Positions 1 to 64,000 of a stretch of 64,000 nt of DNA are shown here, piece by piece; position 1 is the stretch's first letter, and every line of letters starts with the position of its first letter. The position numbers and the translations under genes are program-made. Origin of the DNA: an uncultured Erysipelotrichaceae bacterium (GTDB lineage: Bacteria; Bacillota_I; Bacilli_A; RFN20; CAG-826); contig CACZZG010000001.1 of the NCBI GenBank assembly GCA_902785645.1, forward strand, positions 81,224 to 145,223, given 5' to 3'. The notes beneath the pieces were generated by a model. It did no database searches and was not told the origin of the DNA. It saw only the letters and a program-made list of their open reading frames with translations.

Positions 1-2122
1 TCTTTTCTTCTTGTTCGCAGTTGTCTTGTTTCAAAGTATGTGTCAAATGGCTGTTTTCTGGGTCGTATTCTTTACGGTTGTGATATTCTGCTGTCTTACC
101 GTCATTCCAGTTTTGAATTGGACGATAATAGCCAGTAATACGAGAATAGACTTCAGTCTTTTGACCACAATGTGGACAGACGAATTGTTCACCGACTAAA
201 TAACCGTGTTCTTTACAGACACTATATGTTGGGGACATTGTGTAGTAAGGAATGTGATAGTTTTCAGCAATCTTACGAACAAAGTTCATACATGATTTCC
301 ATGATGGTAATTTTTGTCCTAAGAAACAGTGGAAAACTGTACCGGATGTATAAAGGGTTTGTAAACCATCTTGAATATCAAGAGCTTTAAAGACATCATC
401 GGTAAAACCGACTGGTAAGTGTGATGAGTTGGTATAGTATGGAGTCATACCTTCATCGTTAGCGGTAATGATATCTGGATATTTGGCCTTATCATGTTTG
501 GCTAAACGGAACGCTGTTGATTCAGCTGGTGTGGCTTCAAGGTTATATAAGTCACCATATAATTCTTGATAGTCGGATAATTTTGTTCTCATATGATTGA
601 GAACATCTTTGGTGAATTGAATAGCTTCAGGATTGGTTAAATCTTTTCTAATCCAGTTAGCATTTAAGCAAGCTTCATTCATACCGACTAAACCAATTGT
701 GGAGAAGTGGTTATTGAATGTGCCTAAATATCTCTTGGTATATGGATATAAACCAGCTTCTAATAAAGCGGTGACTGTATTTCTCTTCACTTTAAGTGAA
801 CGAGCGGATAAATCCATAATGTGATCAAGTCTGGCATAGAAGTCAGCTTCATCTGTGGCTAAATAAGCAATTCTTGGCATGTTGATAGTAACAACACCGA
901 TAGAACCTGTGGATTCGCCAGAACCGAAGAAACCACCGGATTTCTTTCTTAATTCTCTTAAGTCAAGTCTTAAACGGCAGCACATACTTCTGACATCACT
1001 TGGTTCCATATCGGAATTGATGTAGTTGGAGAAATATGGTGTTCCGTATTTCGCGGTCATTTCAAATAACAACTTGTTATTTTCTGTTTCGGACCAGTCA
1101 AATGTTTTGGTGATGGAATAGGTTGGGATTGGGTATTGGAAACCACGGCCATTAGCGTCACCTTCGATCATGATTTCAATAAAGGCTTTATTGACCATTG
1201 CCATTTCTTTGACACAGTCTTTGTATTTGAATGGCATTTCTTTACCACCGACGATACAGTTGAGTTCGGCCATATCATTTGGGACGACCCAGTCTAATGT
1301 AATGTTGGTGAATGGAGCTTGTGTACCCCATCTAGAAGGTGTATTGACACCATAGATGAAGGATTGGATACATTGTTTAACTTGTTTATAAGTTAAGTTG
1401 TCAACTTTAACGAATGGCGCTAAATAGGTATCGAATGATGAGAAAGCTTGTGCGCCTGCCCATTCATTTTGCATGATGCCTAAGAAGTTAACCATTTGGT
1501 TACATAATGTTGATAAGTGTGCCGCTGGAGCAGATGTAATCTTACCGACAACGCCACCTAAACCTTCTTGAATTAATTGTTTTAATGACCAACCTGCACA
1601 GTAGCCGGTTAACATGGATAAGTCATGAATATGGATATCAGCGTTTCTATGCGCGTCCGCGATTTCTTTATCATATACTTCACTTAACCAATAGTTAGCG
1701 GTAACCGCACCAGAGTTAGAAAGAATCAAACCACCGACAGAATATGTCACTGTGGAGTTTTCTTTAACTCTCCAGTCATTGATCTTTAAGTAATTGTTAA
1801 CAACATTCTTATAGTCGAGACTTGTGGATTTCATCTCTCTTAAGCTTTGATGTTGTTTACGGTAAACGATGTAACTCTTAGCGACATCGACAAAACCTGC
1901 TTGAACTAAAGCGATTTCAACAGCGTCTTGAACATCTTCAACAGCGATTGTTTCGTTTTTCGCTTTTGGATTGAAAATAGCGACTGTACGTAACGCTAAC
2001 ATTTCGATGATTTCTTTGGTGTAGACTTTGTGTTCAGCAAAGAAAGCTTTTTCAATTGCGGCTTCAATTTTCTTGATGTCAAATGGTTCGACGTTTCCGC
2101 TTCTCTTAATAATTTTTAGCAT
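1..2122 (-). CDS. nrdD: Anaerobic (class III) ribonucleoside-triphosphate reductase, 3' end cut by window edge
   Basis: Reduces ribonucleoside triphosphates to deoxyribonucleotides with a glycyl radical; needs the activase NrdG, which would lie beyond the left edge. The frame stays open from ATG 2122 to base 1 (about 707 residues visible). The N-terminus (MLKIIKRSGNVEPFD) is an ATP-cone, the allosteric nucleotide-binding domain. Near the end are zinc-type cysteines (VCKEHG, then CPHCG) and the glycyl-radical motif RITGYY, with the radical glycine near residue 664. AAGGAG lies 11 bases before the ATG. The enzyme works only without oxygen, which agrees with the Rnf and hydrogenase genes nearby. 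No frameshift seen. Function is near certain; only the extreme C-terminus is missing. Confidence 0.97.
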   Translation of the reverse strand, partial: MLKIIKRSGNVEPFDIKKIEAAIEKAFFAEHKVYTKEIIEMLALRTVAIFNPKAKNETIAVEDVQDAVEIALVQAGFVDVAKSYIVYRKQHQSLREMKSTSLDYKNVVNNYLKINDWRVKENSTVTYSVGGLILSNSGAVTANYWLSEVYDKEIADAHRNADIHIHDLSMLTGYCAGWSLKQLIQEGLGGVVGKITSAPAAHLSTLCNQMVNFLGIMQNEWAGAQAFSSFDTYLAPFVKVDNLTYKQVKQCIQSFIYGVNTPSRWGTQAPFTNITLDWVVPNDMAELNCIVGGKEMPFKYKDCVKEMAMVNKAFIEIMIEGDANGRGFQYPIPTYSITKTFDWSETENNKLLFEMTAKYGTPYFSNYINSDMEPSDVRSMCCRLRLDLRELRKKSGGFFGSGESTGSIGVVTINMPRIAYLATDEADFYARLDHIMDLSARSLKVKRNTVTALLEAGLYPYTKRYLGTFNNHFSTIGLVGMNEACLNANWIRKDLTNPEAIQFTKDVLNHMRTKLSDYQELYGDLYNLEATPAESTAFRLAKHDKAKYPDIITANDEGMTPYYTNSSHLPVGFTDDVFKALDIQDGLQTLYTSGTVFHCFLGQKLPSWKSCMNFVRKIAENYHIPYYTMSPTYSVCKEHGYLVGEQFVCPHCGQKTEVYSRITGYYRPIQNWNDGKTAEYHNRKEYDPENSHLTHTLKQDNCEQEEK

Positions 2123-2151
2123 ATAAAACCTTACTCCTTCGTATTTGATAT

Positions 2152-2175
2152 AAAAACATCCGAATTGATGTTTTT
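2152..2175 (-). promoter_or_regulatory. Hairpin in the nrdD leader
   Basis: A perfect 9-bp inverted repeat (AAAAACATC / GATGTTTTT, 6-base loop) lies about 30 bases upstream of nrdD. Read on the minus strand it ends in a T run, so it could be an attenuator in the nrdD leader or a terminator for transcription arriving from the right. The rest of 2176-2460 is AT-rich spacer that should carry the nrdD promoter; I could not assign a clear NrdR box. Confidence 0.4.
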
Positions 2176-2477
2176 GAGGAATTTCCTTATAAGATGTGCC
2201 TTAAATGGAATGTGAATAAACTTTATCAAAGTAATTGTTATATAACAAGGAAAACACAACTACATATTAGACAGTGTAAAAAAAATACCAAAAAAATAAG
2301 TGATAATCACACAAATTAAATGCAATAAAAAAATTTTAACCTAATATCGATTTTTCTCACTAATATATAGAACTATGTTCTATCTTTTAATCAAATACAT
2401 ACTATTTATAAAATAAATGTTTTACTGATTTCAAAATAAGTGTCCCACAATGTGATGTTTTAGACTATAATATAACC

Positions 2478-2536
2478 AGAAGAACGGAGCCCTCACAAGC
2501 ACTTGGTGGTTAAATAGCTTTAGAGGCTCTTTTTAT
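2478..2536 (+). ncRNA. Candidate antisense RNA (antitoxin) to the small toxin mRNA
   Basis: A -10 element TATAAT (2466-2471) has no convincing -35. Downstream, a short plus-strand transcript of about 58 nt would end in a hairpin whose outer stem is GAGCC/GGCTC, followed by TTTTT at 2529-2533. It overlaps the 3' end of the minus-strand toxin mRNA, including the end of its coding region. This is the convergent arrangement seen in Fst/par and TxpA/RatA type I systems. Prediction only; the start site is inferred from the -10. Confidence 0.45.
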
Positions 2537-2669
2537 TTTATTAGCCAGGCCAATAAAGATAAGAAGAGACATAAAAGAGCAATTCTTAAAATCTTTAAAA
2601 CTTCAGTTAATTGTTCTTTCACTGTACATCACCTCACTCTCTGTGCTCAGATTTGTGAGGTCCCGTTCC
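2482..2669. repeat. Long-range inverted repeat spanning the toxin gene
   Basis: The arm at 2482-2502 (GAACGG, CCTCACAA, GCAC in order) is the inverted copy of the arm at 2643-2669. In the minus-strand toxin mRNA these are the 5' leader and the 3' tail, so the two ends can pair (blocks of 6, 8 and 4 bp). The 5' arm also contains ACCTCAC (2655-2661 reversed), a perfect complement of the Shine-Dalgarno region GTGAGGT (2631-2637 reversed). Two alternative SD-masking structures therefore exist, typical of type I toxin mRNAs. Confidence 0.6.
2533..2622 (-). CDS. Small hydrophobic peptide, candidate type I toxin (29 aa)
   Basis: GTG start at 2622, seven bases after a strong AGGTG Shine-Dalgarno; an in-frame TGA lies just upstream, fixing the start. 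The peptide has a charged start (VKEQLTEVLKILR), a single leucine-rich membrane stretch (IALLCLFLSLLAWLI) and a terminal Lys, resembling small Hol_Tox/Fst-type toxins that damage the membrane. An extended -10 (TGTTATACT) at about 2700-2708 would start the mRNA near 2693, giving a leader of about 70 nt that can mask its own SD. I recognise the type of locus, not a named family. Confidence 0.55.
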   Translation of the reverse strand: MKEQLTEVLKILRIALLCLFLSLLAWLIK

Positions 2670-2710
2670 GAGTTTTATCGACTTTGCTTTGTCGGGCATA
2701 GTATAACAAA

Positions 2711-2738
2711 AAGCACTATACCAAAATAGTGTTTTTTC
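2711..2738 (+). terminator. Rho-independent terminator
   Basis: CACTAT, six-base loop, ATAGTG, then TTTTTT. It would stop plus-strand transcripts reading through from the antisense promoter at 2466. It lies just upstream of the toxin promoter. The remaining spacer to 2865 is AT-rich with nothing else recognised. Confidence 0.6.
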
Positions 2739-2865
2739 TTGCCCAATTTTTTATCCATATATTTATATTAATGGGGCATAGTTATAAATAGATATATTAT
2801 TAATAATATAAATATTTGGATATTTTTTAGCAAAAGAAAAGAACTGGTTTTACCCAGCTCTTTAA

Positions 2866-4938
2866 TTATAGTTTCATTGCGACATCCCAGGCTCGCCAGA
2901 TCACGGTTCTTAAGTTGCCAACACCGTTGCAATCACCGACGAGATGAATATGTTTGCTTTCCTTAAACAATGGATTTGGAATATATCCCACGGATAATAT
3001 CACTTTTGAGCCGTCTAAGTGAGTTTCTGTGCCATCCTTAGCAATTATTGTCACTCCCTTATCATCGACGCTCTTAACCTTTGTTTCGAGGTAAACAGGA
3101 GTCTTGTGAAGTTCGAAATAATCTCTTAAATATGATGAGTTCGCTAAACAAACACCTTTGACTGCGATCAAATCATTTTTCATTTCAACGATTGATGGCT
3201 TTTTGCCTTGGAGTGATAATTCATAGGCAATCTCACATCCTGTGAGACCTCCACCGATAATGATTGGATTATCACCTAAATCCATATCTTTATTACTTAA
3301 GTATTCACATGCTTCAACAGCTTTTTCCGCGCCAGATAATCTGAGTTTTCTGGCTCTTGCGCCTGTGGCCACGACGATCTCGTCAAATTGACCTTCTTTT
3401 TGCAAACACTTTTCACATTCAATATTGGAATTGAATTGAACTTTGATGTTTGGATGTTTCTTTAATTCTCTCTTATACCATTCAATTAAAGCCTTATCGT
3501 TTTCCTTGAATGACATGTTACTAGCTTGAATAAAGACGCCACCTAATTGTTCGCTCTTTTCAAAGATGGTCACTTGGTGTCCACGTTTAGCGGCCACTAA
3601 AGCGGTTTCCATACCACCGATACCGCCACCGATAACAGCGATATTCTTTGCTTTCTTTGCCGGAACAATCTTATATTTTTTGGATTGCATGGTTTCTGGA
3701 TTTAAGGCACATCTAGCCATATGCAAAGCATCGCCTAGAGATTGGTCGTTTGGAACACCTTTATAATGGGCCATATTGAAGCAGCCATTATGACATTGAA
3801 TACATGGATGAATATCTTCTTCGCGATCTTCTTTGAGTTTCACAACCCATTCTGGATCCACTAAGAATTGTCTAGCGACACCCATGGCGTCGATTTCACC
3901 TTTTCTAATGGCTTCTGCGGCCACTTTTGGTGTCATTCTACCAGCGCATACCACTGGAATATCAACGAACTTTTTAATGTGTGCGACATCTTCTAAGTTA
4001 CAGTTATTTGGCATATATCCTGGAGGATGTGCCCAATACCAAGCATCGTATGTTCCGTTATCACAGTTGAGCATATCATAACCGGCATCTTGTAAATATT
4101 TTGCGGCTTTTTCGCTTTCCGCAATGGCACGTCCGACTTCTTCAAATTCTTCGCCTGGCATCGCGCCTTTATTAAATCCCTTAGTTTTACTAACTACGGA
4201 ATAACGTAAAGTAACTGGGAAGTTTTCTCCACAGACTTTTTTAATAGCTTTAACGATTTCAACAGGGAATCTATATCTATTTTCGAAGCTTCCTCCCCAT
4301 CTATCTTTTCTTAAGTTTGCGTATGGTAATGTGAATTGATCTAATAAGTAGCCTTCATGGACTGCGTGTACTTCAATACCATCAACACCGGCATCCTGAC
4401 AGAGTTTTGCCACTTTCGCGAATGCATCGATGAGTTTTAAGATTTGTTTTTCACTCATTTCTCTAGTCATGACTTTTTCTGACCAGCGGTTTGGAGTGAC
4501 ACTTGGCGCGGCATTAATCCAAGCCATATTGAAGACTGGTTTTAATAATCCACCTAAGAATTTATTGATGCAGGCTTTTTCCATGATGTCATTAATCGCC
4601 ATTGAACGACCAAATCCTGCGGTTAATTGTATAAACAATTTCGCTCCGGTTTTATGGAATTCTTCCATGTATTTCTTTAACTTCTTATACATGGATTTAT
4701 TGGAATATAACCATCCACCTAACATTGGGTTTTTCACTGGTGCGATACCAGGAAGAATTAAACCGACATCATTCTTCGCTCTTTCGAGTAAGAACTTTGC
4801 AGCTTCTTCATCGAATTTCGCTGGTTCCATCCAACCAAAAATACTTGTTCCACCCATGGATGTCATGACAAATCTATTCTTTATTTCGACATCCCTAATT
4901 TTCCAAGGTGTAAATAAAGGTTTATAAATATCTTTCAT
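2866..4938 (-). CDS. NADH:flavin oxidoreductase / 2-enoate reductase family (OYE-FadH type)
   Basis: Reduces the double bond of an alpha,beta-unsaturated substrate through FMN, a [4Fe-4S] cluster and FAD. Residues 1-360 form an old-yellow-enzyme barrel (EVHAVHEGYLLDQF near 189-202; RWGGSFENR near 213-221). Cluster ligands are C379, C382, C386 and C410 (CIQCHNGC, MARC). The C-terminal half is a pyridine nucleotide-disulfide oxidoreductase fold with AVIGGGIGG (434-442) and a second glycine-rich motif IIGGGLTG. Length (690 aa) fits 2,4-dienoyl-CoA reductase, enoate reductase and BaiCD/BaiH relatives. A TTG six bases upstream is possible, but GAGG is correctly spaced for ATG 4938. It is divergent from the AcnX genes, with which it may share a pathway. 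Exact substrate unknown. Confidence 0.9.
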   Translation of the reverse strand: MKDIYKPLFTPWKIRDVEIKNRFVMTSMGGTSIFGWMEPAKFDEEAAKFLLERAKNDVGLILPGIAPVKNPMLGGWLYSNKSMYKKLKKYMEEFHKTGAKLFIQLTAGFGRSMAINDIMEKACINKFLGGLLKPVFNMAWINAAPSVTPNRWSEKVMTREMSEKQILKLIDAFAKVAKLCQDAGVDGIEVHAVHEGYLLDQFTLPYANLRKDRWGGSFENRYRFPVEIVKAIKKVCGENFPVTLRYSVVSKTKGFNKGAMPGEEFEEVGRAIAESEKAAKYLQDAGYDMLNCDNGTYDAWYWAHPPGYMPNNCNLEDVAHIKKFVDIPVVCAGRMTPKVAAEAIRKGEIDAMGVARQFLVDPEWVVKLKEDREEDIHPCIQCHNGCFNMAHYKGVPNDQSLGDALHMARCALNPETMQSKKYKIVPAKKAKNIAVIGGGIGGMETALVAAKRGHQVTIFEKSEQLGGVFIQASNMSFKENDKALIEWYKRELKKHPNIKVQFNSNIECEKCLQKEGQFDEIVVATGARARKLRLSGAEKAVEACEYLSNKDMDLGDNPIIIGGGLTGCEIAYELSLQGKKPSIVEMKNDLIAVKGVCLANSSYLRDYFELHKTPVYLETKVKSVDDKGVTIIAKDGTETHLDGSKVILSVGYIPNPLFKESKHIHLVGDCNGVGNLRTVIWRAWDVAMKL

Positions 4939-4957
4939 ACGCAAATGCCTCTACTGA

Positions 4958-4991
4958 TATTTTACACAAATATACGCTTGCGTGTTAAAAT
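4958..4991. promoter_or_regulatory. Overlapping divergent promoters with shared palindrome
   Basis: Minus strand: TTAACA (4988-4983), 18-base spacer, TAAAAT (4964-4959). Plus strand: TTACAC (4962-4967), 18-base spacer, TAAAAT (4986-4991). The palindrome ACGCTTGCGT at 4974-4983 sits in both spacers, a natural operator position for co-regulating the reductase and the AcnX dehydratase. Confidence 0.5.
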
Positions 4992-5020
4992 AATGCATAT
5001 AAAGAAAGGAAATTCCTATT

Positions 5021-6316
5021 ATGTATGAACCTAAAATGGAATTGACTTTAGAACAACGTGAAATCCTTGAAGGAAAACAAGGACCAGTCCTCGCTAAAAT
5101 CATGGAAACAGTGACCATGTTTGGCGATATTTTTGGTGCGCCACGTTTAGTTAAAGTCACTCATGATGATGGTCACTTAGTGACCAGCTTCGGTATTAAA
5201 CTATTAAAACCATTGTTCTCTACCATGGAACAAATCAACGAAGCTGGTATTAAAACAAAAGGTCATTTCACTGTCGACCCAAGACCAATCGATTATAAAA
5301 ATGTTAAATGTAATCTCTTGGAGAAATTAGTCTTCTCAAAAATTATGTACGCGAAACAAGAGATGTATGAAAGACAGCTCACTTTAGCGGGTTTAAAAGA
5401 TAAAAATGCCTTTACCTGTGCATCTTATCTACCAGAAATTGGCAATACTCCTAAAGAAGGCGACATTCTCTCTTGGGCGGAATCTTCCGCGGTCGTCTTC
5501 GCTAACTCAGTCTTAGGCGCTAGATGCAACCGTAATTCTGGTATGCTCGATTTATTCGGCTCAATCTTAGGATATGTTCCAGAATTTGGATTTATCACAG
5601 ATGAAGGTAGAAAAGCCAAATGGAAAGTCATCATTAAATGTGAGAAGATGCCTGAAGCACAGATCCTTGGATCTGCAATCGGCATGAAAGTCATGGAAGA
5701 TGTTCCATATGTCATCGGTTTAGATAAATTCTTAGGCAATGAACTCAATGATGACGCAGTAAGCTATCTTAAAGACTTCGGTGCCGCTACCGCTTCTAAC
5801 GGTGCGGTTGGTCTATATCACATTGATGGATTAACTCCCGAAGCGAAGAAATACGGACAAAAACTCATTAGAGATGATGCAAAAGAATACATCATTGATG
5901 ATGCAGAGATTGAAAGAGTCTATCGTTCTTATCCAATTATGTGGAAGAAACCAGAAAAGAAAGGAAACCTTGTCTTTATTGGCTGTCCACACTTAACATT
6001 TGCCCAATGCAACAAATGGACAGATCGCATTGTCGCCGGATTAAAAGAAACAGGACGCAAGAAAGTTGTTGTTAGAACTATCATGACAACCGCTCCTGAT
6101 ATCTTAGAGAAATTCAAACAAACACCTAAATATCAAGAATTATTAAAAACCGGTGTAAAAATGACATCTATTTGTCCATTAATGTACACAAATAACCCAT
6201 TAACCAAATCGAGAAGAATCTACACAAGTTCTAATAAATTAAGAACTTATAGTAATGCTAGATACGCAAAAGATGAAGAAATCTTAAACTTCATCGTTGG
6301 TAAGGAGGCAAAGTAA
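5021..6316 (+). CDS. AcnX-type dehydratase, large (catalytic) subunit
   Basis: Aconitase X family (former DUF521), an iron-sulfur dehydratase; characterised members are cis-3-hydroxy-L-proline dehydratases in bacteria and phosphomevalonate dehydratase in archaea. The 431-aa protein carries the family blocks CASYLPEIGNTPKEGD (133-148), ARCNRNSG (167-174), GCPHLTFAQC (321-330), SICPLMY (383-389) and TSSNKLRTYSNAR (402-414). C169, C322 and C385 are likely cluster or active-site cysteines. AAAGAAAGGA precedes the ATG. The small subunit follows after one base. Substrate cannot be decided from sequence; divergence from an enoate reductase suggests the unsaturated product may be reduced. Confidence 0.9.
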   Translation: MYEPKMELTLEQREILEGKQGPVLAKIMETVTMFGDIFGAPRLVKVTHDDGHLVTSFGIKLLKPLFSTMEQINEAGIKTKGHFTVDPRPIDYKNVKCNLLEKLVFSKIMYAKQEMYERQLTLAGLKDKNAFTCASYLPEIGNTPKEGDILSWAESSAVVFANSVLGARCNRNSGMLDLFGSILGYVPEFGFITDEGRKAKWKVIIKCEKMPEAQILGSAIGMKVMEDVPYVIGLDKFLGNELNDDAVSYLKDFGAATASNGAVGLYHIDGLTPEAKKYGQKLIRDDAKEYIIDDAEIERVYRSYPIMWKKPEKKGNLVFIGCPHLTFAQCNKWTDRIVAGLKETGRKKVVVRTIMTTAPDILEKFKQTPKYQELLKTGVKMTSICPLMYTNNPLTKSRRIYTSSNKLRTYSNARYAKDEEILNFIVGKEAK

Positions 6317-6317
6317 G

Positions 6318-6758
6318 ATGAAACAATTTAAAGGTCGTGTCATTGCCGCAGGAAACTGGAAAGGTAAAGCGGCAGTTAGCCATCAAGGTTTTAACACCTT
6401 AGCTTCATTCCAAAAAAGTGCATTAAAGAATGCCAAACAAGTCTATGTTTCTGACCAAAATAATAAAGATTTATTTGGTGTCAATATTACCGGAAAAGCC
6501 TTATGCTTACCAATTACTATTGGTAGTACAACCGGTGGATTAGTCATTCAAACCGTTTGCCAAATGGGTATTGCTCCCGCTTGCTTCTTGTTCTCCGAAT
6601 CCATCGATTCACTCGCTGCTTCCGGCATCGTCTTAGCGAAGGTTTGGGAAAATTCACCAGTTATCGCCATCGATCAATTAGGTGAAGAATTCTTAAATAC
6701 TGTTAAAACAGACGATGAAATTGAAGTTAAAGAAGACGGCACAGTCATTATTCTTTAA
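6318..6758 (+). CDS. AcnX-type dehydratase, small (swivelling) subunit
   Basis: 146-aa DUF126/aconitase X swivel-domain protein that completes the active site of the large subunit. The glycine/serine-rich motif IGSTTGG lies near residues 73-79, the family's substrate-gripping loop. ATG 6318 follows the large-subunit stop by one base and has a perfect AGGAGG (6303-6308) inside the preceding gene, so the two are translationally linked. Eukaryotes and many bacteria fuse the two parts; the split form seen here is also common. Confidence 0.88.
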   Translation: MKQFKGRVIAAGNWKGKAAVSHQGFNTLASFQKSALKNAKQVYVSDQNNKDLFGVNITGKALCLPITIGSTTGGLVIQTVCQMGIAPACFLFSESIDSLAASGIVLAKVWENSPVIAIDQLGEEFLNTVKTDDEIEVKEDGTVIIL

Positions 6759-6773
6759 TTAATCGGCACAATT

Positions 6774-6798
6774 GCCCATACATCGTATGGGCTTTTTG
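6774..6798 (+). terminator. Terminator after the AcnX genes
   Basis: GCCCATAC, ATC loop, GTATGGGC, then TTTTT: a strong rho-independent terminator separating AcnX from the rnf operon. Confidence 0.9.
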
Positions 6799-6822
6799 TT
6801 TGCCCAAAATAAAAACATTACA

Positions 6823-6886
6823 GTTACTTTTTTAAGTAACACAAAGACATTTCTCTTTTGTAAATATACCGATTTTGAATTAGAAT
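6823..6886 (+). promoter_or_regulatory. rnf operon promoter and upstream inverted repeat
   Basis: -35 TTGTAA (6858-6863), 17-base spacer, -10 TAGAAT (6881-6886). Only seven bases separate the -10 from the rnfC ATG, so the transcript is predicted to start at or next to the ATG. A 7-bp inverted repeat (GTTACTT / AAGTAAC, 6823-6840) upstream may bind a regulator. No Shine-Dalgarno precedes rnfC. Confidence 0.6.
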
Positions 6887-6893
6887 TAAATAT

Positions 6894-8195
6894 ATGATTG
6901 CGAAGACCGTTTATATTAAAGACACCAAAAAATTAGTTGGTTCATTACCTGCAATTAGATATACAAATCCAGAATATTTATATATCGCCATGGCTAACGC
7001 TCGTTGTCCAAAAGCGGAACTTTTTATTAAGGAAGGAGATCATGTTAATTCTTGCCAAGTTATCGGCATGAGACATGGACCTTTTTTTGAACAACCAATT
7101 CACGCGACATGTTCAGGCACATTCGTGGGTTTTGAAAAGCATTACCATAGAAATGGTAAATTAACAGACTTCATCAAGATTAAAAATGACTTTAAAGATA
7201 CTTTAGATCCTTCGGTGACAATTAGAACGCCAGAGCAAATTGCAGCATTAACTAAAGATGATATGACTAAAATCTTAGAAGATGTCGCTTCTGTCGGATT
7301 AGGTGGATCATCTTTTCCAACATATATCAAATTCAAAACTGATAAACCAATTAACATGATTTTGATTAATGGTATTGAATGTGAACCATATATTACCGCG
7401 GACCATCGTATCATGCTTGAATATCCATATCGCATTATGGAAGCTATCAAATATACGATGCAGGCTTTTAGCTGCAAACACGCGAAGATTTGTATTAAAT
7501 CCAAATATGAAGATATCAAAGCGGTTTATAAACAAGTCTTAAAAGAATATGAAGGTTCCGGAATTGAATTATGCTGCGTTGGCAATTTCTATCCACAAGG
7601 ATGGGAAGTCGCGATGATCAAAAGCGCAACCGGAATTCAATTAAAACCCGGAGAACTCCCTTCAAATCGTGGAATTATTAACTTCAATGTTTCCACTATG
7701 GTGGGTTTATATAAAGCTATTAAATACAATATGCCAGTCATCAAAAGAGATATCACTATCACTGGTGACGGCATCAATTATCCAAAGAACTTCCGCGTTA
7801 GAGTGGGCACATCTATTAAAGATTTGATTCCTATGTGCGGTGGTTATAAAAACCCGGAAAAAGAAAAGGTCTTCATTTTAGGTGGACCAATGATGGGTGC
7901 TTCTGTACCAAGTGATGATTGTATCATCACTAAAACAGTGACATCCATTATTATTTTAAATAAAACAGATTATAAAGAAGAACCATGTGTGAGATGTGGT
8001 AGCTGCGTTTTATCTTGTCCAGTCCATCTTGAACCAGTTCAAATCATGAACGCGGTAAAGACTTTAGATAAGGAAAGAATTAAAAAACTCAATCCTTTGA
8101 AATGTATTGAATGTGGACTTTGTACCTATTCATGCACATCCAAGATTCAAGTGACTGATTATATTAGAAAGGCAAAGATTATCGCTAAATTATGA
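6894..8195 (+). CDS. rnfC: Electron transport complex subunit RnfC
   Basis: NADH-facing peripheral subunit of the ferredoxin:NAD oxidoreductase (Rnf), which couples electron flow to Na+ or H+ transport. 433 aa. It contains the Complex I 51-kDa-like nucleotide/FMN fold with GLGGSSFPTYIKF (about residues 135-147) and INGIECEPYITADHR, then two [4Fe-4S] motifs starting at C365 (CVRCGSCVLSCP) and CIECGLCTYSC. First gene of the operon; its TGA overlaps the ATG of rnfD. The start has no SD and lies seven bases from a -10 box, so it may be leaderless. Confidence 0.96.
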   Translation: MIAKTVYIKDTKKLVGSLPAIRYTNPEYLYIAMANARCPKAELFIKEGDHVNSCQVIGMRHGPFFEQPIHATCSGTFVGFEKHYHRNGKLTDFIKIKNDFKDTLDPSVTIRTPEQIAALTKDDMTKILEDVASVGLGGSSFPTYIKFKTDKPINMILINGIECEPYITADHRIMLEYPYRIMEAIKYTMQAFSCKHAKICIKSKYEDIKAVYKQVLKEYEGSGIELCCVGNFYPQGWEVAMIKSATGIQLKPGELPSNRGIINFNVSTMVGLYKAIKYNMPVIKRDITITGDGINYPKNFRVRVGTSIKDLIPMCGGYKNPEKEKVFILGGPMMGASVPSDDCIITKTVTSIIILNKTDYKEEPCVRCGSCVLSCPVHLEPVQIMNAVKTLDKERIKKLNPLKCIECGLCTYSCTSKIQVTDYIRKAKIIAKL

Positions 8196-9313
8196 TAATT
8201 AACAAAGAAAGCGCTCCTCATATAAGAAGAAAAGCTACTGTTACAAGAATGATGGTAGATGTTTTAATCGCGCTTGCTCCAACGCTAATCTTTTCCTTTG
8301 TCGTCTATCCACTTAATACATTATTCACATATCTATGTTCAGTATTTGTGATGATTGGCGCAGAATTCGTCTATGTTGGCTTAAGAAATATGATGCCAAA
8401 AGACGGATTAAAACATTCCTTCAAAGAAAAATTCACCTATGCCTATAAAGGTAAATACAATCAAAACAACATATTAACTCCCGCTATATCGGCGATTATC
8501 TTCACGCTCATTATGCCAGCAGGTGCACCTATATATGCAGTTATTATAGGCGCATTATTTGGTATTGTTGTTGGTAAATTAGTCTTTGGTGGTTTGGGTA
8601 GTAATATCTTTAACCCCGCAGCGGTTGGTATGTTATTCGCTAAACTATGTTTTGGTAGTCAATATCAAACATATGTTCCAACGTGGTACTATACGATGCC
8701 TGATGTGGCCGCAGGTGCTACTCCATTAGGATTATTAAATGGCGGAGGTTTCGCCAATATTAGCCAATATCAATTATTCGATTTATTCTTTGGACGTATT
8801 CCAGGAACCCTTGGTGAAGTATATAAGATTACAATCTTAATTGGTTTAGTTTACTTATTAATTAGAAGAAGCGCAGACTTTAGAATTGTTGTTTCCTATT
8901 TAGGAACATTCTCTGTTTTGATGTTATGCGCTGGATTATCCGTCTTTATGCTCAATAAAGAAGTTAATCCATTCATGTTCACTTTATATCAATTATTAAC
9001 TGGTGGCGTGCTATTTGGAGCGACATTTATGTTAACCGATCCAGTCACAAGCCCGATTAATTCACCTTCAAGAATTATTTATGGTATGGTGGCTGCGGTT
9101 GTCACAGTCTTTATCCGTTTATTTGCCGCCTTACCAGAAGGTGTTGGATTCTCCATATTAATCGCCAATATGGTTGCGGTTGTCTTAGATCACTATGAAT
9201 GGAGTAATCCTCGTTATACTTGGAAGAACATTTTAGCGATGGCTTTAATCGTTGTTCTTTCTAGTGCGGTAACGTTTATCGTGATTAGATTTGGAGGTGT
9301 GTATCATGCCTAG
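8192..9313 (+). CDS. rnfD: Electron transport complex subunit RnfD
   Basis: Integral membrane subunit of Rnf (NqrB/RnfD family), 373 aa with about nine to ten membrane segments. The flavinylation motif LTDPVTSP lies at residues 281-288, where FMN is attached to a Thr by ApbE (encoded downstream). ATG overlaps the rnfC stop by four bases, so the two are translationally coupled; the end overlaps rnfG. Confidence 0.96.
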   Translation: MIINKESAPHIRRKATVTRMMVDVLIALAPTLIFSFVVYPLNTLFTYLCSVFVMIGAEFVYVGLRNMMPKDGLKHSFKEKFTYAYKGKYNQNNILTPAISAIIFTLIMPAGAPIYAVIIGALFGIVVGKLVFGGLGSNIFNPAAVGMLFAKLCFGSQYQTYVPTWYYTMPDVAAGATPLGLLNGGGFANISQYQLFDLFFGRIPGTLGEVYKITILIGLVYLLIRRSADFRIVVSYLGTFSVLMLCAGLSVFMLNKEVNPFMFTLYQLLTGGVLFGATFMLTDPVTSPINSPSRIIYGMVAAVVTVFIRLFAALPEGVGFSILIANMVAVVLDHYEWSNPRYTWKNILAMALIVVLSSAVTFIVIRFGGVYHA

Positions 9314-9833
9314 TAAAAAGCATTACATCATCACCTCTATCACTCTCGGTGCTATCGCCATGGCAAGCGCGGTTTTAATTGGTGTCACAAACCTCGCCAC
9401 AAGAAACCAAATTAAGAAGAACGAACAAAACAAAATTAATGCCGGAATTAGCGAAATTTTCGGCAAAAGTGCCACAATTTCAAAGGAATTTGCAATAAAA
9501 GAGTACAAGTATAGCAATTATGTGTATCAAGTAAAACAAGAAGAAAATGACAACAATTACGCCTTAAGAACAACTGGTTCAAACATGTATGGAAAGGTGT
9601 CATTAATTGTTGGTTTTAAATATCAAGAAACAGAATATGTCTTCTCAGGATTATATGTTGTCAGCAATGAACAAACATATGCTTCAACTTTAGTGGAAAA
9701 CTACATTGATCCATTAAATAAAAAAACTAGAGACTTAGATGATGTTTCTTGTGGTGCGACTTATGGCGCTAAACTCGTGAGAGATATGGTTAACGAAGCA
9801 AAAGAAGTCGTTAATAAAGGATTTGGAGAATAA
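9306..9833 (+). CDS. rnfG: Electron transport complex subunit RnfG
   Basis: Membrane-anchored flavoprotein of Rnf, 175 aa, with an N-terminal membrane helix (about residues 8-28) and an extracytoplasmic FMN-binding domain. The FMN site reads SCGATYGA with T152 as attachment residue; the usual motif is (S/T)GAT, so Cys replaces the first residue. ATG 9306 was chosen because GGAGG (9292-9296) is nine bases upstream. It overlaps the rnfD end by eight bases. Confidence 0.93.
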   Translation: MPSKKHYIITSITLGAIAMASAVLIGVTNLATRNQIKKNEQNKINAGISEIFGKSATISKEFAIKEYKYSNYVYQVKQEENDNNYALRTTGSNMYGKVSLIVGFKYQETEYVFSGLYVVSNEQTYASTLVENYIDPLNKKTRDLDDVSCGATYGAKLVRDMVNEAKEVVNKGFGE

Positions 9834-9835
9834 AG

Positions 9836-10564
9836 ATGAGTAGGGAAAAAGGTTACACAAAGAAGAATTTCCTGAAGGGTTTATTTATTGAGAACCCACT
9901 TTTCGTTTCGATTCTCGGAACATGTCCTGCTTTAGCCACCACCAAGAGCGTGGAAGCGGCGATCGGTATGGGTATCTTATTTACTGTTGTCCTTATTTGT
10001 TCAAATATCTTAGTTTCTTTATTAAGAAAGATAATATCTGAAGAAATTAGAACTCCCGCTTATATCGTAATCATCGCGACATTCGTTACTATAGTAAAGA
10101 TGGCCACAAACGCCTTCTTACCAGAACTATATTCGACACTAGGTGTGTTCATTTCCTTAATCGTCGTTAACTGTATCGTTCTCGGCAGAGCCGAGGCCTA
10201 CGCTTCTAAGAACAATGTCTTTGATTCTTTAATTGATGCTTTAGGTATGGGACTTGGTTATACTTTAGCTCTTATCGCTATGGCGTTCTTTAGAGAATTA
10301 TTAGGAACAGGTGCATTTAGCTTTGGTAAAATCTTTACCTTTATTCCAGCCTTCAAATTACAAATCATTCCAAAGGGATATGAGATTTCTATGTTCCAAA
10401 ATCCTGCTGGTGCCTTTATTGTTTTCGCCATTATCTTGGGTGTCATCGCCTTTATTAAAAATAGAAAAGATGAACTCAAACTTAATAAAGCCAAACAAGA
10501 AAGAATTAGAAAAGAGCAAGAAGCAAAGCTTGCCGCTGCAAAAGAAACAGGAGGTAATCAATAA
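9836..10564 (+). CDS. rnfE: Electron transport complex subunit RnfE
   Basis: Membrane subunit of the NqrD/RnfE family; with RnfA it forms the membrane core holding an iron centre. 242 aa with six membrane helices; the conserved start (NPLFVSILGTCPALATTKS) carries the helix Cys. A long charged C-terminal tail (about residues 205-242, rich in Lys, Glu and Ala) extends beyond the usual fold. The stop overlaps the rnfA ATG by one base. Confidence 0.95.
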   Translation: MSREKGYTKKNFLKGLFIENPLFVSILGTCPALATTKSVEAAIGMGILFTVVLICSNILVSLLRKIISEEIRTPAYIVIIATFVTIVKMATNAFLPELYSTLGVFISLIVVNCIVLGRAEAYASKNNVFDSLIDALGMGLGYTLALIAMAFFRELLGTGAFSFGKIFTFIPAFKLQIIPKGYEISMFQNPAGAFIVFAIILGVIAFIKNRKDELKLNKAKQERIRKEQEAKLAAAKETGGNQ

Positions 10565-11163
10565 TGCAAATATTCATTTCATTTATACTTGCGATTATTT
10601 CTAGCATGTTGATTGATAACGTTGTTTTATCAAGATTTTATGGTATTTGTCCATTCCTTGGTGTTTCTAGAAAAGTTAACTCCTCTTTGGGCATGGGTGT
10701 TGCGGTTGTCTTTGTTATTATTCTCGCTACCGTTATTTGTTGGCCGCTATATAACTTTGTCTTAGTTCCTGCTGGTATCCAATTTATGGATACAGTTGCC
10801 TATATCTTAGTTATTGCTTCATTAGTCCAATTAGTGGGTCTATTTATTAAGAAATATTCCCCATCCTTATATAAGAGCTTAGGTATTTATCTACCTTTAA
10901 TTACCACAAACTGCGCGGTCTTGGGTGTTGCTCAAAGTAATACCGACCAAGGCTTGTCATTCCTAAGTTCATTAGCAAATGGTATTGGTACATCCATTGG
11001 TTTCTTATTAATCATCGTGGCTTTCTCATGCATACGTGTACGCTTAGAAAGTGCGAATACGCCTAAGGCACTTAAAGGATTACCAATTGCTTTATTTACC
11101 GCTGCGATCATGGCGATTGCCTTTATGGGATTACAAGGATTGTTTTCAGGGATTCAATTATGA
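10564..11163 (+). CDS. rnfA: Electron transport complex subunit RnfA
   Basis: Six-helix membrane protein homologous to RnfE (NqrE/RnfA family), 199 aa. It contains the paired family signatures NVVLSRFYGICPFLGVS near the start and TTNCAVLGVA in the middle, whose cysteines line the membrane iron site. It sits between rnfE and the NqrM-like gene, with overlaps at both ends. Confidence 0.96.
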   Translation: MQIFISFILAIISSMLIDNVVLSRFYGICPFLGVSRKVNSSLGMGVAVVFVIILATVICWPLYNFVLVPAGIQFMDTVAYILVIASLVQLVGLFIKKYSPSLYKSLGIYLPLITTNCAVLGVAQSNTDQGLSFLSSLANGIGTSIGFLLIIVAFSCIRVRLESANTPKALKGLPIALFTAAIMAIAFMGLQGLFSGIQL

Positions 11164-11354
11164 GTAAGGTCGCCTATTTAATCATTGCTATATCAATTCT
11201 TGTGGTGTTACTAGTAACATTCATTGTTTCATTTGTCATTTATCGTCGAACTCCAGTACCTAAAGGTTGCGAAGATTTACAAATGAGCGAAGAAAAATGT
11301 TCAACATGTGGCCATAATGAATGCCACTTCTATCAAGGAAAGGACAAGGAATAG
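11160..11354 (+). CDS. Small membrane Cys-rich protein, NqrM-like (possible Rnf iron-site assembly factor)
   Basis: 64 aa: one membrane helix (residues 5-28), then RRTPVPKGC and CSTCGHNEC. This layout (helix, arginine turn, KGC, CxxC) resembles NqrM, the maturation factor that delivers iron to the NqrD/E site; RnfA/E have an equivalent site. Its ATG overlaps the rnfA stop and rnfB starts three bases after it, so it belongs to the operon. The family assignment is by pattern only; it could be another small Rnf accessory protein. Confidence 0.5.
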   Translation: MSKVAYLIIAISILVVLLVTFIVSFVIYRRTPVPKGCEDLQMSEEKCSTCGHNECHFYQGKDKE

Positions 11355-11357
11355 TTT

Positions 11358-11675
11358 ATGGAAATATTGTGGGCTGCACTTGTCCTATTAGGACTTGGAT
11401 TATTATTAGGTTTAGGTTTAGCGATTGCTGCGGTTATTTTGCATGTCAAAGAAGATAAAAGAATCGAAGAAGTCGCGAAAAGACTACCAAATTACAATTG
11501 TGGTAGCTGCGGATATGCTGGATGTAAAGCTATGGCGGAAGCTATTGTTAATGGCAAAGAAACCAATTTAAGAAAATGTAAACCAGGAAAAGAAGATGTT
11601 AACTTTAAACCAATCATCGAATATTTAGATCAAAATCCAAATGAAGATGGTTCAAAAGTTAATATCCATCTCTAA
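11358..11675 (+). CDS. rnfB: Short RnfB: membrane helix plus one [4Fe-4S] domain, ferredoxin domain absent
   Basis: 105 aa. Residues 3-29 are a hydrophobic anchor; C48, C51, C56 and C74 ([13 protein letters not shown]) form the N-terminal RnfB cluster motif. Typical RnfB proteins are 190-330 aa and continue with a two-cluster ferredoxin domain; here the frame stops, and apbE begins within a few bases. The downstream frames hold ApbE, not a ferredoxin, so this is not a simple frameshift. How ferredoxin electrons enter this Rnf is therefore open. Confidence 0.85.
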
Positions 11676-11676
11676 T

Positions 11677-12633
11677 ATGAAATATAAAACCCTTTTTTCT
11701 TTACCTTTAATAGCCCTTTTGTTAGGGTGCACAAATACTAACCCGGTTGTTGATCAAAGGGTTTTTTCTTTTGACACTTATATAAATATAAGGTTATATG
11801 AAGGGAAAAAAACTGATGGCGAATATTTAGAAGAATTAATCGCTAAATACGATAAGCTTTCAGATAATTATCAAAATAGAGATATCAGTAACGTTTATAC
11901 GATTAATCACACAAACGATGACGTTACTATAAGTGAAGAACTCTATAAGTTATTAAAGACTTCTTTTGACGTGAATAAAGAAGGTGCGACATATTTCAAT
12001 CCATTATGTGGTTCTTTAGCAAAAAGATGGAAAGAAGCATTAAAAAATAAGCAAATTCTCGATGAAACTATCAAAAATGAAGAATTATTGAAGATGCAAA
12101 ATACCACTTTAACATTTAAAGAAAACAATGTCGTTCAACGCTTAGGCGATGCGGAAATTGATTTAGGCGGAATCGCGAAAGGATATGTTCTTGATAGAGC
12201 GCTCGATTATTTGAAAGAACAAAAGATTAATAGCTATCTCATTAATGGAGGTTCTTCTAGCATTCTTTTAGGAGAGAAAAAGAGTAAAGATGGTTTGTTC
12301 TCTGTTGGATTAAATGACATTGAAGGAGCGTATATCAAATTAAAGAACTGTTTTGTCTCTACTTCTAGTAAATCCGTGCAAGGCGTAGAAATTGATGGAG
12401 TTTCTTATTCGCATATTATCAATCCTAAAGATGGAAGTGCATTAAATGAAAATGACGCGGTCATAGTTATTTCTGAAACTGGATATTATGGAGACGCTAT
12501 GTCGACATCTATGATGATGAATACGATTGATGAGATAAAAACAATCGAAAAAGAACATAATTTAAAAACTATAGTCATTAAAAGCAATAAAATTGTTTAT
12601 TCGCATCCTGATATAGAGGTGTTACATCGATGA
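11677..12633 (+). CDS. apbE: FAD:protein FMN transferase (ApbE), lipoprotein
   Basis: Attaches FMN to Thr residues of RnfG and RnfD outside the membrane. 318 aa. ATG 11677 was chosen because it gives a lipoprotein signal ending in LLLGC (Cys 18). Family motifs: VFSFDTYINIRLY near the N-terminus, GDAEIDLGGIAKGYVLDRA (FAD/Mg site) and INGGSSSILLG in the middle. It follows rnfB directly and overlaps the NusG-II gene at its end. No clear SD precedes this ATG; an upstream ATG at 11641 would destroy the signal peptide. Confidence 0.93.
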   Translation: MKYKTLFSLPLIALLLGCTNTNPVVDQRVFSFDTYINIRLYEGKKTDGEYLEELIAKYDKLSDNYQNRDISNVYTINHTNDDVTISEELYKLLKTSFDVNKEGATYFNPLCGSLAKRWKEALKNKQILDETIKNEELLKMQNTTLTFKENNVVQRLGDAEIDLGGIAKGYVLDRALDYLKEQKINSYLINGGSSSILLGEKKSKDGLFSVGLNDIEGAYIKLKNCFVSTSSKSVQGVEIDGVSYSHIINPKDGSALNENDAVIVISETGYYGDAMSTSMMMNTIDEIKTIEKEHNLKTIVIKSNKIVYSHPDIEVLHR

Positions 12634-13013
12634 ACTTCTGGAAAAAATACCGTAATGATATCTTTTTAATCACCTCTTTATTAGCCGTTGCGGGCATCGC
12701 AATTGGAATTGTTCTAGGTACAAGAAAGAAGGTTAATCTAACCGCGAAGATTTCTGTCCAAAATAAAGTGGTTGAAACCGTTAATCTTTCTGATAAAGAA
12801 GACCATGATTATTACATCAATGGATTAAAGGGAATTTTGCATGTGCACACACATGATGGCGCGATTGCAGTATTAGAAAGCAACTGCCCTCATCAAGATT
12901 GTGTTCGCATGGGATATGTTAATGAAAGTAATCGCCCAATTATCTGTGCATATAATGCAGTATCGATTGTTATCGAAGGTAATGGACAAGCTAATGATGT
13001 GGAGATCGGATAA
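12630..13013 (+). CDS. NusG domain II-like membrane-anchored protein
   Basis: 127 aa: a membrane helix (residues 11-30) and a small beta domain with CPHQDCVRMG, typical of the NusG_II-like proteins encoded next to Rnf and Gx-transporter genes in Firmicutes. Role unknown; the location and anchor suggest an extracytoplasmic accessory. ATG overlaps the apbE stop by four bases and its stop overlaps the next ATG by one. Confidence 0.85.
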   Translation: MNFWKKYRNDIFLITSLLAVAGIAIGIVLGTRKKVNLTAKISVQNKVVETVNLSDKEDHDYYINGLKGILHVHTHDGAIAVLESNCPHQDCVRMGYVNESNRPIICAYNAVSIVIEGNGQANDVEIG

Positions 13014-13534
13014 TGAGCGTTCGCAGAATCGCATTATTAGGTATATTGACCGCAGCGACAATTGTCATTGCGATTTTAGAATCATTTATTCCTAGTATAG
13101 GAATACCAGGTGTTAAGCTCGGTTTAGCTAACATCATGATTCTGGTGATTTTATATGAACTCGGAATCGTTGATGCGATTATGGTTAATCTATTAAGAGT
13201 AATAGTCGTTGGTTTAGTCAGGGGAAATATCTTCTCAATGGGATTTTTGATGTCCTTAACTGGTGCGATATTCTCTTTGGGTATTATGATTCTCTTCTAT
13301 TTAGTGGTAAGAAAGTTCACAGTAGTTGGTGTCAGTGTTATAGGCTCTATTTTTCATGTCGGTGGGCAAGTCATTATCGCGATGATTTTCTTAGGAAGTG
13401 CCTATGTAGTTTTATATCTTCCAATCATCGGTATCTCAGCGATTATCACTGGTGTATTCGTGGGTATCGTCGCTCAATTAATCATCAAAACAGGAATAGT
13501 CAGAAAACAAAAAGAACGATCAAATTTAGAGTAA
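13013..13534 (+). CDS. Gx transporter family membrane protein
   Basis: 173 aa, about five membrane helices. The N-terminal pattern (ILESFIPSIGIPGVKLGLAN) is that of the HepPP_syn_1/Gx transporter family, ECF-type S components of unknown substrate that often sit beside NusG-II and Rnf genes. Last gene of the rnf operon; a terminator follows. Confidence 0.85.
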   Translation: MSVRRIALLGILTAATIVIAILESFIPSIGIPGVKLGLANIMILVILYELGIVDAIMVNLLRVIVVGLVRGNIFSMGFLMSLTGAIFSLGIMILFYLVVRKFTVVGVSVIGSIFHVGGQVIIAMIFLGSAYVVLYLPIIGISAIITGVFVGIVAQLIIKTGIVRKQKERSNLE

Positions 13535-13549
13535 TTTGACCGCTTTTTG
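13517..13549 (+). terminator. rnf operon terminator
   Basis: CGATCAAATT pairs with AATTTGACCG (one mismatch), followed by TTTTT. The stem overlaps the last codons of the Gx transporter gene. Confidence 0.75.
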
Positions 13550-13576
13550 CTAGATTTTTAACGAAAATGTTTCAAT

Positions 13577-14605
13577 TTAGAAGCATTTTTCTTTTCTTAA
13601 TTTTTTACAATTTTGTTCGTTGCCACAGTGATAGCAAAGTTCGTTTGCGTTACCTTGTTCACCTTTAAAGAATGACAAGATATTTTGTGTTGTTGTGTCC
13701 GCAATATTCTCTAAAGCTTCATGTGTTAAGAAAGCTTGGTGAGAGGTGATAATAACATTAGGCATGGCGATGAGTTTTAGTAATGTATCATCGTTCATAA
13801 TGTGTCCAGATTTATCTTCATAGAACAATTCTGCTTCTTCTTCATAGACATCTAAGCAAGCAGAACCGATTTTACGTTCAACAATACCATCTAATAATGC
13901 TTGTGCATCGATTAAACCGCCTCTAGATGTATTGATAATTGCAACACCTTTTTTCATCTTCTTAATACTATCTTTATTGATGAGGTGTCTAGTCTCTGGA
14001 GTTAGAGGACAATGAAGGGAAATAATATCGCTTTTTTCAAATATTTCATCTAGGCTAACGTAGTTTAAATCATTTGCAGGAAATGCATCATAGCAAAGGA
14101 CGTTCATTCCAAAGCCTTGGCAAATATTGATGAAACATCTTCCAATTCTACCTGTACCAATAACACCGACAGTTTTTCCATGCATGTCGTTACCGGTTAA
14201 ACCCGCTAACGAGAAATTATATTCTCTTGTGCGGTTATAGGCTTTATGGATTCGGCGATTATTTGTCATATATAAAGCCATTGCGTGTTCCGCTACGGCA
14301 TATGGGGAATAGGCTGGAACACGATAGACATGGATTTTACCAAAGCATGCTTTTGTATCGACATTATTAAATCCAGCGCATCTTAAGAAAATTGCTTTGA
14401 TGCCATATTCATATAGTTTGTTTATAACTTCTTCATTAGCATCATCATTTACAAATATGCAAACTGCGTCATAGCCTTTTGCAAGATCGACTGTATCGAT
14501 ATTTAGTTTTGGTTCAAAAAACTTAATCTCAATATTTCTTTCTTCCATGAACTTTTTAAAAGCTATTTCGTCATATTCTTTGGTATCAAAAAAGGCAACT
14601 TTCAT
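13577..14605 (-). CDS. D-lactate dehydrogenase (D-2-hydroxyacid dehydrogenase family)
   Basis: Reduces pyruvate to D-lactate with NADH in the cytoplasm. 342 aa: split catalytic domain at both ends, with the NAD-binding motif VGVIGTGRIG near residues 144-153 and the family segments RCAGFNNVD and HCPLTPETRHLI. GAGGAGG precedes the ATG. Odd point: the last 22 residues (CYHCGNEQNCKKLRKEKC) carry four cysteines spaced like a metal or cluster site, which is not part of the usual enzyme. Divergent from hydCBA, it gives a second way to dispose of NADH. Confidence 0.9.
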   Translation of the reverse strand: MKVAFFDTKEYDEIAFKKFMEERNIEIKFFEPKLNIDTVDLAKGYDAVCIFVNDDANEEVINKLYEYGIKAIFLRCAGFNNVDTKACFGKIHVYRVPAYSPYAVAEHAMALYMTNNRRIHKAYNRTREYNFSLAGLTGNDMHGKTVGVIGTGRIGRCFINICQGFGMNVLCYDAFPANDLNYVSLDEIFEKSDIISLHCPLTPETRHLINKDSIKKMKKGVAIINTSRGGLIDAQALLDGIVERKIGSACLDVYEEEAELFYEDKSGHIMNDDTLLKLIAMPNVIITSHQAFLTHEALENIADTTTQNILSFFKGEQGNANELCYHCGNEQNCKKLRKEKCF

Positions 14606-14679
14606 AATATTTTCCTCCTCAATTAGTTTAGCATTTTTGCCATCTATTTCATTATTTATACTCTTTTTATTTTCTTTTC

Positions 14680-14708
14680 TTGTGAATGTGCGCTCTTGTG
14701 CGTAAAAT
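14680..14708 (+). promoter_or_regulatory. hydCBA promoter
   Basis: -35 TTGTGA (14680-14685), 17-base spacer, -10 TAAAAT (14703-14708). TTGTGA recurs as TCACAA at about 14730, and TTGTG is repeated in the spacer. These are half-sites like those of the redox repressor Rex, but not in its usual compact palindrome. AGGAGG (14754-14759) serves hydC. Confidence 0.6.
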
Positions 14709-14764
14709 AAATATCGCGTGAGATGAAAATCACAACAAGAATAATAACCAAGTAGGAGGCTATT

Positions 14765-15247
14765 ATGGCTAAATTACAACCACATGCTGTAAAACAAATT
14801 ACAGAAATTGTTGAAAGGTACAAAGACGAGCCAACCGCTACAATGATGATTCTTGAAGACATTCAAAAGGAATACGGCTATATTCCATTAGAAGTTCAAG
14901 AATTAGTTAGCGAATTAACCGGTGTCCCAGTGAGTGACATTTATGGTGTCGTTACTTTCTACTCTTTCTTCTCCATGACACCAAAAGGCAAATATGTTAT
15001 TGGTGTTTGCTTAGGTACTGCTTGTTACGTCAAAGGCAGTCAATTAGTGCTTGATAAATTTGCTGAATTATTAGGCATTAAACCAGGAGAAACCACTGAG
15101 GATGGTTTATTCACATTAGACGTATTACGTTGCATCGGAGCATGCGCGGTCGCACCAGCTGTTAGCATTAACGGTAAGGTCTACCCACAAGTGAAAGTTG
15201 ACAACGTCAAGAATATTATCGCGGATTATCGCGCTAGGGAGGCTTAA
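14765..15247 (+). CDS. hydC: Bifurcating [FeFe]-hydrogenase subunit HydC (NuoE-like)
   Basis: Thioredoxin-like [2Fe-2S] subunit, 160 aa. It has the NuoE signature (VTFYSFFSMTPKGKYVIGVC) and ligand pairs CLGTAC and CIGAC. With HydB and HydA it forms the electron-bifurcating complex that exchanges electrons among NADH, ferredoxin and H2. First gene of the hyd operon; hydB begins four bases after its stop. Confidence 0.93.
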   Translation: MAKLQPHAVKQITEIVERYKDEPTATMMILEDIQKEYGYIPLEVQELVSELTGVPVSDIYGVVTFYSFFSMTPKGKYVIGVCLGTACYVKGSQLVLDKFAELLGIKPGETTEDGLFTLDVLRCIGACAVAPAVSINGKVYPQVKVDNVKNIIADYRAREA

Positions 15248-15251
15248 TCGT

Positions 15252-17141
15252 ATGGCAAAAATTACTAACGAAAAAGAACTTCAAGCCAGATTTGAACACT
15301 GCGGTAGTTGTTTACAAAAGAAATTCCATTGTGAACCAGGACACAAGGCTATTGTCGTCTGTGGTGGTACCGGATGTTTATCCGCTGATTCACAAGTTAT
15401 CATTGATAAATTCAAGGAATTAATTAAAAAGAATGGTTTGGAAGACAAAGTCACCGCCAACATCGTTGGATGTTTCGGTTTCTGTTCCCAAGGCCCATTC
15501 GTCAAGATCTTCCCAGAAGAAACCTTATACGTCAAAGTTAAAGTTTCTGATGTTGAAGAATTATTCGAAAAAGACATCTTAAATAACGAAATCGTCACAC
15601 GTTTACTCTTTGTTGATCCTCAAACCAAAGAACACGTTCAAAAACAACACGATATTAACTTCTATAAATTACAAAGAAGAGACATCGCATTACATGGTAA
15701 TGGCGAAATTAATCCAGAAGATGTTGATGAAGCTATTGGTAATGGCGCATTCCAAGGCTTAAATAGAGCCTTACATATGTCCAGAAAAGAAGTCATTGAT
15801 GAAGTCTTAAAATCTGGATTAAGAGGCAGAGGCGGCGCTGGATTCCCAACCGGTAGAAAATGGTCATTCGTTCCTGACACTGACGAGCCAAAATACATGA
15901 TTTGTAATGGTGACGAAGGTGACCCAGGTGCATTTATGGACCGTTCCATTATTGAAGGTAACCCATGTGCAGTTATCGAAGGTATGATGATTGCTGGCTA
16001 CGCCATTGGCGCACAAAATGGTTACTTCTATGTCCGTGCGGAATATCCAATCGCAGTTCAAAGATTAGCTAAAGCTATTAAAGACTTAGAAGAATTAGGC
16101 ATCTTAGGTGATCACATCTTAGGTACTGACTTCTCCTTCCGTTGTCACATTCGTTTAGGCGCAGGCGCCTTCGTCTGTGGTGAAGAAACCGCTTTAATTA
16201 ATAGTATTGAAGGTAAACGCGGTATGCCAAGACCACGTCCTCCATTCCCAGCAGTTAAAGGTTTATGGGATCATCCATCCGTTGTTAACAACGTTGAAAC
16301 ATTAGCCTGTGTTCCATATATCTTAAGAGAAGGTTGGGAAAAATTCGCTGCTATCGGCACTAACGATACCAAAGGTACAAAAGTCTTTGCGTTAGGTGGT
16401 AAAGTCAATAACGTTGGCTTAGTGGAAGTCCCTATGGGAACAACCTTAAGACAATTAATCTATGATATCGGTGGCGGTATCCCAGGCAATAAGAAATTTA
16501 AAGCCATTCAAACAGGTGGTCCTTCCGGTGGATGTTTAACCGAGAAAGACTTAGACACACCTATCGACTTTGGTAGTTTAATCGCTGCCGGCAGTATGAT
16601 GGGTTCTGGTGGCGCCATCGTCATGGACGAAGATAACTGTATGGTGGACGTCGCTAAATTCTATATGACATTTATCTGTGATGAATCATGCGGTAAATGT
16701 TCACCATGTCGTATTGGTACAAGAAGATGTTTAGACATCTTAACCAAGATTTGTGATGGTAAAGGCGAGCCAAAAGACTTAGAAGAACTCAAAGAGTTAA
16801 GTAAAGTCATTCAATCTAACTCCTTATGTGCTTTAGGTCAAACTGCGACAAACCCAATCTTATCCACAATGAAAGCATTCCCAGAGGAATATGAAGCGCA
16901 CGTTGTCGATCACAAATGTCCAGCACATGTTTGTAAGAACATGATGGAATACTACATCGTTCCAGAAAAATGTATGGGTTGTACATTATGTGCACGTAAC
17001 TGCCCAGTTGGTTGTATCACCCCTACAGATAAACCAGCGAAGATTCCAAATAAATTCGTTCACCACATCGATCCAAATAAGTGTGTGAAGTGTGGTTCAT
17101 GTATCGCCGGATGTCACTTTGGTGCAATTATCAAGAGATAA
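15252..17141 (+). CDS. hydB: Bifurcating [FeFe]-hydrogenase subunit HydB (NuoF-like)
   Basis: NADH- and FMN-binding subunit, 629 aa. In order: an N-terminal [2Fe-2S] thioredoxin-like domain (VVCGGTGCLSA), the NADH/FMN fold (GLRGRGGAGFPTGRKW, then NGDEGDPGAFMDR), the cluster motif CGKCSPCRIGTRRC, and a C-terminal ferredoxin domain (CMGCTLCARNCPVGC, CVKCGSCIAGC). ATG 15252 was chosen over upstream in-frame codons because GGGAGG precedes it and the protein starts as in relatives. Confidence 0.95.
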   Translation: MAKITNEKELQARFEHCGSCLQKKFHCEPGHKAIVVCGGTGCLSADSQVIIDKFKELIKKNGLEDKVTANIVGCFGFCSQGPFVKIFPEETLYVKVKVSDVEELFEKDILNNEIVTRLLFVDPQTKEHVQKQHDINFYKLQRRDIALHGNGEINPEDVDEAIGNGAFQGLNRALHMSRKEVIDEVLKSGLRGRGGAGFPTGRKWSFVPDTDEPKYMICNGDEGDPGAFMDRSIIEGNPCAVIEGMMIAGYAIGAQNGYFYVRAEYPIAVQRLAKAIKDLEELGILGDHILGTDFSFRCHIRLGAGAFVCGEETALINSIEGKRGMPRPRPPFPAVKGLWDHPSVVNNVETLACVPYILREGWEKFAAIGTNDTKGTKVFALGGKVNNVGLVEVPMGTTLRQLIYDIGGGIPGNKKFKAIQTGGPSGGCLTEKDLDTPIDFGSLIAAGSMMGSGGAIVMDEDNCMVDVAKFYMTFICDESCGKCSPCRIGTRRCLDILTKICDGKGEPKDLEELKELSKVIQSNSLCALGQTATNPILSTMKAFPEEYEAHVVDHKCPAHVCKNMMEYYIVPEKCMGCTLCARNCPVGCITPTDKPAKIPNKFVHHIDPNKCVKCGSCIAGCHFGAIIKR

Positions 17142-17154
17142 GGAGGAGACGATT

Positions 17155-18912
17155 ATGGCATTAGTTAATATCAAAATCGAAGGCCGTGACTATCAAGTTG
17201 ACAGCAGCTTAACAGTCTTAGAAGCCTGCCGCAAATGCGGATATGAAATTCCTTCCTTATGTGCTTTCAATCATGGTAAATGCTCAAGAGCGAGCTGCCG
17301 TGTTTGCTTAGTCGAAATCAAAGGCGCACGTGGATTATGCGCATCATGTGTATATCCAGTGAATGAAGGAATGGAAATTTCCATTTCTTCACAAAAAGCC
17401 GTTGAAGCTCGTAGAGCCTCTGTTGAACTCATCCTTTCTAACCACGAAAAGAACTGCTTACAATGTCCAAAGAATGGTCATTGTGAACTTCTCCATGTCG
17501 CAGAAATGGTCGGTGCAAGAGAAGGTAAATACATTGGTGCTATGACACCAAAAACATATGATGAAGTCGCTCCTGGCATCATCAGAAATACCGCTAAATG
17601 TATTTTGTGTGGTAGATGTATTGAACGTTGTAAAGAAGCTCAAGGCATTTCCATCTTAGGATTTGAAAACCGTGGCTTTAATACAATTGTTGCTCCAGTA
17701 CAAAACAGAAGCTTTGCTAACGTTCCATGTATGCAATGTGGACAATGTGTTAACGTCTGTCCAGTCGGCGCGTTAATGGAACACAGTGAAATCGACAAAG
17801 TCGATGCAGCTATGAAAGCTGGCAAAAAAGTCATCGTCCAAACCGCACCTGCCGTGCGTGCCGCTATCGCTGAAGAATTCGGTGAAAAGATCGGTACACC
17901 AGGTACAGGTAAAATGGTCGCCGCATTACATCGCTTAGGATTCTTTAGAGTCTTTGACGTTAACTTCGGTGCGGACTTAACCATTATGGAAGAAGGCTAT
18001 GAATTAATTCATAGAATTAAAAATGGTGGTGTCTTACCACAAATCACCTCTTGTTCACCAGGTTGGATAAACTACATGGAATACTTCTATCCAGAAGTGA
18101 TCCCAAATGTCTCAACATGTAAGTCTCCACATATGATGCAAGGTGCAATTACCAAGACATACTTTGCTAAAGCACATGACATCGATCCAAAGGATATCTT
18201 CGTGGTTTCCATCATGCCATGTACCGCAAAGAAATTTGAAAGACAACGTCCAGAAATGGATCAAGATGTTGATGCTGTCTTAACTACACGTGAATTAGCC
18301 AAGATGATCAAACGTTCTGGTATCAATTGGCAAAAACTCCCAGAAGAAGAATTTGACCAAGACTTATTAGGCGAATATTCTGGCGCTGGTGTCATCTTCG
18401 GTGTCACCGGTGGTGTTATGGAAGCCGCATTAAGAACTGCTTACTTCGTGTTAACCGGAAAAGAATACGATAAAATCGTATTTGAAAACGTCCGTGGTTT
18501 AGAAGGTGTCCGTGAAGCGGAAATTAAAGAACTTGGTATCAAGGTCGCAATTGCTTCCGGTATGAAGAATGCTTCTAAACTCATTCAAGAAGTTAAAGAA
18601 GGTAAATCACCATATGCATTCATCGAAATCATGGGTTGCCCAGGTGGATGTATCAATGGTGGTGGTCAACCATATGTCTTGCCATCATTATTACCAAATG
18701 AAGACGATGATATCTTAGATACATATCGTCAAAAGAGAGCCGCAGTCTTATATAGTGAAGATGAAAGACAAGTTATCCGTCAATCTCACAACAATAAAGA
18801 CATTCAAAAGCTCTATAAAGATTTCCTCGGTGAACCACTTAGTGAATTATCCGAAGAATTATTACACACACACTATAACGCCAACAGAGAAAAATACCCT
18901 GAAGGTAAATAA
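17155..18912 (+). CDS. hydA: Bifurcating [FeFe]-hydrogenase catalytic subunit HydA
   Basis: Catalytic subunit that makes or oxidises H2 at the H-cluster, 585 aa, soluble. In order: [2Fe-2S] domain (C36, C48, C51, C65), a His-Cys [4Fe-4S] site (H97, C101, C104, C110), two ferredoxin clusters (CILCGRCIERC, CMQCGQCVNVC), then H-cluster motifs TSCSPGW, MPCTAKKFE and GCPGGCINGGGQP, and a C-terminal small-subunit domain. TSCSPGW rather than TSCCPxW is usual for the trimeric bifurcating group. AGGAGGAG (17140-17147) fixes the start at 17155. The HydEFG maturases are not in this window. Confidence 0.96.
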   Translation: MALVNIKIEGRDYQVDSSLTVLEACRKCGYEIPSLCAFNHGKCSRASCRVCLVEIKGARGLCASCVYPVNEGMEISISSQKAVEARRASVELILSNHEKNCLQCPKNGHCELLHVAEMVGAREGKYIGAMTPKTYDEVAPGIIRNTAKCILCGRCIERCKEAQGISILGFENRGFNTIVAPVQNRSFANVPCMQCGQCVNVCPVGALMEHSEIDKVDAAMKAGKKVIVQTAPAVRAAIAEEFGEKIGTPGTGKMVAALHRLGFFRVFDVNFGADLTIMEEGYELIHRIKNGGVLPQITSCSPGWINYMEYFYPEVIPNVSTCKSPHMMQGAITKTYFAKAHDIDPKDIFVVSIMPCTAKKFERQRPEMDQDVDAVLTTRELAKMIKRSGINWQKLPEEEFDQDLLGEYSGAGVIFGVTGGVMEAALRTAYFVLTGKEYDKIVFENVRGLEGVREAEIKELGIKVAIASGMKNASKLIQEVKEGKSPYAFIEIMGCPGGCINGGGQPYVLPSLLPNEDDDILDTYRQKRAAVLYSEDERQVIRQSHNNKDIQKLYKDFLGEPLSELSEELLHTHYNANREKYPEGK

Positions 18913-18918
18913 TTAAAT

Positions 18919-18945
18919 GGGGGCGGGTTATCTCGCCCCCTTTCT
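18919..18945 (+). terminator. hyd operon terminator
   Basis: GGGGGCG, eight-base loop, CGCCCCC, then a short T-rich stretch. The most GC-rich hairpin of the window; it ends a dozen bases before cysS. Confidence 0.9.
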
Positions 18946-18956
18946 CTCTATTAACT

Positions 18957-20294
18957 ATGAAAATTACATTCTACAATTCCTTAACCAATCAACTCGAAGA
19001 ATTTAAGACCATTCATCCAAACGAAGTCTCAATGTATGTCTGCGGACCAACAGTTTATAACTATCCACACATCGGCAACATGAGACCAGTCGTGGTCTTT
19101 GATACTTTAAGGCGCTTTTTAACTTATGTCGGCTACAAAGTTACTTACGTAAGTAATTTTACTGATGTCGATGATAAAATCATTAAACAGGCCTTAAAAG
19201 AAGGAAAGAGTGAAAAGGAATTAACCGAATTCTATATAAATGAATTTTTAAAGGTTACTAAGTTAATCGGTAGTGATAGACCAACGATTACACCTAAAGT
19301 AACTGAATATATCCAAAAAATTATCGATTATGTCGCTAAACTAGTGGAATTAGGTGCGGCATATGTCGTTGATGGCGATGTCTATTTTAGAGTGAGCAAA
19401 ATCAAAGACTATGGTGCCTTATCCGGAATCAATGTTGAAGACTTATTAGTCGGTGCGAGGATTGAAGAAAACACCAAGAAAGAAAGTCCTTTGGACTTCG
19501 CATTATGGAAAACCACAAACGAAGGTATCAAATGGCAATCACCTTGGGGTGAAGGTCGTCCAGGCTGGCACACAGAATGTTGTGTCATGATTGACACTAT
19601 CTTCCCGGATCATTTAATTGATATCCATGGTGGTGGATATGATTTAAAATTCCCACATCATGAAAATGAAATCGCTCAATCCGAAGCGATGAACCACAAT
19701 AAGATCGCTCATTACTGGATGCACAATGCATTTATCAATTTTGGTAATGAAAAGATGTCTAAATCTTTAGGCAATGTTGTCTACGCAAAAGACATGCTAG
19801 AAAAATATGGCGGTCCAGTTACTAGATTAGTGATTTTAAACGCTCATTATCGTCAACCAGTGAATTTCACTGATGAAACAGTTAATGCCGCCATTCAAGA
19901 AATCAATAAGATGCAAATGGCATATAAACAAATGGCATTGCAACTTCAAGTTAACAATATCGATTTAGAAAATGGAAAACCTTTATATATTGATAACTTC
20001 TTAAATGCTCTTGCAGACGATTTAAATACCGCAAATGCTTTAGCGGAATTATATAACTTAATTAAGGAAAGTAATCAAACAATCAGAAGCCGTGAAATTG
20101 ACTTTGAAAAGCTCAATAATCAATTCAAAACTCTCACAGACATGTTCTATGTTTTAGGGTTAAATATTGAGTATGTCAAATTGACTGCAGATGATAGAGC
20201 CTTATATAGTGACTATTTAGCCGCGAAAAGCGAGAAAAACTTTGCAAAATCCGATGAAATTCGTCAAATTCTTATTTCTAAAGGTATCATGTAA
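18957..20294 (+). CDS. cysS: Cysteine--tRNA ligase
   Basis: Charges tRNA-Cys with cysteine. 445 aa, normal length is about 460. HIGH-type motif PHIGN at residues 37-41, zinc ligand in YVCGPT, and EKMSKSLGN as the KMSKS loop. The start matches relatives (MKITFYNSLT), yet it has no Shine-Dalgarno and lies 11 bases after the hyd terminator stem. Followed by rlmB and a SigH-like gene, the order found in Bacillus (there with mrnC and yacP between). Confidence 0.97.
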   Translation: MKITFYNSLTNQLEEFKTIHPNEVSMYVCGPTVYNYPHIGNMRPVVVFDTLRRFLTYVGYKVTYVSNFTDVDDKIIKQALKEGKSEKELTEFYINEFLKVTKLIGSDRPTITPKVTEYIQKIIDYVAKLVELGAAYVVDGDVYFRVSKIKDYGALSGINVEDLLVGARIEENTKKESPLDFALWKTTNEGIKWQSPWGEGRPGWHTECCVMIDTIFPDHLIDIHGGGYDLKFPHHENEIAQSEAMNHNKIAHYWMHNAFINFGNEKMSKSLGNVVYAKDMLEKYGGPVTRLVILNAHYRQPVNFTDETVNAAIQEINKMQMAYKQMALQLQVNNIDLENGKPLYIDNFLNALADDLNTANALAELYNLIKESNQTIRSREIDFEKLNNQFKTLTDMFYVLGLNIEYVKLTADDRALYSDYLAAKSEKNFAKSDEIRQILISKGIM

Positions 20295-20338
20295 AGCAAT
20301 AAAAATTGAACATATTTATTAATCTAAAGTAGTGTAAT

Positions 20339-21055
20339 ATGAACAACAAAACAGATAGTCTAATTTACGGGAGGAATCCTGTTAAGGAAGCACTTCGCTC
20401 AAAGAGGGTGAAGACTATTTATCTTGCTAACGGTTTCTCTAATAATGAGGTCCTTTCTTTAATTGATGAAAATCATATTAATGTGACTTATAAATCAGTT
20501 AAAGAATTAGATTCTATGACACAAGGTGTACACCAAGGTGTTGCGGCAATTATTAGAGATTATGAATATTATTCTTTAGAATCTATTTTGTATAGAGCCA
20601 ACAAACAAGAAAAGCCACTTATCGTTATTTTAGATGGTATTAATGATCCTCATAATTTAGGTGCCATTTTAAGATGCTGTGATGTTTTTAATGTGACTGG
20701 TATTCTCATTCCAAAGCATAATCAAGTTCCCCTTAACGCTACGGTGGCTAAAACATCAGCTGGGGCGATTAATTATGTTCCTGTTGCTTTAGTGGGAAAC
20801 TTAAATCAAACCATTGAAAAACTAAAAGAGAATGGATTCTGGATTGTTTCCACAGATGGTTCAGGTTCTTATAATTACCAAGACATAAAATACGATTTCA
20901 AAGTCGCATTAGTGATTGGTAGTGAAGGCCAAGGCGTCTCTCGATTAGTTTTAAATAATTCCGATTATGTCGTAAAGATTCCACAGTTCGGGCATGTAAA
21001 CTCATTAAATGCTTCTGTGGCCGCGGGTATTTTATTAGCGAAAATCCGCGAATAA
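20339..21055 (+). CDS. rlmB: 23S rRNA 2'-O-methyltransferase RlmB (TrmH/SpoU family)
   Basis: Methylates the ribose of a guanosine in the peptidyl-transferase region of 23S rRNA. 238 aa: N-terminal substrate-binding domain (YGRNPVKEALRS) and a knotted SpoU domain with LDGINDPHNLGAILRCC, VIGSEGQGVS and SLNASVAAGI, which form the SAM-binding knot. No clear SD before the ATG. Cotranscription with cysS is likely. Confidence 0.93.
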   Translation: MNNKTDSLIYGRNPVKEALRSKRVKTIYLANGFSNNEVLSLIDENHINVTYKSVKELDSMTQGVHQGVAAIIRDYEYYSLESILYRANKQEKPLIVILDGINDPHNLGAILRCCDVFNVTGILIPKHNQVPLNATVAKTSAGAINYVPVALVGNLNQTIEKLKENGFWIVSTDGSGSYNYQDIKYDFKVALVIGSEGQGVSRLVLNNSDYVVKIPQFGHVNSLNASVAAGILLAKIRE

Positions 21056-21069
21056 GCTATATATCAAAT

Positions 21070-21114
21070 AACAAAGATTCCTCCTGAGATTCAAAGAAAG
21101 GAGGATTTTTTGTT
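21070..21114 (+). terminator. Terminator after rlmB that contains the downstream Shine-Dalgarno
   Basis: AACAAAGA-T-TCCTCCT pairs with AGGAGGA-T-TTTTTGTT, about 15 bp with one mismatch, ending in T6. The AAGGAGG of this stem is also the only good ribosome-binding site for the following sigma gene, so the hairpin can both end transcription and hide that SD. Confidence 0.6.
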
Positions 21115-21151
21115 ATCAAAAAACAGTTCCCAGATGATGAAGAACTGTTGA
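21098..21151 (+). promoter_or_regulatory. SD, TTG start, slippery heptamer and hairpin ahead of the sigma gene
   Basis: AAGGAGG (21098-21104) is followed by TTG at 21110, but that TTG opens a 13-codon frame ending at TGA 21149-21151. This frame reads TCA AAA AAC, containing A_AAA_AAC (21118-21124), the classic -1 slippery heptamer. A -1 shift there enters the sigma frame. AACAGTTC/GAACTGTT (8 bp) forms a hairpin directly at the site. The alternative is plain initiation at TTG 21148. Confidence 0.4.
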
Positions 21152-21693
21152 TTAAGATTAAACAAGGTGACGATTGGGCTCAATTTCTATTATTCGAAAA
21201 ATATCGTATTTATTCTAATCAGTTAGCGGCGTGCTATTTGGTTTACTGCACAGATACGACAATGACTTTTGATGATTTAACAGCAATTTGTTTTTCGTCT
21301 GTCCAAACTGCATTAGAACATTACGAGAACGGTCAGTCATTCTATCCCTATTGGAAAACTATAGCGATTAGAAATATGGTTGATTATATCAAGGAATATA
21401 AGAAAGAACCGACACACTTATCTTTAGATAAAGATATTGTTAAAGGATTAACTCTACATGACGTTGTCAGTGTTAATGTACCATCTAACGATTTAGCCTT
21501 TTCTCTATTATTAATCGTTGAGAAGAATCCAAATGATTTTTCTTCTTTTGAAAAGGCTTTCTTCAATCTTTATTTACAAGGTTATGAGATGAAAGATATT
21601 AGTGAAATATTATCCGTTAGTCTCACGAAAAGTTATCGCACCTTGAGGAAAATAATCAAAAAGTTTCGTCATTTTTTAATCAATAAGAAATAA
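21148..21693 (+). CDS. SigH-like sigma-70 family RNA polymerase sigma factor
   Basis: Small sigma factor (181 aa from TTG 21148). Region 2-like sequence covers about residues 30-90 (FYPYWKTIAIRNMVDYIKEY) and a region 4 helix-turn-helix covers about 145-180 (YEMKDISEILSVSLTKSYRT). Its position after cysS and rlmB is where Bacillus carries sigH, which supports SigH rather than an unrelated ECF factor. Sequence upstream in the same frame (QFPDDEELLIKIKQGDD) looks like the real N-terminus of such factors, but it has no ATG, GTG or TTG in frame behind the SD. The true start is therefore unclear. Confidence 0.75.
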   Translation: MIKIKQGDDWAQFLLFEKYRIYSNQLAACYLVYCTDTTMTFDDLTAICFSSVQTALEHYENGQSFYPYWKTIAIRNMVDYIKEYKKEPTHLSLDKDIVKGLTLHDVVSVNVPSNDLAFSLLLIVEKNPNDFSSFEKAFFNLYLQGYEMKDISEILSVSLTKSYRTLRKIIKKFRHFLINKK

Positions 21694-21723
21694 CGTTATT
21701 GTTTATTAGCTAAAAAGCTATGG

Positions 21724-21729
21724 TATAAT
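21724..21729 (+). promoter_or_regulatory. -10 of the ecfA1 promoter (extended TGGTATAAT)
   Basis: TGGTATAAT at 21721-21729; seven bases later comes the ecfA1 ATG with no SD, predicting a leaderless transcript. A short hairpin (TAGCT, AAAA, AGCTA) lies in the spacer. Confidence 0.65.
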
Positions 21730-21736
21730 AACGCTC

Positions 21737-22558
21737 ATGAAAAAGATTTCTGTTAAAAACTTATGTTTTTCCTACGTTAAGGACGAACCAATTGTTAAAC
21801 ACGTATCTTTTAACATTCATGAAGGATCTTATGTCTCTATCGTTGGACATAATGGGTCTGGTAAATCTACATTAGCGAGATTATTAATCGGACTCCTCGC
21901 CCCAGACGATGGAGAAATCTATATTGATGACGAACTACTCACAAATAAAACTGTGAGAAACATCAGAAAGAAAATCGGATTAGTATTTCAAAATCCTGAT
22001 AACCAATTCATCGGTGCGACTGTTGAAGATGATATTGCTTTTGGTTTGGAAAACCGCCAAATCAAACGCGAAAAAATGCACGAAATTATTGAAAAATTCG
22101 CAAAAAGAGTGGGAATGGAAGACTTTTTGGATAAAGAACCATCTAGATTATCTGGTGGTCAAAAACAAAGAGTGGCTATTGCCGGAGCCTTATCATTAGG
22201 TCCAGAAATTATCATTTTAGATGAAGCTACATCGATGCTTGACCCAAAAGGTAAAAGCGATATTAAAGAGCTTATTGAAGAGATGAGAAAAGATAACCCA
22301 TCTCTTACCATCCTTTCTATTACCCACGATGTTGAAGAAGCCTTCTTGAGTGATGAGATTATCATCATGTCTAAAGGCGAAATTGCTTTTAAAGGCAAAC
22401 CAGAAGAGGTCTTCTCTAATCGCGAAGTATTGAAATCTCTAAATCTAGAGATGCCTTTCATTATGGATTTGAAAGACAGGTTGAAATCTGAAGGCATCAA
22501 TGTTGATAAATCTAAAGATTTAGATGAAATAGCGGAGGTTTTATGGCCATTGAAGTAA
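21737..22558 (+). CDS. ecfA1: Energy-coupling factor transporter ATPase 1
   Basis: One of the two ATPases that power the ECF vitamin/metal importers. 273 aa with Walker A GHNGSGKST, signature LSGGQKQR, Walker B IIILDEATSML and the H-loop in ITHDVEE. Overlaps ecfA2 by 16 bases. The order ecfA1-ecfA2-ecfT-truA is that of Bacillus, making a shared module for several S components encoded elsewhere. Confidence 0.95.
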   Translation: MKKISVKNLCFSYVKDEPIVKHVSFNIHEGSYVSIVGHNGSGKSTLARLLIGLLAPDDGEIYIDDELLTNKTVRNIRKKIGLVFQNPDNQFIGATVEDDIAFGLENRQIKREKMHEIIEKFAKRVGMEDFLDKEPSRLSGGQKQRVAIAGALSLGPEIIILDEATSMLDPKGKSDIKELIEEMRKDNPSLTILSITHDVEEAFLSDEIIIMSKGEIAFKGKPEEVFSNREVLKSLNLEMPFIMDLKDRLKSEGINVDKSKDLDEIAEVLWPLK

Positions 22559-23394
22559 AGAACCTCTTCTATATCTATGGTAGAAAGACACCATATCAGC
22601 AAACCGCTTTAGATGATGTTTCTTTAACTATACCAACAGGTTCATTTGTTGGCTTAATTGGAAGAACTGGTAGTGGTAAATCTACATTAGTGCAAAATCT
22701 CAATGCTTTATTAATACCCACCGAAGGTGAAATCATTGTGGATGAATTCCACATTGGTAATAAGAAACGCAAAAACAAAAAGATTAAGCAATTAAGAAAA
22801 CATCTTTCATTAGTTTTCCAATTCCCAGAATATCAATTATTTGAAGAGACCGTAGAAAAGGATGTAGCCTTTGGCTTAATGAACTTTGGCTATAAACAAA
22901 ATGAAGCGATTGAATTAGCTCATAAAGCTTTGCTTTCTGTTGGTCTTGATGAAAAGTATTTCAAGAGATCACCATTTGAATTATCTGGTGGTGAAAGAAG
23001 AAGAGTCGCTATTGCTGGAATATTAGCCATTAATCCAGATATCTTAGTGCTTGATGAACCTACCGCGGGATTAGACGTTAAAGGTTCTAAAGATATTATG
23101 TCTTTAGTTAAACAAATGCATGAAGATGGCAAAACCATCATCATGGTCACTCATGATATGGATTTGGTTTTAAGATATACCGAACAATGTTTTGTCTTAA
23201 AAGATGGTAAAGTTACCTTTGGCGGTTCCACAAACCAATTGTTTGACACAATTAGTGATGATAGTGCAATTGAGATACCTCCATTATTTAAGTTAGCGAA
23301 GAAACTTAAAGATAGAGGTGCACCAATTAATATAGAAAATATTAAAAATGCAGAAGACTTAATTAAACAAGTTAACTCCTGGAGGAAAAAGTAA
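22543..23394 (+). CDS. ecfA2: Energy-coupling factor transporter ATPase 2
   Basis: Second ATPase of the ECF module, 283 aa. Walker A GRTGSGKST, signature LSGGERRR, Walker B ILVLDEPTAGLD, H-loop in VTHDMD. GGAGG precedes the ATG inside ecfA1. The stop overlaps the ecfT ATG by one base. Confidence 0.95.
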   Translation: MAIEVKNLFYIYGRKTPYQQTALDDVSLTIPTGSFVGLIGRTGSGKSTLVQNLNALLIPTEGEIIVDEFHIGNKKRKNKKIKQLRKHLSLVFQFPEYQLFEETVEKDVAFGLMNFGYKQNEAIELAHKALLSVGLDEKYFKRSPFELSGGERRRVAIAGILAINPDILVLDEPTAGLDVKGSKDIMSLVKQMHEDGKTIIMVTHDMDLVLRYTEQCFVLKDGKVTFGGSTNQLFDTISDDSAIEIPPLFKLAKKLKDRGAPINIENIKNAEDLIKQVNSWRKK

Positions 23395-24275
23395 TGAATA
23401 ACGTAACTTTTGGGCGTTATTCGCCACTTAATACCTTCACCCATAAAGTTGACCCAAGGAATAAGATTCTTATTCTTATTTTGCTCATGGTCTCAATCTT
23501 CTTACAGTTCCATGTTTGGTCAACGACATTATTATTAAGTGGAGTTTTCCTCATTTTATTAATTTGTTTGATGCTTATCTCTAAAGTTAATTTCTTGGAT
23601 TTATTTAAATCACTGAAATCAATGTGGTTCTTAGTCATCTTCCTTTTAGTGATATATGTATTTATCCCAAACCCAACATATAAGTTCGTCTGTTATCGAT
23701 TTAACGATCATTATGCGATATATTGGGACTCATTCTATCAAAGTGGATACATTATTCTTAGACTCATTTTGATGATTTCATTAACTATGGTATTAACATC
23801 CACAACTAAGCCAATGGATTTAACCTATGCATTTGAATGGTATATGACTCCACTTAAGGTCATTAGATTCCCAGTCCATGAAATCGCGATGACACTATCT
23901 ATTGCTCTTAGATTTATCCCAACTTTATTGGATGAAACCGATAGGATTATGAAAGCGCAAGCTTCTCGTGGTGTCGATTTCAATAGAGGCGGATTATTTA
24001 AACGTTTTAAAGCTGTCATTTCTTTAATTATTCCTCTATTTGTGTCCGCAATTCAAAGAAGTGAAGAACTTTCTGATGCCATGGAAGCAAGAGGCTATAA
24101 TCCAAGAGAGAAAAGAACTAGATATCGTAAGCTTACTTTCTCCTGGAGAGATATTATTGCCTTATTGTTTGGATTAGCCATTTTCGGTGGAATCCTTTAC
24201 TTATTCATTTACGATCACAATGTTGAAGAAATTGACTTATTTATGCAAATTTTTGGAATTAACGTGGGATTTTAG
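23394..24275 (+). CDS. ecfT: Energy-coupling factor transporter transmembrane protein EcfT
   Basis: Membrane scaffold coupling the two ATPases to the substrate-binding S component. 293 aa, five to six helices. The coupling helices carry the A-R-G motifs QASRGVDF and MEARGYNP, both diagnostic. SD AGGAAAAAG at the end of ecfA2. Confidence 0.95.
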   Translation: MNNVTFGRYSPLNTFTHKVDPRNKILILILLMVSIFLQFHVWSTTLLLSGVFLILLICLMLISKVNFLDLFKSLKSMWFLVIFLLVIYVFIPNPTYKFVCYRFNDHYAIYWDSFYQSGYIILRLILMISLTMVLTSTTKPMDLTYAFEWYMTPLKVIRFPVHEIAMTLSIALRFIPTLLDETDRIMKAQASRGVDFNRGGLFKRFKAVISLIIPLFVSAIQRSEELSDAMEARGYNPREKRTRYRKLTFSWRDIIALLFGLAIFGGILYLFIYDHNVEEIDLFMQIFGINVGF

Positions 24276-24286
24276 AGGTTTTTGCA

Positions 24287-25024
24287 ATGAGATTATTATG
24301 TTGTGTGTCATATAAAGGAACAAATTATCAAGGTTGGCAAAAGCAAAAGAACGCTCCAACAGTTCAAGAAACAATTGAAGGAGTTCTTTCTCAAATCTTA
24401 AATACTAAAATTGATATTTATGGAAGTGGAAGAACAGATGCTGGTGTCCATGCCCAAAGACAATATTTCCATTTTGACATGGATAAAGACATGAATATCA
24501 ATCGCCTACGATATTCCGCTAATTGTTTGCTTCCAAAAGATATCTTTATCAATGAAATAAAAGTGGTTTCTGATGATTTTCATGCCAGATTTTCTGCTAA
24601 GGGTAAAACATACACTTATATCATGCGTTTAGATGAGAGAAACCCCTTTAATTATGAGCTGGAAACCAACATTCCATACGAAGTTGATATAAACCTACTT
24701 TCCGATTGTTTAAAACAGTTTGAAGGAAAGCATGATTTTAAAGATTTTACCTCCAAAGAAGAGGATGATGGAGACTATATCAGAACTGTTTATAAAGTAG
24801 AAACAACTTACATCAAAGAGATTAAACAATTTATGGTGTCATTCACTGGTGATGGCTTTATGAGATATCAAATTAGAAATATGGTTGGAACCGCATTAGC
24901 GATTGCTTCCAAAAAAGAGAAAGAAGACTATATCAAATACCATTTAAGTGATAAAACAAATCGTGAGATTGTGCCTTATAAAGCACCAAGTGAAGGATTG
25001 TATCTTGTTGATGTGAATTATTAA
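24287..25024 (+). CDS. truA: tRNA pseudouridine(38-40) synthase TruA
   Basis: Converts U38-U40 of tRNA anticodon arms to pseudouridine. 245 aa; the catalytic Asp is in GSGRTDAGVHA (about residue 51), with the C-terminal block FLRYQIRNMVG-like (FMRYQIRNMVG). Eleven bases after ecfT, in the conserved Bacillus order. Confidence 0.95.
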   Translation: MRLLCCVSYKGTNYQGWQKQKNAPTVQETIEGVLSQILNTKIDIYGSGRTDAGVHAQRQYFHFDMDKDMNINRLRYSANCLLPKDIFINEIKVVSDDFHARFSAKGKTYTYIMRLDERNPFNYELETNIPYEVDINLLSDCLKQFEGKHDFKDFTSKEEDDGDYIRTVYKVETTYIKEIKQFMVSFTGDGFMRYQIRNMVGTALAIASKKEKEDYIKYHLSDKTNREIVPYKAPSEGLYLVDVNY

Positions 25025-25083
25025 GTATTCACATTAAAAAAATAGTTTGCTAAAATTCTAAAGCGAGAAAAGAGGAAATACCC

Positions 25084-25794
25084 ATGGGAAGAGCACATGA
25101 AGTTAGAGCAAAGGCGATGGCTGCTACCGCCGCAAAAAGAAGTGCGTTATTTAACAGAGCTTCAAAAGAAATTTATATGGCAGCAAAATCTGGTGAGCCA
25201 GATCCATCAATGAACTTAGCGTTAAGATCTGCAATTGAAAAATGGAGAGGTCAAAATGTTACAAAAGAAGTTATTGATAGAGCTATTCAAAAAGCTAAAG
25301 GTGGTTCTGCCGAATCATATACACAAGGACGTTATGAAGCATTTGGTCCTGGTGGTTCCCTCTTAATCGTTGATTCATTAACCGATAATTCCAATCGTGC
25401 GTTAGTGGAAATTAGAACAACTATTACTAAAAAAGGCGGACATTTAGGTTCCGTTATCTTCAATTTCACTGAAACTGGTGTCTTTGCATTTAAAGGCAGC
25501 AACAGAGACGAAGTCGAAGAAACATTAATTCTCTCTGATGTTGACGTTAGAGAAGTCACCGAAGAAGATGGTGAAATCGAAGTTCTTGTTGAACCATCAG
25601 CATTTGCACAAGCAAGAGATGTCTTATCCGGTATGGGTGTTACTGAATTCGAAACCGCAGAAATTACTTTCTTAGCGAACGATCCAATCGAATTAGAAGA
25701 TCCTGAAGATAAGAGAAAATTCACTGAGTTACTCGATATGCTCGATGAACTCGAAGACGTTCAAAACGTCTATCACAACGTTAAGAACCTATAA
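25084..25794 (+). CDS. YebC/PmpR family protein
   Basis: 236 aa, full length for the family. Long annotated as a transcription regulator, and family members are also implicated in helping ribosomes through proline-rich stretches. Family blocks: the N-terminal basic region (normally GHSKW, here MGRAHEVRAKAMAATAAKR), NVTKEVIDRAIQKAKG, YEAFGPGG and an acidic C-terminus. Inserted between truA and rplM, which are usually adjacent. Confidence 0.93.
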   Translation: MGRAHEVRAKAMAATAAKRSALFNRASKEIYMAAKSGEPDPSMNLALRSAIEKWRGQNVTKEVIDRAIQKAKGGSAESYTQGRYEAFGPGGSLLIVDSLTDNSNRALVEIRTTITKKGGHLGSVIFNFTETGVFAFKGSNRDEVEETLILSDVDVREVTEEDGEIEVLVEPSAFAQARDVLSGMGVTEFETAEITFLANDPIELEDPEDKRKFTELLDMLDELEDVQNVYHNVKNL

Positions 25795-25813
25795 TCTTAA
25801 ATCAATCGAAAAT

Positions 25814-25840
25814 GAGAGGGCAAAATGCCTTCTCTTTTTT
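25814..25840 (+). terminator. Terminator after yebC
   Basis: GAGAGGGCA, AAA loop, TGCCTTCTC, then TTTTTT. Confidence 0.9.
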
Positions 25841-25869
25841 ATGTCATAAGCATATTTTTTTAAATATGT

Positions 25870-25898
25870 TTGACAATATAACTGGGTACAAGTATTAT
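25870..25898 (+). promoter_or_regulatory. rplM-rpsI promoter
   Basis: Consensus -35 TTGACA (25870-25875), 17-base spacer, -10 TATTAT (25893-25898). The strongest promoter in the window, as expected for ribosomal protein genes. Confidence 0.9.
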
Positions 25899-25904
25899 TT
25901 TACT

Positions 25905-25970
25905 CGGCACAAAAGCTAAATTAGCGAAGTCCCCGGTAAAGACAAAGTTAGTTTGGTAAAGGAGGATTTT
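25905..25970 (+). promoter_or_regulatory. Putative ribosomal protein L13 leader RNA
   Basis: The roughly 70-nt leader between promoter and rplM contains complementary pieces (GCTAAATTAGC; TTTGGTAAAGG near the SD) and the context of the L13 leader elements described in Firmicutes, where L13 represses its own operon. Identified by position and compact pairing, not by covariance search. Confidence 0.5.
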
Positions 25971-25976
25971 AATAGT

Positions 25977-26417
25977 ATGCAACGTCAAACTACTATTGCG
26001 AAAGCAAACGAAATCCAAAGAAAATGGTACGTCATTGATGCAACCGACAAACCATTAGGTAGATTAGCCTCTCAAGTGGCTCAGGTGTTAACTGGTAAGA
26101 ATAAACCAACATGGACACCTAACGTTGATTGTGGTGATTATGTCATCGTTATCAACTGTGAAAAAGTTAGCCTTTCTGGCAACAAATTATTAACCAAGAA
26201 ATATTACAATGTTTCTGGTTATGATGGCGGTCTCCGTACAAGAACCGCGAAAGAAATGGTGGAAAAATACCCAGAAGAAATGTTCGAAAGATGCATTCAC
26301 GGCATGGTTCCAAAAGGAAGACTTGGCCGTCAAATCGAAAAGAAACTTTTCGTCTATAAGGGTGCTGACCACAAACACGAAGCTCAAAAACCTGAAGTTC
26401 TTGAGTTCAAATTCTAG
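25977..26417 (+). CDS. rplM: 50S ribosomal protein L13
   Basis: 146 aa. Characteristic [18 protein letters not shown] near the N-terminus and [11 protein letters not shown] in the second half. ATG 25977 follows AGGAGG; a longer in-frame start would lie within the SD and is rejected. Cotranscribed with rpsI. Confidence 0.97.
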
Positions 26418-26431
26418 GAGGTCTAACAAGT

Positions 26432-26830
26432 ATGGCAAAGAAAGCTGATCTTCAATATTACGGCACTGGTAGAAGAAAATCTTCTATCGCTCGTGTCTAT
26501 GTCACTTCTGGTACAGGTAAAATCATTGTTAATGGCCACGATGTGAACGAATATATGCCATATCAAACATTAGTGCTTGATTTGAAACAACCACTCGTTC
26601 TCACTGGTACAGAAACTAAATATGATGTTAAAGCTGAAGTTAGAGGTGGTGGATTCACCGGCCAAGCTGGTGCAATTCGTCTTGGTATCGCCCGTGCTTT
26701 ATTAGAAGCCGGTTGTGATCGTTCAACCTTAAAAGTCGCTGGTTTGTTAACCCGTGATTCCCGTAAAAAGGAAAGAAAGAAATACGGTCTCAAAGCTGCG
26801 AGAAAAGCTCCACAATTCAGCAAACGTTAA
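26432..26830 (+). CDS. rpsI: 30S ribosomal protein S9
   Basis: 132 aa. [15 protein letters not shown] at the start and the basic tail [15 protein letters not shown], which reaches the ribosomal P site, are diagnostic. Good SD (AGGAGG) after rplM. Confidence 0.97.
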
Positions 26831-26879
26831 TCTTACAATATTGATATCTTTGATATCAGTACAAAGAAGCGTGCTAAGA

Positions 26880-26912
26880 GGAAGGATGAAAAGTCCTTCC
26901 TTTTCCTTTTTA
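26880..26912 (+). terminator. Terminator after rpsI
   Basis: GGAAGGA, seven-base loop, TCCTTCC, then a T-rich tail. Confidence 0.9.
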
Positions 26913-26975
26913 TTAATTATTATTGATATTTATCAACTACTAATGTATATTAATAACGCTGTCTTTTAGACACAT

Positions 26976-27052
26976 GGGCCTATAGCTCAGTTGGTTAGAG
27001 CGCGCCCCTGATAAGGGCGAGGTCGCTGGTTCAAGTCCAATTAGGCCCACCA
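26976..27052 (+). tRNA. tRNA-Ile (GAT)
   Basis: 77 nt with encoded CCA. Acceptor stem GGGCCTA/TAGGCCC, D-arm AGCTCAGTTGGTTAGAGC, anticodon loop CTGATAA with GAT, T-arm with GGTTCAAGTCC. Confidence 0.97.
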
Positions 27053-27189
27053 AATAGTAAGATTAAGAGGGAGAAATCCTTCTTTTCTTTTACACAATCT
27101 TTAATGTGTTTCTCAATCTAATCTTTATAATTAGTTTTTGTTTATAATCCTTTATATAATTAATAAGTCAAAGTGAAAGGACAATGAAT

Positions 27190-28332
27190 ATGAAGAATAA
27201 AATCATATTTTTATTGATGCCGGTAGCTTCTATGGCGTTGACCAGTTGTGGTCAGGTCATGGATTATAAGGAACATCTTGATGATTATGTTTCCTATATG
27301 GAATATCATGATAATTTCAATATTTTACAGCTCACTGACATCCACTGGAGTTATGAATCCTCCACATTAAGATCTAAGAAGTATTTAGAGAAAACTATTG
27401 CGGAAGCTGATAGACACATCAAAGAATTACAAGGCAATGACGCAAAGATTGACCTAGTTGAATTAACAGGCGATCAATTCATGCTTGCGAATACATATCA
27501 TATTGATACATTTTTGAAGTTCTTCGAACAACAAGCGGAGAAATATGGTTTCTACTATGCAGTAATATGGGGTAACCACGATAGACAAGGTCTATATAAT
27601 GCGAATTGGTTAGCTAAGAGATTCAAAGAATCTAAGCACTGTATTTATAAAGAACTTAACGATAACTTATATGGTCGTAGTAACTTTGTTATCAACTTAA
27701 CTCTTGATGGCACAAAAGATAGTGGTGCAGTTTGGCAAGTCTTCAATCTAGATTCAGGCGCATCATTCTCTGAAACCAGCTTATCTCCATTTAGAGATTA
27801 CGATTATATTCGTAAAGATCAAACTGACTGGTATGTCAAAGAACATGAAAAAGTCGGTGAAACAGTTCCAACCCTTGCTTATTATCATATTCCACAAGAT
27901 GAAAATGAAACCGCTTGGAAAGAGGTTAAAGAAAATCCTGAAGCCTACAAAAATAAATTCTTCAAACTTGAAGGGTTTGCGGATAATGGTAATGAAAAAT
28001 ATGCCTCTGATTTTATCGATGTCGCTAGAGAACATGGATTAAAAGGTGCATTTATGGGCCACGCACATAACGTTGACTGGACCGTTGAAGTCGATGGTGT
28101 AGTTATCGGTTTAGGTGTTAAAACTGGTACTGAATTATATTTCGCACATATTGATACACAATCAACTGATGTTGATATGCAAGCGGGATTAAAATCAGTC
28201 GGTATTACTGAAAACTTTGATTTAATCGGTGCGTCATTAGTCACCATCAAAGATGGTTTAAGTTTTGAATTAGAACATTTATATCTCAACGAAAGGGCAT
28301 CTGGTGATTTCACTAGTTGGGTGAAGTGGTAA
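27190..28332 (+). CDS. Calcineurin-like metallophosphoesterase, lipoprotein
   Basis: Predicted surface lipoprotein phosphoesterase, about 380 aa. Signal peptide with lipobox LTSC. Metal-binding motifs in order: DIHW, TGDQ, WGNHDRQG, YHIPQ and GHAHNVDW, the full dimetal set. ATG 27190 is eight bases after AAGGA; ATG 27184 is only two bases from it. A membrane protein gene follows two bases after the stop. The substrate is unknown; relatives act on nucleotides or phosphodiesters outside the cell. Confidence 0.87.
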   Translation: MKNKIIFLLMPVASMALTSCGQVMDYKEHLDDYVSYMEYHDNFNILQLTDIHWSYESSTLRSKKYLEKTIAEADRHIKELQGNDAKIDLVELTGDQFMLANTYHIDTFLKFFEQQAEKYGFYYAVIWGNHDRQGLYNANWLAKRFKESKHCIYKELNDNLYGRSNFVINLTLDGTKDSGAVWQVFNLDSGASFSETSLSPFRDYDYIRKDQTDWYVKEHEKVGETVPTLAYYHIPQDENETAWKEVKENPEAYKNKFFKLEGFADNGNEKYASDFIDVAREHGLKGAFMGHAHNVDWTVEVDGVVIGLGVKTGTELYFAHIDTQSTDVDMQAGLKSVGITENFDLIGASLVTIKDGLSFELEHLYLNERASGDFTSWVKW

Positions 28333-28333
28333 T

Positions 28334-29326
28334 ATGAAACGTTTATTTAATAAAGAAGATTTCTTAATATCTTCATTTGATAAAAAACAAAGAGTTCAAT
28401 CCTTAGTTATGACATGCCTAATCGTGATATTTGGTTTATTATGCGCATTTGGATTTATGAACTTCTTATATGCTTTTGCAGATATCGTTGGTTCATTTGT
28501 CAGTGGTAGTGCGGATATTGCAATTAGAGATTTAGGTAGATCCTTACCAATCTTCTTATCATTCTTTATGTGCATTTGGACATTATGGTTATTACATGAT
28601 GTCTATAGAAATGAAAGTGAAGAAAGAAGAAATAAATCGATCTTCCACAAATCAATAGTTTTACTCGCTTTCGCGGGTGTAAATATCCTTTATATTCTCA
28701 TTATGAGAATTGCTGGTAGATACCTCTCCTTAGTGGAAGGTTCTCCAACATATATCTACCCATTAGATGCTTTATTATTCTCATTATTATTTGTCTGTAT
28801 TGGTGCCTTTGGAATTATTTACTTAAAGAAATTACAAAGTAAATTACCTTATGTTGTTCCAAGTAGAGCCCCAGTAGTTGCTAAAGGAAGATTTATTCAT
28901 CACTTCTTTGTGACGATTTGGATGTTAATTGCTTTCTATGGTGGCTCAGCCTTCTTATATGGCTTATTCATTATGGACTTTGTCCATGGATATCAATTCT
29001 TTTCTATCGCTTTATTATTAGTGTTCCTCTTACCTCCATGCTATTTAGCATTTTGGGAATTCTTCTATAACAACCTTAAAGAAGAAAAAAGAAAAGAATT
29101 ATTATTACCTATCTCACTATGTGGTATTTGTTTATCAGTCATAGTGATGGTCTTATACTTTGTGGCGTTAGGCATGAACACTGATGGTCCATCTAACGCA
29201 GGATTCGGTGTCTTCCCTGTCGCCTTTACCGCGAGTGTGAATATCGCTACATTAGTGGTGGTAGTCACACCATTAATTGTCAGTGCGACCGCACTTATCA
29301 AAGCATTAATGTATAGAAGAAAATAA
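28334..29326 (+). CDS. Multi-pass membrane protein of unknown function
   Basis: 330 aa with about eight hydrophobic helices (first at residues 27-50), no soluble domain and no motif I recognise. Its ATG lies one base after the phosphoesterase stop, so the two are translationally coupled and may work together at the membrane. Confidence 0.75.
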   Translation: MKRLFNKEDFLISSFDKKQRVQSLVMTCLIVIFGLLCAFGFMNFLYAFADIVGSFVSGSADIAIRDLGRSLPIFLSFFMCIWTLWLLHDVYRNESEERRNKSIFHKSIVLLAFAGVNILYILIMRIAGRYLSLVEGSPTYIYPLDALLFSLLFVCIGAFGIIYLKKLQSKLPYVVPSRAPVVAKGRFIHHFFVTIWMLIAFYGGSAFLYGLFIMDFVHGYQFFSIALLLVFLLPPCYLAFWEFFYNNLKEEKRKELLLPISLCGICLSVIVMVLYFVALGMNTDGPSNAGFGVFPVAFTASVNIATLVVVVTPLIVSATALIKALMYRRK

Positions 29327-29340
29327 TAGTTTGTTATAAG

Positions 29341-29367
29341 AATCCCCTTTAATGGGGATTTTTATTT
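29341..29367 (+). terminator. Terminator
   Basis: AATCCCC, six-base loop, GGGGATT, TTTATTT. Ends the phosphoesterase/membrane protein operon. Confidence 0.9.
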
Positions 29368-29449
29368 CGCTTTGCTTATTTGCTTGATTAATTCGACATT
29401 TATTACATACAATAAAAGCAGCAATATATATACATAAAGGAGAAATAAT

Positions 29450-30667
29450 ATGAAGTTCAAAAAACTTATTATTGCTTTATTTGCCATTGCTCCAATGATT
29501 ATCGGTGGATGTTCTAAAAAACCAGCATCATCTTCCGAGAAAGAGCCAACATCAAGTCAAGAACCTGCACATGTTCATAGCTTTGATGAATTTGGTATTT
29601 GTAGTTGTGGTGAAATCCAAGAAAAAGAAGGTATCGAATTCGTTACCGCTGGTGATGAAAGCGCCCACCAACACCTTGGTGGTAAAGTAGCGGCGCAATT
29701 CAAATTAAAAGGCTATGCTGGTCACGGCATTACCATTGGTATTGCTTACAACTTTAATAAGACCACCGCTAAATTAAAATGGGTTGAAGGTAAAACCGTT
29801 AAAACAAATGATATTGGTGCTGGAGATTTTGCACCAGAAGTTACTGGTATTTATTACCTCCACATCGAAACAGATGAAGCTTGCACAGAAGAAAAAGAGT
29901 GCTATATCAAATATGCCTACAAAGTCGGTGCTGAACATCATTATAATGACCTTGGTTTATGTGAATGTGGTAAAACTGATGGATATAAATCCATGAACAT
30001 TGATGCCTTAACTCCAGAATTTGATTCTGAAGTTGGCACAATTCACAAATTCAAATATCAATTCCATAAAGATCACAAATACGTTGCCGCAGGTGTTACT
30101 TCCTTCCCAGCAAACGACGTTGATGTTTACTATTTCCAAAAGAATCCAGGTCAATGGGTCAAAGAATCCTTTGATAAGAAAGGCCTTGATGTCTTCAATA
30201 ATGGTGCATTCTATGTCGCTCCACAAACAGGTGATTACTGCTTAGTTATTAAAGCCACAAAAGTGACGACACATGCTGCATTCAAACTCCAAATTGATGC
30301 AAACAGTCACCAATATGAAGAATGGGGCGAATGTTCTTGTGGTTATTTCCGTGGTGAAACAATCAACACATCCACAGATGGTTCAACCAAATACGATCTT
30401 AGCGATTTAGGTAGTGGCGTTAAACGTTACTTCAGATGGAAAGTGACAAATAGTGCTTATAACCAAATGTACATCGGTGGCGATTACATCGCAGTCAAAC
30501 ACACAATTGGTTTATATCTCGAAGGTGAAAAGATTGCTGCTAGTGGTTATAACCAAACCATCAACAATCCAGCGATTAATAAATACTATTACTTAATCGT
30601 CACCAATCCAGATAGTGGCGCAATGAATACAAATGCCAAGCTTTGGATTAGAGCAAGAACAGCTTAA
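29450..30667 (+). CDS. Lipoprotein with three Cys-motif / beta-sandwich repeats
   Basis: 405 aa surface lipoprotein: signal peptide, lipobox IIGGC (C21), then a Ser/Pro/Glu linker. Three times, about 120 residues apart, it has the motif H-x-(F/Y)-x3-G-x-C-x-CG (near H43, H164 and H287), each opening a region of beta-type sequence. The first two Cys of each motif could bind metal or form a disulfide. Strong SD (AAAGGAG). Function unknown; adhesion or ligand binding on the surface is a guess from architecture. Confidence 0.75.
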   Translation: MKFKKLIIALFAIAPMIIGGCSKKPASSSEKEPTSSQEPAHVHSFDEFGICSCGEIQEKEGIEFVTAGDESAHQHLGGKVAAQFKLKGYAGHGITIGIAYNFNKTTAKLKWVEGKTVKTNDIGAGDFAPEVTGIYYLHIETDEACTEEKECYIKYAYKVGAEHHYNDLGLCECGKTDGYKSMNIDALTPEFDSEVGTIHKFKYQFHKDHKYVAAGVTSFPANDVDVYYFQKNPGQWVKESFDKKGLDVFNNGAFYVAPQTGDYCLVIKATKVTTHAAFKLQIDANSHQYEEWGECSCGYFRGETINTSTDGSTKYDLSDLGSGVKRYFRWKVTNSAYNQMYIGGDYIAVKHTIGLYLEGEKIAASGYNQTINNPAINKYYYLIVTNPDSGAMNTNAKLWIRARTA

Positions 30668-30684
30668 TTGGTAAAACTATTATA

Positions 30685-30712
30685 GAGCGCTCTTAACGGG
30701 CGCTCTTTTTTA
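30685..30712 (+). terminator. Terminator after the repeat lipoprotein
   Basis: GAGCGC, nine-base loop, GCGCTC, then TTTTTT. Confidence 0.9.
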
Positions 30713-30759
30713 TTGCAAATAAATATATGTTTTGTTAGTATTTTAGACGTTATCGACAT

Positions 30760-30834
30760 GGACACTTAGTTCAGCGGGAGAACGCTTCCTTCACACGGAA
30801 GAGGTCACAGGTTCGATCCCTGTAGTGTCCACCA
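30760..30834 (+). tRNA. tRNA-Val (CAC)
   Basis: 75 nt with encoded CCA. Acceptor GGACACT/AGTGTCC, anticodon stem CTTCC/GGAAG around TTCACAC, T-arm GGTTCGATCCC. Anticodon CAC reads GUG. Confidence 0.95.
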
Positions 30835-30900
30835 GTAACAAAACTATTTGTAAAACAAAAACAAAATAGGTATATTAATATACGCTGTAAAGCGATATAT

Positions 30901-30976
30901 GCCGTCTTAGCTCAATTGGCAGAGCAATCGATTTGTAATCGATAGGTTGTTGGTTCGATTCCGATAGACGGCACCA
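30901..30976 (+). tRNA. tRNA-Thr (TGT)
   Basis: 76 nt with encoded CCA. Acceptor GCCGTCT/AGACGGC, anticodon stem ATCGA/TCGAT around TTTGTAA, T-arm GGTTCGATTCC. Anticodon TGT reads ACA. Confidence 0.96.
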
Positions 30977-31108
30977 GAATAATTGAAAATGAGGATTTTG
31001 CAAAGCAAAGTCCTTTTTGTTTATAAAAATAGTTAAACGGTATCAATATTTTAATATCTATATCGCGCTTCGTGTGTAATACTAAAAGTATATATTGGAG
31101 GATCATTT

Positions 31109-33307
31109 ATGAAACGATTTCTGAAATATTTTATTTGTGCTGCTTTATTAGCGGGTGTTGCTACGGGTGCTGCTTTAAGTATAAATCGCTTGAAACAAAA
31201 CGATATTAAACAAGCAGAAGCTGCAACATTAACAGGTGTTTTTGGAAAACAAGAAGAACGTTATCAAAGTTCTACTAGTGATCCAACTGCCCAATATTTA
31301 TCTCGCACAAGTATGGCGACATCTTCCACTTGGGGAGGCGTCAATTTTAAAAATACCAGTGGAACATTGGCTTTGACAGTGAATGAGAATTCCTCTAACG
31401 GTAATTGGCATGGTATATATGTGGCCTTCTCTTATTCCATTACAATACCAGCTTATTCATCTGCGAATATCGCCTTCCCATGTAACCTCAACACCACTAA
31501 AGAAGCAGGTGGCCAAGCCGACCATATTGCAGAAGTGCAATTCTATGACAGCACAAGTTACGATCATCTATCTTTACTTAATCTTTGGGTGGAAAAAGAT
31601 AATCCTTCAAGAGCATCTAATATTGCTACTGGATTTACTGATGATAGTGGTGTTTATCGTATTAATTTAAGAAACAGTGGAACTCAAACCGGTAGTCATA
31701 CATTCAATAAGACATTAACTAACTACACAAGTTCAAGCACTGTAAATTATTTATACTTTGGTTTCTTTGCTTTTGTTGAACAATCAAGCACTAACCATCA
31801 ATGGTATGCAACATTATCTATTAACCCCACAGTCACACATACTGAATATCATGCTTCCACAACAATAAGTGGAACAACAACATACTATTCTACTTTCAAA
31901 CAAGCATTATATAATGCTACCGCCACATCCACAATTGATCTTTATGCTAGCGAAACATATGAAGAAGGTTTTGCAATCAATTACGATATCACATTGAATT
32001 TGAATGGCTTTACCTTAACTAGATCGAGTGCCGGTGCCTCTTTATTTGGTGTTGCCAGTAATAAAACATTTAGGATTGTCGGTGGTGGAGGAAAGCTGCT
32101 CGCTAACGGCAATAACTGTGTTATTTATGTCAATGAAGGCGGAACTTTATATACTGTAAACGTTACTTTAGAAAACACACAAAGCGGTGCCAATTGCCAT
32201 GCTATTCAAATGAATAGTGGTGGCGGTAACCTCGATTTAAAAAGTAACACTATTTTAAAAACTAGTGGTGGCGGTAATGGCATTTACACTCTTAGTGGTG
32301 GTAATAACATTAAATGCCAAGGTGTGACCACTATGACTGGAACAGCGCCTGCTATTAATTTAAATAATGCTACTGCTGAAAATAAAAATACCCTTTTTAT
32401 TGGCGGAACTTGTGTCTTTGGAAGTTATATCAGTATTTGCAATAATGCTTATACAAATTTGTATACCTATTGTGATGGTATCAATTATACTGGCAGCCAA
32501 GTCATTAATTTAAATTATCAAACACTTCCTACCCCCAATGACATTATTTTCATTATGGCGAATAACCCCGAAGGAACACAAACATATCTAAAATTTGCTC
32601 TTAAAAACGCCCCGACATATATGTCCATTCAACGTGATGCCATCGATCCTTCCAAAGCCCGATATGCTTATGTTCGTTATAACGTGACTATTAATAAGAC
32701 AAATGTTGAAGGTGGTTCAAATTCTTATTATGCCACTCATGAAAGTGATTTCTCTTTGACATTTACCGGAACCTCTAATGGATTTTACGCTTTACCATCA
32801 ACTATTGTTGTGACTATTGGTGGTATCACCAAAACAGCGGGAACTGATTATTCTTGGAATCAAACTACTGGTGTAGTGACTATCTTTAGCTCTAAGATCC
32901 TTGCTGATATTACTATTACCATTAATGGTATAGCCACTAATAAGAAAGCGGTTAACGATTTCGTTAATGCTTATATGCACATGTCTGATTACACCCAAAA
33001 CCTTGGTTATTGTAAAGATAACACCCATCATTATTACGCTAGTGCAAAACAAGCATTATTAAACTTAGGTAGTGATTGTATTAATGAATTCCGAACCAAC
33101 GATGCCTTTACTTCTGCTCTTGAAAGATATTTAGCATGGGCAAATGCAAATAATGATACAAATCCCTTTGAAGAATCATCTAGTTCAAACGCAATCAAAA
33201 CTATTGATAATAGTTATGATGTATTATTGATTATCGTTATTAGCGGTATGGTTATTTCATTCGCAGTAGTTTCAATCTTATATTTGAAAAAGAAACACCA
33301 AAAATAA
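31109..33307 (+). CDS. Large cell-surface protein with beta-helix region and C-terminal membrane anchor
   Basis: 732 aa. Signal peptide (residues 1-37, ending near QAEA), a Ser/Thr/Asn-rich extracellular body, and a region around residues 270-420 with short repeated strands (LNLNGFTLTR, FRIVGGGGKL, LDLKSNTILK) typical of right-handed beta-helix proteins. A conserved-looking alpha domain follows near 610-685 (YMHMSDY, YYASAKQALLNL, RYLAWANAN), then a terminal helix plus KKKHQ tail as anchor. Probably binds or degrades glycans or mediates adhesion; no catalytic residues assigned. GGAGG SD. Confidence 0.75.
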   Translation: MKRFLKYFICAALLAGVATGAALSINRLKQNDIKQAEAATLTGVFGKQEERYQSSTSDPTAQYLSRTSMATSSTWGGVNFKNTSGTLALTVNENSSNGNWHGIYVAFSYSITIPAYSSANIAFPCNLNTTKEAGGQADHIAEVQFYDSTSYDHLSLLNLWVEKDNPSRASNIATGFTDDSGVYRINLRNSGTQTGSHTFNKTLTNYTSSSTVNYLYFGFFAFVEQSSTNHQWYATLSINPTVTHTEYHASTTISGTTTYYSTFKQALYNATATSTIDLYASETYEEGFAINYDITLNLNGFTLTRSSAGASLFGVASNKTFRIVGGGGKLLANGNNCVIYVNEGGTLYTVNVTLENTQSGANCHAIQMNSGGGNLDLKSNTILKTSGGGNGIYTLSGGNNIKCQGVTTMTGTAPAINLNNATAENKNTLFIGGTCVFGSYISICNNAYTNLYTYCDGINYTGSQVINLNYQTLPTPNDIIFIMANNPEGTQTYLKFALKNAPTYMSIQRDAIDPSKARYAYVRYNVTINKTNVEGGSNSYYATHESDFSLTFTGTSNGFYALPSTIVVTIGGITKTAGTDYSWNQTTGVVTIFSSKILADITITINGIATNKKAVNDFVNAYMHMSDYTQNLGYCKDNTHHYYASAKQALLNLGSDCINEFRTNDAFTSALERYLAWANANNDTNPFEESSSSNAIKTIDNSYDVLLIIVISGMVISFAVVSILYLKKKHQK

Positions 33308-33319
33308 TAATTAACAATT

Positions 33320-33373
33320 AACAAAGAGGTTGGATTATTATCCAATCTCTTTTTATTACATTTATATAAAATC
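33320..33373 (+). repeat. Terminator repeat, copy 1 (left of the VbhA/Fic module)
   Basis: Hairpin AAAGAGGTTGGAT / ATCCAATCTCTTT with T tail plus the following TATTACATTTATATAAAATC. The same 51-54 bases recur at 34253-34303, differing only by three bases in the loop. Serves as terminator of the surface protein gene. Confidence 0.85.
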
Positions 33374-33469
33374 TATATAATTAAACTAGTTCTATTCTTA
33401 TTTAAAAAAAATTTTTTAAATGCTGAATATGATAATGATTATTACGACCTAATAATGTATAATATTTAC

Positions 33470-33640
33470 ATGAGTAAAAAGGCCGAAAGAATTATAAAAG
33501 ATGTTAATGCAACGATGGCATTAGAAGGAATGCCATTAAGCGATTTTGATATTGAATTAATATCTAAAGTGGTCGATGGTGAAATTACTAGAGAAGAAGC
33601 TATTAGACTCTTTAATGTTAACTTAGGAATCGATGGATAA
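33470..33640 (+). CDS. VbhA-type antitoxin (Fic inhibitor)
   Basis: 56 aa. Carries the Fic-inhibition motif (S/T)xxxE(G/N) as T15-MAL-E19-G20, followed by the C-terminal helices of VbhA (LISKVVDGEITREEAIRLF). The helix places its Glu into the Fic active site and blocks ATP binding. TATAAT (33458-33463) lies six bases before ATG 33470, so the mRNA is probably leaderless and an upstream ATG at 33455 is inside the promoter. Overlaps fic by eight bases. Confidence 0.88.
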   Translation: MSKKAERIIKDVNATMALEGMPLSDFDIELISKVVDGEITREEAIRLFNVNLGIDG

Positions 33641-34235
33641 ATACAAATATTCTTATTTAGACGAAAAAGGCATCTACTGTTATAAAAACAGTGATGTTTT
33701 AATTAATAAACTAAACATTCAAGATGAAGAAACATTTTATAAAGTTGAACGTCTATACAGCGGACTTAGACAATCTGAATTATTGAATAAGCCAATAGAC
33801 GGTGATCTAGATTTTAAACATCTAAAAGCGATTCATTTTTATTTATTTCAAGACTTGTTTTATTGGGCTGGCAAAATTAGGACTGTTGCTATTGCAAAAG
33901 GTAATTTGTTTTGCCTTCCACAATACATTGAAACTTATGCTCAAGACATCTTTGATAATTTGAGGAAGAATAATTATTTACAAGAATTATCTAAAGACGA
34001 TTTTATCAACAGTGTTACTAATTTGTTAGCGGATATAAACGCTCTACATCCTTTTAGAGAAGGTAATGGAAGAACCCAAAGAGAATTCATTAGATATATT
34101 GGGCTTAAAAATGGATATGGATTTGATTGGTCTAAGGTTGGTGTTGAAGAAAATATTGTTGCTAGTTATGAAAGTGCAAACGGGAATAATGAAAAACTTA
34201 GAATGATTATTTCTAAAATCATTTATCGGTTATAG
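33633..34235 (+). CDS. Fic domain AMP-transferase toxin
   Basis: 200 aa. Active-site motif HPFREGNGRTQR begins at H139 and matches HxFx(D/E)GNGRxxR; the flap region is FYWAGKIRT. Such class I Fic toxins transfer AMP to target proteins (often topoisomerases) when the VbhA partner is lost. Overlap with the antitoxin gene gives coupled translation with the antitoxin first. The module lies between two copies of a terminator repeat. Confidence 0.92.
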   Translation: MDKYKYSYLDEKGIYCYKNSDVLINKLNIQDEETFYKVERLYSGLRQSELLNKPIDGDLDFKHLKAIHFYLFQDLFYWAGKIRTVAIAKGNLFCLPQYIETYAQDIFDNLRKNNYLQELSKDDFINSVTNLLADINALHPFREGNGRTQREFIRYIGLKNGYGFDWSKVGVEENIVASYESANGNNEKLRMIISKIIYRL

Positions 34236-34252
34236 TTACAAAGACAAAAAAG

Positions 34253-34303
34253 AACAAAGAGGTTGGATTATCCAATCTCTTTTTATTACATTTATATAAA
34301 ATC
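34253..34303 (+). repeat. Terminator repeat, copy 2 (right of the VbhA/Fic module)
   Basis: Near-identical to 33320-33373 (three-base loop difference). It terminates fic; a TATAAT for the next gene follows at 34307-34312. Confidence 0.85.
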
Positions 34304-34322
34304 ATTTATAATGAAATAGATT

Positions 34323-35456
34323 ATGGAAATAGCTAAATCTAAACCTAGTCGTAATAGTGCTTTTGAGATATTAAGAATTATCGCAATTATCTTTATTATT
34401 GCCCATCATTTCTCAGTCCATGGAGCCTTTGATTTTTCTGAATTAGGTAATTCTTTTTTAATTACCTTTAATAGAACTTGGACAGATCTATTATTACAAC
34501 TAGGAAAAGTAGGGGTTAATCTATTTGTTTTAATCTCTGGCTATTTCTTAATTGATAATAATAAATTTAAATCCAAAAAGATTATTAGCATCATTCTTAT
34601 GATGTTTATATTCTCTATTACCTTAGGATTAATATTCTTCTTTGTAGAGAAGAAAGAATTCTCTATTTCTTTACTCCACTCGATGATATTCCCGTTTGGG
34701 GATAATCTTTGGTGGTTTATGACTTCTTATTTAGTGTTATATATCTTATCTCCACTTATTAATCGCGGGATTAAAGCGATGAATAAGAAGATGCATTTAA
34801 TATTAATTATTATTTTATTAATAATATGGTCATTACTTCCGACATTCTTATATGAGAATTATGGATATTCCATCTTTGGATGGTTTATCACTTTATATCT
34901 TATTGCTTCATATATTAAGTTATATGACATTAATTTAAAGATGAAACCATGGTTAGGAATTATTCTTTCAGTGGGTATATTCCTCATATGGTTTGCGATA
35001 AGAAATGTCTTACATGCTTATATTAATCCTGATAAGGATATCTTAAGACGTATCATCGGATGGTTTGCTTTAGATGATATGAATAACTTCGTTCAGATTA
35101 TATCTGTGATTACCTTCTTCTTATCCTTTAAAGGAATAAAGATGAAAGAAATTAAACCTATCAACTATATCGCTTCATTTACTTTAGGAATATATTTATT
35201 CCATGATCATATTGATATGAGAAAGTTCTTATGGATTACTTTATTTAAGAATGCCTCTTTTGCCGCTTCTCCATTATTAATTCTTTATTCTATAGGAATA
35301 ATCCTATTAGTCTTCCTTATGGGCTTAGCGGTGGCAATTATATATAAATATTCCATTGGATTATTAATTGATAAGTTCTTATCTTGGTTAGATAAAAAAT
35401 GTCTATATAAAATAGACAATTCATTTAATGAACCACCAATAGAAGAGAAAGAATAA
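34323..35456 (+). CDS. Acyltransferase 3 family membrane protein
   Basis: 377 aa with about ten membrane helices. N-terminal block FEILRIIAIIFIIAHHF contains the RxxA-like start and catalytic-type His of acyltransferase-3 enzymes (OafA/WecH), which O-acetylate surface sugars. It precedes the polysaccharide locus by 3 kb and may modify that polymer. No SD; TATAAT is ten bases before the ATG. Its stop abuts the stop of the convergent phosphatase. Confidence 0.85.
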   Translation: MEIAKSKPSRNSAFEILRIIAIIFIIAHHFSVHGAFDFSELGNSFLITFNRTWTDLLLQLGKVGVNLFVLISGYFLIDNNKFKSKKIISIILMMFIFSITLGLIFFFVEKKEFSISLLHSMIFPFGDNLWWFMTSYLVLYILSPLINRGIKAMNKKMHLILIIILLIIWSLLPTFLYENYGYSIFGWFITLYLIASYIKLYDINLKMKPWLGIILSVGIFLIWFAIRNVLHAYINPDKDILRRIIGWFALDDMNNFVQIISVITFFLSFKGIKMKEIKPINYIASFTLGIYLFHDHIDMRKFLWITLFKNASFAASPLLILYSIGIILLVFLMGLAVAIIYKYSIGLLIDKFLSWLDKKCLYKIDNSFNEPPIEEKE

Positions 35457-35879
35457 TTAAATATTATTTAATATATCAATAATACATTGTCTTATTTGAG
35501 AATAGACAAGTTCATATCTACCTGTATACCAAGGATCCTCTATTTCATGAATACTAGGGGTATATTTATATATGGGATATATCTTATTAGAATGTGGGAA
35601 CATTCTTAATAAAGAATACATATTCTCATTATCCATATAGAATATATAATCCGCTTCTTCATAATCTTTATAATCAATCCTTTTTGCGTAATGTCGATTA
35701 AAAGGAATGTTATGAGATAAGAGCACTCTTTTCATCGGAGGATAGATATCATTATTTATTTCTTCATATGATGTTGCACGTGACACTACATCATATTCAT
35801 TAGTTAATGATTTCATAATATATTCTGCGGCTACAGAGCGGCAGATATTACCGTGACAAACGAATATTATCTTTTTCAT
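35457..35879 (-). CDS. Low-molecular-weight protein-tyrosine phosphatase
   Basis: 140 aa. P-loop CHGNICRS (nucleophile C8, R14) and general acid D115 in EDPWYTG are intact. Such enzymes often regulate tyrosine kinases of capsule/EPS synthesis, and a polysaccharide locus starts 1.8 kb away, but no Wzc-like kinase is seen here. Confidence 0.92.
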   Translation of the reverse strand: MKKIIFVCHGNICRSVAAEYIMKSLTNEYDVVSRATSYEEINNDIYPPMKRVLLSHNIPFNRHYAKRIDYKDYEEADYIFYMDNENMYSLLRMFPHSNKIYPIYKYTPSIHEIEDPWYTGRYELVYSQIRQCIIDILNNI

Positions 35880-35982
35880 ATCTCTCTCATTTTAAATAAC
35901 TTGAAATGTTTAAGAAAAAGAAAATTGTCTTTTGAAGCTTATAAAATAATATTTATAATTATTTTTGTAGAGAGAATTAATA

Positions 35983-36237
35983 ATGAAAAAAATACAATGC
36001 ACACAATGTGGTGGCGAAGATTTATATCAAGAAGGTAACTTCATGATTTGTCGATATTGCGGAACTCGTTTTTCACTTGAAAAAAGTGATAGGGCAGCAG
36101 ATACTGCAATTTCGGTAAATTCAGATGTCGAAGAATTGTTAGAAAAATGTAAAAGAGATCCAAAAAATGCCCGCAAATACGCAAATCTTATTTTGGATAT
36201 TGACCCAGATAATACTGATGCTTTGAAATATTTATAA
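35983..36237 (+). CDS. Zinc-ribbon protein with TPR-like tail
   Basis: 84 aa. CTQCGGEDLYQEGNFMICRYC is a four-Cys zinc ribbon (two CxxC pairs), followed by an acidic helical tail (KCKRDPKNARKYANLI). Eighteen bases before a YbjQ-like gene with which it probably forms an operon. Role unknown. Confidence 0.7.
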   Translation: MKKIQCTQCGGEDLYQEGNFMICRYCGTRFSLEKSDRAADTAISVNSDVEELLEKCKRDPKNARKYANLILDIDPDNTDALKYL

Positions 36238-36255
36238 TATGAAGAAGGTCTAACT

Positions 36256-36870
36256 ATGAAAGTTAAAGAATTATGTAAACAAAATGGATTTAATATAGAA
36301 AGATTTGAATCCTTTTTAAAGAATAATAACATTCCGTTCGGATATGGTTTTATGACATTAACTGTTAACGACGAAGATGCGCCTGCTATTGTTGAAAAAT
36401 ATAAAGAGCATATTGCAAAGTCGAAGGAAGAAAAAGATGCCAAACTAGCCGCTGAAGCGGAAGCGAAAAGGCTTGCTGAAGAAGAGGCAAAGAGAAAAAA
36501 GAAAGCATTATCAGAAATGCTTATTACATCGGGCTTTAATTTCGATGGATACACAATTAAAAAGTATTCAGGATATATTTCTGGCGATGATTGTGTTACT
36601 ATTCCCAGAAACTCTTTTTGGGGCGACAAGAAAAAACTTGATGAAGAATTATGTCCGGCATTAGTAAAAATTAGAAGACAAGCTATTAAAGAGTTGAAAG
36701 AAGCGGCATATGCACTAGGTTGCAATGCTGTTATCGGTGTAGATTTTGACTATTTAACAATGGACCCTCAACACGCTAATGGTTGGAATAGACAAATAAC
36801 AGAATATGAGCCATATGTCATATGCGTCACCGCCAATGGCAATGCTGTTATTATTGAAAAAGATGAATAA
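36256..36870 (+). CDS. YbjQ/UPF0145-like heavy-metal-binding domain protein
   Basis: 204 aa: an N-terminal helical domain (1-60), a charged coiled-coil stretch rich in Lys, Glu and Ala (60-90), then a YbjQ-type domain (ALGCNAVIGVDFDY near 155-168). YbjQ domains form pentameric beta structures of uncertain function. Follows the zinc-ribbon gene. Confidence 0.75.
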   Translation: MKVKELCKQNGFNIERFESFLKNNNIPFGYGFMTLTVNDEDAPAIVEKYKEHIAKSKEEKDAKLAAEAEAKRLAEEEAKRKKKALSEMLITSGFNFDGYTIKKYSGYISGDDCVTIPRNSFWGDKKKLDEELCPALVKIRRQAIKELKEAAYALGCNAVIGVDFDYLTMDPQHANGWNRQITEYEPYVICVTANGNAVIIEKDE

Positions 36871-36916
36871 CAAATAACTTGCGGCATTTGTTTATTTATT
36901 ATTTAATAATATCACT

Positions 36917-37001
36917 GCACCTATGGCGGAACTGGCAGACGCGCTAGACTTAGGATCTAGTGAGGAAACTCGTACAGGTTCGATTCCTGCTAGGTGCACC
37001 A
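36917..37001 (+). tRNA. tRNA-Leu (TAG)
   Basis: 85 nt with encoded CCA and the long variable arm of class II tRNAs (TGAGGAAACTCG). Acceptor GCACCTA/TAGGTGC, anticodon stem CTAGA/TCTAG around CTTAGGA. Anticodon TAG reads CUA. An IS remnant begins 14 bases downstream. Confidence 0.96.
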
Positions 37002-37014
37002 AAAATGTTGAAAA

Positions 37015-37180
37015 TGTCCCCATTTTTTGGACTAATTTGTTGAAGAATTGGTACCATAAAGAAAGGGGATTTTTATTATGAATAGACGACCGAGTGAGTG
37101 GCTAAGATGGGTCAAATTTTACGTCAATAATTCTATGGACAGGTAGTGGGTTTATAGACAAAAGTCTAAAAACGGGGTCA
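37015..37180 (+). mobile_element. Remnant of an IS3-like element (166 bp, internal deletion)
   Basis: Ends TGTCCCCATTTTTTGGACT (37015-37033) and, inverted, TGACCCCGTTTTTAGACT (37180-37163) match imperfectly as terminal inverted repeats with TG..CA tips as in the IS3 family. Inside, ATG 37078 after AGGGG encodes 22 codons (MNRRPSEWLRWVKFYVNN...) that look like the start of a transposase OrfA before a stop. No target duplication found. Next to tRNA-Leu, a common insertion site. 37181-37350 is otherwise plain spacer. Confidence 0.55.
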
Positions 37181-37350
37181 ACATCATATTGAAACTACCC
37201 CCATTTATCAGGCCAAATAAGTGGTGTGCTTTTTTATTAGAAGTTAAAACAAAAACTTCACATTATATGGAGTTAATTTGATTTATTTGTAAATATGCTT
37301 AAGATATAAATTAATTAGATTTTATCTAATATTACGTAAGGAGACATCTT

Positions 37351-37536
37351 ATGATTACAACACTATTTGACTATGTGAAATTTGGGTTGGAAGTCTTCCT
37401 TTCAGTCTTTGCTTTTTATAATCAAATCAGCGGATTATGGCAAAATGTTATCGCTATAGCTTTAGGTGTATCTCCAATAGCTCTAAGTATTATTATTGGC
37501 CTAATCAAATTTTTAAAATTTGTCTTTGATAAATAA
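37351..37536 (+). CDS. Small two-helix membrane protein
   Basis: 61 aa, hydrophobic segments at about residues 10-25 and 32-55 with a Lys-rich end (KFLKFVFDK). TAAGGAG sits at proper distance before the ATG and a terminator follows, so it is likely expressed. Holin- or bacteriocin-like in appearance; I cannot name it. Confidence 0.55.
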   Translation: MITTLFDYVKFGLEVFLSVFAFYNQISGLWQNVIAIALGVSPIALSIIIGLIKFLKFVFDK

Positions 37537-37567
37537 GATATAAAATGGTTTTTAAGTATCTGATAAT

Positions 37568-37596
37568 TAAATATACCTTAGGTATATTTTCTTTTT
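37568..37596 (+). terminator. Terminator after the small membrane protein
   Basis: AAATATACC pairs with GGTATATTT (short loop), followed by TCTTTTT. Confidence 0.75.
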
Positions 37597-37679
37597 AAAT
37601 CAATAAAATTTGCCAGTATTAAAAGGGTCTTTTACTTTATTTATTAGTTTTAGATATATATAATCTAACTACGATAAAT

Positions 37680-38288
37680 ATGAAAACAAGTCAAAAGATA
37701 TATTTGCCATTTAAAAGACTAATCGGATTATTCGGATCTATTGTCGGAATAATCGTTTGTTTTATTTTTTTATGGTGGTGGATTATCCCTGTTAACGCAA
37801 TAGTTACAAGAGGCCATCCTTTTTTTGTTCAAGAAAGATATGGCAAGAATCAAAAGGTTTTTAAGATGATTAAATTTAGATCTATGAAGTTAAGTGCGAA
37901 TCCCAATCTTGCTCCTAGTGATATGGATAAAGAAACACAAAAAAGCATGGATACTAAATTTGGAGTGTTTTTAAGAAAGACATCAATTGATGAAACGCCT
38001 CAACTTTTGAATATTTTTATTGGTCAAATGGCATTTATTGGTCCAAGACCAGGTAGTGCACACAATGAAGAGTTCTTAAGAGAGTGCAGATTAAAATACA
38101 CCCCTAATGCCTATGATGTTAAACCAGGTATTAGTGGTTATGCTCAAATAAAGATGAAAAGAGAACATGACCCAGAATTTAAAGCTGAATGGGATCATAG
38201 ATATGTTGAAAGAATGTCGTTTTGGTTTGATGTCGGTATTTTTGGATACACATTCTTAAAAATACTTGGCGCAGTTAAAGGAAGATAA
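37680..38288 (+). CDS. Polyprenyl-phosphate sugar-1-phosphate transferase (initiating sugar transferase)
   Basis: Starts polysaccharide assembly by moving a sugar-1-phosphate from a UDP-sugar to undecaprenyl phosphate. 202 aa: one N-terminal membrane segment (15-35), KMIKFRSM, LRKTSIDETPQLLNIF and IGPRPG, the hallmarks of the small (WcaJ-C/EpsL-like) PGT fold, then a C-terminal amphipathic segment. First gene of the polysaccharide locus. No clear SD; a TATAAT lies 15 bases upstream of the ATG. Confidence 0.93.
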   Translation: MKTSQKIYLPFKRLIGLFGSIVGIIVCFIFLWWWIIPVNAIVTRGHPFFVQERYGKNQKVFKMIKFRSMKLSANPNLAPSDMDKETQKSMDTKFGVFLRKTSIDETPQLLNIFIGQMAFIGPRPGSAHNEEFLRECRLKYTPNAYDVKPGISGYAQIKMKREHDPEFKAEWDHRYVERMSFWFDVGIFGYTFLKILGAVKGR

Positions 38289-38289
38289 A

Positions 38290-38973
38290 ATGAATAAGAC
38301 AATTCATTATTGCTGGTTTGGACATAATAAAAAAAGTCGCAAAATTTTGAAATGTATTTCTAGTTGGGAAAAGTTTTTTCCGGATTGGGAAATTAAAGAA
38401 TGGAATGAGGATAATTTTGACATTAATTGTTGTAATTATGTGAAGACGGCTTATGAACTAAAAAAATGGGCATTTGTTTCTGATTATTGTAGATTTTTTG
38501 TTTTGCATGCTTATGGCGGGTTATATTTTGATGTTGATGTCGAGGTTATAAAACCATTTCCATCTAATATTTTTGATTCTCCATTTCTTGGGTTAGAAAC
38601 AGGAAAAGAAGTTTCGATAGCTCCAGGTTTGGCTTTTTTTACACATGCTGGAGATCGTTTTTGCTGTAATATGCTTAGACAATATGAAAAAGAAGCTTTT
38701 GTAAAAGATGGTTTTACCTTTAAAACAATTTGTCAAAGATCTGTTGAATACTTTGCTTCCAAAGGATTTAAAACAATCGATAAGTTTCAATCGATTGATG
38801 GTTATAACATTTATCCATCTGAATACTTCTGTCCTTTAAATAACTATACTAGAAAGACCCATTTCACCAACAACACACTAGCAATTCATCTTTATTTGGG
38901 TTCCTGGTTGTCTAAAAAAGAGCGACTTTCTATATCTTTAAATAGATTTTTAAGAAAGATAGGGTTGAAGTGA
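38290..38973 (+). CDS. Glycosyltransferase family 32-like
   Basis: 227 aa. IHYCWFG at the start, SDYCRFFVLHAYGGLYFDVDVE (DxD motif) in the centre: the OCH1/GT32 capsular transferase pattern. ATG 38290 follows the preceding stop by one base. Confidence 0.88.
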   Translation: MNKTIHYCWFGHNKKSRKILKCISSWEKFFPDWEIKEWNEDNFDINCCNYVKTAYELKKWAFVSDYCRFFVLHAYGGLYFDVDVEVIKPFPSNIFDSPFLGLETGKEVSIAPGLAFFTHAGDRFCCNMLRQYEKEAFVKDGFTFKTICQRSVEYFASKGFKTIDKFQSIDGYNIYPSEYFCPLNNYTRKTHFTNNTLAIHLYLGSWLSKKERLSISLNRFLRKIGLK

Positions 38974-38976
38974 AGT

Positions 38977-39906
38977 ATGAATAAAGAAAAGCCATTATAT
39001 GATATTCCAATACTCCTAGTTTTTTTTAATCGCTATGAGACCTTTAGCAAGGTATTTGAATCCATTCAGAGAATTAAACCAACAAGATTGTTTTTGTACC
39101 AAGATGGTCCAAGAGATGAACGAGATGTAATTGGCATTCAAAAATGCAGAGATTTGATTAAACAAATTGATTGGGAATGTGATATACAAACTTTTTTCCA
39201 AAAAGAGAATATTGGATGTGATCCGTCTGGATTTATAGCTCAAAATTGGTTTTTTGCTAACGTGGAATATGGGATTGTTTTGGAGGATGATTGCGTTCCA
39301 AACAACTCCTTTTTCCTTTATTGCAAAGAAGTGTTGTTAAAGTATAAGGATGATGACCGAATAGCTTTGGTTTCTGGCTTTAATTTGCTCGACAAATTCA
39401 GCGACCAACAAAATCCCGGTTCTTATTTCTTTACTTCTCATGGAGGTATTTGGGGATGGGCAAGCTGGTCTAGATTTTACAAGCTTTGTGATCCAACATA
39501 CTCTTGGCTTCAAGACAAAAAAGCAATTAAAAAAATTAAGAAGAACTTCAGTAGTAGAATAGAAGCGGATCAATTTGTAAAATTGGCTAAAGAAAGGAAA
39601 AAAGAAGATAAACCATATTTTGAGACCATCATTTATGCAGCCGCTCGTTACCATGGGATGTTAGAAACCGTTCCGTGCATGAATCTCATATCAAATATAG
39701 GCTTTGGCCCATCAGGAACACATTCAAATTTAAACTTCAAAAAAATACCACCAAAAACACGTTCTCTTTTCAATAAAAAAACCTATGAAATCGAATCGCC
39801 GATTGTTCATCCCACAAATTTTAGTAGAAATAAAGTTTATGAGAAAAAAATTGAACCTAAATGGTATGATTCGTTTGTAAGATTGTTTTATAAAATTTTT
39901 GGTTAA
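38977..39906 (+). CDS. Glycosyltransferase, GT-A fold
   Basis: 309 aa. N-terminal nucleotide-sugar domain (IPILLVFFNRYETF) with the metal-binding acidic cluster VLEDDCVP near residue 100 and GGIWGWASWSR later, a pattern found in capsule-locus transferases related to GT2. Sugar specificity unknown. Coupled to its neighbours by short gaps. Confidence 0.82.
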   Translation: MNKEKPLYDIPILLVFFNRYETFSKVFESIQRIKPTRLFLYQDGPRDERDVIGIQKCRDLIKQIDWECDIQTFFQKENIGCDPSGFIAQNWFFANVEYGIVLEDDCVPNNSFFLYCKEVLLKYKDDDRIALVSGFNLLDKFSDQQNPGSYFFTSHGGIWGWASWSRFYKLCDPTYSWLQDKKAIKKIKKNFSSRIEADQFVKLAKERKKEDKPYFETIIYAAARYHGMLETVPCMNLISNIGFGPSGTHSNLNFKKIPPKTRSLFNKKTYEIESPIVHPTNFSRNKVYEKKIEPKWYDSFVRLFYKIFG

Positions 39907-39909
39907 ATT

Positions 39910-41442
39910 ATGGACAAGACTTTGACTGAAAAACATAGTTTAAAAAACATTAAAAAAGGAACAATTTTTGGTTATATTTCGTTAGCTTTAAATATAGCCA
40001 GCGGTTTCTTATTTGTACCACTGATTTTGCAACAGTTGGGAAATCAGTATGGTTTGTTTTCTCTTGCCACATCGATCATTAATCTATTTCTTGTTGATTT
40101 TGGTTTATCTTCTACAGCCAATATCTTTTTAACGAGAAAAAGAATTGAGGGAGATACCGATGGTTTAAAAGATATTATTGGTATTTTTTATAAACTTTAC
40201 ATTATTTTAGACTTATTTTTCTTGGCGTTTTTTGTTGGTTATTATTTTTTGATTGGTAACATTTATCGCGGATTAACTCCGGCAGAAATTAATGACTTTA
40301 GAATTGTTTTTATTATTTGCATTGGTTATAGTTTAATTTCTTTGCCGGCAACGACTCTTGATGGAATAATCTCGGCACATGAAGAATTTGGTTTTCTTAA
40401 AATAGCTGATTTGGTGCAAAAGATAGTTTATATCATTCTAATGATATTTGTTCTTTATTTTAGGCTAGGTTTATTCATATTTGTTTTAGCACATGCCGTT
40501 TCTACGATAGCTGCAATATTGCTTAAATATTTGTATGTGAGATTTAAATTGAATTTAAAGGCCAATCTTAAAGTTAAATTTACAAAAACCATAATAAAAC
40601 CAATATTATTTTTCTCGATTTGGACCGCCATTATATCTATTTTGGCTAGATTTCCATACAATCTATCACCTAATATTTTGGGCGTTGTTAGTGACAGTGA
40701 CAATGTTACCATTTTTGGTATTGCATCAACAATTGAGGGCTATGCTTATCTTGTCAGTGCAGTCATTGCCGGTTTCTTTCTTCCTAAGGTAGCTAGAATA
40801 TTAAAACAAACTGATAAATCAACTCATCACGAATTGGAAAAGCTTGCTAAGATAGTGGGGTATATACAACTTTTCATAATTGGATTATTGCTTGCTGGAT
40901 TTGTTGCTTGTGGCAAACAATTTATAGCTCTTTGGATTGGAGATTTTGAAAAATATAAAATGGTTTATTATGGAACCATTCTTATTCTTTTTGCTCTATT
41001 CTTGATAATCCCACTAACAATTTACGATAACGCTTTATATTTAAAGGGATGTGTTAAGCAAATTGCCATTATTGATTTAATATCAATTACTATTTTTGTG
41101 GCGCTCTGCTTTTTCCTATCCCATTACCTCGGGGCTTTTGGTGCCTGTTTATCTATTTTAATTTCCAAAACAGTAAACCTTATTGGAAGAATGATTTTAT
41201 ATAGAAAATTCTTAAGTGTTAATGTCTTATCATTTATTTTCTCAACATATTTAAGATTTGTGTTACCTGTTATTTTAACTTCTTCTCTTGTCTTTGTTTT
41301 TAACAATAATTTAGTTTCATGGAAAAACTTGATTGTATCTATTATTTGTTGCATTGAAATTTATATCACTTTAGCTTTCTTGTTTATAGATAAAGAGATT
41401 TTGACTTCACTTAAAAACACGTTGTTTAAGAGGAGTGCTTAG
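39910..41442 (+). CDS. Polysaccharide flippase (Wzx-like)
   Basis: 510 aa with about 12-14 membrane helices (MOP superfamily). Would flip the lipid-linked repeat unit across the membrane for polymerisation. The N-terminal SLALNIASGFLFVPLILQQLG fits the polysaccharide transporter family. Four bases after the previous stop. Confidence 0.88.
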   Translation: MDKTLTEKHSLKNIKKGTIFGYISLALNIASGFLFVPLILQQLGNQYGLFSLATSIINLFLVDFGLSSTANIFLTRKRIEGDTDGLKDIIGIFYKLYIILDLFFLAFFVGYYFLIGNIYRGLTPAEINDFRIVFIICIGYSLISLPATTLDGIISAHEEFGFLKIADLVQKIVYIILMIFVLYFRLGLFIFVLAHAVSTIAAILLKYLYVRFKLNLKANLKVKFTKTIIKPILFFSIWTAIISILARFPYNLSPNILGVVSDSDNVTIFGIASTIEGYAYLVSAVIAGFFLPKVARILKQTDKSTHHELEKLAKIVGYIQLFIIGLLLAGFVACGKQFIALWIGDFEKYKMVYYGTILILFALFLIIPLTIYDNALYLKGCVKQIAIIDLISITIFVALCFFLSHYLGAFGACLSILISKTVNLIGRMILYRKFLSVNVLSFIFSTYLRFVLPVILTSSLVFVFNNNLVSWKNLIVSIICCIEIYITLAFLFIDKEILTSLKNTLFKRSA

Positions 41443-41443
41443 C

Positions 41444-42400
41444 ATGAAAAAGAATATTATTATTTCTAATTTTTGTTTCATGAATGGATGGGATTCCGGC
41501 AATCTTAAAACCACTAATAATTACGAGATTTATTTAAAAAATGCTTTTGTATGTTTGAAAAGCGCTAAAAATAATAACCCCAATACAAGATGTATTTTAT
41601 TTGTAAACAAACAACCAGAGGAGAAATATTCAAAGCTGTTTCAAAATAACGACATTGAAATTATGGAATTACCATTTTCTTATTTTGTCTTTGATAAGAA
41701 TTATAAGTGGGCATTAGCCTATTATAAGTTGAATGTACTTCAGTTTTTAAGTGAGGGGTTTGTTCCTTTTGATAATTTGATTATGCTGGATAACGATGTG
41801 TACATTAAAAGTTCCCTTGATCAAGTATTCCAAGATTGTGAAAAAAGAATATTGCTATACGATATAGGAAGGCGTTTAAATTCTCCTGAATATGAAGCTT
41901 TTTATAATGATTTAAAAGCCTTTTATAGTAGTGATGCTTTTCCAATTATTCTTTATGGTGGTGAATTTATAGCCACAAATAAATCAAACCTTATTGAAAT
42001 GATGTCGTGTCTTAAAGAACTATATAAAACAATTAAAGAAAACAATATTTCAATTCAATCTGGCGATGAGTTTTTAATCAGCCTTTTTGCTGAGCACCGA
42101 AGAGATCTTATTATGAATTCAGCCAATTATATTGGTAGATATTGGACGGGTATGTATAGAATACATTCCGAAAACTCAGGATATGATTATGTCAAAATTC
42201 TCCATTGTCCTTCCGAAAAATCGTTTGGTTTCTTAAAAATCTTTAAACATCTTTCAAAAAATAAAATAATCACCAATAAACAAGCATATCGCATGCTCCA
42301 CCTTTATCATGGGCATATTCATTTGCCAACCATATTGTGGTATTTAAAAAATCAAATGAAAAAAACAAAAAAACAAAAAATATCATCTAGTTCCAAATAA
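41444..42400 (+). CDS. Glycosyltransferase, GT-A/GT8-like
   Basis: 318 aa. DNLIMLDNDVYIKSSLDQVF carries the D-x-D metal motif of GT8-like enzymes. ATG 41444 chosen for AGGAG upstream; it begins one base after the flippase stop. Its 3' end overlaps the convergent EpsG gene by 14 bases. Confidence 0.75.
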   Translation: MKKNIIISNFCFMNGWDSGNLKTTNNYEIYLKNAFVCLKSAKNNNPNTRCILFVNKQPEEKYSKLFQNNDIEIMELPFSYFVFDKNYKWALAYYKLNVLQFLSEGFVPFDNLIMLDNDVYIKSSLDQVFQDCEKRILLYDIGRRLNSPEYEAFYNDLKAFYSSDAFPIILYGGEFIATNKSNLIEMMSCLKELYKTIKENNISIQSGDEFLISLFAEHRRDLIMNSANYIGRYWTGMYRIHSENSGYDYVKILHCPSEKSFGFLKIFKHLSKNKIITNKQAYRMLHLYHGHIHLPTILWYLKNQMKKTKKQKISSSSK

Positions 42401-43547
42401 AATCATATGGAACAATACCTAAATAATTAGGAAGAATCGAATCATATACAAAGAAAGCATAGAAAGCCAAGCAAGTAATTGTAAACATAAAAATTTTGAA
42501 CTTTAAGTTTTTGATTTGTATCAATGTGTTTGGAACAAAAAGAGAACACAACATCAAAAATTGGGTTGCCAATCTTGGTGCAGCATAATTAACTCTTGAG
42601 GTTGCTTGAAATAATACCCCAGCCAAAAATAAAACCAAATATTTTTTTGTGTCCAAATCAACTTCAGGCTGATAAACATCTACATCTAGTTGATGACTCT
42701 TTTTGAAACAGCGCACCTTCAAAAACTCTATTCCAGTAAAAATCCATGTCGTGATTTTGTTTTTTGTTGATAACAAAACAAATACAAAAAACAACAGGAA
42801 GAAAATGAAATAATATTCTCCGACGCCATCCCTATATGTCGGCATGTACATCGTAGAACCGGTTAAATAATATATTGATTGAAACAAAGAAGGCGTGACA
42901 ATAAAAAACATTACTATAAATGGTGTTATATAAAATAGATAAGACGGTTTAATTTTGATAAAAGATAGTGGCAAACATATCAAAAATGCGTAAGCACTTC
43001 TATGGAACAATCCGCCCAAAATAACAAGAGCCGCAAAAAGTAAATATGACCACCATTTTTTCTTTATTAGGAAGATTAATGATAGGAACGCCATTCCTAA
43101 AGCAATAGATTGTCTTAGGGCGGAAAAGTTTAATACCATTACTGAAAGGCAACAATATATTAAGGCAGAGAAAGAGCTGTTCCTTGATAGTTTTATAATT
43201 GCAAATCCGGTAGTTCCGTAAACAATTGCGTTTGACAAAGCATAAAAAACCAAATAAGGCGCTTTTGTTTTTGCAAATAATTCAATGAAAACTTTGAATC
43301 CTATTTCAACCGATGGATATGAACCAGTTGGTTTAAGCCCATTTAATAATTGATTATACCAATCGTAATAAGCAACTGCATCATAGCCAACAGTTATCGC
43401 TTTAAAAGTATTTAAAAAGTAAAGTATTACAAAAGGCAGGATTTTTATAGAAATTAGAAGAACTTTGTTGAATTTCTTTTCGGTTCCTATATATTCAACC
43501 ACAGATAAACCTATTAATGACGCAATTAATAACGAATAAAAAAGCAT
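42387..43547 (-). CDS. EpsG-family polysaccharide polymerase
   Basis: 386 aa, ten or more membrane helices. YDAVAYYDWYNQLLNG near residues 55-70 and RQSIALGMAFLSL near 145 are typical of EpsG/Wzy-like polymerases that link repeat units outside the membrane. On the minus strand with the FtsX-like gene, opposite to the rest of the locus. Confidence 0.85.
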   Translation of the reverse strand: MLFYSLLIASLIGLSVVEYIGTEKKFNKVLLISIKILPFVILYFLNTFKAITVGYDAVAYYDWYNQLLNGLKPTGSYPSVEIGFKVFIELFAKTKAPYLVFYALSNAIVYGTTGFAIIKLSRNSSFSALIYCCLSVMVLNFSALRQSIALGMAFLSLIFLIKKKWWSYLLFAALVILGGLFHRSAYAFLICLPLSFIKIKPSYLFYITPFIVMFFIVTPSLFQSIYYLTGSTMYMPTYRDGVGEYYFIFFLLFFVFVLLSTKNKITTWIFTGIEFLKVRCFKKSHQLDVDVYQPEVDLDTKKYLVLFLAGVLFQATSRVNYAAPRLATQFLMLCSLFVPNTLIQIKNLKFKIFMFTITCLAFYAFFVYDSILPNYLGIVPYDFIWN

Positions 43548-44755
43548 TAAATTTTTAAATTATAGAAGGCTGCTTCTACAGGGCTTCCCGGATTATCCTT
43601 TCTTATGACTATATTAAAAATTGATAGGGCTATGCTAAGGCCTATCCAAATAATAAATAACAAAGTAACAATGTTGAAGTCGAAAAGGTTGATTACGACA
43701 TTGTTTATTTTTACCAACCCTATTATTCTCAGCAAAAGAAGTATTAGCGAAAAAGAAGCAAAAGAAACAAAGAAGTCGAAACAATTATTGATTTGTTTAT
43801 TCTTAATTGCGTTTTTCAAAATAGTGAATTTATTGTTATTTCCAATGAAATAATATAGATTAAGACACATCGCAGATGCCAAAAGAATCATACCAATAAT
43901 GATGAGAAAAACATTGTATCTGTAGTCAATAATAGTTGATTGTTTAATGTTTTGACTTTTTCCTAAGACGAAAGATTTCTCATAGTCATAATAAAATGAT
44001 TCAAATATTTTGTCTTTTCTATTTAAAGCTTGTATAGCACCTTCTATGCATGCTACATCGGCAAATGTATCTACATCTCCGCCAAACATCATGAACTCGT
44101 AAATCATTTTCCTGGTAATAAAAGGCTTATAATTATAGTTTCCCATCACAAAGGTATTTCCTATTGTTGATTTAAAAAAGCCCAATGATTCATCCAAAAT
44201 GACGCCTTTGATGGTTAGTTTATTGCTTCCACTCGAGATATTTTGATCTAAAATTGATTCAAATTTTCTGTCTAAATTTGGAAAAAGAATATTAGCTAAA
44301 GATTCTGTTAAATAAATTTCGCCAACATTTAATTTATAATCATTTTTGTTTTTTACTATATCAAAATTGTAATGATAGTTTTCGAAATCCCACGTTGTGT
44401 ATAAAAGAAGATCTGCAGATGTTGATTGTTCTTCTGAACTAAAAACATAAGACTTTTCGTCATCGGTGAGTGTTTTGAAAAAAGTGAACATGTTTTCTCG
44501 TAAGTTTGATCCGGGTTTATCATCAGCATGCCAATAAAAGTTCGTATACCCTTCGAGATTGTTGCTTTTAACCTCGCCATAATTAAACTTAAGTTTGTTG
44601 TTCTCTCTTTGGTGGACCAAAAAAGAAGAGAAGGAAGAATAACTTGTGTTACCAAAAGAAATCAAAGTTACTGATGCCGATAAAAACAAAAAAGTAAAAA
44701 GAGCAAATTGAATAATTGCTTTTTTTAAGATCGTTTTTAGTCTCGATTTAGTCAT
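43547..44755 (-). CDS. FtsX/MacB-like membrane protein without ATPase partner
   Basis: 402 aa: one N-terminal helix (15-35), a large extracytoplasmic domain (35-270), then three helices near 275-300, 325-350 and 365-390. That layout is the FtsX/MacB permease fold. No ABC ATPase is encoded near it. It overlaps the EpsG gene by one base and so is probably cotranscribed with it. Function unknown; export or sensing of the polymer are possibilities. Confidence 0.5.
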   Translation of the reverse strand: MTKSRLKTILKKAIIQFALFTFLFLSASVTLISFGNTSYSSFSSFLVHQRENNKLKFNYGEVKSNNLEGYTNFYWHADDKPGSNLRENMFTFFKTLTDDEKSYVFSSEEQSTSADLLLYTTWDFENYHYNFDIVKNKNDYKLNVGEIYLTESLANILFPNLDRKFESILDQNISSGSNKLTIKGVILDESLGFFKSTIGNTFVMGNYNYKPFITRKMIYEFMMFGGDVDTFADVACIEGAIQALNRKDKIFESFYYDYEKSFVLGKSQNIKQSTIIDYRYNVFLIIIGMILLASAMCLNLYYFIGNNNKFTILKNAIKNKQINNCFDFFVSFASFSLILLLLRIIGLVKINNVVINLFDFNIVTLLFIIWIGLSIALSIFNIVIRKDNPGSPVEAAFYNLKI

Positions 44756-44836
44756 AAAATGATTTTACATTAATTGAATTGAATAGACAAATATATTGTC
44801 TTTCAAAAGGCCACTGATTAGATTATAATCTAACAT

Positions 44837-46108
44837 ATGAAAGTACTCATTGTTTCTGCTCTTCCTTACAATTTATCATCTTCAACTAGAGCATTTAGAA
44901 CATATTTTCATTCTTTTGGCAAAGACGATTTGGCTCAAATATATACAAATCCTTGTGCTCCAGATTTTTCTTTTTGCAATAACTTTTATCAAATTACAGA
45001 CAAAAGAGTTTTTAAAAATCATTTTTCAAGAAGAAAAGATCCAGGCTTGATGCTAGACCCAACTTGCAAGTGTGTTGCCTTTAGAGATAAACAAGTTAGT
45101 AAAAACTCAGTTTTGAAAAAAGATATTGGTCTTATCCATTTAATAAGATTATCAATTTGGAAAGAGAAATTCTGGTTTACCCAAAAATTGATCAAATGGG
45201 TTAATGATTTTAAACCTGATTGCATTTTTTATCACAACTCTAGCTCGTTGTTCATATCTAAAATAGCTTTTACAATTTCTGATTTTTTTAATTTACCATT
45301 AGTTGTTGAAATAAGTGACGATTATTACTTTTCAAAAAGAATCCCGTTATTGTTTGAAACCATTTATAACAAAAAATATAGAAATTTTTTTAGAGCTATG
45401 TTGAAAAGAGCCGACGGGTGTTTTTTTATTAGTGAAAAAATGAAACAAAAATATGCTTTATTTAATATTTCAAATTCTGATTGTATCCATATTTCCGGAG
45501 AAAGATGCGTTGATTCAAATCCCAACATAATCAAAACTGGCACTTTCTGCTATTTTGGAAACACAGGTCTCAATAGAAGTAAAACATTAATTAAGCTTGC
45601 TAAAAAACTGTCATCTATTAATGAAAATGTATCTATAGATATCTACTCCCCAGTAAACGGAAATGGTGGCTTCAAGAACAAAAAACAATATAAAGGCATT
45701 AAACAATGTGGCTTTCTTGAATACGAAATGTTGATTTCTAAAATTCAAGAATATGAATACATTGTTATAGCCGAACCTTTGGATTGCAAATATGCTAAAT
45801 ACATAAGTTTATCTTTATCAACAAAAATCGCGGACACAATGTGCCTTGGTAAGAAAATTATTTGCGTTGGGAATGATTTGTCCGGCACTGTTGAATATAT
45901 AAGAGATAATAAATGTGGTATGGTTATTTCAACCGCCAAAGAGATCAATAATTTATCTTTAAAACAGATTAATGATTTTGATTGGAGCGATGCTGTTCAA
46001 AATTGTCGAAGAATGTTCGAGAAAGATTTTTCTTTTGATAAGAATAGTAATAAATCTTTAGAAATTCTTGAAAAAGCTATTCAGAATCGTGGTGTTCAAA
46101 ATGGATGA
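44837..46108 (+). CDS. Glycosyltransferase family 4-like (GT-B)
   Basis: 423 aa. MKVLIVSALPYNLSSSTRAF is a GT-B N-terminus; the C-terminal half has LSTKIADTMCLGKKIICVG, the donor-binding side of GT4 enzymes. TATAAT (44824-44829) is seven bases before the ATG and no SD is present, predicting a leaderless mRNA. Confidence 0.8.
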   Translation: MKVLIVSALPYNLSSSTRAFRTYFHSFGKDDLAQIYTNPCAPDFSFCNNFYQITDKRVFKNHFSRRKDPGLMLDPTCKCVAFRDKQVSKNSVLKKDIGLIHLIRLSIWKEKFWFTQKLIKWVNDFKPDCIFYHNSSSLFISKIAFTISDFFNLPLVVEISDDYYFSKRIPLLFETIYNKKYRNFFRAMLKRADGCFFISEKMKQKYALFNISNSDCIHISGERCVDSNPNIIKTGTFCYFGNTGLNRSKTLIKLAKKLSSINENVSIDIYSPVNGNGGFKNKKQYKGIKQCGFLEYEMLISKIQEYEYIVIAEPLDCKYAKYISLSLSTKIADTMCLGKKIICVGNDLSGTVEYIRDNKCGMVISTAKEINNLSLKQINDFDWSDAVQNCRRMFEKDFSFDKNSNKSLEILEKAIQNRGVQNG

Positions 46109-47078
46109 TGTTCAAATCTCTGTAATAGTAGCATTGTATAATACAATCCAATACCTTCCATCTTTTTTTGATTGCTTATTAAAACAAACATTTAAAAAAT
46201 TCGAAGTAATTATTGTTGATGACTTATCTACTGACGGGTCTTATGAAAGCGCAGTTTCCTTTGCAAAAGAGCACCCTGAAATGGCAATTAAAATAATAAA
46301 AGGTACAGAAAAAATGTTGCCAGATTTAGCTCGAAAAATAGCTTTTAAATATTGTGTTGGTAAATATGTAATTTATTTAGATTCGGACGATGAATTTTCT
46401 GAAGATTATTTAGAATCTCTATATCAAATTGCTGATTTGAATGATTTGGATTTTGCGGTTTCTTCGTGTCAAAGAATCAACGAAAAAGGAATTAAAAAGA
46501 ATAGAAAAAGGTATCTATCATCTAAGACAATACCTCTTTTAACAGATAAGCTAAAAAAGATTCTAATTCGCGGAAGATATGGTGGCTGGAATAGAATGGC
46601 AAAGCGCTCTTTCTTGCTTGAACATTCTTATGATTATTTGTCTGCAGAATTACCATTATTCATTCTACAATTTGATACCAGTGCTAAAGTAGGATACACA
46701 AGAAAAGGTTGTTATTTCTATAGAACTAGAGGGGGCAGCATTTCAACTACAAAAGTTCCTCAAAGAATAGCTAATTATAATTTGTTGGAACCAATACAGT
46801 GGTATAAACAAATAAATATTTCTGATTGTAATAAAAAAGTCCTAGGCATCTATTTATTTAGAATGATTTTGCCATACATTTATTACAAAAAATTTTTTGT
46901 TGATTCGTATGATTTTAAGAAAGATATAAAATTTGTTAAAAAAGAATGCAATTATTCTTTTGGTATGGCTCTAAAAATGTGGTGGATAATGGAAGGAAGG
47001 GACAAATTAATGCTTTTGGCATTTATGTTCCACATGCATTTTTTGGCATTTTGGTTTATTAAAAGGTTTAGATCATAA
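46101..47078 (+). CDS. Glycosyltransferase family 2
   Basis: 325 aa. ISVIVALYNTIQYLPS and VIIVDDLSTDGSYE are the classic GT2 nucleotide-sugar motifs; DSDDEFSEDY is the DxD region. ATG 46101 overlaps the end of the preceding gene by eight bases. Stop overlaps the next ATG by one base. Confidence 0.92.
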   Translation: MDDVQISVIVALYNTIQYLPSFFDCLLKQTFKKFEVIIVDDLSTDGSYESAVSFAKEHPEMAIKIIKGTEKMLPDLARKIAFKYCVGKYVIYLDSDDEFSEDYLESLYQIADLNDLDFAVSSCQRINEKGIKKNRKRYLSSKTIPLLTDKLKKILIRGRYGGWNRMAKRSFLLEHSYDYLSAELPLFILQFDTSAKVGYTRKGCYFYRTRGGSISTTKVPQRIANYNLLEPIQWYKQINISDCNKKVLGIYLFRMILPYIYYKKFFVDSYDFKKDIKFVKKECNYSFGMALKMWWIMEGRDKLMLLAFMFHMHFLAFWFIKRFRS

Positions 47079-48262
47079 TGAAAATTTGTTACGTCAATTG
47101 TTCTACAGCAGGATCTACTGGTTCGCTGGTGATGAAACTTTCAATGCAATCTCAAAAAAAGCCTTCTTTTATAGTTGGTGATAAAACTAATCACCTTAAA
47201 GGAGAAACCTTATACATTAGTTTTACTAAATCACGCTATATTTTTCATAGAATTGGGACTTTTTTATTCGGAAACGATGGCTTAATCAAAGGACTCATTT
47301 CAATTCGAATTAGGCATTTTCTTAAAAAAAACAAACCAGATTTGATACATATTCACAATGTTCATAGGTCTTTTACTAATGTTGAGGCCATACTAGAATA
47401 TGCCTTTAAGAGTGGTACAAAGGTTGTTTGGACTTTGCATGATGAATGGATTTTGACTGGAAGGTGTGCTTCATTTCAAAACTGCGAAAAATGGAAAAAC
47501 GGTTGTGGCAATTGCAAAAACAAAGAGTTTTATCCAAAATCATTGTTTGATTGTTCAAAAAAGTATTGGAAGAAGAAACACTTGTTAATAAACAAATATT
47601 CAAGCATTATCACATTTGTTTCGCCATCCCAATGGCTTATGAATTTGGTGCATTCTGAATATCCAAATATTCCTATTTATTTAATTAGAAATGGTGTTGA
47701 CCAATCTATTTTTAAGCCAAGTCCTAAGCTCAATGATCTTCTTCAATTATCCTTTAATAAAACTATTATTGGGTGTGTTATGAATAACCTTTCTAAAGAG
47801 AAAGGCTTTGATGATCTTTTAAAAATTTCAAAGTTATTAGACGAAAAAAAATACTGTATCTTTGTGTTGGGCTCTCAATTTAAAGACGAAATCACAAAGA
47901 TTAATAATTCTTTATTTGCAATAAGAAAAAACAATTCAAAAGAATATATATCGTCTTTCTATTCAACTATTAACTTCTTTCTTGACCTGACAAAGGGTGA
48001 TAATTATCCAACCACTCACCTGGAATGTCTATCGTGTGGTACGCCTATTCTTACATATAATGTCGGCGGAGCCGGTGAAATGATTATCGAAGGGAACAAC
48101 GGCTTTGTTGTTAAAAAAGATGACATTAATGAATGCATTGAATATATTCAAAAGATGAGTGATGTGAGTTTTGTAAAAGAGAACATTATTAAAGCAGCAA
48201 ATTGCCATGACATCAAAATATGTATCGAGCAATACAACTCACTGTATAATAAATTAATTTAA
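47078..48262 (+). CDS. Glycosyltransferase family 4 with Cys-rich insert
   Basis: 394 aa GT-B enzyme. TLHDEWILTGRCASFQNC and WKNGCGNC mark the WcaL/colanic-acid-like subgroup with four cysteines (likely metal or structural); the C-terminal donor site includes HLECLSCGTPILTYNVGG and E at AGEMI. Last gene of the locus. Confidence 0.9.
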   Translation: MKICYVNCSTAGSTGSLVMKLSMQSQKKPSFIVGDKTNHLKGETLYISFTKSRYIFHRIGTFLFGNDGLIKGLISIRIRHFLKKNKPDLIHIHNVHRSFTNVEAILEYAFKSGTKVVWTLHDEWILTGRCASFQNCEKWKNGCGNCKNKEFYPKSLFDCSKKYWKKKHLLINKYSSIITFVSPSQWLMNLVHSEYPNIPIYLIRNGVDQSIFKPSPKLNDLLQLSFNKTIIGCVMNNLSKEKGFDDLLKISKLLDEKKYCIFVLGSQFKDEITKINNSLFAIRKNNSKEYISSFYSTINFFLDLTKGDNYPTTHLECLSCGTPILTYNVGGAGEMIIEGNNGFVVKKDDINECIEYIQKMSDVSFVKENIIKAANCHDIKICIEQYNSLYNKLI

Positions 48263-48286
48263 ATTAATTTTTTAAAATAGATATTT

Positions 48287-48308
48287 AGTGCCAATTTGGC
48301 ACTTTTTA
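48287..48308 (+). terminator. Terminator of the polysaccharide locus
   Basis: AGTGCC, short loop, GGCACT, then TTTTT. It marks the border to the defence island. Confidence 0.8.
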
Positions 48309-48316
48309 TATATGAT

Positions 48317-48484
48317 ATGGATATAACATTAAAAGATATACGTATTCATAAAGGTTTAACACAAATAGAAGCATCAAGAATATGCAATATGGGTATTTTG
48401 TATTTCTTTCTTAGAAGAATTATGGCTTCAGTCATCTCAAAAACATCGATAACTCCCTTGTCACATAATTCTTCTAAGATATAA
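48317..48484 (+). pseudogene. XRE-family helix-turn-helix fragment
   Basis: The first 25 residues (MDITLKDIRIHKGLTQIEAS...) are the start of a Cro/CI-type helix-turn-helix. After NMG the sequence stops resembling any HTH and instead is the complement of a minus-strand coding fragment, so the gene is cut at about 48390. A relic created by rearrangement. Confidence 0.6.
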
Positions 48485-48546
48485 AGATAGATGTTATATT
48501 CGTACGGAAGTTGCTTATCTAAGATAACCTTATTCTTATTATGCAT
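48390..48546 (-). pseudogene. Minus-strand gene fragment facing the HTH relic
   Basis: About 52 residues from ATG 48546 (MHNKNKVILDKQLPYEYNIY..., EAIILLRKKYKIP) with AAGGA upstream; the reading frame then runs into the broken HTH gene. It has the look of a small regulatory or toxin/antitoxin-associated protein start. The true 3' part is missing. Not identified. Confidence 0.4.
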
Positions 48547-48588
48547 AGTGATGCCTGTTCCTTATATGTCTATAGATCAATCATAAAG

Positions 48589-48617
48589 TTAAAAAATACA
48601 AATAAAATAAGTATAAT
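48589..48617 (+). promoter_or_regulatory. Promoter of the abiH fragment-DRT1 unit
   Basis: -35 TTAAAA (48589-48594), 17-base spacer, -10 TATAAT (48612-48617); TTGGAGG then serves the short AbiH-like frame. Confidence 0.55.
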
Positions 48618-48647
48618 TAAATCATTAAAATAATTTGGAGGTATTTA

Positions 48648-48773
48648 ATGAAGTTTGTAATTGTTGGAAATGGTTTTGATTTACATTGTGGATTGAAAAG
48701 TAGTTTTAAGGGTTTCTTCTTTCAAAAAATATTGAACAAGAAGACCCATTTGTTTTTAAACATCTATGATTAA
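48648..48773 (+). pseudogene. AbiH N-terminal fragment (41 codons)
   Basis: FVIVGNGFDLHCGLKSSF matches the start of AbiH-type abortive-infection proteins (typical pattern I-x-GNGFD-x2-HGL-x-(T/S)-x-(Y/F)). It stops at TAA 48771 after 41 residues, whereas AbiH is several hundred aa. It has a proper SD (GGAGG) and its last eight bases overlap the start of the reverse transcriptase gene, which has no SD of its own. It may therefore now act as a leader peptide that drives translation of the latter. Confidence 0.6.
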
Positions 48774-51700
48774 TGGAACAATAACAGTCGATGACGTTAA
48801 GAATGCCTATCGCAAATTTAAGCACTATGTTTATTATTCTCCAAACTTGCATTATTTAAAGAAAAGAATTGCGGAGTTTGAAGAAGATGAATGTGCGATG
48901 GATACATCATTTAATAATATTTGCAACGGCTTGACAAAAGGTTTTAACTCCTATTTTGATGAATTGCTTCCGAAAATTTCTTTTAAAGTTTTTCCAAAAA
49001 CGATTTTGAATTCTAATGAAAGCAAAGATGAGTCTGTAAAATATAGAACCATTTTAGATAATAACGAAACAAATGATAGTGTAATTATTGGTAAAATTAA
49101 TTTCTTTATTGACATGCCTATAGAATTGTTTGTCGTTGATACTTTGTGGTCTTGTTTTGTGGCGTCGGCACATTGTTCTAAAAAATCACTTAAATATTGC
49201 AACGGCAACGTTATTCATGAAGACCTGCTATCTTTAGATAGAAGAAAGAATTTAAAAGGTAGAATTCACTTTAAATCGTTGCCTTTTTATAAAAAATATT
49301 ACGAACAATACGTATCATGGAAAAACGATGCCATTGAACACATTGAAACAAGATACAATCGTAAAAAGAATAGTGCCTTGCTCGCTTTAGATTTTTCCAA
49401 TTTCTTTTATTCTGTTTCTTTGGACTTTGATAAGTTGAAAAAAGAATTAATTGAAGACGACCAAGATTATATAAATTATCTATACTTACACATAATTGCT
49501 AAAAGAATATATGAGAGATATACGCAAGTTTTGAAACCGTATTTCAGTGCTATTCACGAAAAACAGATAATAATTCCAATCGGTTTAGTTAGTTCTGGCT
49601 TATTGGCAAATATGTACTTCGAAAAATATGATAACCAATTAAAAGAACTGGATTGCGTTGTCTATTATAAGAGATATGTCGATGACATGCTCTTTGTTTT
49701 GGACATAGATAAGTTACCAATAGAGTATTCACAAGACAGCCCACCTAACAAAATGCTAATCAAAACAATTCTAACAAAATATTTAAATATTTTTGATATT
49801 GAAGCTGACAATCTATTTAGGGTCAAAGGTGAAAAATATTTATCCATCAAAAATGATAAGGTTAAGTTTATTTATGTCGGTAAAGAAGGCACCACAGCGA
49901 TAATCGAAAAATTAAAAGAGGAGAATTTCAGAGCTAGCGAGCATAATTTATTTCCAACAATCATTTCCGATTTGAACAAATTCTCAGCAAGCATGTACAA
50001 AGATTCAGAATCTTTAAAACTTAGGGACGCGAATGAAGTAGTCGTTGATGTCAAGAAAATGACATCTCTAATTCAAAGTGTTTTGTTCTCTTTGATGGGC
50101 GGCTTATCTAACGATGTTATTTTGTCTAAAGAGCAACTTGAAAAGTTTAAAAAACAAATTAAAACTATTTTTCCTAATGATATAATCATTTCTTTGAAAA
50201 ATAGATGGGATAAATTATTGTTCTTTTTTGATGTGTTGTTCAATGGTTCTGATTTTTTTGAAAAGAAAATTAGGAATTCCATTAAGAGCCTCAAAAAACC
50301 GCATGGTAAAAAAACATCATGGTTTGCCAGCGGATACAAAGACGAAAAATATCTACTGAATAATATGAAAGATGCTCTTAACGAAACGTTGGATATCGCT
50401 CTTTCTAGCAACAGGGCGCTAGTTGGAAAGACATCGGGCAATAAGCTTGCTATGCAAATTCGACATTCAAATATGTTTGACTATACATGTATTTCAATGC
50501 CGCTGTTGAATTATTATGATTTTAAAGAAGAAATTAATTTATTTGCTACGAATCAAGAAAAATTATTTAATGTTTCGAGTCGAGGGTGCTCACTTAATAA
50601 TTTTAAAATACAATACTCCCCTGTTTTCATCCATTTTAGTCAGTTTGAATATATCCAATTATTAATCAACTGCAGTCAAATTAATAATGTTAGTTTTTTA
50701 TTTAACCTTTTGAATAGATACAAGAAAGAAGTTTTTCCGCTTTTTTCTTCAAGTACATTTGATTGTGTAAAAATTAAAGATATTACCCCAAAAAATACTA
50801 AAAATTATAAGTTGGTAGAGATTGAAATGCCACAGATATATAAAAACATGCCAACTGTTGATAGTTATATTGGACTTGCAAATATCAATATGAAAAACCA
50901 TAAACTCACAAATGATGTTGAAATTGACGGTGAAACTAAGACCATAATGGATTTTTCTCAATATGGATGCTTAGATTTTAAAAAGGATTTAATATATTTG
51001 TTAACTCACAATAGGAATCTCAATAAAAGTTCAAGAAAAGATGATGAGACTGAATCCGATCAAAAAGTTAGGCCAGCCAAGTATTTGGTTTTTCCTGAAA
51101 CTTTTTTAGAAATTGAGTGGCTTCCTCTTTTAGAAAAATATGCTAGAAGAACCATGACTACTGTTGTGACTGGAATTAAATACTTTAAGCAAAAGAAGAG
51201 AGTATTTAATTTACAGGCCACAATTATCCCCTTTGTTAAAGACGATTTTTATAGAAATTCAATCGTAGTTTTAAGAGAAAAAAACGATTATGCTCCTTAT
51301 GAAAAAACTATCATTGATAATTCGGGATATAATTCTTCAAATGCCAAAAAGCCAATATATTATAGGTTTATTTCTCAGGACGCTTCATATTTTACGTCTT
51401 TTGTTTGCTATGAATTGACGGATATTTTTGCTAGAGCCCTTCTAAGAGATAGGGTTGATTTTGTTGTTGCTTCAGAGTTTAATTACGACATTAACTACTT
51501 TTCCAATATAATTGAATCTACGTCTCGCGAGTTATTTTCATATGTAGCTCAAGTTAATAGTTCGGATGCTGGAGACACTCGTTTAATTGCTCCATATCAT
51601 AATTACTACAAAACAATTGCCTCTATTTCTGGCGGGGAACGTTCATTTGTGCATGTTGGTAAAATAAACATATCCAATCTACGCAATTATTTGCTTCAAT

Positions 51701-51807
51701 ACAAGAGTCTTGATGTTTCACCGTTTGATTATTCATCTTTAAACAAAGATGAAAAAACAAAAATGTTTAAAAAACCTTCTGCTAGAAGCAAATTAACAAA
51801 GCATTAA
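48766..51807 (+). CDS. Defence-associated reverse transcriptase with C-terminal nitrilase domain (DRT1/UG1-like)
   Basis: 1013 aa. Reverse transcriptase motifs: LALDFSNFFYS with D209 (motif A), PIGLVSSGLLAN from P271 (motif B) and YVDD at 304-307 (motif C), all intact. A linker of about 400 residues follows. The C-terminal third (about 770-960) is a carbon-nitrogen hydrolase (nitrilase) domain with FPE (E778), a Lys in APYEKTI (K847) and CYE (C881), spaced as in the Glu-Lys-Cys triad. RT plus nitrilase defines the UG1 group, DRT type 1, known to protect against phage. No SD; coupled to the AbiH fragment. Cytoplasmic. Confidence 0.88.
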   Translation: MINGTITVDDVKNAYRKFKHYVYYSPNLHYLKKRIAEFEEDECAMDTSFNNICNGLTKGFNSYFDELLPKISFKVFPKTILNSNESKDESVKYRTILDNNETNDSVIIGKINFFIDMPIELFVVDTLWSCFVASAHCSKKSLKYCNGNVIHEDLLSLDRRKNLKGRIHFKSLPFYKKYYEQYVSWKNDAIEHIETRYNRKKNSALLALDFSNFFYSVSLDFDKLKKELIEDDQDYINYLYLHIIAKRIYERYTQVLKPYFSAIHEKQIIIPIGLVSSGLLANMYFEKYDNQLKELDCVVYYKRYVDDMLFVLDIDKLPIEYSQDSPPNKMLIKTILTKYLNIFDIEADNLFRVKGEKYLSIKNDKVKFIYVGKEGTTAIIEKLKEENFRASEHNLFPTIISDLNKFSASMYKDSESLKLRDANEVVVDVKKMTSLIQSVLFSLMGGLSNDVILSKEQLEKFKKQIKTIFPNDIIISLKNRWDKLLFFFDVLFNGSDFFEKKIRNSIKSLKKPHGKKTSWFASGYKDEKYLLNNMKDALNETLDIALSSNRALVGKTSGNKLAMQIRHSNMFDYTCISMPLLNYYDFKEEINLFATNQEKLFNVSSRGCSLNNFKIQYSPVFIHFSQFEYIQLLINCSQINNVSFLFNLLNRYKKEVFPLFSSSTFDCVKIKDITPKNTKNYKLVEIEMPQIYKNMPTVDSYIGLANINMKNHKLTNDVEIDGETKTIMDFSQYGCLDFKKDLIYLLTHNRNLNKSSRKDDETESDQKVRPAKYLVFPETFLEIEWLPLLEKYARRTMTTVVTGIKYFKQKKRVFNLQATIIPFVKDDFYRNSIVVLREKNDYAPYEKTIIDNSGYNSSNAKKPIYYRFISQDASYFTSFVCYELTDIFARALLRDRVDFVVASEFNYDINYFSNIIESTSRELFSYVAQVNSSDAGDTRLIAPYHNYYKTIASISGGERSFVHVGKINISNLRNYLLQYKSLDVSPFDYSSLNKDEKTKMFKKPSARSKLTKH

Positions 51808-51837
51808 TAAATATATTACGACGTGTAAATAGCACAT

Positions 51838-51895
51838 GGCTTGTGTTTCAATTATGATTGATATGTTTTACTGCTTGTGATGTGAACGCTCGCCG
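51838..51895 (+). repeat. Diverged 58-base repeat, copy 1
   Basis: Begins GGCTTGTGTTTCAATTA and has CTCGCCG exactly 51 bases after its start; the copy at 61387-61444 has GGCTCGTGTTTCAATTA and CTCGCCG at the same 51-base offset. The middle is only partly similar. Lies 30 bases after the DRT1 stop. Confidence 0.5.
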
Positions 51896-52221
51896 GGGTA
51901 AAACGATTATTAGATTCATTAATGGTGGTTGTGTGTTTTTTATAATCAATAATTTTATTGTGTGCGCGTAGTAGGTGATGTGCAAACTCTTATAAATATA
52001 ATAAAGAAAAAGACATAAAAGAATTGCAAGAAATAGGCAAACAAGCTAAAAAAGTTTGTTCTAAGAAATATATAAAGGATATTTTTTAATAAGTTGATAT
52101 CTAATCTAGCATTGTTTATAAAGAAGGGTGTACAGGAAATGTCCTTACAAAAACTCTATATTTATAGATTGCCAATAAAGTGCGCGATTAACAATTAATA
52201 ATAAAGAGGCTGCCCATAAAA

Positions 52222-52289
52222 AGGTATATACTTTTTATAGCAAGATATAAAAAGTATATACCTATGAACTATATTAAAATATAGTTCAT
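52222..52289. repeat. Two adjacent perfect hairpins
   Basis: Stem 1: 17 bp (52222-52238 with 52247-52263, 8-base loop). Stem 2: 11 bp (52264-52274 with 52279-52289, 4-base loop). They touch end to end and are AT-rich without a proper T tail, so they are not ordinary terminators. Confidence 0.7.
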
Positions 52290-52438
52290 CTTACAGCAGT
52301 TTTTGCCAACAATCCCTCGGCTATGTAATAAAAGAGTGTTTATATGGCGTTTAAAGCGGAAAAACTTAAAAAAATATCAAATTATTACGCGTTAACTTGC
52401 ATTTAACTACTAAAATCGATAGTATAGAATCAGAAAAT

Positions 52439-53683
52439 ATGAAAAAGAAACTATTTAAAAGAGAAAATTATTTATCTAAGATTAGGCCTTTTTATCATGA
52501 AACAGATTTGATTAAGGTTATCACAGGAATTCGTAGATGTGGGAAATCCTCCATTATGGAAATGATTGCCGATGAATTGGTGGAAGGCGGAGTTGATTCT
52601 GAAAACATTATTTATATCGATTTAGATAAAAGAGGATATAAAAGCATAAAGACTCCGGATGAGTTGGAATCTCTTATTGATACAATGTCTAAAGGAATCA
52701 ATGGCGTTAAATATCTATTTGTAGATGAAATACAAAATGTTAAAAACTTTGAAAGAATGATAAATGCTTTTAGAGAAGAAGATGATTATTCAATTTTTAT
52801 TACTGGAAGCAATTCCTATTTATTAAGCGGTGAATTAATGACGCATCTTACGGGTCGTTACCTAGAATTTGAAGCGTTCACACTAAATTTTGAAGAATAT
52901 CTTAAAATGAAGGAATTCTATAAAATGCCGATCGATCAAAACCCTTCTATTGAACTTGATAAATATTTATTAGAAGGTGGGTTTCCTAGAACCTTATTTT
53001 TACCAGACCTAGCATCTAAAAGATTATATATTCATGAAGTAGTGGATGAAATCTTTAAAAAGGATATTAAAAAAAGAGTCAAGATAAGGAAAACCGCTGT
53101 TTTCAATTTGGTTAGAGACTACATCATCAATAATTATGGAGCGACAACCAGCATCAACAATATAGTTAAAGAGTTGAACAAAAATGGAGCCTCTGTTCGC
53201 TTTGAAACTGTCTCAAAATATGTTCAACATCTAATGGATGCTAAGATTATTTATGAATGCGATAGATTCGATATGAAATCTAAAAATATGTTTCAAAACG
53301 AAAAGAAATATTATTTGGCTGATTTGTCTTTAACAATGTTTACAAATCCTGATAGTAGAATCAATTATGGACCCGCTCTTGAAAACGTTGTTTATCTATA
53401 CGCTAAGTCCAAGAGATATGAAGTATCCGTTGGGAGAATCGGCAAACTAGAATGTGATTTTATCTTAAAAGACATTAATCTTAACTATTGTTATGTTCAA
53501 GTCGCGTACACTATTTTGGATAGCGAAAAAACAGAGAATAGAGAATATGCTCCTTTGGAGAAGATTCAAGATAATTTCCCAAAATTTGTGTTAACAACAG
53601 ATTTCTTAATTCAAAAAAGAAAAGGAATCATACATGATAATTTGATGTTGTTTATGAAAAACGATAAGATTTTTACTAGATAG
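52439..53683 (+). CDS. AAA_14/DUF4143 ATPase (first copy)
   Basis: 414 aa. Walker A GIRRCGKSS (30-38), Walker B YLFVDEIQN (about 97-105), sensor-like ITGSNSYLLSGE and GRYLEF, then a C-terminal DUF4143 domain ending in an LECDFILKD / YVQVAYTI segment like a degenerate nuclease fold. The family is widespread and mostly uncharacterised. ATG 52439 chosen: relatives start with the KREnYL block; TAGAAT (52425-52430) is eight bases upstream, so the mRNA may be leaderless. A paralogue lies at 56131. Confidence 0.85.
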   Translation: MKKKLFKRENYLSKIRPFYHETDLIKVITGIRRCGKSSIMEMIADELVEGGVDSENIIYIDLDKRGYKSIKTPDELESLIDTMSKGINGVKYLFVDEIQNVKNFERMINAFREEDDYSIFITGSNSYLLSGELMTHLTGRYLEFEAFTLNFEEYLKMKEFYKMPIDQNPSIELDKYLLEGGFPRTLFLPDLASKRLYIHEVVDEIFKKDIKKRVKIRKTAVFNLVRDYIINNYGATTSINNIVKELNKNGASVRFETVSKYVQHLMDAKIIYECDRFDMKSKNMFQNEKKYYLADLSLTMFTNPDSRINYGPALENVVYLYAKSKRYEVSVGRIGKLECDFILKDINLNYCYVQVAYTILDSEKTENREYAPLEKIQDNFPKFVLTTDFLIQKRKGIIHDNLMLFMKNDKIFTR

Positions 53684-53712
53684 TAAAAGGAGATAGTAAA
53701 AGGAGAGTGCTA

Positions 53713-55689
53713 ATGAGAAGAAATTTTTCAATGAATATTAATGGCAAAGTCAATAATTATCGATTAACAAAAAATGATTCACTTATGCCTTTATTTGAAG
53801 CAATTGCTAATTCTATTTTTTCAATTAACCAAAGAAAAGAGACTGATTCTGATTTCAAAGGAAAAATAGAAATTGAATTATTGAGAGAAAATGTTTTGTT
53901 TGATGATTACAAGGATAGTCCAATTGCTCAATTTATTGTTAAAGACAATGGCGTTGGCTTCACCGATGAAAACATGGATTCCTTTATGACCTCAGATTCT
54001 CGTCTAAAAGAGAAATATGGTGGAAAAGGAAACGGAAGGTTTTCATGGCTTAAGGTTTTTAATGTTGTTGAAGTTGAAAGCATTTACAAAGATGATAACA
54101 AGTTCTATAAGAGATCATTTGCTTTTGGTAAAAGCACAGATATCATAGAGGATTCTATTTCTGAAATTGGTGAAAACGAGTTGATGACCACAATCAAAAT
54201 GATTGGCATAAATGATGATTTCAAAAAGCATATTCCTACAAGCATCTTAACCATAGTCACAAAAACAATAGAACACTTTGTAGTTTGCTTATTATCTGAT
54301 AATTGTCCTAATATTTATCTAATCGACGAAGAAAACAATATTTGTATAAACGACAAATTTAGAAATGATTATTTTGGTGATTCCAAGAAGGACACTTTTG
54401 TTATAGATAATTATTCTTTTAATATTACTCATTTGAAAATTAAGAGTCCTGAGTTTGGACAAAATAAGTTGTATTATTGTGCAAACGACAGATTGGTTAA
54501 GAGCAAAAAAATAGATGAAAACATCACTGATCTTGACGAGGCTATTTTTGCAAAGGAAGGTTTCTGGTATCTAGGCATATTAACGGGTGATTATTTAGAT
54601 CAAAACGTTGATTATAATAGACAATCTTTTTCAATTGATGAGGATAGTGAATTCGATATATCTATAAATAAAATGACAAGAGAAGCTGTATCCAAAGCCA
54701 AAGTGTTTTTGGCTGGTTACTTAGAAAAAGCAAGAGCAGAAAAAATGAAAAGAGTAACTGAATATGCAACCAAACAAGCTCCTGAATATAGATATCTGCT
54801 CAATAGAAAGAAAGATGAAATTAGCAAGCTAAAGCCGGGGCTTAGTGATGAAGAACTTGATGACTCACTATTTAAGATTAAAAGAGATTTAGAAAAAGAG
54901 GTAAAACAAGACTGCGACGTCGTTCTTCAGAAAATAGAAGATAACGGTTTAGATGATTCTTTTGAACAAGAGCTTATTGAAACAATTAGCAAAGTTTCAG
55001 AAATGAACAAATCAGCTCTAACTAATTACATAGCTAAAAGAAAAATTATCATTGATTTTTTTAAGAAAGCACTCAGAAAGAAAGATAATGGAAAATATGA
55101 GCTTGAAAAAGTTGTTCATAATTTAATTTTTCCAATGAAAACGACAAGCGAGTCATGTAATTATGAAAATCACAATCTGTGGCTAATTGATGAAAAACTA
55201 TCATATTCTGTTTATGTTGCATCAGATATTGCACTAGGGAATGACCCAGAAAACAATAGACCCGATATTCTTGTTTGCGATGGCCCTGTTGTTATTTGTG
55301 ATGACGATGAATCTACATTTTATAATACGATTTCAATTTTCGAAATTAAAAGACCTCAAAGAGATGATTATACAATCGAGGACAACCCTTATACGCAATT
55401 GATTAAATATCTTGAAAAAATACAAAAAGGAGATGCTTTAGATAAAAATGGTAGGCCAATAAGAGTTGGCAATAATACGCAATATTTTCTTTATGCTGTT
55501 TGTGATATAACTTCTACTCTTAAGAACGTGATTAAAATGCTAGGCTTTACCTATTTTGATAATGAAAAAGGAGCTTTTTTGTTCTCAAAAAATTATAACG
55601 CATACATTGAACTAATATCGTTTGACAAAATGCTGAGTGATTCCGAATTGCGTAATAAGGTATTCTTTAAAAAGCTTGGTATCGAATAG
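53713..55689 (+). CDS. GHKL (Hsp90-like) ATPase with probable PD-(D/E)xK nuclease end
   Basis: 658 aa. N-terminal GHKL ATP-binding fold: N-box EAIANSI (29-35), DNGVGF (78-83) and GGKGNGRFS (103-111). A helical, charged middle (about 330-470) follows. The C-terminal part has RPDILV (D518) and FEIKRP (E544, K546), the spacing of a PD-(D/E)xK nuclease. ATG 53713 is seven bases after AGGAG. It starts 29 bases after the first DUF4143 ATPase. ATP-gated nuclease action in defence is inferred; I know no exact characterised match. Confidence 0.7.
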   Translation: MRRNFSMNINGKVNNYRLTKNDSLMPLFEAIANSIFSINQRKETDSDFKGKIEIELLRENVLFDDYKDSPIAQFIVKDNGVGFTDENMDSFMTSDSRLKEKYGGKGNGRFSWLKVFNVVEVESIYKDDNKFYKRSFAFGKSTDIIEDSISEIGENELMTTIKMIGINDDFKKHIPTSILTIVTKTIEHFVVCLLSDNCPNIYLIDEENNICINDKFRNDYFGDSKKDTFVIDNYSFNITHLKIKSPEFGQNKLYYCANDRLVKSKKIDENITDLDEAIFAKEGFWYLGILTGDYLDQNVDYNRQSFSIDEDSEFDISINKMTREAVSKAKVFLAGYLEKARAEKMKRVTEYATKQAPEYRYLLNRKKDEISKLKPGLSDEELDDSLFKIKRDLEKEVKQDCDVVLQKIEDNGLDDSFEQELIETISKVSEMNKSALTNYIAKRKIIIDFFKKALRKKDNGKYELEKVVHNLIFPMKTTSESCNYENHNLWLIDEKLSYSVYVASDIALGNDPENNRPDILVCDGPVVICDDDESTFYNTISIFEIKRPQRDDYTIEDNPYTQLIKYLEKIQKGDALDKNGRPIRVGNNTQYFLYAVCDITSTLKNVIKMLGFTYFDNEKGAFLFSKNYNAYIELISFDKMLSDSELRNKVFFKKLGIE

Positions 55690-56084
55690 TCTTTAATTAA
55701 CTTGTTTCAAATCCGCTTATATTTAAATAACTATAAAAATGCCGGCCCCTTTTAATTTTCAAACGGGATTGATATAGTCGGTGAATAATGTTCATATTTT
55801 TTTGCGTTCATTATTACTTGTTTTTATGCTATTTGGATTTATATAGTCGGGTCAGCTTTCACACCAACCATGTGTTTTGTACCATTATCGGTGTATCTCG
55901 CAATTAAAACACTATATAGAATAAAAAGTATATGGGCTTAATACACCTTTAAGTGGGATTGTCACAGTCGGAATAATTTGTAGCGAAAAATAAATAGGGA
56001 TTACTACAGTACGTTAAAGACACAATTTGACTAAACAGTTTTACCAAATCTATGAAAAGTGTTTAGTAATAGTAAACAATTTGA
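55690..56084. other. Spacer with four 17-base repeats
   Basis: No gene seen. Four direct 17-base elements with consensus GGGATTNNYAYAGTCGG lie at 55765-55781, 55834-55850, 55955-55971 and 55997-56013 (the last the most diverged). Starts are 69, 121 and 42 bases apart. Confidence 0.6.
55765..56013 (+). repeat. Four-copy 17-base direct repeat cluster
   Basis: Copies: GGGATTGATATAGTCGG, TGGATTTATATAGTCGG, GGGATTGTCACAGTCGG, GGGATTACTACAGTACG. Sequences between copies are unrelated. Could be protein-binding sites controlling 56131 or the decayed remains of an array. Confidence 0.55.
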
Positions 56085-56113
56085 TTGACTTAAGTCATAG
56101 TGTTTAGTATTAT
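56085..56113 (+). promoter_or_regulatory. Promoter with palindromic operator before the second ATPase
   Basis: -35 TTGACT (56085-56090), 17-base spacer, -10 TATTAT (56108-56113). The perfect palindrome TGACTTAAGTCA (56086-56097) covers the -35. AGTGTTTAGTA(A/T)TA occurs at 56058-56071 and again at 56099-56112 over the -10. This looks like a repressed promoter. Confidence 0.65.
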
Positions 56114-56130
56114 TTAGATGGGCGACGATA

Positions 56131-57324
56131 ATGAATAATATTATTAAAAGAGAAAAGTATTTAAAACAGATTAGAGAATTCTATGATAGTGACTTAATCA
56201 AGGTCATTACAGGAATTAGAAGATCTGGTAAGTCCATTATTCTTCAAGAAATAATGGAAGAGATAAAAAATAAATCAAATAATGTTATTTATTTAAACTT
56301 CGAAAAAACAGCGGATATCTCTAAAGCGGGTACCGCTTCTTTACTAGTTCAATATATTCAAGATAATCGCAAAGAAGACAAATGTTATGTTTTTCTTGAT
56401 GAAGTGCAAGAAGTGGAAGATTGGCAAGTTGCGGTTAAAGATTTAAGAATAGATAATTGTTCTGTTTTTATTACTGGAAGTAATTCTAAACTTTTATCAG
56501 GTGAGATAACCAAGTATTTAAGTGGCCGCTTTGTCTCTTTTAGAGTGAGACCATTTGTATATAAAGAAATCCTTGAATATTCAAAGATTACAGGTAAAGT
56601 AGTGGATTCTAATAATTATTTGGTTTGGGGCGGTTTTCCTGGAAGACTAGAAGCAGCCACTATTGAAGGTACCATTCAATATTTAAATGATTTAGATTCT
56701 ACAATTGTTTTAAATGATTTAATCAACAGATATAAGATTAAAAAACAAGCCATTTTCATCAAGATTGTTAATTATATTCTTATTAATAATGCACGTATTT
56801 TTTCTATTAGATCAATTCATAAATACATTAAAAATGATTACCCAGAGATTTCTACCGCAACAGTGGCGAAGTATGTTGATTACCTTAAGCAAGCTTATAT
56901 TATTGATGAAATACCTCAGTATTCCACTAAAGCTAAAAGAGAATTATCTTTCTATGGAAAAATATATAATTCCGATGTTGCTTTGAATTCAATAAGAGTT
57001 AACGATGGCCGCTATGACCTTGACCATAATTTAGAGAATATCGTGTATAACGAGTTGATTTATATGGGATATGAATTATCGGTTTATTCTAACAATGGAA
57101 AAGAAATTGATTTTAGAGCCACTAAAGATGGAAAAACTTATTTTATCCAAGTGGCTTATAGTGTAGCCGATGCTAAGGCATACGATAGAGAATTTGATGC
57201 TTTTAAGAACATGGATAATTCCAATCAAAAAATCCTTATTACTACAGACCCAATTGATTATTCAACGAGTTCCGTCAAACATATTAAGTTTCAAGATTTT
57301 TTATTAATAAACGAAATAGATTAG
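56131..57324 (+). CDS. AAA_14/DUF4143 ATPase (second copy)
   Basis: 397 aa. Walker A GIRRSGKS (28-35), Walker B VFLDEVQEV (about 89-97), ITGSNSKLLSGE, GGFPGRLEA, and C-terminal DUF4143 with GKEIDFRATKDGKTYFIQVA, an intact D-x-FxVQ-type nuclease-like core. Clearly paralogous to 52439-53683. It has its own regulated promoter and no good SD. The two copies flank the GHKL-nuclease gene. Confidence 0.87.
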   Translation: MNNIIKREKYLKQIREFYDSDLIKVITGIRRSGKSIILQEIMEEIKNKSNNVIYLNFEKTADISKAGTASLLVQYIQDNRKEDKCYVFLDEVQEVEDWQVAVKDLRIDNCSVFITGSNSKLLSGEITKYLSGRFVSFRVRPFVYKEILEYSKITGKVVDSNNYLVWGGFPGRLEAATIEGTIQYLNDLDSTIVLNDLINRYKIKKQAIFIKIVNYILINNARIFSIRSIHKYIKNDYPEISTATVAKYVDYLKQAYIIDEIPQYSTKAKRELSFYGKIYNSDVALNSIRVNDGRYDLDHNLENIVYNELIYMGYELSVYSNNGKEIDFRATKDGKTYFIQVAYSVADAKAYDREFDAFKNMDNSNQKILITTDPIDYSTSSVKHIKFQDFLLINEID

Positions 57325-57358
57325 TTATATATCAAAAATAGCAACAATTAGCTGATTG

Positions 57359-57380
57359 ATGTGCTATTATTTAAGCACAT
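57359..57380. repeat. Inverted repeat between ATPase and methyltransferase genes
   Basis: ATGTGCT / AGCACAT, 7 bp with an 8-base loop, followed by the palindrome AACAATTGTT. Terminator-like position but no T tail; may be an operator for the methyltransferase. Confidence 0.4.
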
Positions 57381-57425
57381 TAACAATTGTTATTGTAAGC
57401 ACTGTATATTCAAAGACTTTAGTAA

Positions 57426-58337
57426 ATGAAACCAAAAATTCACCTTATTAGTTTTTTAGATAATGACATCCAATTATTTAATGATGATTGTATGAATGTT
57501 TTTTCCAATATTCCAAATAACTCCATTTCACTTATAGTCACTTCACCGCCATATTGTATGGGAAAAGAATACGAGAATATTACAGATGATATCAATTCAT
57601 TTATAAATTTAAATAGTAAAGTTATAAAGGAATCTATTCGCGTTTTAAAAAATGGTGGTAGTCTTTGCTGGCAAACCGGTTTCCATGTTAAAAACTCCAT
57701 ATCAATTCCGCTCGATATTATTATTTATAATATTGTTGAAAAGATTAACAGAGAACTCGAAGATAAAGATAAATTAATTCTCCATAATAGAATTGTTTGG
57801 ACATTTGGACATGGTTTGAATTCAGAAAAGAGATTCAGTGGAAGATACGAAACCATATTATGGTTTACGAAAGGAAATGAGTATTCTTTTGATTTGGATT
57901 CGATTAGAATTCCTCAAAAGTATCCAGGAAAAAAATATTCTCGCGGCAAAAAAGCTGGAGAATATAGTGGCAATCCATTAGGAAAGAATCCATCCGATGT
58001 TTGGGATATACCGAATGTTAAAGCCAATCATGTTGAGAAAACATCTCATCCGTGCCAATTTCCTGTTGCTATACCACAACGCCTTATAAAAGCACTTACT
58101 AAACCTGGTGATTGGGTCATGGATCCGTTTTTAGGTAGTGGAACGACTGCTGTTGCTGCGGTTTTGGAAAAAAGAAGGTTTATCGGTTCAGAAATAAAAA
58201 AAGAATATATTGAAATATGTAAAGAAAGAATTGAAAAAGCGATTGACGGTAGCATATTAGTGAGACCTGACGTCCCTGTTTCAGAGCCAGATTTAAAACA
58301 AAAAGTTGCACAAAAGCCAAAGGAGTTTAAATGGTGA
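57426..58337 (+). CDS. Site-specific DNA methyltransferase (N6-adenine or N4-cytosine type)
   Basis: 303 aa. Catalytic motif IV TSPPY at residues 39-43 precedes the SAM-binding motif I DPFLGSGTT at 233-241, i.e. the beta-type motif order. SPPY is seen in both N4-cytosine and N6-adenine enzymes, so the base is undecided. No SD. Overlaps the DGQHR gene by seven bases. No conventional restriction endonuclease adjoins it. Confidence 0.92.
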   Translation: MKPKIHLISFLDNDIQLFNDDCMNVFSNIPNNSISLIVTSPPYCMGKEYENITDDINSFINLNSKVIKESIRVLKNGGSLCWQTGFHVKNSISIPLDIIIYNIVEKINRELEDKDKLILHNRIVWTFGHGLNSEKRFSGRYETILWFTKGNEYSFDLDSIRIPQKYPGKKYSRGKKAGEYSGNPLGKNPSDVWDIPNVKANHVEKTSHPCQFPVAIPQRLIKALTKPGDWVMDPFLGSGTTAVAAVLEKRRFIGSEIKKEYIEICKERIEKAIDGSILVRPDVPVSEPDLKQKVAQKPKEFKW

Positions 58338-60133
58338 AAAAATCAAACAAACCAAAGCTGACAAAAGAACAAATTGCCGAGAACAAAAAGAGGAAAGATT
58401 TTTCAAATCAAATTGAAAAGATTTTTGTTAATTCTGGATTTGAAAAACTGAATGTCAAAAACTGGCAATTTATGCTAGGCGGCAAAAACAACGAACTTGA
58501 TCATTGCTTTATTTATGAGAATGTTTTGATTGTTTGTGAAGACACTTTAAAATTTTTAAAAGGCGAAGAAAAGAATAATCCTGGTGGACAAATTAATCGC
58601 ACCAAGCATAAGTCGGAAAAAGAAGAAACGGCTCGTATTATTTTGGATGATGAAAAGAAAGAATTTTATTCTTTACTATCTCAACATTGTCCTGAAAGTA
58701 AGTATTTACCTAAATATGAGTATCAAGAGATAAAGATGTTTTATCTATATTTTGAATATGGAGTAACCAAATATTCAAATGAAGATATAGAAAGATATAG
58801 TCATTTATCATTTATTGATAAATCGACTTTTAGCTATTTTTCAATAATGTCTAATAGTATAAAAAGATCGTTTATTTACGAATTATTTAAATATTTTAAT
58901 TTAAATAGAAATGACGTCGGAAAGCCCAACCCTTTTGGTGGTGGAAACATTCAAAACCTTCAAACCTCAATAATATATCCAAAAACTATTACCGGTTATA
59001 CTAACGGAGTAAGAATGGTTTCATTTATGATGAGGCCTATTGATCTTATCCAAAATAGTTATGTTTTAAGAAAAGATGGATGGAAACAAGATTTTGATAT
59101 GTATCAAAGACTCGTGACCGCCAAACGAATAAAAAGCGTAAGAGAATATGTGGCAAATTGCAAAACAGCCTTTTTGAATAATATAATAGTAACTCTTCCA
59201 GATTCTGTGGTTTTCTTTAAAAAAGAAGGAGAAGAAACAAAAATGGTTCCACTGGAGAGTATTGTTCAGTTTGATAAAGACATTATTATGCAAATTCCAC
59301 TAGATTATAATTCGATAGGAATTATTGATGGACAACATCGTGTTTACGCATATTATGAGGATGATTCCGCAAATGAAACAGAACAAAAAATAGCAAAACT
59401 TAGGGAGGAATTGAACTTGCTGGTTACTGGTATTATTTACCCAAAAACCGGACCACTAAAAGAACAATTTGCCAGAAGAAGATTTGAAAGTGAAATATTT
59501 GTAACAATTAATAAAAATGCTAAGGCGGTTGACGCCGATACACTCATACAAGTTCAAGCAATAATGAATCCAACATCAGGGGAAGCCATTTCTAGAAAGG
59601 TTATTGAATTGCTAAATAATAGAGACACATTTAAAAATATGTTTCAACTATCTAAGACTGATGATGCTCCAATTAAGACGGCATCAATTATTCAGTACGC
59701 ATTATCGAGTCTGCTTGTTGCGAAAAACGCACCCACATCTCTCTACATGTATTGGCTTAAAAAAACTGGGCATAGTGATGATTATGTTCTCGAAAAGGAT
59801 TGTGATATAAAAGAATATGTTAATTATTGTGCGCTTTCGTTAGAAACATATTTTAAAGCAATTAAAAGCAGGTTCTTAAGTTATTGGAACAAAGAATCGA
59901 AACTTCTCAAAGTGATATCTTTGAATGCTTTTATCATTGCCTTTAGAGAAACTTTGTTGCACACAAACGGACCAAGGGATTACACATTTTATTTTAATGC
60001 TTTTTCGTCATTTACTTTAGATTTTGGCAAAGATAACAACAATTTCCCGTACGCTGGTGCTCAATACAGCAAGTTTGCCAAAGCATTGCTTATTCCAGAA
60101 ATTGAAAAGTATAATCGAAAAGTTAGCATTTAG
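58331..60133 (+). CDS. DGQHR-domain protein (DndB-like) paired with the methyltransferase
   Basis: 600 aa. The DGQHR signature is complete at residues 333-337 (GIIDGQHRVYAYY), followed by EIFVTINKNAKAVD as in DndB-like proteins. Near the N-terminus, ELDHCFIYENVLIVCED (about 55-71) resembles the core of a restriction-type nuclease fold, though the usual E-x-K Lys is replaced. DndB regulates DNA phosphorothioation; other DGQHR proteins accompany other DNA-modification genes. Overlap with the methyltransferase gene implies a joint function. Confidence 0.82.
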   Translation: MVKKSNKPKLTKEQIAENKKRKDFSNQIEKIFVNSGFEKLNVKNWQFMLGGKNNELDHCFIYENVLIVCEDTLKFLKGEEKNNPGGQINRTKHKSEKEETARIILDDEKKEFYSLLSQHCPESKYLPKYEYQEIKMFYLYFEYGVTKYSNEDIERYSHLSFIDKSTFSYFSIMSNSIKRSFIYELFKYFNLNRNDVGKPNPFGGGNIQNLQTSIIYPKTITGYTNGVRMVSFMMRPIDLIQNSYVLRKDGWKQDFDMYQRLVTAKRIKSVREYVANCKTAFLNNIIVTLPDSVVFFKKEGEETKMVPLESIVQFDKDIIMQIPLDYNSIGIIDGQHRVYAYYEDDSANETEQKIAKLREELNLLVTGIIYPKTGPLKEQFARRRFESEIFVTINKNAKAVDADTLIQVQAIMNPTSGEAISRKVIELLNNRDTFKNMFQLSKTDDAPIKTASIIQYALSSLLVAKNAPTSLYMYWLKKTGHSDDYVLEKDCDIKEYVNYCALSLETYFKAIKSRFLSYWNKESKLLKVISLNAFIIAFRETLLHTNGPRDYTFYFNAFSSFTLDFGKDNNNFPYAGAQYSKFAKALLIPEIEKYNRKVSI

Positions 60134-60348
60134 TATTCCTTTAATAAAAAGTTTGATTGTTCAAATGGCGCCATGAAAGAACAAAATAATAAAAAAGTGT
60201 TTAGATTCTTTAAAAGATTATTTGACTCCATCATGAATGATTAATGGAAATAACCGCAATTTTCTTTTTGTCATCGTGCCACTATTTGTCTTTCGACTAA
60301 AAGGAAGAAAGATAAATAATGGAAAGAAGAAAAAGAAAATAAAAACCA
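60134..60348. other. Spacer with a 23-codon frame
   Basis: ATG 60173 to TAA 60244 could encode MKEQNNKKVFRFFKRLFDSI plus three residues, a cationic amphipathic peptide, but no SD precedes it. A minus-strand frame at 60218-60481 overlaps the RNA gene and is probably not translated. Confidence 0.35.
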
Positions 60349-60377
60349 TTGAAACGACCATACATATTATGTAATAT
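60349..60377 (+). promoter_or_regulatory. Promoter of the structured RNA
   Basis: -35 TTGAAA (60349-60354), 17-base spacer, -10 TAATAT (60372-60377). Start predicted near 60384. Confidence 0.65.
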
Positions 60378-60381
60378 ATAG

Positions 60382-60542
60382 GTGTCAAAGGAATTCTTCT
60401 TTGGCCGAACTGTGAACCTAAATGATGGACCTGACCATCTTTAGTGGGAGTTCTCAACGGGGCTTTAGATGTAATGACCACGCTTCAGGACGCCAAAGAG
60501 GCGAGAAGACATCTTACACCCTAGCAATAGGGTTTTCTTTTT
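60382..60542 (+). ncRNA. Structured RNA of about 160 nt ahead of the PBECR4-like gene
   Basis: Has its own promoter and a strong terminator. The 5' and 3' parts can form a long closing stem: GGTGTC with GACATC, TTCT with AGAA, TCTTTGGC with GCCAAAGA. A bubble follows, and an apical stem CTAAA-GATGG/CCATC-TTTAG with a 6-base loop. Local hairpins (CAAAG..CTTTG and CGCC..GGCG) compete with the closing stem. GC content is higher than its surroundings. Options: RNA antitoxin of a type III-like system, a 6S-like rod RNA, or a leader attenuator. Not matched to a known family by eye. Confidence 0.6.
60518..60542 (+). terminator. Terminator between RNA and PBECR4-like gene
   Basis: ACCCTA, GCAA loop, TAGGGT, then TTTCTTTTT; it ends six bases before the downstream ATG. 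Confidence 0.88.
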
Positions 60543-60548
60543 ACTCAA

Positions 60549-61154
60549 ATGACTAATAGGGAATTACTGGATCAAGCTATCGCCGCATGCGAAAGATTAA
60601 AGAATACTGAGTATCACATTACCATAGGTAAAAACAATAACGAGACTCAGATTATTTTATCATTTCCAACAGATAGTTTTCACCACATTATCGGTTTTCA
60701 TAAGACAAAAGACGTGAACTTTTTGCATAGCGATGATCGTAGCAGAGAAAGAATCTATGAGATAGTCTTAAATAATACAAATAACATTCGCGATGCAATC
60801 GCCAGTTCTATTTTTATAGATAAGATGATTCCGCGATTAACCACAATCATTAAGCTTGAAGAACTTCTCGATAACAACAAAGAGACTTATTATTCCAAAT
60901 CCAATTATTATAGCGATTTTAAAGATATTGACTATGATTTCGTGTTTCACGTTAAAGATGAAGATTTCTTTATGTCTTTTTACTTTATTAAAGAAACCGG
61001 AACTTCTGTTCAAGATAAATATGTTATGGTGTCAACATTTGAAAAGGAAGAACCAAGAGGCCATTGTCGTAGGCCACATACATTATTAAAGAAAACAAAG
61101 GTTAATAAGGTTGGTGGAACGGCTACAATAATATTTGATTTTAATAACAAATAA
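60549..61154 (+). CDS. PBECR4-like nuclease-domain protein (predicted RNase toxin)
   Basis: 201 aa. FPTDSFHHIIGFHKTKDV (about residues 39-56) with RERIYEIVLN resembles the PBECR4 domain of the barnase-EndoU-colicin-RelE nuclease superfamily, found in phage and mobile-element toxins. Conserved His residues and C-terminal RGHCRRPH could be catalytic. No SD; transcription must pass the terminator directly upstream, as in type III toxin-antitoxin loci, or start inside it. No protein antitoxin adjoins. Family call is by pattern and should be treated as tentative. Confidence 0.6.
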   Translation: MTNRELLDQAIAACERLKNTEYHITIGKNNNETQIILSFPTDSFHHIIGFHKTKDVNFLHSDDRSRERIYEIVLNNTNNIRDAIASSIFIDKMIPRLTTIIKLEELLDNNKETYYSKSNYYSDFKDIDYDFVFHVKDEDFFMSFYFIKETGTSVQDKYVMVSTFEKEEPRGHCRRPHTLLKKTKVNKVGGTATIIFDFNNK

Positions 61155-61210
61155 CAAAATATCTTATTATTTCACGATTTCGCGTTCATTTACTGTTGGA
61201 GGCAATAGTG

Positions 61211-61360
61211 ATGAACGTCAAAGAAGAAATCCTTAAACTTAAAAAACAAAATAAAACATATAAAGAAATTGCTGAGGCATTAAATGTTCCTATAGGTACA
61301 TTTAAATCAACTTGCTACAGGTATAGAGTATATACAAGAGATTTATTAAGGAGAGATTAA
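61211..61360 (+). CDS. Small helix-turn-helix protein (sigma region 4-like)
   Basis: 49 aa: KEEILKLKKQNKTYKEIAE then ALNVPIGTFKSTCYRYRV, a compact HTH of the sigma-70 region 4 type. GGAGG eight bases upstream, terminator downstream. Such small proteins occur on conjugative and integrative elements; it could regulate the adjacent toxin-like gene or be element debris. Confidence 0.7.
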   Translation: MNVKEEILKLKKQNKTYKEIAEALNVPIGTFKSTCYRYRVYTRDLLRRD

Positions 61361-61377
61361 GATATCTCTCTTTTTTA
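61351..61377 (+). terminator. Terminator overlapping the end of the HTH gene
   Basis: GAGAGAT, TAAG loop region, AT(A)TCTCTC, then TTTTTT. Confidence 0.7.
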
Positions 61378-61386
61378 GGTATAGGT

Positions 61387-61444
61387 GGCTCGTGTTTCAA
61401 TTACTGATGCGAGCCTTTTGTTTTGGTGAGACAACCACTCGCCG
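61387..61444 (+). repeat. Diverged 58-base repeat, copy 2
   Basis: See copy 1 at 51838. Here GGCTCG pairs with CGAGCC (61410-61415) followed by TTTT, making a terminator-like hairpin that copy 1 has lost. Lies 26 bases after the HTH gene stop. Confidence 0.5.
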
Positions 61445-61985
61445 AAGCATTGATAACTTCTTATTTCATAATCCTTATGTGATATAAATCCATCAAAAAA
61501 TAAAAATAATCAAGACTATTGATATTGTTTTCAAAATTTCAAAAACATGTTCAAAATGTTCTTTATATATGATAGATTTTTTATTATGCGAAGCGACCTA
61601 TTTACTGATATTTATTTTTCAAGAGTATGAACACAATTGGTTCATACTTCGAAGAATATTAATTCATCAAGCATGCCTTGAAGACGATGTCTTCGGCAAT
61701 ACCAGTATTGGTTTTTAATAGTTATATTGTTTTTTGACTATAAATATTCATCGTTTGAAGATTAACCCGCCCTTTATCATATTTTAAAACCCCCAAAATT
61801 CCTTTACGATAAGATTCTTTAGAAAAAAGAGTTGTGATATCTTTGCCTGAAATAACACAACTATTTTTATTGTGTTATCGTTCTGTATTTAATCGTTATA
61901 AACCAATCAAAATCCGATAAAGTGCAATTCATTCTGTATAGTAGCAAAAAACGTGTGCTAAATTAAATTAGAGAGGTATATTTAT
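61445..61985. other. 541-bp spacer with several inverted repeats
   Basis: No gene seen. Perfect inverted repeats: GTATGAAC/GTTCATAC (61625-61647), GAAGAC/GTCTTC (61680-61694), CAATA/TATTG plus T run (about 61697-61717, possible terminator), and ATAACACAA/TTGTGTTAT (61852-61878), which may be an operator for 61986. AGAGAGG before ATG 61986 is its SD. Confidence 0.55.
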
Positions 61986-62771
61986 ATGTTTAATAATTTT
62001 CTAGAATTAAAAAAGCAACTAAATGTTTTGCAAGAGTGTTTTAAAAAACCAAATTTCAAATATTCAAATAACGATGATTTCGCCACTGTAAATGCTGAAT
62101 TTGAAAAAACGAAGGATATTCGAGATAGAATAGTTTACTTGTTTTCTCAAATGGATGATTTAGAAGTTGTTGGAAGTTTTTCTTATATGTTTAATATCAC
62201 ATTAAACGATGAAAGCATTAAAGAGGATTATTTTAAGTATTCATTTTTAAAATATGTTCTTTACGAAATAGCGCTTTATGTTCTTTCTGAAATTGTGGAA
62301 TGTCATAATTATATTCTTTTTGATAAGTTAATTTCTTTAGTTTGCATCTATGCTGAAACCCCGTCGTATCTAGTAAATTCGAATTTTTACTTTTCAATCG
62401 ATTTAGACCAAACAGTAGCATGTAATCTAAAATGCTTATCAAATAGTGATGAATTAAAAGTTATTCGCGAATTAGTTTCAAAAAGAATTAATCACGAAAT
62501 TTGTTCACTCGATGGCTTGATAACCGTAGACCTCATTCTTTCCGAGGGTGCAATTCTACACGATTATGAATATAACGGTTTTCTATCAATTTATGTTCGA
62601 GCGGGACAAAAAAGATTGCCCGTTCTCGCATCACTAGTACGCTCTGAAATCAAATCAAAAGAAGGCAATAATTACTACCTTTTTGGTTTTAATGATTATG
62701 ATTCGTTATTTAATGCAATCTCAAAGGCAAGAAGAACTAATCTGACTTTGACCAGTGGAATCGTAAAATAA
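61986..62771 (+). CDS. Protein of unknown function in the defence island
   Basis: 261 aa, soluble, no signal peptide. N-terminal half is helical and acidic, the C-terminal half mixed (RAGQKRLPVLASLVRSEI). I recognise no domain. Good SD (AGAGAGG). It precedes the DUF3800 gene by 77 bases with no terminator between, so the two may be one operon. Confidence 0.7.
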   Translation: MFNNFLELKKQLNVLQECFKKPNFKYSNNDDFATVNAEFEKTKDIRDRIVYLFSQMDDLEVVGSFSYMFNITLNDESIKEDYFKYSFLKYVLYEIALYVLSEIVECHNYILFDKLISLVCIYAETPSYLVNSNFYFSIDLDQTVACNLKCLSNSDELKVIRELVSKRINHEICSLDGLITVDLILSEGAILHDYEYNGFLSIYVRAGQKRLPVLASLVRSEIKSKEGNNYYLFGFNDYDSLFNAISKARRTNLTLTSGIVK

Positions 62772-62848
62772 ATATACTTCTATTAATACAGTCAGAATCT
62801 TTTATCATTTGTTGTGATTAATTGCATTAAAATAGATTTTTAATCTTT

Positions 62849-64000
62849 ATGAAAACCGAGTATCAGTTTTATTACGACGAAAGTGGTCATAGTAGAAAGC
62901 TTACTGAAAAATCTATAACGGCTGATAACTATGATGACTTTTTTGTGTCGGTTATTGTTGGTATAAATAATAAACAAACAGAATCTTTGAATAAGGACTA
63001 TTTTTTGTTTGAGGAAAAATACAAATATTATTACGAAATTGATGAATTAAAAAGCACAATATTCAGCGACAAAAAATACAAATACGGTTTTAAGAGTTTC
63101 AAACAAATAGATTTGGAAGCAATTAACGATTTCTTTAATTTACTAATTAAATATAATTTGCTAATCTACATTTCTGTTCAAAACAAGATTGAATATTTAA
63201 TCGATCAGCTTCTAAGAGCTTATGAAAACAATTACCTGGTTGATGCTGACGCTATAAGATACACGGTGACGAAAGCCATTACTGTTTATAGACCAAAAAA
63301 GGTATTGTCCTCTATATATCAAGGGGATTCTTTTGCGACAGAATTAAAATCTTTCTTAAATGAAAGAATTGCCACCAATGGTGACTTGAAACTTAAAGAA
63401 TGGGAAAATCTCGCTTTTGAACAAACTTGTTTTCTAATTGATAAAAACAAAGAATTGTCTTTTGTTGAATGGGATTATACCCATCCTTTTGTTGGCTTTT
63501 CTTTATTTTTAAAAGAACACAATATTAAAACTAAAGAGATAATAATTGACAAAGAAGGAAGTGGAAACACTTTAAAAGCCGCAAAGGAATGTGGATTTAA
63601 AGAATCTTGTGAAAAGGATTCTAAGGATGAGGTAGGAATTAGAATCGCTGACATGTTGGCGGGCTTAATTAATGGTTTCATAAAATCCATTTTGGTTTCC
63701 ACTAGCTATATTGGCGAAAAAGAACCGACTAAAAAGTTAATTGATAAAAAATGGTTTGAGTTAAATGATTTGCAATGTAATTGTTATGCAAAAATGCAAA
63801 CGATAATAATTGAACAAAACGAGAGTTGGTATAAGACTTATTGTTCCTCCTATTCAGATCCTTTTTTGTTCCTTATATGCCTTTTAAACTATGTATCACA
63901 GAGCGGAATGGATTATTTAACAAAAAACACAAACATGAATAATGAATACCTCAACACGTATGTCTGTTCTTGTCTTCAAAAACGTTTCGAGTTTATGAGA
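62849..64000 (+). CDS. DUF3800 domain protein, 3' end cut by window edge
   Basis: 384 codons are open from ATG 62849 to the end. Begins FYYDESGHSRK, the metal-binding start (YxDESG) of DUF3800, an RNase H-like predicted nuclease family; acidic residues follow in IIDKEGSGNT and RIADMLAGL (about 235-275). DUF3800 genes recur in phage-defence islands. The protein continues beyond the canonical domain. No SD and no clear promoter, so it probably depends on 61986. Confidence 0.78.
   Translation, partial: MKTEYQFYYDESGHSRKLTEKSITADNYDDFFVSVIVGINNKQTESLNKDYFLFEEKYKYYYEIDELKSTIFSDKKYKYGFKSFKQIDLEAINDFFNLLIKYNLLIYISVQNKIEYLIDQLLRAYENNYLVDADAIRYTVTKAITVYRPKKVLSSIYQGDSFATELKSFLNERIATNGDLKLKEWENLAFEQTCFLIDKNKELSFVEWDYTHPFVGFSLFLKEHNIKTKEIIIDKEGSGNTLKAAKECGFKESCEKDSKDEVGIRIADMLAGLINGFIKSILVSTSYIGEKEPTKKLIDKKWFELNDLQCNCYAKMQTIIIEQNESWYKTYCSSYSDPFLFLICLLNYVSQSGMDYLTKNTNMNNEYLNTYVCSCLQKRFEFMR

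Follow-up and report, generated by a model that had tools for sequence, protein, structure and literature searches.

The stretch of DNA analysed here (the window, 64,000 nt from an uncultured Erysipelotrichaceae bacterium) encodes on its forward strand two genes whose reading frames overlap by 7 nt (58331-58337). The first (57426-58337) encodes a DNA methyltransferase of 303 aa, assigned to the N6_N4_Mtase family by its match to PF01555 (E 2.9e-57), by the presence of M.RsrI among its nearest solved structures and by its motifs. Motif IV, SPPY (residue 40), precedes motif I, DPFLGSG (residue 233), which is the beta-class order; SPPY is commonly tied to N4-cytosine methylation and DPPY to N6-adenine methylation. 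The second gene (58331-60133) encodes a DGQHR protein of 600 aa, in which a PD-(D/E)XK-like nuclease domain is predicted to be fused to a DGQHR (ParB-like) domain. An overlap between a methyltransferase and a large DGQHR protein had been reported in a preliminary description of this DNA, and both reading frames are present. A candidate ribosome-binding site of the DGQHR gene, AAGGAG (58320-58325, a match to the consensus), lies 5 nt before its ATG, and a terminator-like hairpin recognised by its pattern (57356-57383, forward strand) separates the pair from an upstream AAA gene. A promoter scan of the window found no excess over shuffled sequences (26 against 26.0). PADLOC reported only a type II methyltransferase and a weak resemblance to DpdB, leaving the pair as a whole unrecognised.

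The DGQHR domain (residues 217-399, 58979-59527) passes the curated cut-off of the DGQHR domain family TIGR03187 (76.0 bits against 58.85), and VIA-align matches it to ParB, Noc and PadC at Z 5.4-6.1. The protein remains under the cut-offs of the more specific models, namely DndB PF14072 (25.5 bits, gathering cut-off 29.1), the DpdB equivalog (34.4 bits, cut-off 300) and DGQHR_dnd_1. The DGQHR motif itself (residues 333-337, 59327-59341) is invariant among distinct relatives (42/42), as are Y258-Q259-R260, R271 and R358 (42/42 each) and N394 of the FxxxN motif (40/40), while F390 of the same motif is invariant in 33 members. The window family thus has all three of the motifs (QR pair, DGQHR and FxxxN) named for DGQHR domains in a 2015 study, where such domains are also linked to DUF262 and to the ParB/Srx fold (PMC4619093). 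A 2025 survey reports that a DndB-like protein binds ATP and GTP (PMC12704722), and the arginine of the DGQQR motif in DndI and SspE is described as required for NTP hydrolysis and defence (PMC11662687, PMC13251355). Pfam matches to DUF262 or HNH (DUF1524) were absent from 33 members of the window family, and no PHROGs family was found for three members. The C-terminal region (59528-60130) is mostly helical in the AlphaFold2 model.

The N-terminal block (residues 20-176, 58388-58858) is not covered by any Pfam family in 33/33 members, and a profile search of PDB sequences returned nothing under E 0.15 (Can2 at 1.2). AlphaFold2 models were obtained for the whole protein (33 sequences, pLDDT 87.6, pTM 0.86) and for the N-terminal domain alone (32 sequences, pLDDT 92.7, pTM 0.88). 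The domain model has the order helix, beta hairpins, helix, strand (H12-34, E46-62, E65-72, H86-107, E135-142), and the core alpha-beta-beta-beta-alpha-beta fold of the PD-(D/E)XK superfamily is present in it. VIA-align matched the domain to AF1548 (1y88, Z 9.3), BspD6I nickase (8.3), BspD6I small subunit (8.1), FokI (8.0) and XisH (7.9), values of 8-9 being only slightly above the 7-8 that the tool regards as usual when a model has no clear match. BstEII, SgrAI, PspGI, BsaWI, EcoT38I, Card1/Can2, McrBC, Hjc, Shedu and HamA were also matched. Most of these matched entries are PD-(D/E)XK proteins, many of them restriction enzymes. Foldseek matches were weak (best E 0.015 for the N-terminal domain and 0.061 for the whole protein). 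With Foldseek matches this weak and Z scores near the level that a common arrangement alone can give, the case for a nuclease depends on how consistently the matches agree, combined with the topology and the motif.

That motif emerges from residue conservation counted over 43 distinct proteins, three of which are without the N-terminal region. The conserved pattern is [E/D]-x-D-x12-E-x-T, followed by H-x3-K on the next helix. It comprises D57, a candidate metal-binding aspartate (58499-58501, 39/40); E70-x-T72, at the place of the usual E-x-K (58538-58546, E 40/40, T 40/40); and H93-x3-K97 (58607-58621, H 40/40, K 39/41). N64 is invariant alongside them (40/40). The near invariance of D57, E70, T72, H93 and K97 stands against a mean column identity of 30% in the N-terminal domain. 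T72 can be placed at the position of the usual lysine because an unrelated second DGQHR fusion (loci L075 and L011) has D..E-C-K/R there. With that lysine missing, the nuclease may have low activity or none; K97 would fit the role of a relocated catalytic lysine, by analogy with some PD-D/ExK viral endonucleases, which are described as deploying this lysine from a helix rather than a strand (PMC4909276). Taken together, the models point to PD-(D/E)XK and ParB-like folds for residues ~20-176 and ~217-399, respectively. The restriction-nuclease-like N-terminal block of the preliminary description is therefore backed by a predicted PD-(D/E)XK fold, although Pfam detects none, while its statement that no restriction enzyme accompanies the methyltransferase is probably mistaken, as the modelled DGQHR protein itself resembles a nuclease.

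Relatives were collected by searching for the DGQHR protein only. They came from five of the 392 genomes of the window's phylum (its own included), one phage record, three of four plasmid records, 34 loci in genome_contigs and five in viral_contigs; in genome_contigs the single-protein query matched nothing and the loci were obtained with an alignment query. The fourth plasmid record, pNL1 (L011), encodes the other DGQHR fusion and was left out of the family. Without it, 48 loci less five duplicates give 43 distinct loci, four of which start inside or just before the gene, leaving 39 informative loci. The methyltransferase lies directly upstream on the same strand in 35 of these, with gaps of -80 to +25 nt (mechanical starts); it is a direct neighbor or one gene apart in 38/39 and within 5 kb in 39/39. 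Among the exceptions to the common arrangement, the methyltransferase is convergent and abuts the DGQHR gene in L007, is upstream with a BglII-type gene in between in L010, is divergent and 130 nt away in L018, and is 4.5 kb away in L035, where the nearest methyltransferase may belong to an adjoining BglII-like gene. In L047, one of the four loci without full upstream DNA, a methyltransferase-like gene lies 71 nt downstream. The survey of pairs and their neighbors thus bears out the view of methyltransferase and DGQHR protein as a unit, and the pairing is no chance association.

Clustering of flanking ORFs recovered the DGQHR protein in 42 loci, the methyltransferase in 39 and every other family in three or fewer. 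The DGQHR protein of L012 is 66% identical to that of the window, and their immediate neighbors differ. This, with the lack of any other neighbor family in more than three loci, suggests that the pair moves alone as a cassette. The named carriers on the DGQHR tree span nine phyla, eight bacterial and one archaeal, and the pair also occurs on plasmids and in phages; in L007, an Akkermansia phage, the pair adjoins an integrase gene. BglII-family genes stand beside the same type of methyltransferase in L010 (E 2.5e-18) and in L035/L069 (E 3e-5, 24.2 bits, just under the cut-off of 26). In L041 the methyltransferase gene is frameshifted and the DGQHR gene is open, which would conflict with a strict rule of cutting unmarked DNA unless it reflects a sequencing error or another protecting enzyme; the reverse is seen in L020, with a stop in the DGQHR gene and an open methyltransferase frame.

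Other DGQHR proteins differ from this family. Searches with the DGQHR family model matched 14 of 392 genomes of the window's own phylum and, in a second class, 17 of 289 (pair carriers included), and yielded 24 further distinct DGQHR proteins after L056 (stop inside), L061 (fragment), L062 (DUF262-like) and L063 (false match) were left out. None of the 24 has the N-terminal block. Only two have any methyltransferase nearby, and none has an N6/N4 methyltransferase directly adjacent: in L053 such a gene lies ~580 nt away, past another ORF, and in L075 the DGQHR gene overlaps a D12 methyltransferase. An SGGKDS (PAPS-reductase-type) gene adjoins six of the 24. The difference in methyltransferase linkage, 38/39 against 2/24, has a Fisher p of 1e-13 with loci treated as independent and kinship uncorrected. 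DGQHR homologs lacking both the N-terminal domain and a link to methyltransferases had been named beforehand as evidence that would count against the pair; homologs without the block do exist and mostly lack methyltransferases, but the carriers of the block do have them.

As regards the exchange of METHYLTRANSFERASES, the 38 methyltransferases found as partners form two sequence clusters of 27 and 11 members, the larger of which includes three shorter proteins with DPPY. When the subtype labels are placed on the DGQHR tree (36 rows, incomplete rows omitted), at least seven changes are required over the 35 labelled rows, and different subtypes are found even between DGQHR proteins that are 58-63% identical. 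Within each cluster, DGQHR and methyltransferase distances are correlated (r 0.58, n 24, and r 0.90, n 11, with 0/2000 permutations each). What stays constant is that a methyltransferase is present, consistent with protection of self.

The window also contains a defence island, with a UG5-nitrilase reverse transcriptase (48766-51807), two AAA_14/DUF4143 proteins and GHKL, PBECR4 and DUF3800 proteins. The GHKL and AAA genes and the pair form a run on a single strand (52397-60133), and a gene at 56131-57324 and the hairpin sit between the GHKL gene and the pair. No relatives of the GHKL protein were found in the flanks of the other scanned loci, and the only island gene recurring with the pair is a single AAA match in the L012 flank. 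The suggestion that the upstream GHKL nuclease serves the pair is accordingly not borne out, given the absence of flank relatives elsewhere and the intervening gene and hairpin. In the host assembly (G000, 88% complete) we found no match to PF01507 (PAPS-reductase-type, dndC-type) and no DpdA, so that the phosphorothioate or deazaguanine link suggested by other DGQHR proteins is not supported. The host genome encodes one DGQHR protein, the methyltransferase described here, a second methyltransferase frame of 658 aa and one match below the cut-off.

GATC was considered as a target of the methyltransferase: no other palindromic tetramer is as depleted in the window (111 observed, 229.6 expected), and the BglII-type neighbors made it a tempting candidate. 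It was rejected, since genomes in which the search found no such system are depleted as well: the ratio is 0.40-0.75 in six of eight genomes of the same family and 0.61 in G121, which shares its genus with the carrier G045, compared with 0.44-0.78 in five carriers. GATC is not depleted in the remaining two of the eight genomes (GC 0.49 and 0.61).

We consider it probable that the pair is a compact two-gene restriction-modification system in which the DGQHR protein acts as an NTP-switched nuclease. This reading builds on the gene pair, the predicted folds, the invariant candidate active-site residues and the linkage across phyla. An adjacent methyltransferase gene and a separate nuclease gene, as expected of a type II system, are both found, the latter recognised as a nuclease by predicted fold only. 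The methyltransferase would mark host DNA at a specific sequence, and the DGQHR protein, as the restriction enzyme, would bind DNA. Judging from DndI and SspE, its ParB-like DGQHR domain would bind and probably hydrolyse NTP and report the methylation state of the site, so that on self DNA the nuclease would be released or silenced, and unmarked incoming DNA would be cut by the N-terminal PD-(D/E)XK domain. The nearest working model is DndI, for which PMC11662687 describes a modification-stimulated ATPase that frees the protein from self DNA. A more specific version appears doubtful: a ParB-type nucleotide clamp would replace the helicase motor, loading at an unmethylated site, passing upon NTP binding into a sliding, DNA-embracing state and cutting when it runs into another complex or an obstacle, with methylation stimulating NTP hydrolysis and release.

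The preliminary description had left the choice between modification plus control and modification plus cleavage, of which cleavage is the better option. Under control, the DGQHR protein would be a DndB-like limiter of the methyltransferase and its N-terminal domain would only bind DNA, which we regard as unlikely. DndB, itself a DGQHR protein, is described as repressing its own modification operon in an ATP-dependent manner (PMC12704722, PMC10853773), and a threonine in place of the E-x-K lysine would suit such a role. However, the positions expected of a metal nuclease are near invariant across nine phyla, the other DGQHR proteins, including those adjacent to SGGKDS genes, do without the N-terminal block, and the DGQHR gene lies downstream of a methyltransferase whose subtype has been swapped repeatedly.

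It is likewise improbable that the nuclease cuts methylated DNA, either because the methyltransferase marks entering DNA or because foreign marks are targeted, in a type IV or Pgl-like manner. One ParB-type DGQQR nuclease, BrxU, is reportedly modification-dependent. The same is stated for GmrSD in PMC4619093, and SspE is described as activated by its own mark (PMC13251355). Against this, all 39 informative loci have a methyltransferase within 5 kb, and a host methyltransferase encoded in the same operon would expose host DNA as a target. Type IV enzymes are not known to be linked with a gene for a methyltransferase.

We consider it very unlikely that the N-terminal domain targets RNA or serves as a suicide effector: its fold neighbors include Card1/Can2 effectors and RNA-cutting viral endonucleases, some with a helix lysine, but its constant partner is a DNA methyltransferase, and in 33 members DGQHR is the only sensor domain matched. 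Least probable of all, and close to negligible, is that the pair belongs to a larger system of the island that includes the upstream GHKL and AAA genes, as contiguity on one strand, the UG5-nitrilase island and the AAA gene in the L012 flank are outweighed by a GHKL protein without flank relatives, AAA proteins matching one locus only and the hairpin and gap before the pair.

In the open-access literature we found no description of a PD-(D/E)XK-DGQHR protein with a methyltransferase partner. A restriction-modification system of this kind would add a widely spread, unannotated and probably undescribed family, and would account for one role of DGQHR proteins beyond DNA with phosphorothioate or deazaguanine. 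It would also show base methylation being read by a ParB-type NTP switch; to date, such switches are known from the sensing of phosphorothioate.

In its logic, though not in its parts, the pair is comparable to the phosphorothioate effectors SspE and DndI (DUF262-HNH), which also fuse a ParB-like DGQ(Q/H)R domain to a nuclease and have a DNA-modifying partner. Their nuclease is a C-terminal HNH domain, whereas that of the window protein is N-terminal and PD-(D/E)XK-like, its modification would be carried out by one methyltransferase, and its domain is DGQHR (TIGR03187), not DUF262. The type IV enzymes GmrSD and BrxU similarly combine a ParB-like NTPase module with a nuclease and occur in defence islands, but their nuclease is HNH, they have no cognate methyltransferase and they act on modified DNA. 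DndB and DpdB share the DGQHR domain, but are of ~350-430 aa, have no N-terminal nuclease block and in several cases lie beside dndC-type genes. The second DGQHR fusion (~800 aa; L075, pNL1 L011 and Agrobacterium L097) also has a PD-(D/E)XK domain (Card1-like, E 4.8e-5) followed by DGQHR, and in L075 it overlaps a methyltransferase (D12); it differs in its canonical D..E-C-K/R, in not matching the profile of the window N-terminal block and in the inconstancy of its methyltransferase, none being listed beside L011 or L097. Ordinary type II systems, finally, likewise have a separate adjoining methyltransferase and a PD-(D/E)XK protein, but the putative nuclease of the window has 600 aa, a ParB-like domain and an atypical E-x-T with a lysine on the next helix, and is predicted to depend on NTP.

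Upstream of the methyltransferase-DGQHR pair, the window encodes a UG5-nitrilase defence reverse transcriptase (DRT) with its nitrilase-like part at the C-terminus (48766-51807), and a GHKL protein (53707-55689) that is flanked on both sides by AAA_14/DUF4143 ATPases (52397-53683 and 56131-57324; both PADLOC PDC-S01) and shows a weak DUF6826 match at its C-terminus. Downstream lie a PBECR4 nuclease-like protein (60549-61154) and a DUF3800 protein (62849-64000). In two Bacteroidota loci (L023 and L036) the DGQHR gene is adjoined by a GHKL-like protein with a DNSIDSY motif, to which the window GHKL protein gives no match. GATC is approximately twofold rarer than expected in the window (1-64000), and this depletion is shared by most genomes of its lineage with low GC content, whether the system is present or absent.

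The methyltransferase type of the pair is immediately followed by a BglII-family restriction gene at two loci: in L010 (4425-6523) the DGQHR nuclease comes next, and in L069 (11836-16235) an SNF2 helicase, beyond which a DGQHR gene lies in convergent orientation. A second, independent fusion of about 800 aa, joining a Card1-like PD-(D/E)XK domain to DGQHR, occurs in L075 (727-3890; class of G393), pNL1 (L011, 5479-7788) and an Agrobacterium plasmid (L097, 3887-6247). In L075 it shares a 4-nt overlap with a D12 methyltransferase, and on the two plasmids genes for another DGQHR protein and for a radical SAM protein lie close by.

One DGQHR gene of the pair family (L009, 5875-7701) carries an automated resistance label in the plasmid table, lmrP efflux pump, which looks like a false call. 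A 140-aa HTH protein is encoded immediately upstream of the methyltransferase in L019 (4617-5039), and L005 carries the same gene; this position directly 5' of the methyltransferase resembles that in C-protein controlled restriction systems.
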